This document shows, in pieces, positions 1 through 38,368 of a stretch of 38,368 nucleotides of DNA. The notes beneath the pieces were generated by a model. It had not been told where the DNA came from. It did not search any database and worked only from the letters and a program-made list of their open reading frames with translations. The stretch's first letter is position 1. Each line of letters begins with the position of its first letter. Source of the DNA: a virus; the IMG/VR virus record IMGVR_UViG_3300038619_000072, positions 1-38,368 of that record; one strand, written 5' to 3'. The translations under genes and the position numbers were made by a program.

Positions 1-2
1 CG

Positions 3-698
3 CCAATAGAGCCTAAGTCCAGCGTTTTCAACGAAGCTGCGGATGTAAGCCTTAAAGAGAAGACAGTCCCTTCGTCGTCGTCTGGTGGTAATGCTACAGA
101 CAGCGCGACGACGACGACGCAGCCGATCTCCACTCCCCAAACCCCAGACACGGGAGAAAGACCCGACTCCCAAACTCCAGTGACCACCGAAGCCGCCCCA
201 GAGCTTCAGACTCCGCAGAGCATGACCGATGTGGAGTTCCACCAAGCGCTATCGGTGGCCTTCCGGTCTGCCGGCAAACCGGTTCCTACGCTGGGTCAGT
301 CGAGCATTTGCTACGTGGACGTCGGTTCGCCGGCCGCCCGCGGGTTCATTGAGTGGCTGGAAACGCCTTACCGGCCGGGCGAGCGTCTCCTGCCCCCCAA
401 ACTGGCCGCCGCGCAGCATCCAGGCATCCTGAAGTCGCTGCCAGGGGAGTACAAATCGTGGTGCGCGGCTGAACCGCCGCCGGCGCAAGTGCCACCGCCC
501 CCAACGGTCGAAGATTTGCGCGCAAGGGAGGAATACTACGAGAGGCACAGCCAACAGCAGGCCGAGTGGCTGCATCTATTGGAGCACCCGGAGGACTGTC
601 CACACTGCCATGGAACCGGAGAGATAGAACTCGTGGATTATCCGGGTCGTAAATTCAAATGCGGGTGTCCCACAGGCACCCCGGAAGGTCACCGATGA
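3..698 (+). CDS. Zinc-ribbon protein, 5' end cut by window edge
   Basis: The frame is open from base 3 with no stop, so the gene probably starts upstream of the window; a GTG at 180 is an internal alternative but has no clear ribosome site. The visible protein begins with a Ser/Thr/Pro-rich stretch that looks like a disordered linker (about 60 residues before the GTG). A folded part follows, with GFIEWLETPYRPGERL, and the C-terminus carries a CPHCHGTG...CGCP cluster. CxxCxGxG is the DnaJ-type zinc-ribbon signature and may bind one zinc. A long linker followed by a small zinc module would suit the tail of a replication or DNA-binding protein, but the N-terminus is missing and no family is recognised. 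It overlaps the next gene by 3 nt (ATGA), and that gene encodes the same type of cluster, so the two are probably co-translated and functionally related. Confidence 0.75.
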   Translation, partial: PIEPKSSVFNEAADVSLKEKTVPSSSSGGNATDSATTTTQPISTPQTPDTGERPDSQTPVTTEAAPELQTPQSMTDVEFHQALSVAFRSAGKPVPTLGQSSICYVDVGSPAARGFIEWLETPYRPGERLLPPKLAAAQHPGILKSLPGEYKSWCAAEPPPAQVPPPPTVEDLRAREEYYERHSQQQAEWLHLLEHPEDCPHCHGTGEIELVDYPGRKFKCGCPTGTPEGHR

Positions 699-1102
699 GC
701 CCGAACCCTGTACTGAATTGCCCGAGGTGCAATGGCATGGGAGTCGCAAATGTCCCGCTAGGAACGCCCGTGCGGAACCTCGAGTTCAAAAGCGCTCTGG
801 TGCTGCTAAACGCAGGCGCCCGCTTATGCGACTGCGTTGCCGGCGAAGTTTGGGCCGTCGCCTTTCTGGAGGGACCGTCGAGCGATGAACTGTGGCGCCA
901 ATTGGAGTACGCTGCCAGGGAAACACAGATCAAAACAGGCGCAAAGCAACGGCTCGACGTGGATTCCTTGAGGTTCCACTACAGGCAACGCAGCGAACTG
1001 CGACGGCAGCCGAATCGCTGCCGGAACTGCCATGGTACAGGCACGATCGATTTTCTGGGCATGAGCCGAAAATGCGGCTGTCCCGCGGGTGGAACCCCCT
1101 GA
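695..1102 (+). CDS. Double zinc-ribbon small protein
   Basis: This 135-residue protein starts at the ATG that overlaps the previous stop (ATGA at 695-698); an upstream ATG at 659 lies inside the previous gene and is less likely. It has two DnaJ-like half zinc ribbons: near the N-terminus CPRCNGMG with a later CDC, and at the C-terminus CRNCHGTG with CGCP. The middle is a charged, probably helical stretch (about residues 50-110). CxxCxGxG modules bind zinc and usually mediate protein or nucleic-acid contacts. No enzyme motif is present. The C-terminal ribbon resembles that of the preceding gene, including the ending CGCPxGTP, which suggests duplication of a module. Specific function unknown. 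Confidence 0.8.
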   Translation: MSPNPVLNCPRCNGMGVANVPLGTPVRNLEFKSALVLLNAGARLCDCVAGEVWAVAFLEGPSSDELWRQLEYAARETQIKTGAKQRLDVDSLRFHYRQRSELRRQPNRCRNCHGTGTIDFLGMSRKCGCPAGGTP

Positions 1103-1105
1103 AGC

Positions 1106-1426
1106 ATGATCTCCCGCCGCGAAGCCAACCTCGACCGGAACGTCCTGCGCACGCTGGTGGACCCTGAGTACATCATGCAGCGCCGCCAGGCCTGGCAGCG
1201 GTGTGTCGAACTGGACGCCGAAGCAGCCATCCAGGCAGCCCAACGCGCCCAGGAAGAGCACGGCTGGTGGACTGGAGAGCGGGAGAGGCAGTTAGTGGCG
1301 GAAGCCGAAGCCGAACGCGATCGCCGGCGCGCCGTCCGATACGAGGAGCAACTGGCCGGCTTGCGAAAGCCGGTACAGAGCGAGGCGGCAGCATCAAACG
1401 ATACCGGCATACGGAGGGTCAAGTGA
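1106..1426 (+). CDS. Small charged helical protein, unknown function
   Basis: A 106-residue protein rich in Glu, Arg and Ala starts with ATG 3 nt after the previous stop. Residues about 25-90 are expected to form long amphipathic helices or a coiled coil (many QRAQEE- and EAEAERDRR-like runs). No cysteine clusters, membrane segment or signal peptide is visible, and I do not recognise a family. Its stop is shared with the GTG start of the following gene (GTGA at 1423-1426), so it belongs to the same rightward operon of small genes. Confidence 0.65.
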   Translation: MISRREANLDRNVLRTLVDPEYIMQRRQAWQRCVELDAEAAIQAAQRAQEEHGWWTGERERQLVAEAEAERDRRRAVRYEEQLAGLRKPVQSEAAASNDTGIRRVK

Positions 1427-1641
1427 GTCCCTCATCCATGTTCGCCGCGCTCGACGAGCTGGCCGCCGCTGGGGTGCTCGAATACCGCGCGGATGACGCT
1501 GGCCACCTCTCTACCCAGCTATTGCGCCAGCCGTCCGCCGAGGAGCTGCTCGGGATGTCCCACCTGGCCGCGCGGGTGTGGCTTACCTTATGCCGCATGC
1601 AGAGGGATCTCGAGATGCTGGCCCAAGCCGAGAGGAACTGA
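1423..1641 (+). CDS. Small hypothetical protein (72 aa)
   Basis: The start is a GTG at 1423 overlapping the previous TGA. A good ribosome site, GGAGGG at 1412-1417, supports it over the longer frame opening near 1201, which runs through the previous gene. The product is Leu/Ala-rich and mostly helical, with no cysteine cluster and one Cys near the end (WLTLCRMQRDLEML). The sequence FAALDELAAAGVLEYR suggests a small winged-helix-like or helical fold, but this is weak. Function unknown. Confidence 0.6.
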   Translation: MSPSSMFAALDELAAAGVLEYRADDAGHLSTQLLRQPSAEELLGMSHLAARVWLTLCRMQRDLEMLAQAERN

Positions 1642-1642
1642 C

Positions 1643-1939
1643 ATGCCAAACCATGACGACGCCAACGACTACGCCTCCCTGCCTGCTCTGAGGGTGATGC
1701 GCGAGCCGCGCCGGGTGATGCGCGAGCCGCGCGGGCATCCAGGATGCCGGTACTATGGCAACAGCAATCTCATCCTGCTTCGCACCGGTAAACTGGTATC
1801 CACGGGCGGCAACGAATGCGCCCTGATCCACACCTCGCTTGCGCCATGCCAGATGGAGATGGCTAAGATGAACCCTGATGAAGCGTTCTGTCCGCACGCC
1901 ATCGCGGAGCTCGGCTCGCGTCCGTTGAGGAAATCATGA
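1643..1939 (+). CDS. Small Cys-containing protein with VMREPR duplication
   Basis: This 98-residue product starts at ATG 1643, one base after the previous TGA. Near residues 17-29 the hexapeptide VMREPR occurs twice, encoded by a 21-bp tandem duplication. Four cysteines (in GCRYY, NECAL, APCQM and AFCPH) are spread over the C-terminal half and could bind a metal or form a small beta fold. The composition resembles the neighbouring small genes. The stop overlaps the next ATG (ATGA at 1936). Function unknown. Confidence 0.65.
   Translation: MPNHDDANDYASLPALRVMREPRRVMREPRGHPGCRYYGNSNLILLRTGKLVSTGGNECALIHTSLAPCQMEMAKMNPDEAFCPHAIAELGSRPLRKS
1692..1732 (+). repeat. 21-bp tandem duplication
   Basis: GGGTGATGCGCGAGCCGCGC occurs at 1692-1711 and identically at 1713-1732 (period 21 bp, two copies). 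It stays in frame inside the 1643-1939 gene and duplicates seven codons, so it is a recent in-frame slip or duplication. Confidence 0.9.
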
Positions 1940-2169
1940 TTACCCGGACGCCGGCGTGGGCAGTGGGAATGCGGAAACTCGAACCGGGCGTCTACCTCAA
2001 CGGCACCGAGTTGCATCTCAGTTCCACGGAATTGTGCGCGGCAGCCGGTGTGCCGCTGACGCCGGAAAATGCCGTCAGACTCGAAAGAGCGGTCATTGCC
2101 CGGCTCGGCAAGCCAATACCGGAGCCGCATGTCTTCGATGAACAACCCAGCGGGACTGTGAAGCCATGA
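1936..2169 (+). CDS. Small hypothetical protein (77 aa)
   Basis: The start ATG overlaps the upstream TGA (ATGA), and the stop overlaps the next ATG in the same way, which strongly supports translation. The protein has an N-terminal beta-like segment (LEPGVYLNGTELHLSS) followed by a helix with TPENAVRLERAVIARLGK. No cysteine cluster or membrane segment is seen. No family is recognised. Confidence 0.65.
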   Translation: MITRTPAWAVGMRKLEPGVYLNGTELHLSSTELCAAAGVPLTPENAVRLERAVIARLGKPIPEPHVFDEQPSGTVKP

Positions 2170-2489
2170 CGACCAGCACCGACGTCTGCGGCTGGTGCGA
2201 TGAAGAAATCGCCCCAGGAGAACGGTCGCCGGCATCCTGCCAGCCCATGCACATTGAGTGCCTGTTCCGCGCGGTCTGTGGATCTCTGGCGCATCAACAG
2301 CATCGATGCAGTTGCTATGTGCCTGGATCGACCGAGGGGAATCCTGAAGGCATGACCAGGCGCGAGGCCGCCGCGGCTGCATTGGCTTACCGAGTGGAGC
2401 AGGAAGAGGCTGAGGAACACATGCAGGAGCGGATGCGCCGCCGTCGTCGTGGTGCGCTGGCTCCTCGACCATGCCGCCCGCATTCCTGA
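2166..2489 (+). CDS. Treble-clef/RING-like zinc protein
   Basis: Two Cys/His pairs in the first half (CGWCDEEI, then C-x3-H-x2-C with CQPMHIEC), followed by another CGS...HRCSC group, fit a small treble-clef or RING-like zinc site. Similar tiny proteins with CxxC...HxxC clusters are common in phage early regions and are usually thought to bind nucleic acid or protein partners. The C-terminal part (residues about 65-100) is a charged helix ending in an Arg-rich stretch (RMRRRRRG) suited to nucleic-acid contact. Its start overlaps the previous gene by ATGA. The zinc site is read from the motif; the role is inferred. Confidence 0.7.
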   Translation: MTTSTDVCGWCDEEIAPGERSPASCQPMHIECLFRAVCGSLAHQQHRCSCYVPGSTEGNPEGMTRREAAAAALAYRVEQEEAEEHMQERMRRRRRGALAPRPCRPHS

Positions 2490-2534
2490 GATCTTCCGCT
2501 CCTTGAGGCTACCATCCAAGCGGAGGCAACATCC

Positions 2535-2798
2535 ATGACCCCAACCCTGCCATCCCTGGCAGACGCAATTACCGCAGTTCAAAAATCGCAGGCAGCCTAC
2601 AAAGCCGCCGTCGCCGAAACCAACACCGACCAGTCAACCCAGACCACCAACGCCGCTGCCGCCGCCGCCCAGGCGACCACGGATGCCGCCGCCGTGGCTG
2701 CGGACATCACCCAGCAGGATGCGGCTGCGGTACAGGCCGATGCGGACCTCGATACGCTCATCGCCGTGGCGCAGGCCGCCGTAGTCCCGACCAGTTAA
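2535..2798 (+). CDS. Ala/Thr-rich small protein
   Basis: An 87-residue protein consists almost only of Ala, Thr, Asp, Gln and Val, predicted as one long helix or helical hairpin. A GGAGG at 2521-2525 lies 9 nt before the ATG, so initiation is well supported. No Cys, Trp or membrane segment is present. Low-complexity helical proteins of this kind occur in many phages without known function. It ends the first overlapping gene chain. Confidence 0.65.
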   Translation: MTPTLPSLADAITAVQKSQAAYKAAVAETNTDQSTQTTNAAAAAAQATTDAAAVAADITQQDAAAVQADADLDTLIAVAQAAVVPTS

Positions 2799-3108
2799 GC
2801 CCGTGGACCCGATCGCGGCCGGGCCGTCTGCGGTCTCTTCACAAGCGCCGCGCGGACATGAAGACCACGTCCTCCAACAGGGTTTTGTGTATTCCATCGG
2901 GCTGACAAGTACTATTTGTAACGTTTCGGCTTTGAACATCACTATCATAGTTCCGAGTGTTGTCGAACCGACGTGCCTGGCGATCCCCGCCTCGGCGCGT
3001 TTGGGTCTGTCCACCGCTCGACAGGCCGAGGCGTTGTCTGTTTGCGATTCGAAGTGAAAGCCGGGCAGCTTTTTTGGCCCAACCCTTGACGACTTTCCGC
3101 TATAGGAG
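2799..3108. other. Intergenic stretch, no gene supported
   Basis: About 310 bases separate the Ala-rich gene from the next good ribosome site. A frame from a GTG at 2803 to 3057 (84 codons) exists, but it lacks a ribosome site, has unlike composition and resembles no protein. The middle (about 2880-2960) is visibly more AT-rich than its surroundings, as expected for a promoter or control region, but I could not place a convincing -35/-10 pair. Confidence 0.5.
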
Positions 3109-3120
3109 ATGAGGACCACG

Positions 3121-3189
3121 ATGAGAAACGAATTTCATATTTTGCGGTATATCGGCCTGTTGCTCGTGCTCATCCTCTACGGGCTGTGA
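3121..3189 (+). CDS. 22-residue single-span membrane peptide
   Basis: ATG at 3121 is preceded by a TAGGAGATGAGGA ribosome region. The peptide has a short polar start (MRNEFHILRY) and then one hydrophobic span, IGLLLVLILYGL. An in-frame ATG at 3109 is an alternative start. Such tiny membrane peptides are known in phages (for example regulators of lysis or of host membrane proteins), but nothing here identifies which. Confidence is moderate because of the length. Confidence 0.45.
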   Translation: MRNEFHILRYIGLLLVLILYGL

Positions 3190-3234
3190 GAGATTCGGCT
3201 CGCCGTGGCCACCTATCCGGCAGGAGACTCCCTC

Positions 3235-3489
3235 ATGAAGACGTTTTTCCGCGTAGGCTCGCGCTTGATCAACACCGCACCGGGAAGCATCACCGATGTG
3301 GATCTGTACGCCCCCGATCCCAACCACCCCGACACGCCAGGGGTGCGCATCAACTGGGGGGTGGAATATGCGGTCACTTTGTCGGGGCAAGACGCCAAGG
3401 AGTTCCGCGGCGGCTGCGAGGCGCTGGTGCTCGCCGATATCGGCTCGCTGAAAACCATGGCGGCCGGTTCGGGGCCCGGGTCGCATTAG
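3235..3489 (+). CDS. Small hypothetical protein (84 aa)
   Basis: The chosen start is ATG 3235, with AGGAG at 3222-3226 at good spacing; a GTG at 3205 in the same frame is weaker. The product opens MKTFFRVGSRLINTA and continues as an alternating beta-strand pattern (ITDVDLYAPDP, VEYAVTLSG) with one Cys. It looks like a compact soluble beta protein; no family is recognised. It stops with TAG, one of three genes in this window that do, which shows that TAG is an ordinary stop here. Confidence 0.6.
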   Translation: MKTFFRVGSRLINTAPGSITDVDLYAPDPNHPDTPGVRINWGVEYAVTLSGQDAKEFRGGCEALVLADIGSLKTMAAGSGPGSH

Positions 3490-3633
3490 AGTTCGCCGTC
3501 CGGCTTGCCCAGGCCGGAATCCGGCGGCGCATGTCGAGGCGTGGTCCCGTGTGAATTTGTCTGCTCCCTCCCGCGCGGGGCCGCGCTCCATGCGTTTCTG
3601 CATTGATCGGCTTACGATGAGGCACGCGCCCTA

Positions 3634-3774
3634 ATGACCATGATCTACGTGCGCGCCGACCTGGCCGTGCTGTTCGCCGCGGTGCCTTGGATCGCCGTGC
3701 TGGCGGCGGTACTGTGCCGGGATGCCCTCAGGCGGCGCCGCGAGCGTCAGAGGCGCTGGCACATCCCGGAGTGA
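3634..3774 (+). CDS. Small single-span membrane protein (46 aa)
   Basis: From ATG 3634 the peptide has a hydrophobic span of about 20 residues (LAVLFAAVPWIAVLAAVLC) and then a strongly basic tail (RRRRERQRRW), so it should sit in the inner membrane with the tail in the cytoplasm. The ribosome site is weak. A 27-codon frame from GTG 3551 ends with its TAA overlapping this ATG, so coupling is possible. It lies next to the end of the small-gene operon. A holin or holin-inhibitor role cannot be shown. Confidence 0.4.
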   Translation: MTMIYVRADLAVLFAAVPWIAVLAAVLCRDALRRRRERQRRWHIPE

Positions 3775-3917
3775 AGTTTCCGGGGGGTGGCTTGGGCGCG
3801 CTCTTTCGTGCGCTTTGCCGGCCGCCGCGCGGCGTTTCCCGACCGCTCGAGGTGGGCGAGCTACGCCAGCTTCCTGCAACAATCGACCGCATGCCGCAGA
3901 GGAAACCAGCCCCCTAA
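3771..3917 (+). CDS. Small hypothetical protein (48 aa)
   Basis: GTG 3771 overlaps the preceding TGA (GTGA), the linkage style used throughout this region. The product is 48 residues, rich in Gly, Arg and Pro, with no recognised domain. The TAA overlaps by 4 nt the end of the convergent recombinase gene. The only support is the overlap and an open frame, so it may be non-coding. Confidence 0.3.
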   Translation: MKFPGGGLGALFRALCRPPRGVSRPLEVGELRQLPATIDRMPQRKPAP

Positions 3918-4579
3918 CGCCGTTTCGTTTGCAACACTTTCGCGCCTGATTTTCGAGGGGATTGTTGCAGGGCCTTTTTGCGGGGCTTTGCGAGCTTCTC
4001 GAGCTTGTGGACCGCGTTCCGGATCGACGACTGGCACACCCCGTATTTCTTCTCGAGAGCGGACCAGCTCATGCCCGCTTTGCGGTCCTCATAGACACGG
4101 CCGCGCGGGAAGACACTCCAAGGGCGCCCCAGGATTTTTCCCTTGGCGCGCGCCGTCGCCAGGCCGGCTTTGGTGCGCTCCGAGATCCGGATGCGCTCCT
4201 GCTCCGCGATCCAGGCGAAGATGGCGATGACTAGCTCGCCCACCGGACCGGTGGTGCGGAAGTAGGGCTCGGTGTACGACTCGATCTCCACCCCATACCC
4301 GCGCAGCATCTTGATATGCTCGAAGGTCTTCGAGACGCCCTCGCGGGATAGCCGGTCCAGGGACCAGATCAGCACCACCTGGAACTCGCGCCGGCTGGCG
4401 GCCGCGAACATGGCCTGCAGGTGCGCCCGGCCGGCCGAGGCCTTGCCGCTCTCGTGGTCCACGTATTCGACCAGCTCCCAGTCGCGCTCGCCGGCATAAC
4501 GACGAAGCTGGGCAAGCTGGTTCAGGACGTCCTGGCCTTTATCTTTGGTCGAGACGCGCGCGTAAATCGCCGCCTTCAT
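3914..4579 (-). CDS. Serine recombinase (resolvase/invertase family)
   Basis: This 221-residue protein begins with the catalytic signature of small serine recombinases, IYARVSTKDKGQ, with nucleophile Ser10 and Arg8. WSLDRLSREG at 72-81 supplies the conserved Asp75/Arg76 and Arg79. A long helix with AEQERIRISERTKAGL (125-140) is the dimer helix, and the GKILGRP motif leads into a C-terminal HTH domain (about 163-195) with SSIRNAVHKL. A basic tail follows. The family cuts and rejoins DNA at short paired sites through a phosphoserine link; members act as resolvases, invertases or transposon enzymes, and larger ones as integrases. It is the last gene of the leftward 6,307-3,914 operon, 28 nt after the HNH gene. 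It could invert or resolve a phage segment or be cargo. No clear crossover-site pair was found next to it. Confidence 0.93.
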   Translation of the reverse strand: MKAAIYARVSTKDKGQDVLNQLAQLRRYAGERDWELVEYVDHESGKASAGRAHLQAMFAAASRREFQVVLIWSLDRLSREGVSKTFEHIKMLRGYGVEIESYTEPYFRTTGPVGELVIAIFAWIAEQERIRISERTKAGLATARAKGKILGRPWSVFPRGRVYEDRKAGMSWSALEKKYGVCQSSIRNAVHKLEKLAKPRKKALQQSPRKSGAKVLQTKRR

Positions 4580-4607
4580 GCTTTCAAGTGTAGACTGGTG
4601 GAGTCGA

Positions 4608-5024
4608 TTAGGGTACGATTACAACCTGAAGGGGGGTGCGGGAGGCCTGCCGCCGCGCGCGTTCCCTGAACCATAGCCCCGTCAGTCTCCGGACCAGCTC
4701 GTCGATGTCGAGCGAATGCCGGCATTCGAATTCCAGGTAGCCGAGGACATGGTAAGACGCTGGGCCTGCCGTGTGGCAGTCGTGGCACAGAGGCACGCAA
4801 CTGTAGTCGGAAGCCTTCTGCGCCATCCCGCTTCCGAGTCCGGTGTGTGCCGCTTCTCCGGCCGGCTCGAGTCCACAGACGGCGCAGGGCAGGGACCGGA
4901 TCCACATGCGGTAGCGCCAATTTCTCGCCGGACCGGCACGTTCTCGCCGTGGTGGTTTGCGGGGGATCTCTATGCCATGGACTTCCTTCATGAGCCAGCG
5001 TTGAAGCTGGTGGGTGTTCCTCAT
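4608..5024 (-). CDS. HNH-type nuclease-like protein (Ref/DUF968-like)
   Basis: The start is the ATG overlapping the upstream stop (ATGA at 5021-5024), giving 138 residues; the longer open frame upstream lies in the previous gene. The core shows CAVCG, then a His of the EAAHTG type, then VPLCHDCH, followed by YHVLGYLEFECRHSLDI. This spacing of CxxC, AH and CxxCH is that of HNH/treble-clef nucleases, closest in feel to the phage Ref/DUF968 group of DNA-processing nucleases. It would be a metal-dependent DNA nuclease used in recombination or DNA processing. A basic N-terminus (KPPRRERAGPARNWR) suits DNA binding. The family assignment is from motif memory and has not been checked by search. Confidence 0.7.
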   Translation of the reverse strand: MRNTHQLQRWLMKEVHGIEIPRKPPRRERAGPARNWRYRMWIRSLPCAVCGLEPAGEAAHTGLGSGMAQKASDYSCVPLCHDCHTAGPASYHVLGYLEFECRHSLDIDELVRRLTGLWFRERARRQASRTPLQVVIVP

Positions 5025-5461
5025 TGCTTGGCCGTGGCTGGGGTAGCGGCTGGCGTCCCCGTCGCCGCGGCGTATTTTCGGAACACGAGGATGTGCTCTT
5101 GGATCTCCGCCTCGGGTGTCCCCTGTAGACGTTGCCGGCAAATCACCAGAGCAAACCCGATCGGGATCTGCAGGTTTTCCGGCGTGTCGTAGAACCGATC
5201 CAGCGCCTTGCCAACCTCACCATTCGTCATCGAGAATGGATATGAGTTTTCCACGGTCACAGCCTCGTGAATGTATTTGGCGTGTGCTAAGCCGCCGCTG
5301 AACCCCATCAAAAAACTCATCTTCCCTTCCATCGTTGCCGCGTTCCAAAACCGGCCGTTCACTTGGCCGTCCGAGTGTACCTGCTCCCACCAGGACTCCT
5401 CGGCCGCCAAGTGCATCGTGGCCGCGAAGCACACCACCGTCAAAAGCAGAAATCGTCTCAT
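5021..5461 (-). CDS. Exported protein with signal peptide, unknown function
   Basis: The 146-residue protein starts MRRFLLLTVVCFAATMHLAA, a classic signal peptide with probable cleavage before EESWW. The mature part is about 125 residues, with GRFWNAATMEGKMSFLMGF and ALDRFYDTPENLQIP; the size and helix pattern recall periplasmic immunity-like proteins of the Rap1a/Tai type, but this is only a resemblance. It ends in an Ala/Thr/Pro-rich tail. Both ends overlap neighbours by ATGA, so it is a true member of the leftward operon. An exported protein next to an HNH nuclease and a recombinase could modify the infected cell envelope, for example superinfection exclusion; this is inference. Confidence 0.75.
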   Translation of the reverse strand: MRRFLLLTVVCFAATMHLAAEESWWEQVHSDGQVNGRFWNAATMEGKMSFLMGFSGGLAHAKYIHEAVTVENSYPFSMTNGEVGKALDRFYDTPENLQIPIGFALVICRQRLQGTPEAEIQEHILVFRKYAAATGTPAATPATAKQ

Positions 5462-5829
5462 CGTTTGCCTCCGTCCCTCTTATCGGCCATGGATCCCGGA
5501 ATTGCCGGCACGATGAAAGTCCCATCCTTCTGCTGGCCCATCCGTAGAGGCGCCCGGTACACCCGCCAGCGCGCCGAAGCCGCATAGCGGTCGCCATGCC
5601 CCTGGAAGGTCTCCAGGCAGATCAGGATCGGCTCCCCGGCGTCGATGCCCAGCCTGGCCAGCTCGCGCACCAGTTCTTCGGCCGAAGGTTCCGGCAGGTA
5701 GAAGCGCCGGCCGCCATCCGCCAGAAAAATGCGCTCGGCCTGTTTGCCGGGACGGATGAAGCGCGCGCCCGTGACGGTCTCCAGAATCAGGTCGATGGGC
5801 ACGTTGCGGGAAAAGCGGATGGTGGTCAC
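5458..5829 (-). CDS. Hypothetical protein (123 aa)
   Basis: The GTG start at 5829 overlaps the previous TGA (GTGA), and the stop overlaps the next ATG. The frame is open further upstream to 6090, but that part runs through the two preceding genes. The product has an alpha/beta pattern (IRFSRNVPIDLILETV, GARFIRPGKQ, FYLPEPSAEELVRELARLGI) and a polar basic C-terminus. No catalytic motif or family is recognised. It is cytosolic, having no signal or membrane span. Confidence 0.7.
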   Translation of the reverse strand: MTTIRFSRNVPIDLILETVTGARFIRPGKQAERIFLADGGRRFYLPEPSAEELVRELARLGIDAGEPILICLETFQGHGDRYAASARWRVYRAPLRMGQQKDGTFIVPAIPGSMADKRDGGKR

Positions 5830-5987
5830 CTGGAGGCCTCCAGGGGCAGATCGATCTGAGCGGGATCCGGTTCGGCCGAAGGACGCCCGGCGTAATCGCG
5901 CGCGTCGGCGTGCTCGATTTCCCGCAGCTCGCGCAGGCGCTCGGACATGGACTTGGGGCGGTCTGCATCCACTTTGCGTATCCTCAT
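5826..5987 (-). CDS. Small charged protein (53 aa)
   Basis: This short gene sits exactly between two overlaps, ATGA at its start (5984-5987) and GTGA at its end (5826-5829). The product has a basic N-terminus (MRIRKVDADRPKS), a charged helix SERLRELREIEHADARD, and a Pro/Asp-rich tail. It is likely a helical adaptor; function unknown. The double coupling is the main evidence that it is translated. Confidence 0.6.
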   Translation of the reverse strand: MRIRKVDADRPKSMSERLRELREIEHADARDYAGRPSAEPDPAQIDLPLEASR

Positions 5988-6307
5988 GCGACACGCTCCC
6001 GAACAACCGTCGCTGTCTCGCTACGCGGGCGGATGGCCGCTGGGAAGGGGCCGATGCTGGCGCAGTCCTCCGCATCGCCCACCGATCCACAGGCGCGGCA
6101 ATGGTACATTTCGCCCGAGTCGCTGTAGCCCGTCTCCGGGTCCGTCTGCCCGTAGTTGTAAGCGAAATCCAGATCCGCGCTGAGGCAGGCGGGGCACGTC
6201 GTAGAGGTTTCCGGCTCTTCGATGCCAGGATCTTCGCAGAGTTCCTCGGGGCTGAATTCGATGGCGTACATCTCGTCTTCGGTCATCGGCTCTAAGCAGT
6301 GTTCCAT
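5984..6307 (-). CDS. Zinc-ribbon protein, first gene of leftward operon
   Basis: The 107-residue protein has an acidic N-terminus (EEPETSTT) and a zinc ribbon made of CPAC and CRACG about 34 residues apart, with aromatic residues between (FAYNYGQ). The ribbon resembles Lar/ComR-type restriction-alleviation zinc ribbons in outline, but that is not certain. The ATG at 6307 is preferred over an in-frame codon at 6349, because a TTGACT-N18-CATAAT promoter (6343-6314) lies between them and would place transcription start at about this ATG. The message may therefore be nearly leaderless. As the first gene of the operon it may be an early or regulatory protein. Confidence 0.72.
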   Translation of the reverse strand: MEHCLEPMTEDEMYAIEFSPEELCEDPGIEEPETSTTCPACLSADLDFAYNYGQTDPETGYSDSGEMYHCRACGSVGDAEDCASIGPFPAAIRPRSETATVVRERVA

Positions 6308-6313
6308 ACTTCT

Positions 6314-6343
6314 ATTATGCTTGACGGACAGGTATAGAGTCAA
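6314..6343 (-). promoter_or_regulatory. Leftward promoter
   Basis: On the minus strand TTGACT (6343-6338) and CATAAT (6319-6314) are separated by 18 bp. The -35 box coincides with one copy of the CTTGAC repeat. The predicted start falls on or close to the ATG at 6307. Confidence 0.6.
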
Positions 6344-6423
6344 GAACAATCGTGCTTGACGGTAAAGTATTTTTGGGGTACGATAGAGGCGTGGAGCTTA
6401 ACCGTCAAGCCGTGCTTGACCGT
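6319..6423. promoter_or_regulatory. Cluster of five CTTGAC operator-like half-sites
   Basis: Half-sites lie at 6319-6327 (GCTTGACGG), 6339-6344 (inverted, GTCAAG), 6354-6363 (GCTTGACGGT), 6401-6410 (inverted, ACCGTCAAGC) and 6414-6423 (GCTTGACCGT). The last two form an inverted pair with a 3-bp spacer. The third and fifth share CGTGCTTGAC exactly 60 bp apart. Two copies coincide with the -35 boxes of opposed promoters, so a bound protein would block polymerase on both sides. This is the layout of a phage early-switch control region; the binding protein is not identified. Confidence 0.65.
6356..6384 (+). promoter_or_regulatory. Rightward promoter
   Basis: TTGACG (6356-6361), 17-bp spacer, TACGAT (6379-6384). 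It drives the small genes from 6445 with a leader of about 55 nt that contains the inverted half-site pair. A TATAAT at 6430-6435 is a second -10 candidate without a good -35. Confidence 0.6.
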
Positions 6424-6444
6424 TTCGTATATAATGGAACGGCG

Positions 6445-6627
6445 ATGCGAAAAAAGAAGGAACAAGCGGACCCCTCGCCAGAGATGGTCAGCAGGGTCTT
6501 TTCGATGATGGGAAGGAAAGGCGGTCCGGCTCGAGCCGAAATGCTCACAGCCAAGCGGCGCAAGGAGATCGCGCAGAAGGCGGCGCGAACACGGTGGGGA
6601 AAGAAGGCGGGGAAAACGGAAGGGTGA
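6445..6627 (+). CDS. Small basic protein with GG-ARA/EIAQKAARTRW motif
   Basis: The 60-residue product is highly basic (MRKKKEQ start) and carries MGRKGGPARAEMLTAKRR followed by EIAQKAARTRWGKK. A short motif of this form (GG-ARA, then LT, then EIA-KAA-RW) recurs in many small bacterial proteins and in tails of DNA-binding proteins; it is probably a helix-hairpin that contacts nucleic acid. It is the first gene after the rightward promoter and its operators, so it is a natural candidate for an early regulator, possibly the factor that binds the CTTGAC repeats. That link is inference. Confidence 0.7.
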   Translation: MRKKKEQADPSPEMVSRVFSMMGRKGGPARAEMLTAKRRKEIAQKAARTRWGKKAGKTEG

Positions 6628-6635
6628 CTGAAACT

Positions 6636-6918
6636 ATGGACGAAGAACTGAAGGCGTACCTGGAGGGCATGGAGCAGCGCGCCAAGCAACAGTCTCACGC
6701 GCTCTCAACCTTGGTCGAAAACGTCAAGGAGTCGCTAGAGCGCGACATCCAGAGCGTCGGCGATCGCGTGGACCGCATGAGCGCACGGCTTGGACAAAAT
6801 TGCGGCGGGGTCGCACTACGTGACGCGCTTGGTGGAGTGGTCCGAAAAACAGGACCGCTTCCAGGAAGACATCCTCAAGCGGGTGGCCGCGCTGGAAGCG
6901 CGGATCGACAAGCGGTGA
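6636..6918 (+). pseudogene. Coiled-coil protein with apparent +1 frameshift
   Basis: From ATG 6636 (or GTG 6624 overlapping the previous TGA) the frame encodes a coiled coil (MDEELKAYLEGMEQRAKQQ, later SVGDRVDRMSARL). After about 6791 this frame turns into implausible Gly/Arg-rich sequence running to 6980. The +1 frame takes over smoothly with DKIAAGSHYVTRLVEWSEKQ and DILKRVAALEARIDKR, stopping at 6918. The whole would be a protein of about 93 residues with continuous heptads. The join lies at CGGCTTGGACAAAA (6786-6799). It may be a sequencing indel, a true mutation, or programmed frameshifting. A TTG at 6790 could instead start the downstream part as a separate gene. Confidence 0.6.
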
Positions 6919-6951
6919 CGAAAGCGGCGGAAACGGCCGAAGAGCAAGGCA

Positions 6952-7203
6952 GTGGACATCGAACGCGAGTTCCTCGATAGCGAAATCGAAAAGTCGATCA
7001 CGGCGGACTGGAACGGACGCGAGATGAGAGAGGAAAAATTGATTCAGACAACCACTGGCCCCGCGTACATCGACATACCCCCGACCATCCGCGTGCCCTG
7101 GTTCCGCGGCATAGTTTGGCAGGCCTGGCTTGTCGGCATCGGTTTGTACGCGGCCGCAGGCTACATGCTCTACGCTATTTTCGTCCGCCCGTGGCTCCGC
7201 TGA
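6952..7203 (+). CDS. Small membrane protein (83 aa)
   Basis: The GTG at 6952 starts a protein with a charged N-terminal half (DIEREFLDSEIEKSI) and one C-terminal hydrophobic span (about 58-78, VGIGLYAAAGYMLYAIFV) ending in a short basic tail. It follows the coiled-coil gene in the same direction. It could be a membrane-anchored partner of the coiled-coil protein or a lysis accessory. No family is recognised. Confidence 0.6.
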   Translation: MDIEREFLDSEIEKSITADWNGREMREEKLIQTTTGPAYIDIPPTIRVPWFRGIVWQAWLVGIGLYAAAGYMLYAIFVRPWLR

Positions 7204-7249
7204 TCTCCATGCAATGATCTGGTAGGATTATTGGACGAAAGGGAGAATC

Positions 7250-7324
7250 ATGAAACCGAAAACGAAGCCGGCCGAAACGAAGCGGAAGACGAAGGCAAAA
7301 ACGAAACCGGCCGCAAAGAAATAA
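7250..7324 (+). CDS. 24-residue Lys/Pro/Ala-rich peptide
   Basis: ATG 7250 has an excellent ribosome site (GGGAGAA at 7241-7247). The peptide alternates Lys, Thr, Pro and Ala and resembles the C-terminal tail of histone-H1-like or other nucleic-acid-compacting proteins. It would bind DNA or RNA non-specifically if made. The short length limits certainty; a longer overlapping frame from 7231 lacks a good start and has poor composition. Confidence 0.45.
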   Translation: MKPKTKPAETKRKTKAKTKPAAKK

Positions 7325-7329
7325 ACCGG

Positions 7330-7355
7330 GCGCGGCGTAGATCCGCGCGCCGCGC
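7330..7355. terminator. GC-rich hairpin between convergent genes
   Basis: GCGCGGCG (7330-7337) pairs with CGCCGCGC (7348-7355) around a 10-nt loop, just after the 24-residue gene and before the end of the convergent gene at 7415. There is no T-run, so it is only a candidate terminator. Confidence 0.4.
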
Positions 7356-7414
7356 GCTCCTGCCACAGATCCCGTCTATCCCCACCAGGTCCTCGTCGTC
7401 CCAGAATTCCAGCA

Positions 7415-7612
7415 TTACGGTTTCACTTTCTCTGCCGCCGGTACCGGAGGCGTCCGGAAACTCACGAACACCTGCAATGTGCCCCGCAGCCAGGCCCAGC
7501 CCCAGGCCGGGGCCGCCTTCAGACTCGAGGGCAATTCAGCGGGCATGGTGACCACTAGGGCCAAACCGAGGAGAGAGAGCCACGGCCAGTTGTTCTTGAT
7601 GAAGATGTGCAT
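7415..7612 (-). CDS. Small membrane protein, holin candidate
   Basis: The start is ATG 7612, giving 65 residues: a short charged start (MHIFIKNNWPW), a hydrophobic segment LSLLGLALVVTMPA, a second moderately hydrophobic segment (WGWAWLRGTLQVFVSF), and a Pro/Lys tail. Two short spans and a charged tail suit a small holin, the protein that opens the inner membrane at lysis, but size and topology are the only evidence. It lies 17 nt downstream of the beta-helix gene in the same direction. The longer frame upstream overlaps that gene and is rejected. Confidence 0.55.
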   Translation of the reverse strand: MHIFIKNNWPWLSLLGLALVVTMPAELPSSLKAAPAWGWAWLRGTLQVFVSFRTPPVPAAEKVKP

Positions 7613-7629
7613 TGCGACCAAGAAGCGGA

Positions 7630-9057
7630 TTATTGCCCGACGACGGTAAACTGGCAGGTCTCCGCGGTCATTCCAGCATTCGCCGGCAGGGTGATCGTGT
7701 TGTATGTGGCCGTGGGGTTGTAAGTGCCGCAACTGCCTGATGGCGCGATGGTCAGGATCGGATTCAGAAAGCCCATCGGTTGCGGGTACACATAAGTCTG
7801 GGCCGTGCCGGTGTTGGCATAGCCATTTAATTGGCAGGAAATCAGGCTGGGAAATCCCAGCGAGGCCTGGGAGCAAGTAGCTGTGCCCGAGGTCCCCGTG
7901 TACGGTGTCGAGATTTCGCCGAGCAGAGGGAAGGTTATGCCATGCACAGGATAATTCGTTCCGAATCCGAGCACGTCCGACGGTTGAAACGGATTCGCGG
8001 TGGCGCCAGCGCCGCCGTGGCGCAAGAGTTGGATACCATACGTTCCGGTGGTGTGGAGGCTGTCGTCAACGCGCGTGGCCGAACTGGTGTTGATCCAGCT
8101 AGGGATGTCGATAGACCAGTCCTGGTTATAGTTGGGCGTCGCATCGAAGCCGATCACCAGCCCTTTTTGGGTGCCCGTCTGATTGAGATACCCGCCAGTG
8201 ACCGTGACGCCGTGGCACGACTGAAATAGCATGTACCCGGCGTTCCCTTCGAGCCATGGCTCGATAATGGTGGTCGATTGAGTGTCCATCAAGTGGATGC
8301 CGTAATATCCCGTGGTTGCCCCGGCGGCCGACAGGTGATTCAGCAGCAGCCCCAGCGTGGCGTTGGCATAGAACTGGTCGAGGGTGTTGCCCAGCAAATA
8401 AACGTTATCGAGTTCCGCTTCCGACGTCTGCGCGCCGCCCTGCACGCCATCCAGGTGGATGCCATAGCCTCCGTTGTACGTCGAGTCCACGTCCCGCAGC
8501 ACGAAATTGTAAGAGCTGTTCGAGATGTAGATTCCGTCGCCGGTCGCGTCCAAGCAAGACACCTTCTCGATGGAGAATGCGCTCACGTAATTAACGCCCG
8601 AAGGGTTGACGCTGATGCAGGTCGCATACCCCACCGTCGTCAGGTTGTGCACGTGGATGTTGAAGATGGGCGCGCTGGCGCCGATCGTGATCGACACTCC
8701 CGAAGCCGGGGCGATCAGCGTGCCCACTCCCCCTGAGATAGCTTCTCCGGCGCCCCACAGCTCGACGGTGGACGCGGAGATGACGATCCGATTGGTAACG
8801 GTCCCCGGCGGCAGCCTCACTACAGCAGCCTTGTTGATGGTCATCACCGTCGAGGGGGATCCCGATAGAGTCCAGCCGGTGGCGTCGATCACACAGCCTG
8901 TCGATGCGCAGTTAGTCAGAGCGGCATTGATAGCCGCCCCCACGTCTCCCGAACCGGTCAACTGCTGGTAGCTGTTGCCGGAAGCGTAATAAGGAGTTGG
9001 AAGTTGGCCGAAGAGAGGCAGGCATAACAATGCAAAAAGAATGGGAATGTTTTTCAT
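7630..9057 (-). CDS. Exported beta-helix (tailspike/pectate-lyase-like) protein
   Basis: The 475-residue protein begins with a signal peptide (MKNIPILFALLCLPLFG, cleavage before QLPTP). The mature part opens with a GDVGAAINAALTNCASTG-type motif, typical of right-handed parallel beta-helix proteins. Many short strands and turns follow (GDGIYISNSSYNFVLRDVD, GGYGIHLDG, GYYGIHLMD). The C-terminal domain (about 370-475) looks like a beta-sandwich with paired cysteines (ATCSQ, LISCQL, SCGTY, ETCQF). Phage proteins of this fold bind or cleave surface polysaccharides, but tailspikes normally lack a signal peptide. Export suggests secretion from the infected cell, or a depolymerase or adhesin displayed on it. 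A good ribosome site (GAAAGGA) precedes the ATG. Enzyme activity is not shown. Confidence 0.75.
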   Translation of the reverse strand: MKNIPILFALLCLPLFGQLPTPYYASGNSYQQLTGSGDVGAAINAALTNCASTGCVIDATGWTLSGSPSTVMTINKAAVVRLPPGTVTNRIVISASTVELWGAGEAISGGVGTLIAPASGVSITIGASAPIFNIHVHNLTTVGYATCISVNPSGVNYVSAFSIEKVSCLDATGDGIYISNSSYNFVLRDVDSTYNGGYGIHLDGVQGGAQTSEAELDNVYLLGNTLDQFYANATLGLLLNHLSAAGATTGYYGIHLMDTQSTTIIEPWLEGNAGYMLFQSCHGVTVTGGYLNQTGTQKGLVIGFDATPNYNQDWSIDIPSWINTSSATRVDDSLHTTGTYGIQLLRHGGAGATANPFQPSDVLGFGTNYPVHGITFPLLGEISTPYTGTSGTATCSQASLGFPSLISCQLNGYANTGTAQTYVYPQPMGFLNPILTIAPSGSCGTYNPTATYNTITLPANAGMTAETCQFTVVGQ

Positions 9058-9158
9058 GGGGTCCTTTCAAGTTTTGGATGAAACGCTTCGCTTGCTTCCA
9101 TCGAATTCCCCTGGTCTGCTTGGGGATGAGTAAGACCTACGGACGGTACTTTTGGCCC

Positions 9159-9187
9159 TTGTTTTACGGGGGTTTCAGCGGCATAAT
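9159..9187 (+). promoter_or_regulatory. Promoter before small coiled-coil gene
   Basis: TTGTTT (9159-9164), 17-bp spacer, CATAAT (9182-9187). The predicted start near 9194 lies just ahead of the GCAGGAG ribosome site at 9211-9217 for GTG 9225. It sits in the 167-bp divergent space after the beta-helix gene. Confidence 0.5.
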
Positions 9188-9224
9188 GGATGCAAGCCCG
9201 AATCCATCGGGCAGGAGAAAAACA

Positions 9225-9416
9225 GTGCCAACCAAAGAAACCCTGACCACCCGTGTAAACAGCCTGGAAGATCTGACCCGCGTCCTGGTCGATTCGCAGA
9301 TCCGCACCGACGCCAGGCTGGTGCGCATCGCGGAAGAATCGGATCAGCGCATCGATAAACTAGTGATCGCCATCGGCGAACTCATCAGCCGCATGCCGCC
9401 GTCGGCTACCGCCTAA
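9225..9416 (+). CDS. Small coiled-coil protein (63 aa)
   Basis: GTG 9225 is chosen because GCAGGAG lies 7 nt upstream and the likely promoter overlaps the alternative ATG at 9186. The product is one long helix with heptads (TTRVNSLEDLTRVLVDSQ, ARLVRIAEESDQRIDKLV) and a Pro-rich end. It resembles in style the coiled-coil gene at 6636-6918. Such small phage coiled coils are often of unknown role. It is the only plus-strand gene between two minus-strand blocks. Confidence 0.6.
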   Translation: MPTKETLTTRVNSLEDLTRVLVDSQIRTDARLVRIAEESDQRIDKLVIAIGELISRMPPSATA

Positions 9417-9508
9417 AAAGCTCCGCTGAGTGCCGTTGTTCTCCGCGCAAGCGCGAGCGTCGGGGCTGGAACCCTGGGCCGGTACGTAACCCGGCGCGAA
9501 AATCCCTC

Positions 9509-12500
9509 TTATAACTGGCCGAGAGCCGCCTGCAACTTCTGCAAAGCCGCGCGGCCGGCATCCAGCGCTTCCGGCGTCTGGTTGGGCTTTCGGAGCGCCG
9601 TCTCGGCCGTGGCTATCTTGGCTTGCAGACTGGAAACTTTCACCGCCCGGCTGAAGGCCTCGGCCGGCGCGGGGACATCGGGCTTGCCGAACATTCCAGG
9701 CTCCTCGCCGGCGCCGCGCGCGTCCTGCGTATAGATGCGCACCGCATTGGTCAGAATGTTCGCGCCGGTCCCTTGCAGATGCCGCGCCATGTCCACGACC
9801 TGGGCGTATTGTTGCTCCCCGAACAGGCCGCTCTGCTTGGCGAAGTTTGCGAGGCTCCTGCCCGAGCCGTGCGCCTGCGCGTCCTCGATCATGTCTATGG
9901 CCCCTTGCACGATGGGGGTGAGGCTCCATTGCGGATCGTTTTCGATCTGGGCCAAGGGCGCGGCCATGCGCTCCAGTTTGTTGAGGACGGACGGCGCCGT
10001 GCGGTCGATTTGCGCGGGATCGCGGAAGAAGCGGCCCAGCAGCGCCTTTGAGATGCGGGTCTTGGCGGCGGCCGTCAAGTCGCCGTCTGAGATATACGCG
10101 GCGGATTCCTGGGAGTTGATAGCGCCGTCTTTGATGAGCTTCTGCAGTACGTCCGCGCCGCCCGGTCCACTCAGCATCTTCGAGAGAGTGGTGTCCGGGC
10201 CGCCCGCATCCAGGCGTCGCGCGATATCGTCCAGCGTGCTCTGCGAAACGCGGCGGGAGTCCGCGATGGACTTTTCCGAGGGGGTCAACGATGCCGTGGA
10301 ATCGTCGTTGAAGTCGGTGATGGCCTGCTGCCTGGTTTGGGCCTCGGTGAATTGCGAGTCCGGAATCTCGCGGACCAGGACGGGCTGCTTCATGCCGGCG
10401 ATCTCCGCTGGGTCGATGCCGAAGTGCGAAGCGTTCTGAGTCAGCAGATCGCGGTACGCCTGCGCGCCCGCCGGGTTGTTCGCATAGACCCGCTGCAAGA
10501 TCATGCCGCGGCCGTTGCCGCCCAGCGCGTTGCCGTTGGAGTCGACCACGATGGGGCCTTCGTTGGCGGTCGGGTTGGTGTTGATCAGGCGCGCTGGGTT
10601 AAACCGCGCGGGCGTGGCGCCGTTGAAAACCTTGGCTTGGTTCTCGGGCTGGGAATAGTCGCGGTCGTTGACCGGCCCATACTTCGGGTTCGACCCGAAG
10701 CTGAGCCCGTTGTGTGAGGTTTGGACGTCCGCCAGCTCTCTCAGCCCATATTCGGCTTGGTAGAGGCGGCCGGTGTCGTTGTTGAGCGAGACGGTTGTTT
10801 GGCGGCCTGTTCCTTGGCGGCCAGCCGGGCTAAGGCTTGCTGCCGGGCCCACTCCAGCCGCTTCATGTGCCGCTTGCCCTGCTCCGTCTCCGGTTCGAAG
10901 ATTACTGTCGTTTGCATTGGTGGGTCCTGATGGAAGAGTAGTGCTTTGAGGCGTGTTTTGCAATGGCTCTGAGGTACTTAAACCGGGGCCCGAAGTACCG
11001 GGACGCATCCAGGGGCGCGGGTTGGAGGCTTTGTCCAAGCCTGGAGGAACACCTGGTCCTGGCGCCTGGTTGCCCGCCAGGCTATCCGGTAGGGCCGGGG
11101 GAGGACTGCCGGGACCGCCAGTCGGTGCCGGCGGTGTCGGATCTTCCGGAGGCCCCGCCGCCCGCGCGAGCTGCGATTTCAGCAGCCCGGTCTGACCAGG
11201 ATTGACGGGAGGGTGCTCCATCGCCCCCAGCAGCAGACGCTGGCCCCATGGCGAGAATAAGAGCTTGCTGCCCGCCCAGCCGGCCGCCCACCGTAAAGGA
11301 TTCAAGCTGGCCGCCTGCTGCACTAGCGCCGTACCTGACGGGTTCGGATTGTCCGCTACCATCTTGGCACCGAGGAAAAACTTATCGAGAGACGCGCGCA
11401 GGCCGGGATCTTGAAACAGAAGCGACTTCGTCTCTGGCCCGAGGTCCTGCCACTGGCGCAGAATGCCCTGCGCCCGCGAAAAGCCGCCCTCCTGGGTGGC
11501 CTGGCCGAATAGCTTGTCGAGATACGCCCGCCCCACCTGCGGCAGGACGTCGGGCGCCTGGTCCGCAATCTTGCGCAGGAAGTCGATGCCTGTGTCCTGT
11601 TTCCAGGTCAGCTTATTGAACGTCTGCACGGGCTCAGTGCGGAGCTGGTCCGCGATGTCCGCTACTTCCATTTTGGAGGCGTGCGTCGCGCGCCCCTTTT
11701 GTAGCGCCGCGAGGTTGTCCGGTCCCAGCTTCGCCACGGCCGCATTGATTTCCTGCTCGAGCGGTTGGATTACACTCGCGGCTATTCCCTGGCTGGTGTT
11801 GCGGAGGTCCGCCGACGGGGCTTCGCGCCCCATGGCCTTCAGTCCGCCGAGGCCTTGCTCGGCCGCCTGTGCCGGGATGAAATCCGGCCCCTTCAGAATG
11901 TTACTGACCGCTTGGTAGCCCGCGCTCGATGCGCGATCGCTTGCCGGCATCCACTGCATGCTGTCGTACACCGGCTGCAATTGCTGTTTGATGCCCCGGA
12001 CGTCCACCGGAGCCTGAACATCGGCCATCACGGGGACGCTCTCGGTCTTTCCGGTAGCCCTGCCGACGTTGTCGGTGACCGGCCGCTGCATGGTCTTCAC
12101 CGGCACGCTGACCGTGTTGGCCGGGTCGTCGGCTCCCTGCCACGCGCCGGAATAGGCCGCATCCTCCTGCAGCTTCAGGCCTGCGATGTTGCTGTCGAGC
12201 TTCGCCCTGGCGGCCCGCCCCGCCGATTCCAGAGTGGAGACAGTCGGGCTGGCTTGGCCTGCCAGATTGGCAGACACACGTTGCAGGCCTTCCTCCGTGC
12301 TGCTGGCGAAATCCGCGGCCTGCGGTGCGCCCAGCGGTGAACTCGCCGCCACCGCCTCCGCGGATTTGATGAACTTATTTCCGGTCTGCGTGCCGACCTT
12401 GACCGGCACGTCCTGGCCGGCCAGGTAATCCACGGCGCCCTGCTGCACTGGGTTTAGCGTGCTCTTCACCTGCATCGCTCGCCTGGCGGAACCTACAACC

Positions 12501-13009
12501 GCCCCTGCCTTCGCCAGCGCGACGTCTGTCCCCTTTTGCAAGGCAAGATTCTGCAGCGCGTTGGTGGCCTCGGCCGACGCGTCAGTCAGTGCGCCATTCA
12601 CATCGCCGCTTGCCGCCTTTTTGACGGCGCCCAGGAAGGCGACTGGCTCCATCGTTGGGATACCGCCCGTCAGGTAAGAGAAGGCATTTTTGACACCTCC
12701 CGCATAGTCGCCCTTCCCAAAGGCATCGACGGCTGCCTTGCCGGCCGCGGCCGTGTTGTTCGCTACGGATTCAATTGTGTCGAGGGGATGCAGAATTGGA
12801 TGCGCCATGGCCGCGATCCTCGCCGCCGGGTTCACCTGGTGCCAGAAACTCTGGAGCATGCCGCCGACCGTGCTGGTATCATCGGGCTTCGCCGGCACCG
12901 CGGCCGACGCCGAGGCCGGCGCTGAGATCGGGTCTCCGAATTGGTTCACGCTGCCGGCAGCCGGCACCGTGATTGGGTCTCCGAATTGGTTTACAGCAGG
13001 GCTGGCCAT
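9509..13009 (-). CDS. Large internal virion protein with DdrB-like ParB domain
   Basis: At 1,166 residues this is the largest protein. The N-terminus has the octapeptide VNQFGDPI twice (residues 6-13 and 21-28). Long Ala-rich helical regions follow (about 60-560), then a Pro/Gly/Thr-rich linker (about 600-740). Residues about 743-880 match the DdrB-like ParB-superfamily domain: YGLRELADVQTSHN, then NPKYGPVNDRDY, then GPIVVDSNGNALGGNGRG, and VLVREIP. This domain is known from phage and plasmid DarB/DdrB-type proteins, which travel in the capsid or protect DNA. The last ~290 residues are helical. It closes the late operon, after the internal protein genes, so it is probably packaged and ejected with DNA. 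ParB-type CTP/nuclease activity is only possible. No ordinary tail-length family fits better. Confidence 0.8.
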   Translation of the reverse strand: MASPAVNQFGDPITVPAAGSVNQFGDPISAPASASAAVPAKPDDTSTVGGMLQSFWHQVNPAARIAAMAHPILHPLDTIESVANNTAAAGKAAVDAFGKGDYAGGVKNAFSYLTGGIPTMEPVAFLGAVKKAASGDVNGALTDASAEATNALQNLALQKGTDVALAKAGAVVGSARRAMQVKSTLNPVQQGAVDYLAGQDVPVKVGTQTGNKFIKSAEAVAASSPLGAPQAADFASSTEEGLQRVSANLAGQASPTVSTLESAGRAARAKLDSNIAGLKLQEDAAYSGAWQGADDPANTVSVPVKTMQRPVTDNVGRATGKTESVPVMADVQAPVDVRGIKQQLQPVYDSMQWMPASDRASSAGYQAVSNILKGPDFIPAQAAEQGLGGLKAMGREAPSADLRNTSQGIAASVIQPLEQEINAAVAKLGPDNLAALQKGRATHASKMEVADIADQLRTEPVQTFNKLTWKQDTGIDFLRKIADQAPDVLPQVGRAYLDKLFGQATQEGGFSRAQGILRQWQDLGPETKSLLFQDPGLRASLDKFFLGAKMVADNPNPSGTALVQQAASLNPLRWAAGWAGSKLLFSPWGQRLLLGAMEHPPVNPGQTGLLKSQLARAAGPPEDPTPPAPTGGPGSPPPALPDSLAGNQAPGPGVPPGLDKASNPRPWMRPGTSGPGLSTSEPLQNTPQSTTLPSGPTNANDSNLRTGDGAGQAAHEAAGVGPAASLSPAGRQGTGRQTTVSLNNDTGRLYQAEYGLRELADVQTSHNGLSFGSNPKYGPVNDRDYSQPENQAKVFNGATPARFNPARLINTNPTANEGPIVVDSNGNALGGNGRGMILQRVYANNPAGAQAYRDLLTQNASHFGIDPAEIAGMKQPVLVREIPDSQFTEAQTRQQAITDFNDDSTASLTPSEKSIADSRRVSQSTLDDIARRLDAGGPDTTLSKMLSGPGGADVLQKLIKDGAINSQESAAYISDGDLTAAAKTRISKALLGRFFRDPAQIDRTAPSVLNKLERMAAPLAQIENDPQWSLTPIVQGAIDMIEDAQAHGSGRSLANFAKQSGLFGEQQYAQVVDMARHLQGTGANILTNAVRIYTQDARGAGEEPGMFGKPDVPAPAEAFSRAVKVSSLQAKIATAETALRKPNQTPEALDAGRAALQKLQAALGQL

Positions 13010-13014
13010 TTCGT

Positions 13015-14889
13015 TTATCTCGTTGCAGTGTGGCCATCCGGCCCGATATAGGAGGTCCCCTTGGGTAGCGCATCCCGCTGGGCTTTCGTGGTCACCTGCA
13101 CAGGGCCGCTACCGGGCGCCCCCTGCGCACTCTGATCCTGCACCGTCCCTCCCACATGGATGCGCTGCTGAATATCCGCGATCTGCGCATTGTAGGCCTG
13201 GTGCCGGTTGGCCATGTCTTGTCGGAGTACTTGCGCTACGTGCACGGTCTGCGCAAACGTCGCGTTTGCCGGGTTGAAGGCTTCGACCTCATGCCGGGCC
13301 GAGTCCGAGAGCGCCCCGGTCAAGCCCGGGTTGCTGGTGACCTTAGCGACTTCGTTCACCGCCACCTGGCGCGCGGCGTTATAGGCCGGGACGTTGGCAT
13401 TTCCCACCAGGCTGGCGCTGAGGCTGCGCAGAGGCGCGTTGAGCCAGGGGGATCCGGTATCCATGACCGTCCGCGCCTGGTTCAGCAATAAGTCCAGGTT
13501 CTTGCCTGCCGTATTCTCGAATGCCGAGACCGAGTCGCGCTGCTTCGTGAGGCCCGTGAGAGACGCCGCGTTCGCCTTGAAGGCCGTTTGCTCGGTGGCG
13601 ATGTCTAGCGGTCCCTTGGCTGCCGCGGCGTCGATCACCTGGCGCATCGCGTAAGCATTCCGCATGCCCATGGCCGGCATTTGCCCGGTCTTGCGGTATG
13701 CGTCGGAGAGCATATCGATGGATTCCGGAGTCAATCCGGACTGCGAGTTCTTAGCCGCTTCCGTCCCCGCCGCAACTGAAATCTTGACCGGCACGGTGGC
13801 CTTGGCTTGCGCCACCGAAGCCGATGTCCTGCCGATGCGGTCCGAGGAATCGGTGAAGGCCTTGTTCACTGCCGCGGTGCCCAGCGGGAGGGCCGCGTTG
13901 GCTTGTTGCTCCGCAGTCTGGCTTTCCTGCGTCACCATGGCCTTGATGGCCGGATCGGAGTAGTTGTCGGGGTTGAACATAGCCACCGCCCGCGCGTGGA
14001 TGGTCTGCGGGGTGATGCTCGAAGCGTTCTGAAATTCCAGATTCGCCATGCCGTATTTGGGCTGCTCTGCGACCGGCACCTGCGAGCCGATGAACTGCTT
14101 GGACCCGACCGCCGTGGTGGGGAACGCGATATTGGGATGGTCTTGTTTGAGCTTGGCCACGGCGGCGGGATCGTCCACTACGCCGGTGGCGGGGTTCAGC
14201 GCCGTCTGGAATTCCTCGATGGCGCTCTTGCGGTCGAGGTCAGACGTTTGTGCCTGCGTCTTGGCTGTTTCGGCTTCTTTGGCGTTTTGGTCGTTTGCAA
14301 CGGAGATCAGGCCCAGCGAACCGACGTGCGCTTTGAATGCGACCGGATCGGCTGGCCAGGCGGCGATGACCGGGTAATTCTTCGGGCCGCCCTGCGCATA
14401 GAATTGCTGATTCGCAGCGTCCAGGCTCGGCTGATCGGTAACGCCTTTCACCGAGTTCTGGTAAAGATTGGTGTACGTCTCCTCGGTTTTGTTCTGCTCC
14501 GCGGTCTGCGCCAGCGAGGTCGTTTTCAAACCCTGGTAGAGTTTCACCAGTTCCGCGGTGTGAGCCGGAAGCACGCCGGGGATGGCTGGCAGCGTGCCAT
14601 TCGCCGCGGCCTGGGAGAGGACCTGGCCCGCATTGTTGGCAGGGTCCGCAAGGAAAGCCATGGAGTTGCGCTGGCTCTGGAGCATCAACTGCTTGGACTG
14701 GTTGTCGGTGGCCAGGTCCTGGACCTGTTGCTGCGCGAGTTGTGTCTGCTGGCCCATTAACTGGCGTTGGGCTGCACCTGTAGCTAGTGAGTTGAGTTGT
14801 GTGCCGGTATCCGGCGCCTGTTGTTGGGGCGGGATAATTTGAGGAAGATTGCTGAAACTCGTTGGCGGGGCCATCGGTGACCAGGGCAT
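13015..14889 (-). CDS. Internal virion / DNA-ejection protein candidate
   Basis: A 624-residue, Ala/Gln/Asn-rich, almost wholly helical protein with no signal or membrane span. It begins with a Pro/Gln-rich segment (PPQQQAPDTGTQ), then long QQTQLAQQQVQDLATD-type helices. The C-terminal ~35 residues are Gly/Pro-rich, with KGTSYIGPDGHTATR at the end. Helical Gln-rich proteins in this position, just before a large ParB-domain protein and after gp10-like tail genes, are typical of the podovirus internal proteins that form the trans-envelope ejection channel. It is assigned by composition and position, not sequence family. Confidence 0.6.
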   Translation of the reverse strand: MPWSPMAPPTSFSNLPQIIPPQQQAPDTGTQLNSLATGAAQRQLMGQQTQLAQQQVQDLATDNQSKQLMLQSQRNSMAFLADPANNAGQVLSQAAANGTLPAIPGVLPAHTAELVKLYQGLKTTSLAQTAEQNKTEETYTNLYQNSVKGVTDQPSLDAANQQFYAQGGPKNYPVIAAWPADPVAFKAHVGSLGLISVANDQNAKEAETAKTQAQTSDLDRKSAIEEFQTALNPATGVVDDPAAVAKLKQDHPNIAFPTTAVGSKQFIGSQVPVAEQPKYGMANLEFQNASSITPQTIHARAVAMFNPDNYSDPAIKAMVTQESQTAEQQANAALPLGTAAVNKAFTDSSDRIGRTSASVAQAKATVPVKISVAAGTEAAKNSQSGLTPESIDMLSDAYRKTGQMPAMGMRNAYAMRQVIDAAAAKGPLDIATEQTAFKANAASLTGLTKQRDSVSAFENTAGKNLDLLLNQARTVMDTGSPWLNAPLRSLSASLVGNANVPAYNAARQVAVNEVAKVTSNPGLTGALSDSARHEVEAFNPANATFAQTVHVAQVLRQDMANRHQAYNAQIADIQQRIHVGGTVQDQSAQGAPGSGPVQVTTKAQRDALPKGTSYIGPDGHTATR

Positions 14890-14890
14890 G

Positions 14891-15277
14891 TTACTCTGCC
14901 TCCATTGCGCCGGTATCCGATGCCGAAGGACCTGGAGCCGAGCCCGCCTGCGTGGGATATCCGAATTGCTTGCTTTGCGTGTCGTAACTGGTTGCGCCTG
15001 GCGCGGAATCCCAGTCGGCGTTGGTTCCCCCGGTGAAGAAGTTGCCGATGTTTCGCGCCATACTCATCACCGATCTGCCCATGTTCTGGCCCATCTGTGC
15101 GAGTGTCATCGGCTGCTGCTGCGCGCTCATGCCTTGCGGCCCCATCGCCAGCGCGTTGGGCTGCCGCTGCTGCTGCTGCTGCTGTTGGGGCGCGAACCAG
15201 CCGCTGCCCTGCTGCCCTTGCTGCTGCCCCTGGCCCTGCCCTGGCATCGGGGGACTCACCATGTTCCAGCCGCCCAT
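14891..15277 (-). CDS. Gln-rich small virion protein
   Basis: The 128-residue product has a Gly/Gln-rich N-terminal third, with seven consecutive Gln (residues 31-37) encoded by CAG/CAA repeats. A Met/Gln/Ala-rich stretch follows, then FFTGGTNADWDSAPGATSYD. Its start overlaps the upstream stop by one base (TGATG). It lies between two probable ejection proteins and is likely a minor capsid-internal component. The Gln tract could vary in length by slippage. Confidence 0.6.
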   Translation of the reverse strand: MGGWNMVSPPMPGQGQGQQQGQQGSGWFAPQQQQQQQRQPNALAMGPQGMSAQQQPMTLAQMGQNMGRSVMSMARNIGNFFTGGTNADWDSAPGATSYDTQSKQFGYPTQAGSAPGPSASDTGAMEAE

Positions 15278-16125
15278 CAGAAGCCTCCCCCCATAGCGAG
15301 TGCGTTGAGGCCAGATCCGACTTGCCCCAAGCCCGCATTCCAGGCATTCGCCGCTCCAATGTCACCCTGCGCCTGCGCTTGCCCCGCGCCGATTTGGGTG
15401 TTGCCGAGATAGTTTGCAGCGCCCATGGTGTTCTGCGCCGTCAAATCTTCGGACTGCATGCCGGCCGTGCCGGCGTATTGCTCCGCGCCGGTCTGCAGGG
15501 TGCCTCCGTACTGCGCCGCTTGTGTGTCAGCCGTGCCGGCGTATTCCGAGGCCTGCTGGCCCATGCCCGCCGTCGATGCCAGCCGGTTGAAGGTGTTCTG
15601 CTGCTGGGTCTGGTATTGATTGAAGGCGTTGTTGTAGTCCGATGCCGCCGTGTTCTGGGAGTACTGATCGATGGCTTTCGCCGTGCCGCCGGCGTTGAGC
15701 GATCCCCCCGCGGCCGCGGCGCGCTGCATGGCCTGCTGGCCTTGCTGCTCCTGAAACTGGTACCCAGGATCGTTCTGCTCCATCATGGTGGCGTTGAATG
15801 GCGTGTTCAAGGATCCACCCGGAGCCATCTGAGTCTGCAAGCTGTTCGCTGCCGATGCGCCGGCTTGTGTGTAGGGACTGACACCTTGCCCCGCTGCAGC
15901 CGCGGCAGCATTGGCATTGCCGGCAGCCGTCCCAGCCGCGCCAGTGACTCCAGCGCCCGCAGCTTGACCTGCCGCGGTGATACCCGGGTTGACGCCGGCC
16001 GCGGCATTGGTGACCGTCTGGCCGGCCTGGTTGTAGCCGCCGGAGAGCGCGTTGGCGGCGTTGTGAGCCGCCGAGGCAGCCTGCCCCGCGCCGAAAAGTC
16101 CCAAAATTCCACCAAAGAGTCCCAT
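15277..16125 (-). CDS. DNA-transfer (ejection) protein-like
   Basis: The protein (282 aa) starts with a glycine-rich hydrophobic segment, MGLFGGILGLFGAGQAAS, followed by long Ala/Gly-rich repeats. A central motif DPGYQFQEQQGQQAMQRAAA (about 118-137) and GTAKAIDQYSQNTAASDYNN are characteristic of podovirus DNA-transfer/internal proteins with the gp7-like layout. Such proteins are ejected ahead of DNA and help it cross the envelope; the N-terminal Gly-rich hydrophobic stretch could insert in membrane. A good ribosome site (AAGGAAAA) precedes the ATG. Assignment by pattern and position. Confidence 0.7.
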   Translation of the reverse strand: MGLFGGILGLFGAGQAASAAHNAANALSGGYNQAGQTVTNAAAGVNPGITAAGQAAGAGVTGAAGTAAGNANAAAAAAGQGVSPYTQAGASAANSLQTQMAPGGSLNTPFNATMMEQNDPGYQFQEQQGQQAMQRAAAAGGSLNAGGTAKAIDQYSQNTAASDYNNAFNQYQTQQQNTFNRLASTAGMGQQASEYAGTADTQAAQYGGTLQTGAEQYAGTAGMQSEDLTAQNTMGAANYLGNTQIGAGQAQAQGDIGAANAWNAGLGQVGSGLNALAMGGGF

Positions 16126-16140
16126 TTGAGTTTTCCTTCT

Positions 16141-17427
16141 TCACGCCGCGTAGTTACCAATCCCCGCCGCCCCGCCTGGAATGGTCGGAGGTGCGCTTCC
16201 CGCATCACACTCGTCCGGCCATGGGACCACCGCGCTATCCGCGGCCGCCGCGCCCGTTTGCAGGAACAGAGACGCGCCCGGCTGAGTGAGCAGGCAGACC
16301 CACTGCTTGGAGTCGTAGCCGATGAACGCCCCGAGTGCATACTGCGCAGTGACCACAATGGCATCCCAAAGCCACCCCACCAGCCACATGTATCCGCCGT
16401 AGGGCAGCCCCAGCCGCGCCTGCATCACCAGCGGCACGCTTCCCAGGCCTCCGACAATCGGATTCACCGCGGCTTTGCCGTCCAGCTCGTAGCCGCCGGC
16501 ATTCGGCACAGCCACCGCGAAAGGGCTCGGCGCAGAGTAGAGCGCGCCGTTCATCTCCGCCGCGCCGTTGCCCGACTGCGAAAGCAGCGTGCGGAGGGAA
16601 TCCCAGGTGGTGAACGCCGGCCAGTATTCGGGAGGCCCCAGATAATAATCGAGTCTGCAGTCGCGCGACACGCCCGAATAGATGAAGCCGCGGCCGTTGG
16701 GCACGCCCACGTCCACCGAACCCGTCATCCACAGGCACATCGAATAGTCGTCGGCCCAGAAATTCCAGCCTCCCGAACAGTTGCACCAGCACACCGTCAT
16801 CGGCTGCGGGGTCGCGCCGGGGTAAGTGGTGGTGACCACCAGATAGACGCCGCCCTCATAGCCAGGCGTGTAAGCGGCCAGGCCCACGCCGATCTGTTCG
16901 CCGTTGATCGACGGCGCCGAAAGGTACTGCACCGATCCGCCCCAAGGGACGGTGGAGAGCACGCAATACGCTTCGTTGCAGACGATGACTGAAGCGTTCG
17001 CGGCCGTGCCGCCAGTCTGCGCCGCCAGGTTGAGAGTGAATGACGATGCGCCGGTCATGGTGACCGTCGCGTTCCACTGACTAAACAGCGTCACGGCTGC
17101 CGCAAACAGATTCGCAGTCACCGTGTCGAATAGATCGCCGCCCAGCGGGATTGTGACTGCGCTACCTACCAGGGTTGGGCTTCCGGGAGTGCCGCCGCTC
17201 ACCGCGGTGTAACTGATCCCGTCGATGGAGAGATAAGCCTCGGCTCCGACGCCAAAGGGAAATTGAATCGTGGCCGTCGCCGGGACGCCACCCGAGGCCG
17301 TCCAGCCGGCCAGAGCCAGCCATGCGCCGATCTGAGTCACTGCAGCGGCCGTCGATCCGCCGTAGTCCATCGCAAACGGCGCCGGACTCATCTTGACGTG
17401 GGTGCCATAATAGGCGACGCTACTCAT
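16141..17427 (-). CDS. Probable tail/receptor-binding structural protein (428 aa)
   Basis: This Gly/Ala/Tyr/Trp-rich, beta-type protein has repeated phrases such as AYLSIDGISYTAVSGGTPGS and TLFSQWNATVTMTGASSFTL, the latter typical of phage tail-fibre or adhesin strands, and several Cys-Cys-like pairs (VCWCNCSGG). No family name can be given. Its start overlaps by one base the stop of 17,427-18,401, with which it shares composition; the two may form one structural complex. Position between the gp10-like gene and the ejection genes suggests a distal tail or adhesin component. Confidence 0.6.
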   Translation of the reverse strand: MSSVAYYGTHVKMSPAPFAMDYGGSTAAAVTQIGAWLALAGWTASGGVPATATIQFPFGVGAEAYLSIDGISYTAVSGGTPGSPTLVGSAVTIPLGGDLFDTVTANLFAAAVTLFSQWNATVTMTGASSFTLNLAAQTGGTAANASVIVCNEAYCVLSTVPWGGSVQYLSAPSINGEQIGVGLAAYTPGYEGGVYLVVTTTYPGATPQPMTVCWCNCSGGWNFWADDYSMCLWMTGSVDVGVPNGRGFIYSGVSRDCRLDYYLGPPEYWPAFTTWDSLRTLLSQSGNGAAEMNGALYSAPSPFAVAVPNAGGYELDGKAAVNPIVGGLGSVPLVMQARLGLPYGGYMWLVGWLWDAIVVTAQYALGAFIGYDSKQWVCLLTQPGASLFLQTGAAAADSAVVPWPDECDAGSAPPTIPGGAAGIGNYAA

Positions 17428-18401
17428 CAGTAGGCCAGATTCCCCGGCATCGACTGACTTGCCACCAGCAGGTACAGTGCAGCCAGGCCCGCGTCGAGCG
17501 TGAAATTAACCCAATACGTGCCTTGCCCAAAGAGTTCGATTTCCAGGTCCGTGCCCACGGGTCCTTCGCTCGCGCCCACCGGAGGCCCGCTCATGCAAAA
17601 GGCGTCCCACAACTGGCCTCTCACTTTCGGCGGATACCCGGTGAACGGATAGCCGGCCGCGCAATAGTCGCCCCAGGCGACCAGCGGCTCGAAAAGAAAC
17701 GGCTCGGTGTTGGCGTACTGCATTGTGGCTGTTGCGCCGCTCGCCCAGAAATCGACGCAATGCAGGGGCACACTTTGAGTGCCCTGCACGAGCGAGTGGG
17801 CCGTCGATTCGGTGGGGCGATGGAAGTAAGCGGACCAGCCCGTGGACCACGAAGTGAGTCCCAGATTGTTGCGCCAAGTCTCACTGCCATAGGGCGCCCC
17901 GTCGCCGATCATCCACCAGATCTCATCGGGCATGGCTCCATCGCTGTAGGCCGGATCGTTGGGCGCGATGTAGGGAATGCCGCCCGCGATGTTCGATCCG
18001 TTCGCGTCCGGGCCCGGAGTATTCACCTGCGAGATGAAAAACTGGCACGCCCCACAGACGATCTGATACACCCGCCCCGCGGCGCACTTCAAACCCAGCA
18101 ACACGCCCGTCGCTGTGCCGTGAAACTGCATGGTGACCTGGCCCGCGGTCCAAGTGATATCGAGCAAGACGGTGAGAGCGAGCGCCGTCTGCGGGCTGGT
18201 CGCCTGCAGCGTCGCACCTGGTGACAAGGTGGCCGTGTGGACCCACCCTACCGACTCCAGATCCGCTATCAGTGCCGCCCCCAGGACGGCGCCGCTCGAG
18301 CCGTCCAGAGCCTGATACCAGACCGGGACCGAGGCCGAGTAGGCCAGGTCCGAGGGGATGGTGTTGTCGCCCGAGAGGAGAAACTTGGTGGGTGCGACCA
18401 T
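17427..18401 (-). CDS. Probable tail structural protein (324 aa)
   Basis: The 324-residue protein is beta-rich with many aromatic residues (EIWWMIGDGAPYGSETWRN, STGWSAYFHRPTES) and an LFGQGTYWVNFTLDAG end. No catalytic motif or coiled coil is visible. It sits directly after the 171-residue protein and before the 428-residue one in transcription order, in the region where P22-type phages encode tail accessory and fibre proteins. The family is not recognised. Confidence 0.6.
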   Translation of the reverse strand: MVAPTKFLLSGDNTIPSDLAYSASVPVWYQALDGSSGAVLGAALIADLESVGWVHTATLSPGATLQATSPQTALALTVLLDITWTAGQVTMQFHGTATGVLLGLKCAAGRVYQIVCGACQFFISQVNTPGPDANGSNIAGGIPYIAPNDPAYSDGAMPDEIWWMIGDGAPYGSETWRNNLGLTSWSTGWSAYFHRPTESTAHSLVQGTQSVPLHCVDFWASGATATMQYANTEPFLFEPLVAWGDYCAAGYPFTGYPPKVRGQLWDAFCMSGPPVGASEGPVGTDLEIELFGQGTYWVNFTLDAGLAALYLLVASQSMPGNLAY

Positions 18402-18402
18402 G

Positions 18403-18918
18403 CTACTGCCAGGTCAGACAGAACGTGGCGACTCCGTTGGTATCCGTCGATCCGTCCGAGGAGACGATGGCGAACGAGAAGACGTCGTTGGCCGCGATGG
18501 CGCCGGCGGTCAGGAACTTCGTCCACGTCAGAGGCGTGTCCACCTTGGTGGTCTGATTCACGGTGCAGGTGATTAACGGGCTGCCGTTTTGGTTGATCGT
18601 CACCACCAGGTCGGTTGAGATCGCCTTGCGCAATACGCCGGTCACTTGCTGCGCGGTACCGGAGGCCTGCGCGGTCACATGCGGGGCGATGTCGGCGCCT
18701 GCCGCCAGGTTGAACAGCACCAGCCGGGCCCACAGCAGATCCGGGTTGGCGGTCTGCACGAGCTGCTGGAAAAACAAGATCCACTGGCTGGTCAGCGCGC
18801 CAGTCCATCCGGAGGGCCATGAGGTGAAGAAATCGGTCTGGACAGGGACCTGGGTTACGTCGCTCGCGGACTTGGGCGAGTAGTTGGTGGATGATTTGCC
18901 GGAGCTTGTGGACGGCAC
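18403..18918 (-). CDS. Hypothetical tail-region protein (171 aa)
   Basis: This is a Ser/Thr-rich protein with beta-sandwich character (DLVVTINQNGSPLITCTVNQ; VFSFAIVSSDGSTD) and an N-terminal SSGKSSTNYSPKS low-complexity lead. The pattern of WTGALTSQWILFFQQLVQ followed by a beta domain resembles small phage fibre or head-fibre proteins. It begins immediately downstream of the gp10-like gene, so it is probably attached to the tail hub. Confidence 0.6.
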   Translation of the reverse strand: MPSTSSGKSSTNYSPKSASDVTQVPVQTDFFTSWPSGWTGALTSQWILFFQQLVQTANPDLLWARLVLFNLAAGADIAPHVTAQASGTAQQVTGVLRKAISTDLVVTINQNGSPLITCTVNQTTKVDTPLTWTKFLTAGAIAANDVFSFAIVSSDGSTDTNGVATFCLTWQ

Positions 18919-18919
18919 G

Positions 18920-20608
18920 TTAAGCCCTCCCTTGAATCGCGCTCAAATATGCGTTGGCCAGCGTCACGTCCACGCCCACGGCCAGCGTTTGCGTGCCGCG
19001 GGTGAACCAGACCTGCCCGCGTTGATCGCTCCAGGAGAGCGAGAGAGACACGCCCGTCGATGCGGTCTGATTGCTCACCACCTGCCAGATGCGGTCCCTG
19101 CCCTTGCCGCAGCGGTTCCAATAGATCCTCTGCTTGGCGGTCGCGTCGCAATCGAGTTCAAAGCGGCTGTAGAAACGCCAGTTGTTCTCTTGCGTCATGT
19201 GCGGCGCGCGGCGCAGAGTGTAGAATGCGGTGCCCGCTTCGTCGAGATACGCCTCGCTTTGGATGTAAATCTTGCCCGACTGCTGGCCGCCCACATAATG
19301 CACGTCATCGTTGGCGGTGAAAGCCACCACGGCGTGGAACTGCTGCAACTGCATGTTGAAAGTCGGAAAGCCGTTTCCGTCGAAGGTACCGGTCCAGGTC
19401 CCGCGCTCATGCCAGAGATGCGTGGTGAGGTCGTAAACCCAGGTGGCATTTCCGGTGGGGAAATTGATCACCCACATCTGATGCCCGCGGTCGATGTAGG
19501 TGAAGCCCACCGCATCCTCAACGGTCGAGTAGCTGGCCCAGGCGATCTCCACCGCGGCCGTCGAAATCTGCTGCGGACGGAATCCTACTTCCATGAACGC
19601 CACGCGGTCGCCGCGCTCCACGTCGCCGCCGATCCAGACGAGGCCCTCGCCCAGCCGGCAGACCGACCACGGAGCGACGCAGCCGTAGTGCATGATGGCT
19701 CCCGGGTTCGGCGCCCACGGCGTCAAGGGATTCGTGGCGCCCTGGTCCTGGAAGACTACCGATTCTTCGAGATCGCCGAAGGCGTAGAGCTGCTCGTGAT
19801 CCGCGATCAGCGCCGCCACGTTATCGGGATAAGACTCCTTGAAGAAGTAATCGAGGGGGTTCCAACTCGTGCCGTCGTTCGGGGCCGAGAAGAAGATCTG
19901 CTTGGAATTCGGGACCGCCGCGAAAAAGTAGCTGTCCAGAAATGCGCCCATGGAGGCCTGTACATACGTGCCCAACCACTCGATCCCCATCCCGCCGGAA
20001 GATCCGGGCGTTCCCCAGCTCGCAGTCCCGGTGGCCATGCCGTTTGCGTCCACCGCGGTGATGACGTTGCCCGCCGTGACCGTGAAGCCGGTGCCGCTCA
20101 AGATCTGTACCGACTTACCCACATCGGAGGCTTCGAAGGGGCCGCCCGTGCCGGCGGTGAGCCGTCCGGTGGCTGTGTCGATTACCAGGTCTGTAAGCTG
20201 GATCGAGAACTGACACGGCACCACGCCCGAGCCAACGTCGATGTAGGCCGCGCCTGCGGAGACCACAAACAACTGCCCGCCGTTGGCGAAACACTGGACC
20301 GGCTCGCCGTCGTTGCCGATGGCGCCGTGGTCTGTCCAGCTTGAGAACACGCCCGCGACCGCGATGGCTTCGTGCAGGTGCGTGCCATTTGCCACAAACA
20401 TGCGATTCTGGCCGGGCCAGATCCCGCGAATGGGGGAATTCGGCGCCGTGGCCCAGAGTGACAGGCCCGGTGTGCGCACCAGAGCCATGGGTCCCTTTTC
20501 CTGGTTACCGCCTATCGGCTCCGGGTAACGGTTCACGCAGCGTTCGGAAGCCGCGGCGATGCTGGCCAGCGTGTTTGAACCGCCCGCCGTGAAGGCGTCG
20601 AAGCGCAT
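18920..20608 (-). CDS. Packaged-DNA stabilisation protein, P22 gp10-like
   Basis: At 562 residues it is longer than P22 gp10 (about 470). The start has the family hallmark: SERCVNRYPEPIG then LVRTPGLSLWA, then WPGQNRMFVANGTHLHEA, a beta-propeller opening. Later PDNVAALIADHEQLYAFGDL and ESVVFQDQG match the propeller strand pattern of the phage stabilisation family. In P22 this protein forms part of the tail machine and plugs the portal after packaging. The ATG overlaps the gp4-like stop (TAATG). The assignment is good by motif and by the gp4-gp10 order. Confidence 0.82.
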   Translation of the reverse strand: MRFDAFTAGGSNTLASIAAASERCVNRYPEPIGGNQEKGPMALVRTPGLSLWATAPNSPIRGIWPGQNRMFVANGTHLHEAIAVAGVFSSWTDHGAIGNDGEPVQCFANGGQLFVVSAGAAYIDVGSGVVPCQFSIQLTDLVIDTATGRLTAGTGGPFEASDVGKSVQILSGTGFTVTAGNVITAVDANGMATGTASWGTPGSSGGMGIEWLGTYVQASMGAFLDSYFFAAVPNSKQIFFSAPNDGTSWNPLDYFFKESYPDNVAALIADHEQLYAFGDLEESVVFQDQGATNPLTPWAPNPGAIMHYGCVAPWSVCRLGEGLVWIGGDVERGDRVAFMEVGFRPQQISTAAVEIAWASYSTVEDAVGFTYIDRGHQMWVINFPTGNATWVYDLTTHLWHERGTWTGTFDGNGFPTFNMQLQQFHAVVAFTANDDVHYVGGQQSGKIYIQSEAYLDEAGTAFYTLRRAPHMTQENNWRFYSRFELDCDATAKQRIYWNRCGKGRDRIWQVVSNQTASTGVSLSLSWSDQRGQVWFTRGTQTLAVGVDVTLANAYLSAIQGRA

Positions 20609-21348
20609 TAGTCCGAGTTCCTCTGGCCGCTCAGCCAGTTATACATGCCTTCGCCGCCGCCCACATGGTCAGTCTCGAGCAGGGGGCAGGCTTCGGCCGC
20701 ATTCACCCTCTGAATGCCCCGCTGCGCCCGTCCGTAGGTGTCCATGACCGATTGCGGTACTTCCAAACCGTGCATGGAGGACAGCCGGATGGCCAGGCCG
20801 CCCAGCCAGAATTCCAGGTACCCAGGAGGGAACGCTACGGCCGTAGTGAGGAGCGGGGGCGCCACATTCCCCTGCCAGGAGAACGTCTCGATCTGATACA
20901 CGCCATCCGGAATTGGCTCCAGATACACGTTTGCCGCGCCTGCGGTCGCGTCCAGCGCGCCGAAGGCGTTATCGACGTACATTACGTCGGGCCAGGTGTA
21001 GATCTGCTGCAGGGTGATTCCGGCCCACTGTTGCCGGCTCAGGATGCGGATGCCGCGCCTGACTGCCGGCGAGGTTGGCTCGAGCAGATTCGCCTGGGTG
21101 ACCCGCACGGGCCGCGGGGCGTTCCAGGTGCCCCCCGGCCCCCATGAGTAGGTCTGCTGCTGGTTGGCGGTGTTGAATAGGTTCGCCACCTCGCAGAAGA
21201 TATTCGCCCGCGAGGTGTTGCTCGTGTCGACCATGTTCTGGAAGACCTGGAGGCCGCGCGTCATTTCGGAGGGAGACGCACCGCGGCCGGCCGCTTTCAA
21301 GTGGCCGATGGAGGCCAGCGCCATGTTGATGCAATCGGAGACGAGCAT
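20608..21348 (-). CDS. Head-completion / tail adaptor protein, P22 gp4-like
   Basis: The 246-residue protein begins MLVSDCINMALASIGHLKAA and contains LQVFQNMVDTSN, the helical core of gp4-type connector proteins, in the expected place before the gp10-like gene. gp4 monomers sit under the portal and start tail assembly. The family core is about 150 residues, so this one is enlarged by an insertion with ARPVRVTQANLLEPTSPAVR. A sister gene of related type lies immediately upstream. Confidence 0.75.
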   Translation of the reverse strand: MLVSDCINMALASIGHLKAAGRGASPSEMTRGLQVFQNMVDTSNTSRANIFCEVANLFNTANQQQTYSWGPGGTWNAPRPVRVTQANLLEPTSPAVRRGIRILSRQQWAGITLQQIYTWPDVMYVDNAFGALDATAGAANVYLEPIPDGVYQIETFSWQGNVAPPLLTTAVAFPPGYLEFWLGGLAIRLSSMHGLEVPQSVMDTYGRAQRGIQRVNAAEACPLLETDHVGGGEGMYNWLSGQRNSD

Positions 21349-21351
21349 GGG

Positions 21352-21735
21352 TTAAACCGTGGGCGCCGGCGAGCCCGCCGGCGATGTGATGATCTCGGCT
21401 TTGGAACTCTGCGCCATCATGACGAGGGTTTGAGTGGCCGGCTTGCCATATGGCTCGAGCAGATCCACCGCGAGGTTGAATCCCATCGCGCGGGGCCAAC
21501 CGTTAGGCAGTGAGAGAACGTCGGTGAGATTGACCGTGACCGCTACCGGGACGAACGTATAGACCGATGGATCGTAGTTGGCGGCCAGGGACTTCTTCAC
21601 GGCCGCATTCCAACTCCCGATCAGATTGTTCAGGAACATCTGCGAAAGGGTGTAGTCTTCCGGGGCGGGCGTTTCGCCGGCCGCTACCGCATCGATCATC
21701 TGGAGCGAGAGGGTAAGGAGGTCGGAAACAATCAT
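21352..21735 (-). CDS. Second connector-type (gp4-like) small protein
   Basis: This 127-residue helical protein has LPNGWPRAMGFNLAVDLLEP, the sort of segment seen at the C-terminus of gp4-like adaptors. A GTG at 21753 in frame is rejected because it lies in a terminator-like hairpin; the ATG at 21735 is the more likely start, though no strong ribosome site is present. Its length and pattern suggest a partial paralogue of the following gp4-like protein, so the head-tail joint may need two adaptors. Moderate confidence. Confidence 0.6.
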   Translation of the reverse strand: MIVSDLLTLSLQMIDAVAAGETPAPEDYTLSQMFLNNLIGSWNAAVKKSLAANYDPSVYTFVPVAVTVNLTDVLSLPNGWPRAMGFNLAVDLLEPYGKPATQTLVMMAQSSKAEIITSPAGSPAPTV

Positions 21736-21748
21736 AACCGCCGAAAGC

Positions 21749-21779
21749 GCCACACCTCCGGGGTTAACGGAGGCGTGGC
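21749..21779 (-). terminator. Hairpin after the fibre gene
   Basis: GCCACACCTCCG (21749-21760) pairs with CGGAGGCGTGGC (21768-21779) with one G-T wobble and a 7-nt loop. It lies between the stop of the fibre-like gene at 21819 and the next start. On the minus strand the stem is followed by GCTTTCGG, without a real T-run, so it may attenuate rather than terminate. Confidence 0.5.
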
Positions 21780-21818
21780 CTTAAAGCGGTCCGCGGAATT
21801 GGTGTTGCTGCTCGTGTT

Positions 21819-23216
21819 TTAGAAGTCTGCCGAAGCCATGATGTAGCCGCTGCCCGCGGTGCCCCCCTGCAGGGAAGCGCACAGGCCCACGGTTTCCGTC
21901 GCGTTGGCCGCCGTGATCGAGATCGCGTTAGGTGTGTGGGTGGATCCGGCCGCCAGAGTGGTGGCTGTCACTGCGGCCGCGGCCGCCGCAACCTTGAACG
22001 CGCCCGCCGCCAAAGTTACCGTGGGCGCCTTCCACATCTGTACAGGCAAGGCCATGTAGAACACTTGAGTCGAAGCCGCTGCGAAGCATCCACCCACGCC
22101 GACGATGACGCCGGCAGCCGGTTCCACCATGACGTAGCAGTAGCGCTGGCAGATTTCCAGATCCACCTGGATGTCGCGATGTTCGAACTCCGACGCCGAC
22201 GCTCCGATCTCGAGCTGCAGGCCGTTGAACAGCACGCCATCCACTGCGCCCGCAGCCGTCGCGCTGGGAGTCCAGGAGATCAACACCCCAACCTGGGTAG
22301 CGCCTGTCGGGACGGTCCCCGTGAACTGATAGCGGGTCATCGTGGTAGTGATGGCCTGGGTCGCGTTCATGGCGTTCGCCTGGCTGGTCCAGGAACCGCC
22401 CACCATGTTCGCCGCGGTGTCGTTGCCCGTGACCGACAGGCCATAGACCACCTGCACGGTCAGACTGCCGCCGCTGAAGTTCGCGCCGGCTTTAGCCCAG
22501 AAACTGAAGGTGACTTGCTGGCCCTGCAGCTGGTAAGAGTCGGCCGATTCCATGACCTGGCCGAAGTAGATAACGGCCGTATGGGTGTCGCCCGACGATC
22601 GGTAAACCTGGCAGTCCTGGGTGAAGCCGGGGACCGTCACATCCGCGATCTGGGACATCAAGATCGAGCCGGTGGCCGAAAGCGCCGCGAACCAGCGGTC
22701 CGGGAAATAGCGCGGGGTGGTGGTGGTGATGGCCGTGGTCAGGACGTTGGCGGTGCCCAAAGCGGTCAGGTTGCGCTGCCACGGGTTGATGCTGAAATCC
22801 CCACCGTCCAGAACGTTTCTGAAGTTCATGGCGCTCTGCGAAGCCAGGCGCCAGACCGCCGCGCCCGTGGACGCCGAGGCGCACAGCCAGTTCCGGCCGT
22901 TCGATGTGTTCACCCACGTACTGCCGACAGAATAGCCCTGGGTGGTGTCGTTCCCCACGCCCGGGTCGGTGGTGGCCGAGAGATTGCTTTTGAGCACCGG
23001 TATCCAGACAGCCGCGCCCGTGGCCGCGGAGATGCAGATCCAGGCGCGGGTGCCCGTCTGGTTAGTCCAGAAGCTGCCCACCGAGTAGCCCTGGGTCTGG
23101 TCGTTCCCCACGCCCGGGTCGGTGGTGGCTGAGAGGTTGCTCTTGCCCAAATCTGCGAGCAACAGCGCTTGATCGGTGGACTGGTCGAGTTCGCCCCCCG
23201 AAACTTGGATCGGCAT
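21819..23216 (-). CDS. Tail/head fibre-like protein with tandem repeats
   Basis: At 465 residues it has two 50-51-residue repeats (residues 25-75 and 76-125), each containing SNLSATTDPGVGND and QGYSVGS and ending GAAVW. This unit is common in phage fibre proteins. After it comes a jelly-roll-like region starting FRNVLDGGDFSINPWQRN and with QVTFSFWAKAGANFSGGSLT, similar to carbohydrate-binding fibre domains. A segment with LQLEIGASASEFEHRDIQVD and ICQRYCY is also typical of tail fibre C-termini. It probably binds a host surface glycan. It sits between the coat gene and the connector genes, so it might be a head or tail fibre. Family function is from pattern memory. Confidence 0.72.
   Translation of the reverse strand: MPIQVSGGELDQSTDQALLLADLGKSNLSATTDPGVGNDQTQGYSVGSFWTNQTGTRAWICISAATGAAVWIPVLKSNLSATTDPGVGNDTTQGYSVGSTWVNTSNGRNWLCASASTGAAVWRLASQSAMNFRNVLDGGDFSINPWQRNLTALGTANVLTTAITTTTPRYFPDRWFAALSATGSILMSQIADVTVPGFTQDCQVYRSSGDTHTAVIYFGQVMESADSYQLQGQQVTFSFWAKAGANFSGGSLTVQVVYGLSVTGNDTAANMVGGSWTSQANAMNATQAITTTMTRYQFTGTVPTGATQVGVLISWTPSATAAGAVDGVLFNGLQLEIGASASEFEHRDIQVDLEICQRYCYVMVEPAAGVIVGVGGCFAAASTQVFYMALPVQMWKAPTVTLAAGAFKVAAAAAAVTATTLAAGSTHTPNAISITAANATETVGLCASLQGGTAGSGYIMASADF
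22842..23144 (-). repeat. Two-copy 51-codon repeat in fibre gene
   Basis: Within the fibre gene two copies of about 153 bp are adjacent; both contain TTCCCCACGCCCGGGTCGGT on the plus strand (beginning at 22951 and 23104, 153 bp apart). The protein repeats are about 75% alike by eye, so this is a modular duplication. Confidence 0.85.
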
Positions 23217-23243
23217 GTTTTCGTTACTCCCTTTGGCTGGGCG

Positions 23244-23462
23244 CTATTTGCGCCGTTTGGCTGAAGGAGTAGTTGATGGGTCGGCCGGTTCCTCTCGCAT
23301 CTTGGCCGCAATATCGGGATCCTGAATCTTGCCGGCCGCCGTCTCGACGCCGTGGTCGGCGGGGGTGGTTTCCCAGCCGTCCTCTTCCTCTGCCGGCAGG
23401 TGGATGATTCTGGCATTGCCGGCGCCGTCGTAGCGCCAGCCTGGATAGGTTCGCGATTCCAT
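23244..23462 (-). CDS. Small hypothetical protein (72 aa)
   Basis: A short polar protein has an N-terminal beta part (MESRTYPGWRYDGAGNARII) and a charged low-complexity tail ending KRRK. It lies 4 nt downstream of the exported-protein gene and just before the fibre gene, with a small gap on either side. The pattern YPGWRYDG is common in tiny phage head-region proteins, but function is unknown. Confidence 0.6.
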   Translation of the reverse strand: MESRTYPGWRYDGAGNARIIHLPAEEEDGWETTPADHGVETAAGKIQDPDIAAKMREEPADPSTTPSAKRRK

Positions 23463-23466
23463 GGCC

Positions 23467-24354
23467 TTAGAATTTCTCCACGGTCATTACGATGTTCGCC
23501 GCGGTGTCGCTGGTGGCCGTGACAAACTGGAACGTCAGATAATCGCCGGCGTTGACGGTAATCGAGTGGGTGGTGTCGCTGCAACTCTTGGCCGCGGCCG
23601 CGATCGTGCAGGTGATGGCCGTCGACGAGCCGTTCTTGTAGACGGTGGCGACATCGACAGACGCGCCCCCGACTGCTACCGCTGTCGAAAACACCTGGAA
23701 ATTGTAGAGGATTCCAGGAGAAGCGATGGGGAAGTGAGTATAAGCCGTGGTGTCGGCCGAGCACACGCCGTGGGCCGTGCCGCTGCCGCCGTTGAGGTAT
23801 TCGGTTTCCGCGGATCCCGCCGTGCCGCCGCACCAGGCCGCCCGCGATTCAATCGCGGCGCTAGACAGCGTGCCACTCTTGATCTGGACCCACTGGCCGC
23901 CCGAGGGGCACTGGAAGATGTGGCCGGTCTGAATGTTGATGAACGGCAGGACGTACTCGTTAGACGTGGTGCAGGCCGCACCGGGATATTTGTCCACGAC
24001 AAAGAACTGGTTGGGCGGTCCCAAATAAACCGTGGAACCGTTGATGTGAGACACTGCCGCCGAGGGCGTGCCGGAATAGGTGGTGAGGTCCACATTCCAG
24101 TGGCGATCCACGACGAAGCACGTCGAGGAGCTGCCGGCGAGCGTAACCTGCATGGGCTCAAAGTCCACGAACAGCATGGTGCCGGGAGTGGACAAATTCG
24201 GAACGGATACGCCCGTCGCCGAGGTCAGACACACCTGGGTGTCAGTTTTCAGGACCTGGCTGGAGAGCGTCGTTGAGGTAAGAGTGAACATCTGCGCGCT
24301 CGCGCAAATGGTGAAAAGGGCCGCTAAGCCCGCAATCGAAACTAGTTTCTTCAT
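23467..24354 (-). CDS. Exported beta-rich protein next to coat gene
   Basis: The ATG at 24354 is preferred over the open frame upstream because it starts a clear signal peptide, MKKLVSIAGLAALFTICASA, with cleavage before QMFTL. The mature 275 residues are beta-rich, with Cys pairs, SSTCFVVDRHWNVD and IYLG-type strands. The C-terminal ~100 residues (GILYNFQVFSTAVAVGGASV to VEKF) resemble a jelly-roll head-decoration or collar domain. A signal peptide on a protein encoded directly after the coat gene is unusual. It may be an exported adhesin, or a decoration protein that uses export. Family not recognised. Confidence 0.7.
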   Translation of the reverse strand: MKKLVSIAGLAALFTICASAQMFTLTSTTLSSQVLKTDTQVCLTSATGVSVPNLSTPGTMLFVDFEPMQVTLAGSSSTCFVVDRHWNVDLTTYSGTPSAAVSHINGSTVYLGPPNQFFVVDKYPGAACTTSNEYVLPFINIQTGHIFQCPSGGQWVQIKSGTLSSAAIESRAAWCGGTAGSAETEYLNGGSGTAHGVCSADTTAYTHFPIASPGILYNFQVFSTAVAVGGASVDVATVYKNGSSTAITCTIAAAAKSCSDTTHSITVNAGDYLTFQFVTATSDTAANIVMTVEKF

Positions 24355-24383
24355 GATAGATACGTCCTTTGTCGGAGGGGATG

Positions 24384-24414
24384 CTCTCAGCGATCCTTGC
24401 AGAACCGCTGAGAG
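24384..24414 (-). terminator. Hairpin after the coat gene
   Basis: CTCTCAGCG (24384-24392) pairs perfectly with CGCTGAGAG (24406-24414) around a 13-nt loop, 16 nt past the coat stop in the direction of transcription. No T-run follows. It may be a 3' stabilising element or partial terminator that favours coat mRNA. Confidence 0.5.
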
Positions 24415-24430
24415 GTTGATCCGTTTTGGG

Positions 24431-25684
24431 TTAGCCTTCCACGCGGCAGGCCATTTCGCGGTATAGCGGCGCGAAGTCGTACATGACATCCAGCCGGTTG
24501 ATCTCCTTGCGGTAGACCCCGTCGAACGCTCTGATGACGGAGATGTTCAGTCCCGTTTCCGCGTCGTTGGCTTCGGTCACCAGGGCGCCCATGCCGGGCT
24601 CCGGGTTGTTCAGCTTCACACAGACGAACGCAAAAGCGTTCTTGTGCAGCAGCAGGGCTTGCGGCGATACTGTGCCGGCTGCCCCGTCCACGGTGATGGC
24701 CGCGCCGTCCACAGGGGCCGCGGTGACGTTCTGATACTGGCCGTAAGGCGTGATGGCGGGGGCCACCGAGACGCCGCCCGTGCCGGCCACCAGCGAGGTG
24801 AAGGGAGACAAGACGACGAACTGCTGCAGGTCGCCGGTCGATTGGCGGGTCTGCGGGTGAACGCTGTACACGCCGGCGATGGTGAAGGTATCGCCCTGGC
24901 TCAAACGAGCCGCGACGGAAGCGGTCCAACCGCGCGTGGACAGGGTCATGGTGGCGTTATTGCCGCCATCCGCCTGCACTACGCCGGTGATCGTGCCAGT
25001 GGCGTCCACCAGGGGGGTGCCACCCAGCGGTCCCACCGTGCGCGTGTAAATCGTCTGGTCGCGGAACACATTGTATCCCAGCGAGTCCACGATCTGGCCT
25101 TGTTTCCACTGCTGGCTGATTGCCCCAGTGGGGTTATACAGGGTCTTCGTGCCATGCACGAAGGTGCTCGAGAAGCGGCGATTGACGATGAGGTTCAGCT
25201 CTTCGTCTTGCGGCAGGCCTTGCTCGATCAGGAGGTCGCCCGCTTTCAGATAAGGCTGCTCGTCGACGGGCGTGGTGCCGGGGGTGCCGGTGGCGTTGAA
25301 CGTGTTCCAACTGATGTACTGGGCGGCCTGGGCGTTGATGGTGCTCGCCAGAGCGAGGGCTGCGGGCTTGCTGTACAACTCGCGCGCTTCGCGGATCGAC
25401 AGCGTTTTCTCGACCGAATCCCAGTCGAAGGCCACTTGCGCAACCTGCGCCACTTTGACGGGCGTCACCTGGTCGGTGAGGGGCTGCGGATCGTACTTCA
25501 GGCCCGTCGAGACCGTGAAGCGGTAGGGCTTGCGAACGTCGACGCTGGCGCCGACTTTCATGGCCTTTTTGGCGAATTCGGGGGTGACTGCGGTGCTCAT
25601 GTTGCGGCACACATTGAGGGCGCCGCCGAGGTCCATGAGGACCAGCTTGGCGAAAATCTGCGGGGTTACAACTGCGTTGGGCAC
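24431..25684 (-). CDS. Major capsid (coat) protein, P22 gp5-like
   Basis: The 417-residue product starts at GTG 25684 with ribosome site TAGGAA. Family cues are RNMSTAVTPEFAKKAMKVGA, VSTGLKYDPQPLTDQ, VEKTLSIREARELYSKPA and GALVTEANDAETGLNISVIR, a pattern I associate with the P22-type coat family (430 residues in P22). These fold as HK97 with an inserted domain (about 220-345) that contacts neighbours. It forms the icosahedral head with the scaffold encoded just upstream. The next gene downstream is exported, separated by a hairpin, so coat synthesis can be kept high. Assignment strong by motifs, length and place. Confidence 0.85.
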   Translation of the reverse strand: MPNAVVTPQIFAKLVLMDLGGALNVCRNMSTAVTPEFAKKAMKVGASVDVRKPYRFTVSTGLKYDPQPLTDQVTPVKVAQVAQVAFDWDSVEKTLSIREARELYSKPAALALASTINAQAAQYISWNTFNATGTPGTTPVDEQPYLKAGDLLIEQGLPQDEELNLIVNRRFSSTFVHGTKTLYNPTGAISQQWKQGQIVDSLGYNVFRDQTIYTRTVGPLGGTPLVDATGTITGVVQADGGNNATMTLSTRGWTASVAARLSQGDTFTIAGVYSVHPQTRQSTGDLQQFVVLSPFTSLVAGTGGVSVAPAITPYGQYQNVTAAPVDGAAITVDGAAGTVSPQALLLHKNAFAFVCVKLNNPEPGMGALVTEANDAETGLNISVIRAFDGVYRKEINRLDVMYDFAPLYREMACRVEG

Positions 25685-25726
25685 TGTGATTTCCTATTGG
25701 CCCGTAGGCCGGGGATGTGCGCGCGG

Positions 25727-26647
25727 TCAGGCGGCGAGCTGCTTCTTGATCTCGCGGTTGAACGTGCGCTGATCGCACGTATTCAGGTCGACGGTGGCCG
25801 GTTGACCACCGCCAATGCTGGCGGGAGGTTTGGGCAGCCTGGCCTTAGGGGCCGCGGCGGTTGTTTCGGGGTGAGGAGCCGATAACTGAGCTTCGAGCTT
25901 GCCGAGTTCACGAGCCAGGGCGGCCTGCGTTTTGCAGTTGCCCATGCGGGTGACTTCCTCCGGATGCTGGTGGAGGTAGAGCACCATGTCGGGGCCGACT
26001 GGCGAATCCTTGATGAGATCCGCTACGCCTGCCTGGGTGACCTTGGGGCCGATATCGGCGATGGCTTCCTCGAAATCGGGATTCGCCTCGCCGAAGGCCT
26101 TCGACTTCGCCTCCCACGTCGTATGCAACGTGCGGGCTTCGGCCTGCTGTCTGTCGCTAGCCGCCTTGCGATCGCGCTCAGAGACCTTCCAGTCGGTGAG
26201 CTTCTCGACGTAGTCCAGCTTTGCGGATTCCAGCTCTTCCCAAGTGCCCGTCCATTTATTCGGGTCCGGAGGCTTGGGTTTGCCGGTGTCCGCGGCTGGC
26301 TGCGCTTCAGTGACGGGTGTAGCCGAGGGGCCAGGAGGCGATGGTCTCGCCAGAAGCTCCCGCTCCGCTTTATCCGCCCTCTGACGCGCTTCGTCGCGCT
26401 GGGCTGCTAACTTCGCGAATCGTTTGTCGATCGCGCTCTCGGTTTTCGGTTCCGTTTTGGGTGCGGGTTCTGAAGCCGCGGCGGGTTCCGGCTCTGTACT
26501 GGCGGTCTTTTCACCAGCGGGAGTCTCAGTCGTTTCGGGGGCGGTCTCTGCGGCCGCTTCGGGTTCGCTATCCAGGAAGACGCGCAAGTCCGAAACACTC
26601 GGATCCGCGCTCAGCGTGGGAGCGATTACAACCGTTTCATCTGCCAT
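25727..26647 (-). CDS. Scaffolding protein candidate
   Basis: A 306-residue acidic protein has an Ala/Glu/Pro-rich N-terminal half (PEAAAETAPETTETPAG), a Lys/Arg-rich helix (KRFAKLAAQRDEARQRADKA), then helical segments, and a C-terminal RTFNREIKKQLAA-type basic helix. Phage scaffolds are helical, with a basic C-terminal coat-binding helix, and lie between portal and coat genes, exactly as here. ATG 26647 has a good AAGGAAATA ribosome site. No protease motif is visible. Assignment by position and composition. Confidence 0.75.
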   Translation of the reverse strand: MADETVVIAPTLSADPSVSDLRVFLDSEPEAAAETAPETTETPAGEKTASTEPEPAAASEPAPKTEPKTESAIDKRFAKLAAQRDEARQRADKAERELLARPSPPGPSATPVTEAQPAADTGKPKPPDPNKWTGTWEELESAKLDYVEKLTDWKVSERDRKAASDRQQAEARTLHTTWEAKSKAFGEANPDFEEAIADIGPKVTQAGVADLIKDSPVGPDMVLYLHQHPEEVTRMGNCKTQAALARELGKLEAQLSAPHPETTAAAPKARLPKPPASIGGGQPATVDLNTCDQRTFNREIKKQLAA

Positions 26648-26704
26648 TATTTCCTTTTGGGAGTGGTGCTCTTTTCGGTGATTAACGTCCCCGCGGACGC
26701 GCTG

Positions 26705-28897
26705 CTAAACTTGTGCGGGCTGCTGCTGGCTGGCTTGCTGCGCCTGTTGCGCGGCCGCCGCGGAGGCCTGCTGGTCGGACTGCTGAGTGAGTGAGTCGGT
26801 GGCCGCCTGGTGTTGAGCCAGGGCGAAATCGTGAGAGCGGTTCATCTGCGAGTCGATCAGATCGTGGTTGTGCTGGATCGCCCCGACTTCCTGCTCGAGC
26901 CTGGCGATGGCCGACTTGACGCCGGCCTGCAATTCCGCCACCCGTATTTCGGCCTGGACCTGCATCCGTTTCGTTTCTTCCTGGAGCTGCGCGATCTTCA
27001 GCCGCGCGTCCACCTCGGGCTGCTTGGAGGCGAGCTGCTGCTGGAGGTCCAGGATCAAGCCGTGCTGCTGGACTGTCATGGCGTGCGCCGCGGCCATAGC
27101 CTGCTGCGCCTCGGGTGGCAGCTTCTGGCCGGGTTTCGGGGGCTGCAATGCCGGGGGCAGCGACTTCTCGTATCTGTCCGCGATTTCCTGGGAGCCTGGC
27201 GCGTCCAGGTTGCGGAACAGGATGTCGCCGGCGCGCTGCATGAAGGTCGGATCCGACTCCGCAATTTGCGAGTAGGTGTCGAAGGCTTCCTCGCGCTGCG
27301 AGGTGTAGCTGGGGCCGGTGCTCACCGCGGCCGCATATTCGCCCACGTCCATGCGGTGATGGACCTGCTCGCCGGATTGGTGGTCCTGATACGGTTTCGC
27401 GGTGTTGATCCTGACCGTGCGGGTTTGGCCGTCTTCTGTCCGGATCGGGACGTTTTTCTCGCCCGTGTCCAGCTTTTTCAGGAGAGCCAGGAGAATGCGC
27501 CCTACCGTCTTGCGAGTCCGGGCTTCGTTGCTTTGAAAGTGAAAATTGGCGTTATCGCTGCTCTTCTTGTTGCGCTCGATGGCGATCCCAGACACTTCCT
27601 GATTGTTCGGTCTGCCTTGAGCCGGATCGAACATGCCGAGGCACGCCTTGAGGGCGTCGACTGCCTGGTTGTAGCCGACCACTAAAGCCTGGATGGGGGG
27701 CTCGACTGCCTCTCTCTCCGGGGCGGGAATCGGCCTGCCTTCAGCGTCGTAAGCGTTGTACGGAACGACGGCGCGGGTCTCTTCGTTGATGTTCTTCCAG
27801 ATCTCCTCGAGGCCGTCGATGCTGCCGAGCGGTGCTTTGTAGGGGTTCTTGGGCGCCGCCGCGATGTATTGCGCGATCGTGCTGATATACAGGTTGATGA
27901 GCCGCTGCGGGTCTTTTGCCTGCCGGATCAGCGAGTAGGTCCGGGTGACTCCATCGACCACCTGCTCGTCGCCCCACTGCGGGACGACGCCGAAATACGG
28001 GACCACCCATTCCGTCTCATCCAGGATCTGACAGCCGTCGATGACGTACTGGTGCATGACGACGTCGTCTTCTTCCCACGGCTCGACGTTCGGATCCACC
28101 AGCTCCGGGGCGGCTTCGTCTTCCCACCTGGTCTGCTTATCGCGCAACTGCACCATGCGGCGCATGTTGTGGTCTTTGAGCCAGTACTCGGTGTGCTGAA
28201 CTTCCTCGCCGGATTTGCCGGTGCCGAACCAGCCGGGCGCCGGGCATTCGGAGGAGTCGAAAAAGTTGTTCCGGTTGGCTACCGTGTCCTCGCCGTAGAG
28301 CCGCTTGTGCTCGTCTCTCGAAATGTTGGAGGTCACGAAGCAGTAATCGGCGTCCTGGCGGTCGTACTCTTTCGCCGGGCCAAACAGCACGGAGAACTGA
28401 TTGGAGATTCGCTCGAGCCAGGCCTCCTGGTCGCGGGACTTGGGCTTGTACCTGGTTGTGACGCGGACGAAGCCGCGGCCGCAGGTGACCTGGTGCTTTC
28501 GCGCGGTGTCGAAAACGATGTCCCCGTCCGACTCATACTCGATATGCCGGATCCGCCCCTGCAGCATCTCGCTGGTCTGCTCTGTCCCACCGTCCAGGGG
28601 AGTGATGCGGATCGCCGGCTTTGTCTGGCGTCCATCGTTCACGACTTGCGCGATGAACGTGGGCAGCCGATTCTCCGTGAGGATCGGCAGGTGCGCCTTG
28701 CGCCGGCGCTCGATAACAGATTCGGTCCACTGACTCGATCCGCCATTGGCGCCCGGTGTGGCCGCCGCGAAGCTGAGATCGTCCACCGCTTCCGCCCGGT
28801 CGATCTGATCCGTGGCGAGAGCGTAGGCGTGGCGCTCGCGTGCCTTGGTCAGAAATTCTTCGAGCTTGCCGGATGAGATGGATGGACTTTTGAACAC
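26705..28897 (-). CDS. Portal protein, P22 gp1-like
   Basis: At 730 residues this matches the size of the P22 portal (725). It starts with a GTG one base after the preceding stop. The N-terminal part has LTKARERHAYALATDQ and NRLPTFIAQVVND; a VTCGRGFVRVTTRYKPKSRD segment follows, then FHFQSNEARTRKTVGRILL, which fits the portal family. The C-terminal ~150 residues form a long Gln/Ala-rich coiled coil (DLQQQLASKQPE) like the P22 portal barrel. The portal is the dodecameric DNA entry and exit channel. It stops with TAG, showing that TAG is a normal stop in this phage. Confidence 0.88.
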   Translation of the reverse strand: MFKSPSISSGKLEEFLTKARERHAYALATDQIDRAEAVDDLSFAAATPGANGGSSQWTESVIERRRKAHLPILTENRLPTFIAQVVNDGRQTKPAIRITPLDGGTEQTSEMLQGRIRHIEYESDGDIVFDTARKHQVTCGRGFVRVTTRYKPKSRDQEAWLERISNQFSVLFGPAKEYDRQDADYCFVTSNISRDEHKRLYGEDTVANRNNFFDSSECPAPGWFGTGKSGEEVQHTEYWLKDHNMRRMVQLRDKQTRWEDEAAPELVDPNVEPWEEDDVVMHQYVIDGCQILDETEWVVPYFGVVPQWGDEQVVDGVTRTYSLIRQAKDPQRLINLYISTIAQYIAAAPKNPYKAPLGSIDGLEEIWKNINEETRAVVPYNAYDAEGRPIPAPEREAVEPPIQALVVGYNQAVDALKACLGMFDPAQGRPNNQEVSGIAIERNKKSSDNANFHFQSNEARTRKTVGRILLALLKKLDTGEKNVPIRTEDGQTRTVRINTAKPYQDHQSGEQVHHRMDVGEYAAAVSTGPSYTSQREEAFDTYSQIAESDPTFMQRAGDILFRNLDAPGSQEIADRYEKSLPPALQPPKPGQKLPPEAQQAMAAAHAMTVQQHGLILDLQQQLASKQPEVDARLKIAQLQEETKRMQVQAEIRVAELQAGVKSAIARLEQEVGAIQHNHDLIDSQMNRSHDFALAQHQAATDSLTQQSDQQASAAAAQQAQQASQQQPAQV

Positions 28898-28898
28898 G

Positions 28899-29186
28899 TT
28901 ATGCCTGCGCGTTCGGAAGCAGAGAGCTGGCGTGCGCCAATGCGTCCGCCTTCGCCGAGGGGCCGCTGAATACCTGCCTCTGGGGCTCCGGATAGGGCGG
29001 GTTCGGTTGCGACTTCGTGGATGGCGCTTGATTATAGTGAGCTGTCACGATGTGGCCGCCGCCCGCGGGCTCGATGCGAACGTGATCCAGGTCGCCGCGG
29101 GGGGAAAGCTTCGGCGAGTTCTTTTTCAATGTTTTCGACAACAGCGCATTCGGGCTTCGGAGTGTCGGGGGAGGGGCAACGGTCAT
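28899..29186 (-). CDS. Small hypothetical protein before the portal gene
   Basis: ATG 29186 is favoured by an AAAAAGGAAACC ribosome site; a TTG at 29201 in frame is less likely. The 95-residue product has a Lys-rich start (LSKTLKKNSPKLSP) and a beta segment HVRIEPAGGGHIVTAHYNQ, followed by a Pro-rich stretch ending VFSGPSAKADALAHASS. Proteins of this shape commonly sit between terminase and portal genes in podovirus genomes; function unknown. Confidence 0.65.
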   Translation of the reverse strand: MTVAPPPTLRSPNALLSKTLKKNSPKLSPRGDLDHVRIEPAGGGHIVTAHYNQAPSTKSQPNPPYPEPQRQVFSGPSAKADALAHASSLLPNAQA

Positions 29187-29197
29187 GGTTTCCTTTT

Positions 29198-30508
29198 TCA
29201 AGACATCCAGGAGTAGGCGTCGGCCTGGCGCGGGGCCGAGGGCGTGTAAACGGTCTGCGGTGCTTTCGGGGGCTTCAGACCCACGCCGGCATACCGGAAT
29301 GCGTCCGCAGCGTGGCTCGAGTCATCGTGAAGCGGCTCTCTGGTGGCCGTGCCCAGCGTCTCAATCTCGCCGTATCTGTAGCGGCGCAAATACTGGATGC
29401 CCTGGTCGCACTTGATCGAGTCGAACCAGGACTGCGGGAAGATGGTCCTGGCCGCGTTGATTCCGTCCGCTACCGAGAGCATGGGTGTAATCCGGACCTT
29501 GCGGCCAGCGGCGCGCATCAGGTCTTCGATGGACTTGCCGGTGCCCAGACTCTTTGCCCTTGCGTCGTGCGGCAGCCAGTCCTGGCCGTATACGTAAGGC
29601 CGGTCCTGCAGCAGCTTCAAGTAGTGGTTTAGTGGCTCGTGTGAGCCGTCCAGAAAATCGATGAAGCGATACTCGAAGGGGAAGCGCTGCACAAACCAGA
29701 TCGCGGTGTAATCGCCCCAGCCGAGATCCCAGAATGTCTCGACGGGCCGCGACGGATCGTATGGGACCCTGCCGGTGAGCCGGCCGTCCTTTTCCGCTGC
29801 CGCGATTTCCTTTGCATAGACGGCGCCTTTCAGCGCCGACTGACACGAGCCGCCGTAGATGTGGTCGAAGGTCTCGCGGTCGGTGGCCTTGAGTGTCTCG
29901 ATTTTGCGCCGCGACGTCTCACTCAGCCAGAGGTTATCCTCGTAGCTGGTCCGCACCACCAGTGCGCCTGGCGGGGGATTCACGACCCAGCGGGTGTAGG
30001 TGTCGTCGGAGGGGAGTTGGGGGTTGAAGGTGACCCAGATTTCAGAGCCTTCCGTCCTGATCGTGGGAATGACCACCTCCCACGAATTTTTACTGACGTT
30101 TGCGGCTTCCTCGACCCATACGCCGTTCAGCGCCTCATACGACTTGATCTCCGCGACGTTGTGACGGAGGCCCGCGAACACGAATTCCGAAATGCCGGGC
30201 CGGTCGATCGCGCGGCCGTACATGCCGGTGGTGTGCTGGACCGTGCCGACTATGCGCGCCTTTTCCACCCGGTAATAGCCGCCCAGGTTCATCCTGAGAA
30301 TCTGCTCGCTCAGCAGATGGTGAACGGACTCCGCGATGGACTTCTGCGTTTCGCGCGCGCAGAGGAAACGGAGCTTGTTGCGCGCCCCGAGAGCCAGCAG
30401 CGCCTGCGCTACCGACCAGGATTTGACGCCATCCCGGCCGCCAAAGATGACTTTGTAATCGTGAGGCTCAAGCAGGCCGCGGAGGATCTTCGGGAAGTCG
30501 ATTCGCAT
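29198..30508 (-). CDS. Terminase large subunit
   Basis: This 436-residue motor shows a deviant Walker A, FGGRDGVKSW (residues 22-31), a Walker B LNGVWVEEAANVS (128-140), and a C-terminal nuclease domain with FWDLGWGDYTAIWF (259-272; Asp261 and Asp266) and HDDSSHAADAFRY (394-406). The enzyme cuts concatemeric DNA and pumps it into the head through the portal. It overlaps the small terminase gene by 41 nt. The Walker A lacks the canonical GKS glycine (VKS), as in many terminases of this type. Assignment is strong. Confidence 0.92.
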   Translation of the reverse strand: MRIDFPKILRGLLEPHDYKVIFGGRDGVKSWSVAQALLALGARNKLRFLCARETQKSIAESVHHLLSEQILRMNLGGYYRVEKARIVGTVQHTTGMYGRAIDRPGISEFVFAGLRHNVAEIKSYEALNGVWVEEAANVSKNSWEVVIPTIRTEGSEIWVTFNPQLPSDDTYTRWVVNPPPGALVVRTSYEDNLWLSETSRRKIETLKATDRETFDHIYGGSCQSALKGAVYAKEIAAAEKDGRLTGRVPYDPSRPVETFWDLGWGDYTAIWFVQRFPFEYRFIDFLDGSHEPLNHYLKLLQDRPYVYGQDWLPHDARAKSLGTGKSIEDLMRAAGRKVRITPMLSVADGINAARTIFPQSWFDSIKCDQGIQYLRRYRYGEIETLGTATREPLHDDSSHAADAFRYAGVGLKPPKAPQTVYTPSAPRQADAYSWMS

Positions 30509-30929
30509 TCTGTGGCGATAAGCCGGTGGCCGCGTCCACGAAGACCAGCTCGAGGCGCGCTTCGATGGGGCCGCCGCCCTTGCCGGTGACTTCCATGCGG
30601 CCGTATTTCTCGGGCTTGGCGCCGCGCAACAGGAACTGCCGGCCGCCCAGGTCGAATCTTCGGACGCTGCCGCATTTCTCGCCCTGATAGAAAATCGGCT
30701 CGAGCCATCCCTCGGTCGCGCCTTGGATGGCCTTGTCTTCGAGATATTGCGCGGCGATGGGCTTGGCTCTGTCGAAGGCCGCCGCGTACTTCGGATATTT
30801 CGCCAGCCAGACGTAATGACGCCGGGGTGAAATGCCTGCGAGCTTGGCGCTCCGGGTAAGATTGCAGGTGCGTCTGTAGGCGGCGAGGAACGCGCGGGCT
30901 TTGGCTACCGTTGAGGTGCGAGGTTTCAC
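30468..30929 (-). CDS. Terminase small subunit-like HTH protein
   Basis: The 153-residue protein has an N-terminal helix-turn-helix (ARAFLAAYRRTCNLTRSAKL, then AGISPRRHYVWLAKYP) with the layout of small terminases that recognise packaging sites. Then comes GWLEPIFYQGEKCGSVRRFD and GRQFLLRGAKPEKYG, the end segment common in this group. It starts with GTG 30929, has no strong ribosome site, and directly precedes and overlaps the large subunit. It probably binds the packaging site; none is marked in the sequence. Confidence 0.8.
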   Translation of the reverse strand: MKPRTSTVAKARAFLAAYRRTCNLTRSAKLAGISPRRHYVWLAKYPKYAAAFDRAKPIAAQYLEDKAIQGATEGWLEPIFYQGEKCGSVRRFDLGGRQFLLRGAKPEKYGRMEVTGKGGGPIEARLELVFVDAATGLSPQNANRLPEDPPRPA

Positions 30930-30956
30930 AAGTTGTAAGTGTTCCGAATTGGAACG

Positions 30957-31295
30957 TCAGGCCTCCAGCAGATCGCCGATATCGATCTGCCAAAAGCGGC
31001 TCTCCATCTGCATCTCCGAGACTCTCGCTTTGAAACGATCCCGGAAGGCCATGAGGTTGCCGTGGAGCTGCTCGCTGCGTTGGTGCAGTGCGACGCTCTG
31101 TTGGCACAGCTCGAGGTTGAGGCTCTCCAATTCCTGGACGTGCACCTCGCGCGTGCTCGCCAAGTGGGCGTAGTCGTTGCGGCTCTTGATGGCGCGCGCC
31201 GCAATAGCGGTGGCCTCATCGGCGGCGGCGATGGCCTGCGTCAGTTCAGCCTGGAGCTTCCGGTTCTGTTGTTTCAGTTGGTTTAGGGGTGTCAT
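30957..31295 (-). CDS. Coiled-coil protein upstream of the terminase
   Basis: From ATG 31295 the 112-residue product is one continuous helix/coiled coil (NRKLQAELTQAIAAADEATA; HVQELESLNLELCQQ; RDRFKARVSEMQMESRFW) ending IGDLLEA. An ATG at 31373 in frame is possible but would overlap the upstream gene by 164 nt and add a basic leader. It may be a packaging accessory or spacer protein; unknown. Confidence 0.55.
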   Translation of the reverse strand: MTPLNQLKQQNRKLQAELTQAIAAADEATAIAARAIKSRNDYAHLASTREVHVQELESLNLELCQQSVALHQRSEQLHGNLMAFRDRFKARVSEMQMESRFWQIDIGDLLEA

Positions 31296-31536
31296 TTTTG
31301 GGTTCGGATACTGGGGCCGCGGCGGCCGGCGTTTCCGGCCTGGGCGGCGTGTAATCGTACTGGAGCGCGCCATGCGACTGACTCTCGACGAGGCGCTCCA
31401 ATTCGGAGGCAGCGCGATCGATGTCCATCTCTCCCGTACGCAGCAGTTCCGCGATGGATGCCAGGATGGTGGCGCAGTTCACGCATTGCTTGCAGCCACT
31501 TTCGGGGGCGCAGCTTACGACGGCTTGAGGCGTCAC
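31246..31536 (-). CDS. Small protein with CxxC motif and Pro-rich tail
   Basis: The GTG at 31536 overlaps the TGA of the 22-codon gene (GTGA). The product has CKQCVNCATILASIAELL near the start, a helical part and a Pro/Thr/Glu-rich tail (KPTETTEPEAPG) likely disordered. The CxxCxxC cluster could bind a metal or be redox-active. It overlaps the coiled-coil gene by 50 nt. Function unknown. Confidence 0.5.
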   Translation of the reverse strand: MTPQAVVSCAPESGCKQCVNCATILASIAELLRTGEMDIDRAASELERLVESQSHGALQYDYTPPRPETPAAAAPVSEPKNDTPKPTETTEPEAPG

Positions 31537-31601
31537 TCCTGGTCGCCATACCAGCGCCAGTAGGCCAGCCAGGTTTCTTCGTCCGACCTGGGATAGCGCA
31601 T
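31533..31601 (-). CDS. 22-residue peptide gene, coupled on both sides
   Basis: ATG 31601 shares a base with the upstream stop (TGATG), and its TGA overlaps the next GTG (GTGA), so it is a linked cistron rather than a random frame. The peptide is Trp/Tyr-rich (WLAYWRWYGD) and acidic at both ends. No function can be assigned; this may be a translational relay. Confidence 0.45.
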   Translation of the reverse strand: MRYPRSDEETWLAYWRWYGDQE

Positions 31602-31975
31602 CAGTCGCCGCCCCTCTCGCCGCGTTCGCCGCGTGCGCCGCGTTCGCCGCGTGCGCCTGCTGTGCCTGGTGTGCCTGGTGTGCCTACGCCGTCGAGGAAG
31701 CGGTCCAGGCGGTTGCGGACGCGCTCCAACTCGATCTTCACGTCGGCGCGCATGCGCTCCAACTCGGCCTTGACGTCGATCAGTTGCGTGGATACCGTCC
31801 CGATCAGTTCAGTCTTGCCCTTCAGCGTCGAAACGTCTTTTTCGAGGGCGATGACACGGTCTTCCCGCTGGCTCCATTCGCGCTCCTGGCGGGACGAGAA
31901 GCGCATCGCCGCGACCAGCAGCACCAACAGGTTGACGCTGGGGACCACCGCGGCAAGCCAGATGTGCCAGTCCAT
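31601..31975 (-). CDS. Membrane-anchored coiled-coil with short collagen-like tail
   Basis: This 124-residue protein has an N-terminal span (WLAAVVPSVNLLVLLVAA), a long coiled coil (QEREWSQREDRVIALEKD to RVRNRLDRFL), and a C-terminal Gly-X-Y tract of eight triplets (GTPGTPGTAGARGERG and so on) rich in Arg-Gly. It is built like a trimeric surface stalk, anchored in the inner membrane. A spanin or lysis role is possible but no outer-membrane partner is seen. The Gly-X-Y tail ties it to the two collagen-like genes nearby. Confidence 0.65.
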   Translation of the reverse strand: MDWHIWLAAVVPSVNLLVLLVAAMRFSSRQEREWSQREDRVIALEKDVSTLKGKTELIGTVSTQLIDVKAELERMRADVKIELERVRNRLDRFLDGVGTPGTPGTAGARGERGARGERGERGGD

Positions 31976-31979
31976 GGGA

Positions 31980-32183
31980 CTACGGCTTTACCGGGAAGCT
32001 GGTGGCGTCGGCCGAGCCGGGAAAGGTGGGAGCGGGAGTAGCCAGCGCGGCAGTGACTACCGCGTTCACGGCAGCCTGATGGGCCGGGGTGGCGGCCTTG
32101 ATGCCCTCGATGATGGCGGTCACGGCGGGAAGTTCCGCCTCCGCGAGTTGCAGGAGAAAGTTGATGAAGTTCAGCCATTTCAT
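31980..32183 (-). CDS. Small Ala-rich protein (67 aa)
   Basis: Starting at ATG 32183, the peptide has a hydrophobic amphipathic N-terminus (MKWLNFINFLLQLAEAELP) and Ala/Val-rich helices (IIEGIKAATPAHQAAVNAVV), with a Pro/Ser-rich end. It could be membrane-associated. It lies next to the membrane coiled-coil gene. The Ala-rich character recalls the 2,535-2,798 protein, without clear homology. Confidence 0.5.
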   Translation of the reverse strand: MKWLNFINFLLQLAEAELPAVTAIIEGIKAATPAHQAAVNAVVTAALATPAPTFPGSADATSFPVKP

Positions 32184-32273
32184 AAGTTGTTTCCTTTGGG
32201 TGCCGGGCCTGTGCCGGCAAGTGAGAACGCGCACGCAACGACAGGCGCACCAGACCATCTGGCGGTCCCGCTG

Positions 32274-33014
32274 CTATGGAATGCCGGGAGGCAGCACCAG
32301 CGATGCGAACTGCCCGCCGCTGAATAGCGCCCATGGGTTGCCGGGTGAGCCGTTGGGGCACTCCACCGCGGCGTTGAGAGACGTAAGGCAAATCCAGGCG
32401 CAAGCCATGAAGTAAACGATGTCGCCGGGCAAGTAGATCACGCCCAGCGTGTTCATCCACGCGCCCTGCCAACGGAAGCCCTGGCCAGCGGGACCCTGCA
32501 ATCCCGCGACGCCTTGCGCGCCGGTTGCTCCGGGAATATCCGACACGCCGGGTGGTCCTTGTGCGCCCGTGGGGCCGGTGATGGAGTCGCCCTCGGGTCC
32601 CATCGGACCCATGATTCCTTGCGGGCCTTGCGCGCCTGTTGCGCCTATCGGACCTGCCGCGCCACAAGCGCCTTGGGGACCTTGCGCGCCGGTCGGGCCG
32701 GTCGATCCTTGCGCTCCGAACCCAATCGGGCCTGCGGGACCAGCGGGTCCTGGTAAGCCTGTAACGCCCGTCGCGCCCGTGAGGCCTGTCAGTCCGGTGT
32801 TGCCTTGCGGACCTGCGATACCTTGCGCGCCGGTTGTACCAGCCGGACCGGGAGAACCTGGATTGCCCGCGTTTCCCGCCTGTCCTTGCGCGCCTGTTGG
32901 GCCTTTCAGCGCCGCGTACTGCGCGAGCACGGGGCCAAGCTGCGCCCAGGTGGCAACTGCGGTGCTGCCGTCGCTCATGACCAGCATTATGCCGGTTGCG
33001 GTGGGGGTGGCCAT
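32274..33014 (-). CDS. Collagen-like protein with C-terminal sugar-binding-like module
   Basis: After about 36 N-terminal residues, with VATWAQLGPVLAQYAALKG, a long run of Gly-X-Y triplets spans roughly residues 37-175 (over 40 triplets, with a few breaks; GPTGAQG, GPAGPAGPIG, GPMGPEGD). The C-terminal ~65 residues, FRWQGAWMNTLGVIYLPGD and a later W, have the outline of a CBM5/12-like chitin-binding module (GAW, Y, GD, Y, then a final W). It would form a trimeric fibre with terminal sugar-binding heads, as phage fibre and bacterial collagen-like proteins do. There is no signal peptide, so this one is probably a virion fibre. Confidence 0.85.
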   Translation of the reverse strand: MATPTATGIMLVMSDGSTAVATWAQLGPVLAQYAALKGPTGAQGQAGNAGNPGSPGPAGTTGAQGIAGPQGNTGLTGLTGATGVTGLPGPAGPAGPIGFGAQGSTGPTGAQGPQGACGAAGPIGATGAQGPQGIMGPMGPEGDSITGPTGAQGPPGVSDIPGATGAQGVAGLQGPAGQGFRWQGAWMNTLGVIYLPGDIVYFMACAWICLTSLNAAVECPNGSPGNPWALFSGGQFASLVLPPGIP

Positions 33015-33175
33015 TACTGTCCTGGATTCAGCCGTCGGAACGCTGCGAGATAATCCTCACGGCTCACGCCGAAGGCATCCGCGGCCGGCTTCTGTTCCGC
33101 GTAGATCTGCTCGGCGGTGGAGCCTGCGGCGCTAGCCGTGGCGCGCTTGGGGTCGAGCGGGTCTATGAAGATCAC
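33014..33175 (-). CDS. Small hypothetical protein (53 aa)
   Basis: GTG 33175 overlaps the previous TGA (GTGA), and the stop overlaps the next ATG (TAATG), so the gene is doubly coupled. The product, VIFIDPLDPKRATASAAG then EDYLAAFRRLNPG, has a beta start and a C-terminal helix. The helix recalls phage scaffold-like or capsid-associated helices but is too short to name. Confidence 0.6.
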   Translation of the reverse strand: MIFIDPLDPKRATASAAGSTAEQIYAEQKPAADAFGVSREDYLAAFRRLNPGQ

Positions 33176-34035
33176 GCGAGCACCAGCAGCGGAGTGACTC
33201 CAGCCTGCGCGTTGTACTGCGCAACGAGAGTCTGCACTTCGGCGAGAGTGATGAGCACCGGGGCTGGAGTTGTTTCGATCATCCACACCGAGCCTGCGCT
33301 TGAGAAAGCCGGATCGCTGGGAGCCACAAGGACGAATTGCTCGCCGGCTGGCAGTGGCAAAATCGGTACCGGCAGAGTCAGTGAGCCGGCGGGTGCGGTA
33401 GTGACTTGCGCGTCCTGGATGAATTGAAAAGTCGGGTCGTCGGCCGGCTCGCCAGGCGCGGGAGTGTAGATAAAGTGACCTGGTGCGCCGACGCCGGCGA
33501 CGTAGCTCTGGATCATGAGCGCCTTGGCATACAGCGCGTGGCCTGCGCCTGAAGGCGATACGCCGTTAACCACGATTCCCCACTGGCGCCGCGGGTCGGA
33601 ATGATAGACCGTGTAGAACACACCCACCGCGGAGGAATCGACGACACTGACTGTCTGGCCAGGGAATAGAAATGCGATCTCGCTGGCGATCGCCTGGGCT
33701 TCAGTTTCGAGGCAGACCGTGGACGGGTTGATCGGTCCACTGACGCCATACGGCCAGTTGAGCGTCGCGTCTGTAGGCTCGTCGTCGAAGGCCGGAAAGT
33801 TGTATGTCCCCGGCAGATTCACCGCGGCCGCGACCGACGCCGGCAGCGGAAGCGTGAGCAGCTCGCCCGCCGTGGTGTCGAACACCAGATACGGCTGGCC
33901 GTTGGGCGCCGGATCGAACCACTGCTTGACGGGCAGCGCCGGATTGAATGCAGGCGCCTGCTGGCCGGTGGCGAGCTGGTAAGCCGCGCGGGTCAGGTAC
34001 TGCGGAAAGCGGTACAACGTCGAAATGGCGATCAT
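33172..34035 (-). CDS. Hypothetical structural-region protein (287 aa)
   Basis: The protein has an N-terminal region (YRFPQYLTRAAYQLATGQQ) and beta-rich segments (PYLVFDTTAGELLTLPLP, PGQTVSVVDSSAVGVFYTVY), an RRQWGIVVNGVSPSG motif, and an APVLITLAEVQTLVAQYNA C-terminal part. No signal peptide or transmembrane span is visible. A GAGAAATA ribosome site lies just before the ATG. Its place before the collagen-like genes suggests a fibre base or adaptor protein, but the family is not recognised. Confidence 0.6.
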   Translation of the reverse strand: MIAISTLYRFPQYLTRAAYQLATGQQAPAFNPALPVKQWFDPAPNGQPYLVFDTTAGELLTLPLPASVAAAVNLPGTYNFPAFDDEPTDATLNWPYGVSGPINPSTVCLETEAQAIASEIAFLFPGQTVSVVDSSAVGVFYTVYHSDPRRQWGIVVNGVSPSGAGHALYAKALMIQSYVAGVGAPGHFIYTPAPGEPADDPTFQFIQDAQVTTAPAGSLTLPVPILPLPAGEQFVLVAPSDPAFSSAGSVWMIETTPAPVLITLAEVQTLVAQYNAQAGVTPLLVLA

Positions 34036-34063
34036 TATTTCTCTTTCTCTTTCGTTTGGATTT

Positions 34064-34134
34064 GGGAGTCCCGCGCGCCCGGTGCCGGATGGCGGCGCCG
34101 CCTCTCGGCAGTGGTTCCGGACTGCGGGACTCCC
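34064..34134. promoter_or_regulatory. 71-bp element bounded by an 11-bp inverted repeat
   Basis: GGGAGTCCCGC (34064-34074) and GCGGGACTCCC (34124-34134) are perfect inverted repeats. The right arm directly abuts the LuxR-type gene's stop codon. Inside lies the 12-bp palindrome GGCGGCGCCGCC (34091-34102). In RNA it would fold into a long branched hairpin, so it could be a terminator, processing site or control element between the regulatory cassette and the structural genes downstream. Confidence 0.6.
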
Positions 34135-34401
34135 TCACTCCCGGGGGGAGATCGGAAAAGCGTGTTGTTGGGCCTGGCGGGTCGCGCGGACCATAGACTC
34201 GAACGGCCGCGGACCTTGCGCCAGAAGCCTTAGCTGCATCAGGTGACCGCGATGGCGCGCGCCCGTGCGCGCATACACCTCGGACACGTAGCCGCGGACG
34301 GTCTGGTCCGACAGGTGCATTTGCTCCGCGATTTCCGAATTCGTGAGACCCGCGACCACCAGGTCTGCAACCTTGCGGAGCTGGGGGCTGAGTGGGGTCA
34401 T
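34135..34401 (-). CDS. LuxR/GerE-type HTH protein
   Basis: The 88-residue protein is essentially one HTH of the LuxR type: SPQLRKVADLVVAGLTNSEI then AEQMHLSDQTVRGYVSEVYA, with recognition helix DQTVRGYVSEVYAR and a short tail. LuxR-type HTH domains bind DNA as dimers. This one has no receiver or sensor domain, so it should act through abundance or with a partner. It starts with ATGA overlapping the cell-wall-enzyme stop and ends at the 71-bp hairpin element. It is a paralogue of the interrupted gene at 36,784. Confidence 0.85.
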   Translation of the reverse strand: MTPLSPQLRKVADLVVAGLTNSEIAEQMHLSDQTVRGYVSEVYARTGARHRGHLMQLRLLAQGPRPFESMVRATRQAQQHAFPISPRE

Positions 34402-34796
34402 GCTGTCTCTGTAGTGGCCGTTTCAGGCGCTAAATCGCACATCACCACCAGGCGGCGATCGGCGCCGATGGCTACCGCGTGCCGGGCCGGCTGATTCAGG
34501 ACGATGCAACCTTCCGAGGCGTCCATGTCGCCGATGAAGCGCGAGGCGTGGATGAAAAATCCGGAGCGGCCGCACATTTCGTTCCCGGCGTCGGGATTGA
34601 GAAACATAGCCTCGGGCCCGAGGTGCCCATCGTGATAGGCGGTTCCAAGGGTGTAGCAGCCGCGCGGCAGCGGGCCGACGTTATGCACGTCCTGCATGGC
34701 CGGATTGTTCAAACCCGGTCCATTTCCCGCGTAGCCGGTGCCGATCGGCGTGCCGTCGTCGTGGGTCAGTTGCCCGGTGGATTGGTTGTAGATCAT
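34398..34796 (-). CDS. L,D-transpeptidase/Tlde1-like cell-wall enzyme
   Basis: The 132-residue protein has the shape of the DUF2778/Tlde1-type L,D-transpeptidase domain: GYAGNGPGLNNPAMQDVHNV near the start, then GPLPRGCYTLG, and the catalytic FFIHASRFIGDMDASEGCIV with His83, Ser94 and Cys97 (H ... S-x-G-C). These proteins cut or exchange crosslinks in peptidoglycan. In a phage this would be a candidate endolysin, or a virion or envelope enzyme. No signal peptide is seen, so it would need a holin or an export path. Both ends overlap neighbours (ATGA). Assigned from motif. Confidence 0.72.
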   Translation of the reverse strand: MIYNQSTGQLTHDDGTPIGTGYAGNGPGLNNPAMQDVHNVGPLPRGCYTLGTAYHDGHLGPEAMFLNPDAGNEMCGRSGFFIHASRFIGDMDASEGCIVLNQPARHAVAIGADRRLVVMCDLAPETATTETA

Positions 34797-35326
34797 GCGG
34801 CGAGCTTCGAGCGAAGCGTTGCGATCGCTTCTTTCTGGAGCTGAGAGACGCGACTTTCGTTCACGTTCATCTCGCGGCCGATGTCCAGGTGCGAGCGGTC
34901 GCGGTAGAAGCGCTCCCGGATCACTTGCGCCAGGCGCGGCTTGAGAGTATCCACCGCGGCGCGGATCTCGGCGTGGAGTGCCTGTCTCTCCTGGTCCGCC
35001 GGCACAGCCAGGGGCCGGTCGTCGACGTCCTCGCGGTCGTCCGCGGGGGCGCGGCCATCGAGCGATACGGTTTGCGGCTCGATGGCCGCGCCGCGGTGCA
35101 TCTCATTCTCGTCGCGGAGCTCGTCGATCACGCGGTACCGGACGCGGTCCCACAGGAAGTGCCTGCGATCCCCGCTGCGCCTGGCGTCCCACGTCGGGAG
35201 GACCTTGAGCAACACCAGATAGGCGCAGGCAACCAGATCGTCCGCATGCACGCGGCTGGGCGTCTTCTTCAGCAATGAGAGGCCCGCACGGCGCGCCAGG
35301 TCCAGGTCCGCGGCGTCCACCGTCAT
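34793..35326 (-). CDS. FliA-like sigma factor
   Basis: From ATG 35326 (overlapping the previous stop by ATGA) the 177-residue protein has sigma region 2 at about 25-75 ([20 protein letters not shown], then [13 protein letters not shown], echoing the GxxIDELR pattern of the sigma-28/WhiG group). Region 4 lies at about 113-175 ([20 protein letters not shown] with [20 protein letters not shown]), a very clear FliA-type region 4. The middle (residues 82-112) is an acidic linker with little sign of region 3. Sigma-28-type factors direct polymerase to a subset of promoters. A phage copy here would switch transcription, probably for late genes. An open frame further upstream is non-coding shadow. 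Confidence 0.85.
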
Positions 35327-35883
35327 GGGAACAGGTACAGAGTGATGGGCACGCTGCCCCATGCGAGCGGTGAGACATCCGGCTGGTGGCCGGTGTTGGA
35401 AGTCACCAGCGAAAGGTAATAGCTGGTTCCGTAGCTCACCACGACGTTTGTGCCGTAATTGCCGCCCGCGCTCCATGCGCCGGCATAACTGAGTCCGCTG
35501 CCCGCGCTGCCCTGTGGCCCTGCTGGGCCGGTGATCGATTGACCAGGTACGCCCTGGATGCCTTGCGGGCCGGTTTGTCCGGTGGATCCGGTTGCGCCGG
35601 TGACGCCTTGCGGTCCAGCGGGTCCGGTTGCTCCGATGCCGCCCGGTACGCCGGATGGTCCGGAGCTGCCGATTCCGGGAGGTCCTTGTGCGCCAGGTGC
35701 GCCGGCAGGCCCTTGCGGGCCGGTGATCGACTGCCCAGGTGCGCCAGCCGGTCCGGGAGGTCCAGCGAGGTTGCAGGTGGTCGCGCCGTTCACGGTCGTG
35801 CAGGTAAGCGTGATGCTGATGGTCGCGGTCTGCGCGCAAGCGGCGGCGGCGGTGAGGATGAGGGCGAGAAAAAGTGTTTTCAT
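35323..35883 (-). CDS. Exported collagen-like protein
   Basis: ATG 35883 overlaps the upstream stop by ATGA; an ATG three codons earlier is possible. A signal peptide ([17 protein letters not shown], cleavage before QTAT) precedes a short beta part with two Cys ([16 protein letters not shown]). A Gly-X-Y tract spans about residues 41-127 ([21 protein letters not shown] and so on). The C-terminal ~55 residues have the CBM5/12-like outline [11 protein letters not shown], then YY, and a final W. It would be an exported, trimeric, sugar-binding fibre. Signal peptides on phage collagen-like proteins are unusual. Confidence 0.82.
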
Positions 35884-36194
35884 GCGGCGCAATCCAGGAC
35901 TACCGCGCGGAAGACGTCCCGTGTGTGGTTAGGGAGGTATTTCAGTTGCCAGATGGGTGAGTGGTTGGCCACTTCCTCGCGGTACGAGTAGGCTAATGGG
36001 TTGCCGAAGTGAGCGTCCAGCCTGGTGTCGTCGCCTTCGTCGTGCACCTGCAATTCGACGATTTTATGGTCCTGCCGGCGACGGATGACTTCCACGTTCG
36101 AGTGTGCGGCGAGCCGTTTGGCGCGCGAGGGGTCGCACAGTTCGAGACACCGGAAGCCGTTCATCAACGGGATTTTTTCCGAGGATTGCAACAA
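35880..36194 (-). CDS. Hypothetical protein opening the regulatory cassette (104 aa)
   Basis: Two starts are possible: TTG 36194/36197 with AGGAGAG upstream (the good ribosome site), or ATG 36164 with a weak site. The product has [37 protein letters not shown] and an [16 protein letters not shown]-terminus. It might be a small DNA- or RNA-binding protein; no family is recognised. The stop overlaps the next ATG (ATGA), so it belongs to the cassette. Confidence 0.6.
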
Positions 36195-36259
36195 GGCGAG
36201 ACTCTCCTGTCATGCGGACCCGAGGTAATTTAGATCGCCCCGCCGATCAGGATGTGACT

Positions 36260-36676
36260 TTACGCCGCTTGCTTCAGTACAGCCAGTGGCTTCAGATGAC
36301 GCGGGCCGGTCCGGTCGTTCACCGTATACAGGCCTGCCGCGTCTTTCGGATCGGGCAGCAGCTTCAGAATAATGGCGCACGCTTCCAGGAACCTGGCAGC
36401 GCCCCAGAGCTTCCGGAGCTTCTTCTTCCCGCTGATCGAGACCACCCGCTGGTTGTCCCGCGCGGTGATCCGGATGTCGTACTGGACGCCATGCTCGATG
36501 GTTTCCTCGTCTGCCGGCAGATCCTTATGCCAGCCCAGGATGACCTCCCGGAGCGCTTCCTTGCGCCGTTTCCGGGATTCGTAGTGGTGCTCCGCGTCGA
36601 GCCGCGCCAGGTCGCTGTCGAGCTGGCCGTATTCGTCTACCGCCGCGCACTTCAAAACATCGAGAAGGGCAGTCAT
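36260..36676 (-). CDS. Hypothetical protein (138 aa), leftmost divergent partner
   Basis: ATG 36676 begins the block read leftward from the divergent control region. The protein has a helical start (LLDVLKCAAVDEYGQLDSDLAR), a charged basic helix (YESRKRRKEALREV), then YDIRITARDNQRVVSISGKK (beta) and ARFLEACAIILKLLPDPKD. A small alpha/beta fold is suggested, no family named. It probably shares the promoter region of the late operon. Confidence 0.7.
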   Translation of the reverse strand: MTALLDVLKCAAVDEYGQLDSDLARLDAEHHYESRKRRKEALREVILGWHKDLPADEETIEHGVQYDIRITARDNQRVVSISGKKKLRKLWGAARFLEACAIILKLLPDPKDAAGLYTVNDRTGPRHLKPLAVLKQAA

Positions 36677-36744
36677 CTGATCTTAGGTTCCCACCGAAAC
36701 AGCGTTGAAAACCGCCTCCGGACAGTTTGGCACCTATAGTTGTT

Positions 36745-36764
36745 GGTGGGCTATATAACCCACC
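36745..36764. promoter_or_regulatory. 20-bp palindromic operator candidate
   Basis: GGTGGGCTATATAACCCACC is palindromic with a single mismatched pair (C36751/A36758). It lies between the divergent genes 36,676 (minus) and 36,784 (plus). It overlaps a weak rightward promoter, TTGGCA (36727-36732) with TATATA (36752-36757). It is a good site for a dimeric regulator. Confidence 0.55.
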
Positions 36765-36783
36765 CCATGTTATTCTTCTACGG

Positions 36784-37320
36784 ATGCCCTCCAAACCTGC
36801 CATAAACGATCTCTCGCCCCAGCTTCGGCGCATTGCGCGGCTGCTGGCCCAAGGTCTCGCAAACGCCGAAATCGCCAAGCGCATGAAGCTCGCGCAGTAG
36901 ACCGTGAAAGGCTATGTCTCGGAAGTGTACGCCCGCACGGGCGCGCGCAACCGGGTAACCCTCACCCTGGCAGTGCGAGAGCATCGCGCCTTTTGCGCCC
37001 CTCTGGCACCCATCAAGCTCCTGCTGCTGCACTACATCTCGCATCGCGGAGGCGCGAAAGAGTTCGTCCGGATTTCCGGCGCCGAATTCGCGGCCGACAT
37101 GGAGCGGGCCCAGAGGCGTGTGGAGGGCTATCTGCTCGTTCTCGACCGGCGAGGTTACATCGAGCGCTTACGTTCTGACGGCTGGGAGAAGGGGAAGGGG
37201 AAAGGCGGAGCACCTGGCTACCGGCTGACCGAACTTGGCCGCAAGGAGATCCGCAAGCACACGGGATTGACCGCCCTGGTGCGGGCGGCTTCAGCGCGCG
37301 CGCAGACGGCTGGCGCATGA
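36784..37320 (+). pseudogene. LuxR-type HTH + winged-helix protein with in-frame TAG
   Basis: The combined frame encodes a LuxR-type HTH (SPQLRRIARLLAQGLANAEI, then AKRMKLAQ, TAG, TVKGYVSEVYARTGARN), a paralogue of the 34,135-34,401 protein. A second domain from about residue 75 (APIKLLLLHYISHRGGAKEF, VEGYLLVLDRRGYIERLRS) looks like a winged helix. The TAG at 36898-36900 replaces the Gln found in the paralogue (DQTVR versus TAG-TVK), one base from CAG. A GTG at 36904 could restart but would drop half of the HTH. TAG terminates at least three other genes, so a simple mutation or regulated read-through is likelier than recoding. Confidence 0.7.
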
Positions 37321-37913
37321 GGCGTGCTATGGTGTGCAGGCAAGCGCGCGGGGGTTTAGAACTTGTTCTTGCCAGCCTGCACGCCTTGCAAAGGGAGGTT
37401 TATGCCGAAGACGGAAGTAAAACCGCAAGTAGAGTGGTTGACGAAGAAGCAGGCCGCCGCGCGGCTCGGGTTGGGAGCGCGCCGCACACTCGACCTAGCG
37501 CAGAGCAAGGCGATAAAGGCGGAGCGCTTCCGGGACCCCGAGAGCCATCAGTGGACCGTGCGGTTTCAAGCCGCGGACATCGACCGCTATCTGGAGGAGC
37601 GCCGCAAGAAAGCCGAAGCGGAGCCGCCCGCGCAGGGTGTGCGCGCAATGCAGAACGGCGCGATCGCAGTGCGTGCCAGCCTTGCGTCCGATACCCAGCA
37701 GCAGCCGCCCAGCCCACACGATTGGCTCACGCTGGCGGAAGCAGCCAACGCGACGCACGGGCTTCCGGAGTCTTTTCTGCTGCAATTGATTCACGCCGGC
37801 GAGTTGCCCTGTCTCGACGTGGGCGTGCGGCCGGGCGGTAGATACCGCGTCAAACGCCGCGATTTAGAGGCTATCGACGGCGCCCGCGTGGAGCGCGCGC
37901 AGACGGCTGGCGC
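37296..37913 (+). repeat. 21-bp direct repeat at two gene ends
   Basis: GCGCGCGCAGACGGCTGGCGC plus one following base context is present at 37296-37316 and 37893-37913, at the very ends of two adjacent genes, both ending in Arg-Ala-Gln-Thr-Ala-Gly-Ala and a stop. The feature spans both copies. Confidence 0.85.
37331..37385 (+). promoter_or_regulatory. Leader hairpin before the two-HTH gene
   Basis: GGTGTGCAGG (37331-37340) pairs with CCTGCACGCC (37376-37385) with one G-U wobble, and CAAG (37341-37344) can extend the stem to CTTG across a bulge. It sits just before the AAGGGAGG ribosome site at 37391-37398. It may control initiation of the downstream gene. Confidence 0.45.
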
Positions 37914-37917
37914 GTAA
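37402..37917 (+). CDS. Two-domain excisionase/MerR-type HTH protein
   Basis: ATG 37402 is fixed by the strong AAGGGAGG site. The 171-residue product has two winged-HTH modules in the excisionase (HTH_17) style: residues about 10-70, WLTKKQAAARLGLGARRTLD then WTVRFQAADIDRYLEERRK, and about 110-165, WLTLAEAANATHGLP then GRYRVKRRDLEAIDGA. This layout occurs in phage excisionases and in small regulators that bend DNA. It follows the interrupted LuxR-type gene, so the module looks like a lysogeny/excision switch. No integrase is adjacent; the serine recombinase at 3.9-4.6 kb is the only recombinase in the window. Confidence 0.75.
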   Translation: MPKTEVKPQVEWLTKKQAAARLGLGARRTLDLAQSKAIKAERFRDPESHQWTVRFQAADIDRYLEERRKKAEAEPPAQGVRAMQNGAIAVRASLASDTQQQPPSPHDWLTLAEAANATHGLPESFLLQLIHAGELPCLDVGVRPGGRYRVKRRDLEAIDGARVERAQTAGA

Positions 37918-37923
37918 CGGCGG

Positions 37924-37940
37924 AAATTGTGGCACAAATT
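37924..37940. promoter_or_regulatory. 17-bp near-palindrome, operator candidate
   Basis: AAATTGTGGCACAAATT reads almost the same on the other strand. It lies 46 bp upstream of the -35 of the next promoter; that -35 overlaps the half-site ACAATTT at 37989-37995. Confidence 0.45.
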
Positions 37941-37985
37941 CGGGCGGATTTTCCGCAAGGATTTCGCCGGATAAGTGACAAGTGG

Positions 37986-38014
37986 TTTACAATTTCCTGG
38001 TGAGGCCCTTTATA
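37986..38014 (+). promoter_or_regulatory. Promoter of the right-end operon
   Basis: TTTACA (37986-37991), 17-bp spacer, TTTATA (38009-38014). It should drive the small genes at 38,084 and 38,262. Confidence 0.55.
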
Positions 38015-38024
38015 AAAACGGAGA

Positions 38025-38052
38025 GGGGGACCGCCGCTGAACTCGGTCCCCC
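38025..38052 (+). promoter_or_regulatory. Leader hairpin in right-end operon
   Basis: GGGGGACCG (38025-38033) pairs perfectly with CGGTCCCCC (38044-38052) around a 10-nt loop. It lies just downstream of the predicted transcription start and upstream of the gene at 38084. No T-run follows, so it may be a 5' stabiliser or attenuator. Confidence 0.5.
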
Positions 38053-38083
38053 CGTATGCTTTCGATTCACCTGCTGAGGTGTT

Positions 38084-38269
38084 ATGGCGATCATAGCTCA
38101 GTTGCGGCCGAGTGGCAAGAGGTGCTATGTTGCTGGCTGCTGCTGGCTGATCACCGGCAGTGTTGTAGGATTCGGGTTCCTTGCCCGCGCGCCAGTCACA
38201 CGGCACGCAAACGCGGGCATGGGAACCCGAGAGAGTATGGCTCTTGTTGCGGGAGCCCCTGATGTGTGA
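38084..38269 (+). CDS. Small membrane-type protein (61 aa)
   Basis: ATG 38084 has a GAGG ribosome site. The product has a basic start (MAIIAQLRPSGKRCY) and a hydrophobic span (VAGCCWLITGSVVGFGFLA), then a polar tail (TRHANAGMGTRESMALV). Its end overlaps the next gene start by 8 nt. An alternative frame from 38056 gives a Cys-rich peptide with no ribosome site. Function unknown. Confidence 0.5.
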   Translation: MAIIAQLRPSGKRCYVAGCCWLITGSVVGFGFLARAPVTRHANAGMGTRESMALVAGAPDV

Positions 38270-38368
38270 CGACCATTCACAATCCGGGTTAGAGACCCAC
38301 CAGACCGGCGCAGTTTGCCCGGAAGAGGCTGCGGATCATGTAGCTGCTAAAACGCGCCTGATCCAGGA
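38262..38368 (+). CDS. Gene cut by the right edge
   Basis: ATG 38262 with GGGAG upstream starts a frame still open at the window end (35 codons visible). The visible residues are acidic/polar with CDDHSQSGLETHQTG and VCPEEAADHVAAK. Overlap with the preceding gene supports an operon. Nothing can be said of its function. Confidence 0.55.
   Translation, partial: MCDDHSQSGLETHQTGAVCPEEAADHVAAKTRLIQ

Follow-up and report, generated by a model that had tools for sequence, protein, structure and literature searches.

Late sigma factors encoded by phages include T4 gp55 and SPO1 gp28 and gp34, and to our knowledge, none of the known phage sigma factors is linked to cell-wall genes. Phages phiEco32 and 7-11 are also described as encoding a sigma factor (PMC8948821). 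Among enzymes that act on the cell wall, Tlde1a, a type VI secretion system (T6SS) effector of Salmonella, is an L,D-carboxypeptidase/transpeptidase with the catalytic motif H...(S/T)HGC (PMC9638812). A gene of the same domain family (DUF2778) has been found in Burkholderia phage JC1, where gp41 immediately precedes the gene for the large terminase, apart from the lysozyme/lysis cassette of this phage, and by its coordinates shares a 4-nt overlap with the next gene (PMC9144972). Given that JC1 has DUF2778 besides a separate lysis cassette, a Tlde1 protein need not be a lysis enzyme. Here, a viral genome is described in which a compact sigma factor gene is joined to a Tlde1-domain gene within a cassette of ordinary parts in an unusual combination.

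Genomic setting and layout of the cassette

The window analyzed spans an entire IMG/VR virus record (38,368 bases), whose portal and terminase matches identify it as a P22-like podovirus. Its minus strand carries a cassette of five genes in the order p1, collagen, sigma, Tlde1 and HTH (Table 1), followed on the 3' side by a 287-aa gene, a second collagen-like gene, small genes, and the genes for the small and large terminase, portal, scaffold and major head protein. An earlier note on this DNA had linked the five genes by 4-nt ATGA overlaps, and all four junctions were confirmed, each adjacent pair sharing exactly ATGA. The same note had put the cassette at the head of the structural operon; it lies near the head and is not first, as up0 is located one gene ahead, with a gap of 65 nt to p1. 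Family scans matched the names previously assigned (Collagen, Sigma70_r4, Tlde1_dom and GerE) and left the small first gene p1 without a family, and the 71-bp structured element noticed at the cassette end corresponds to the hairpin of Table 1. The description of the sigma factor as FliA-like applies to region 4 and not to the rest of the protein, which lacks region 3 and scores below the TIGR02479 cut-off.

Overlaps of four nucleotides as such are frequent in phages. Among the listed minus-strand junctions, just five are at -4, four of them consecutive in the cassette. As a run of at least four such junctions arises in only 0.36% of permutations of the operon junctions, their clustering in the cassette is beyond chance. 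Elsewhere in the record, a protein with a Resolvase N-terminal domain (123.5 bits) is encoded at 3914-4579 on the minus strand, opposite to the other left-arm genes, and a 1,166-aa protein with a ddrB-like ParB domain, comparable to phage polyvalent proteins, at 9509-13009 on the same strand. Rfam and tRNA scans of the record gave no matches.

Table 1. Coordinates of the cassette genes, their neighbors and the flanking elements in the window.
Feature	Position	Strand	Remarks
Second collagen-like protein	32274-33014	-	37% identical to cassette collagen; without signal peptide
71-nt hairpin, 11-bp outer stem	34064-34134	-	Begins immediately after HTH stop codon
GerE/LuxR-type HTH protein, 88 aa	34135-34401	-	PF00196 42.8 bits (cut-off 23.5)
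Tlde1-domain (DUF2778) protein, 132 aa	34398-34796	-	PF10908 56.6 bits (gathering score 30.1)
Short sigma-70 family protein, 177 aa, regions 2 and 4	34793-35326	-	Sigma70_r4 49.7 bits, r2 20.5 bits
Collagen-like protein, 186 aa	35323-35883	-	Pfam Collagen 32.5 bits
p1, 104 aa, no family	35880-36194	-	TTG start, AGGAGAG upstream
Conserved non-coding block, 31 nt, candidate promoter/operator of cassette	36217-36247	-	Aligns with corresponding L002 gap
up0, 138 aa, no known function	36260-36676	-	Opens minus-strand operon; homologues in L002, L021, weakly L023
20-bp palindrome, candidate operator	36745-36764		In divergent promoter region, between both arms
Divergent GerE-type regulator	36784-37320	+	Broken by in-frame TAG at 36898-36900

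Proteins of the cassette

The sigma factor belongs to the sigma-70 family (TIGR02937, 68.2 bits against a cut-off of 42.9), and in Pfam its region 4 scores above and its region 2 below the cut-off. Membership of the FliA/WhiG family (TIGR02479) was rejected at 64.8 bits against a cut-off of 189.6; the best stretch on the protein covers profile positions 158-223 only, corresponding to region 4, and a length of 177 aa leaves no room for region 3. By both sequence and PDB search, region 4 is closest to FliA, which was the best PDB match. The architecture of ECF (group 4) sigma factors, which consists of regions 2 and 4 only and usually comes with a cognate anti-sigma factor, fits the cassette protein, with p1 as a conceivable anti-sigma factor, yet region 4 of the protein is FliA-like; judged by its sequence, the protein is an ECF-sized sigma factor with a region 4 of FliA type. 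A tblastn search of 50,697 phage records found no homologues, and none appeared at E 1e-20, a strict cut-off that makes this weak evidence, in 396 cellular genomes from the phylum of an Acidobacteriota MAG. As the sole query of viral contigs, the sigma factor likewise found no relatives. In a sigma-70 promoter scan, sites were no more numerous than in shuffles, and no promoter motif was demonstrable for the cassette sigma factor.

The Tlde1 protein has no apparent signal peptide. In an alignment of 11 phage proteins, H83, S94, G96 and C97 are invariant, and the full motif H...(S/T)HGC is absent, the second His (of SHGC) being E, D or K in all 11. The AlphaFold model (pLDDT 74) has L,D-transpeptidases as its top four PDB matches, with probabilities of 0.80-0.90 and weak E values of 0.025-0.13, and in comparison with viral models it resembles Tlde1 proteins. 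No other peptidoglycan enzyme was recognized among the genes scanned in this possibly incomplete record. Homologues among the 50,697 phage records belong to Erwinia, Dickeya, Yersinia and Citromicrobium phages, and one IMG/VR scan yielded 107 confirmed Tlde1/DUF2778 relatives.

The first gene, p1, has a homologue that is 52% identical and lies immediately 5' of sigma in the related record L002; no homologue was found in the four cellular genomes checked, and the structure model (pLDDT 41) is too poor to use. The cassette collagen comprises a signal-peptide-like N-terminal start, a collagen repeat and a C-terminal module, of which residues 130-177 match phrog_14646. The C-terminal modules of the two collagen-like proteins in the window are alike. 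The cassette collagen gene was found in no relative; it is missing from L002, where the site is readable and p1 leads straight to sigma, and it is probably an insertion and not a core part. The HTH protein has homologues in L020 (67% identical) and L002 (51%). Its identity as a LuxR quorum-sensing protein or response regulator was ruled out, as its 88 aa hold the HTH only, with no N-terminal ligand or receiver domain.

Flanking elements and the divergent regulator

The stretch holding the hairpin (85 nt) folds at -54.8 kcal/mol (z -4.9), better than 200 of 200 shuffles, and the corresponding stretch in L020 folds less clearly (z -1.85). Comparison of the window with L020 over 21 pairs gave 18 identical ones, two with compensatory changes and one that no longer pairs. 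An intrinsic terminator was rejected, as no U tract follows and AAATCCAAACGAAAG comes next; since the U tract is missing, the hairpin is more likely to be a processing or mRNA-protecting element. At the other end, the conservation of the upstream block rests on two sequences, the window and L002, whose local alignment score of 30 was equaled by none of 5000 shuffles and by one of 5000 pairs of real segments drawn at random. A motif upstream of p1 also has exact copies in three further viral contigs besides L002, which are read as chance because those contigs looked unrelated. Together, the block and the hairpin suggest a bounded transcription unit.

Beyond up0, the divergent regulator and the cassette HTH have nearly identical recognition helices (TVKGYVSEVYARTGAR and TVRGYVSEVYARTGAR, respectively). 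The TAG that breaks the regulator occupies the position of a Gln in the cassette HTH. Recoding of TAG was ruled out, as TAG ends the portal gene and several others; because it serves as an ordinary stop in the rest of the record, the TAG in the regulator must come from a nonsense mutation, from a minority variant or from an error in assembly. The candidate operator GGTGGGCTATATAACCCACC occurs once in the window, and none was found in 100 shuffles at 3 mismatches. As the recognition helix is shared, the cassette HTH and the divergent regulator may both bind this palindrome. The pattern was not found in L002, whose HTH has a different helix. Two neighboring plus-strand regulator genes in this area have almost identical last codons (...AQTAGA, stop), at 37300-37320 and 37895-37917, which make a short direct repeat of roughly 20 nt.

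Conservation of the cassette in related phages

Relatives of the cassette were retrieved through the Tlde1 query and not through sigma. In L020, whose large terminase is 89% identical, the record starts within sigma; the end of sigma is joined by ATGA to Tlde1, HTH follows 12 nt later, and the same hairpin comes next. In L002, the order is a divergent HTH_17 gene, up0, p1, sigma, HTH, two small genes and Tlde1, with p1 and sigma joined by ATGA despite the missing collagen. In a phylogenetic tree of Tlde1 proteins, strong support unites the window with L002 and L020. A second group with such support contains L007, an 87.8-kb record, together with L003, L006, L015 and L018. In L007, Tlde1 precedes sigma with a GTGA overlap, so that the order is reversed, and the pair occupies a different genome position within the structural region. 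That the sigma-Tlde1 pair is kept although its order and genome position differ supports a functional unit.

In the sister records of L007 (L003-L006), sigma is reduced to its region-4 end, and sigma is therefore dispensable there. The remnant lies right behind Tlde1 at L006:6348-6494 and L005:3220-3366, an apparent decay in place. L023 encodes a nearly full-length FliA/WhiG-like sigma factor (TIGR02479, 175.8 bits, near the cut-off of 189.6) and a second sigma factor at the corresponding place, with a divergent HTH_17 gene just ahead of them and an up0-like gene behind. Between its two sigma genes, at the late-operon head, are two genes with a twin-arginine-like start (RRGFL; L023:2193-3100). 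Overall, Sigma70_r4 scored above the cut-off in six of the 50 records searched (47 with Tlde1), and beside Tlde1 only in close relatives; the majority of Tlde1 phages have no sigma nearby. The position of HTH and its overlap with Tlde1 vary among relatives.

The earlier note had named conservation of the five families in the same order as its test. In the nearest relatives, sigma, Tlde1, HTH and p1 do occur together, with a varying order and with ATGA couplings that are partly kept, and collagen is seen in the window only. The single five-gene timing device with surface display that it envisaged is accordingly narrowed to a smaller module of sigma and Tlde1, plus HTH and p1, given that collagen was not found in relatives and sigma is decayed in L003-L006. 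In this lineage, a single run of genes holds p1, sigma, Tlde1 and the GerE HTH, and the elements flanking it are conserved. The sigma-Tlde1 pair is the recurrent association, accompanied by p1 and HTH in the nearest lineage.

A candidate late-control module and its alternatives

The cassette is tentatively interpreted, at somewhat less than even confidence, as a clade-specific module for late control and wall-enzyme production near the late-operon head of a P22-like podovirus lineage. Its timing function is inferred from anatomy. Transcription would start in the gap above p1 and give one mRNA, which would end or be cut at the hairpin. The compact sigma factor would direct host RNA polymerase onto late phage promoters. 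Late in infection, stem peptides of the peptidoglycan would be edited or cleaved by the enzyme of Tlde1 fold, whose synthesis in the cytoplasm would keep to a ratio fixed by translational coupling. The HTH-only protein, with the same recognition helix as the divergent regulator, could act as a feedback regulator at an operator between the divergent arms. This interpretation is favored by the four clustered ATGA junctions, the arrangements in L020, L002 and L007, the upstream block and the L023 sigma genes, as well as by a predicted Tlde1 fold that matches L,D-transpeptidases and Tlde1 proteins and by the absence of another peptidoglycan enzyme among the genes scanned. It is weakened by the small number of relatives with the pair, the sigma decay in L003-L006, the unstable HTH position and Tlde1-HTH overlap, the hairpin without a U tract, the lack of a sigma promoter motif, and the location of the JC1 DUF2778 gene outside the lysis cassette. 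A bolder form, in which a movable two-gene module couples the compact sigma factor translationally to the L,D-transpeptidase-fold enzyme and the HTH-only protein and the divergent regulator compete for one operator, is rather improbable; if true, a late transcription switch and a wall enzyme would be made together by a movable module.

Ordinary phage mosaicism is a serious if doubtful alternative to the late-control module. Sigma, enzyme, HTH and collagen would then be independent accessories among tightly packed small late genes with no joint function, as might be expected from the absence of collagen in L002, the different orders in the window, L002 and L007, the decay of sigma alone in L003-L006, the frequency of 4-nt overlaps in phages and the many Tlde1 phages without sigma. 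However, the sigma-Tlde1 adjacency survives a changed order and place, each time with its own overlap, the p1-sigma ATGA is retained in L002 without collagen, and the flanking non-coding elements are conserved. The position of Tlde1 as the sole recognizable peptidoglycan enzyme among the genes scanned also fits a lysis module, with Tlde1 as endolysin, a gene with transmembrane and coiled-coil segments (31601-31975) as holin or spanin, and sigma timing the lysis genes only. A transmembrane gene follows soon after Tlde1 in L002, and annotated endolysins show similar folds, weakly. Such a module is nevertheless unlikely: the DUF2778 gene of JC1 is outside its lysis module (PMC9144972), small transmembrane genes are only slightly enriched beside Tlde1 (16% vs. 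12%, weak evidence because many Tlde1 genes escaped the rough gene caller used), bond cleavage by Tlde1 is a prediction, and the record may be incomplete. Least probable is an early or delayed-early unit for lysogeny or host takeover, in which sigma and HTH act on the divergent-promoter switch and wall editing by Tlde1 blocks superinfection. The cassette does adjoin divergent regulators and a candidate operator, and the record contains a resolvase-type recombinase, but the strand and direction of the cassette are those of the structural genes, and the L007 pair is inside the structural region.

Comparison with known systems

Like the P22-like podoviruses with portal phrog_156 and an Sf6-like small terminase, the window carries, 3' of the cassette, genes for the portal, scaffold, major head and head closure proteins; cultured members share less than 60% identity with it, and the sigma homologue was not found in them. 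The window protein resembles Tlde1a in its Pfam Tlde1 domain, its predicted L,D-transpeptidase-like fold, and its conserved His and Ser-x-Gly-Cys, whereas Tlde1a keeps the second His of (S/T)HGC where the phage proteins have E, D or K, and the phage genes are without a secretion-system context (PMC9638812). JC1 gp41 is of the same DUF2778 family and also terminase-proximal, but this phage carries a lysis cassette of its own, and no sigma factor is mentioned in the paper (PMC9144972). Erwinia phage Yoloswag encodes a DUF2778 protein of the same family, with no sigma or HTH annotated beside it in the region viewed. If a sigma factor were repeatedly linked to a gene that acts on peptidoglycan, late transcription would be tied to wall attack in a simple and testable way, and the widespread but unexplained DUF2778/Tlde1 genes of phages would gain a possible role. 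As with T4 gp55, SPO1 gp28/gp34 and the sigma factors of phiEco32 and 7-11, the window encodes a protein of the sigma family, which would turn the RNA polymerase of the host toward phage promoters. Unlike these, its sigma factor is ECF-sized, has a region 4 nearest to FliA, and is encoded in the late operon beside a predicted peptidoglycan enzyme.
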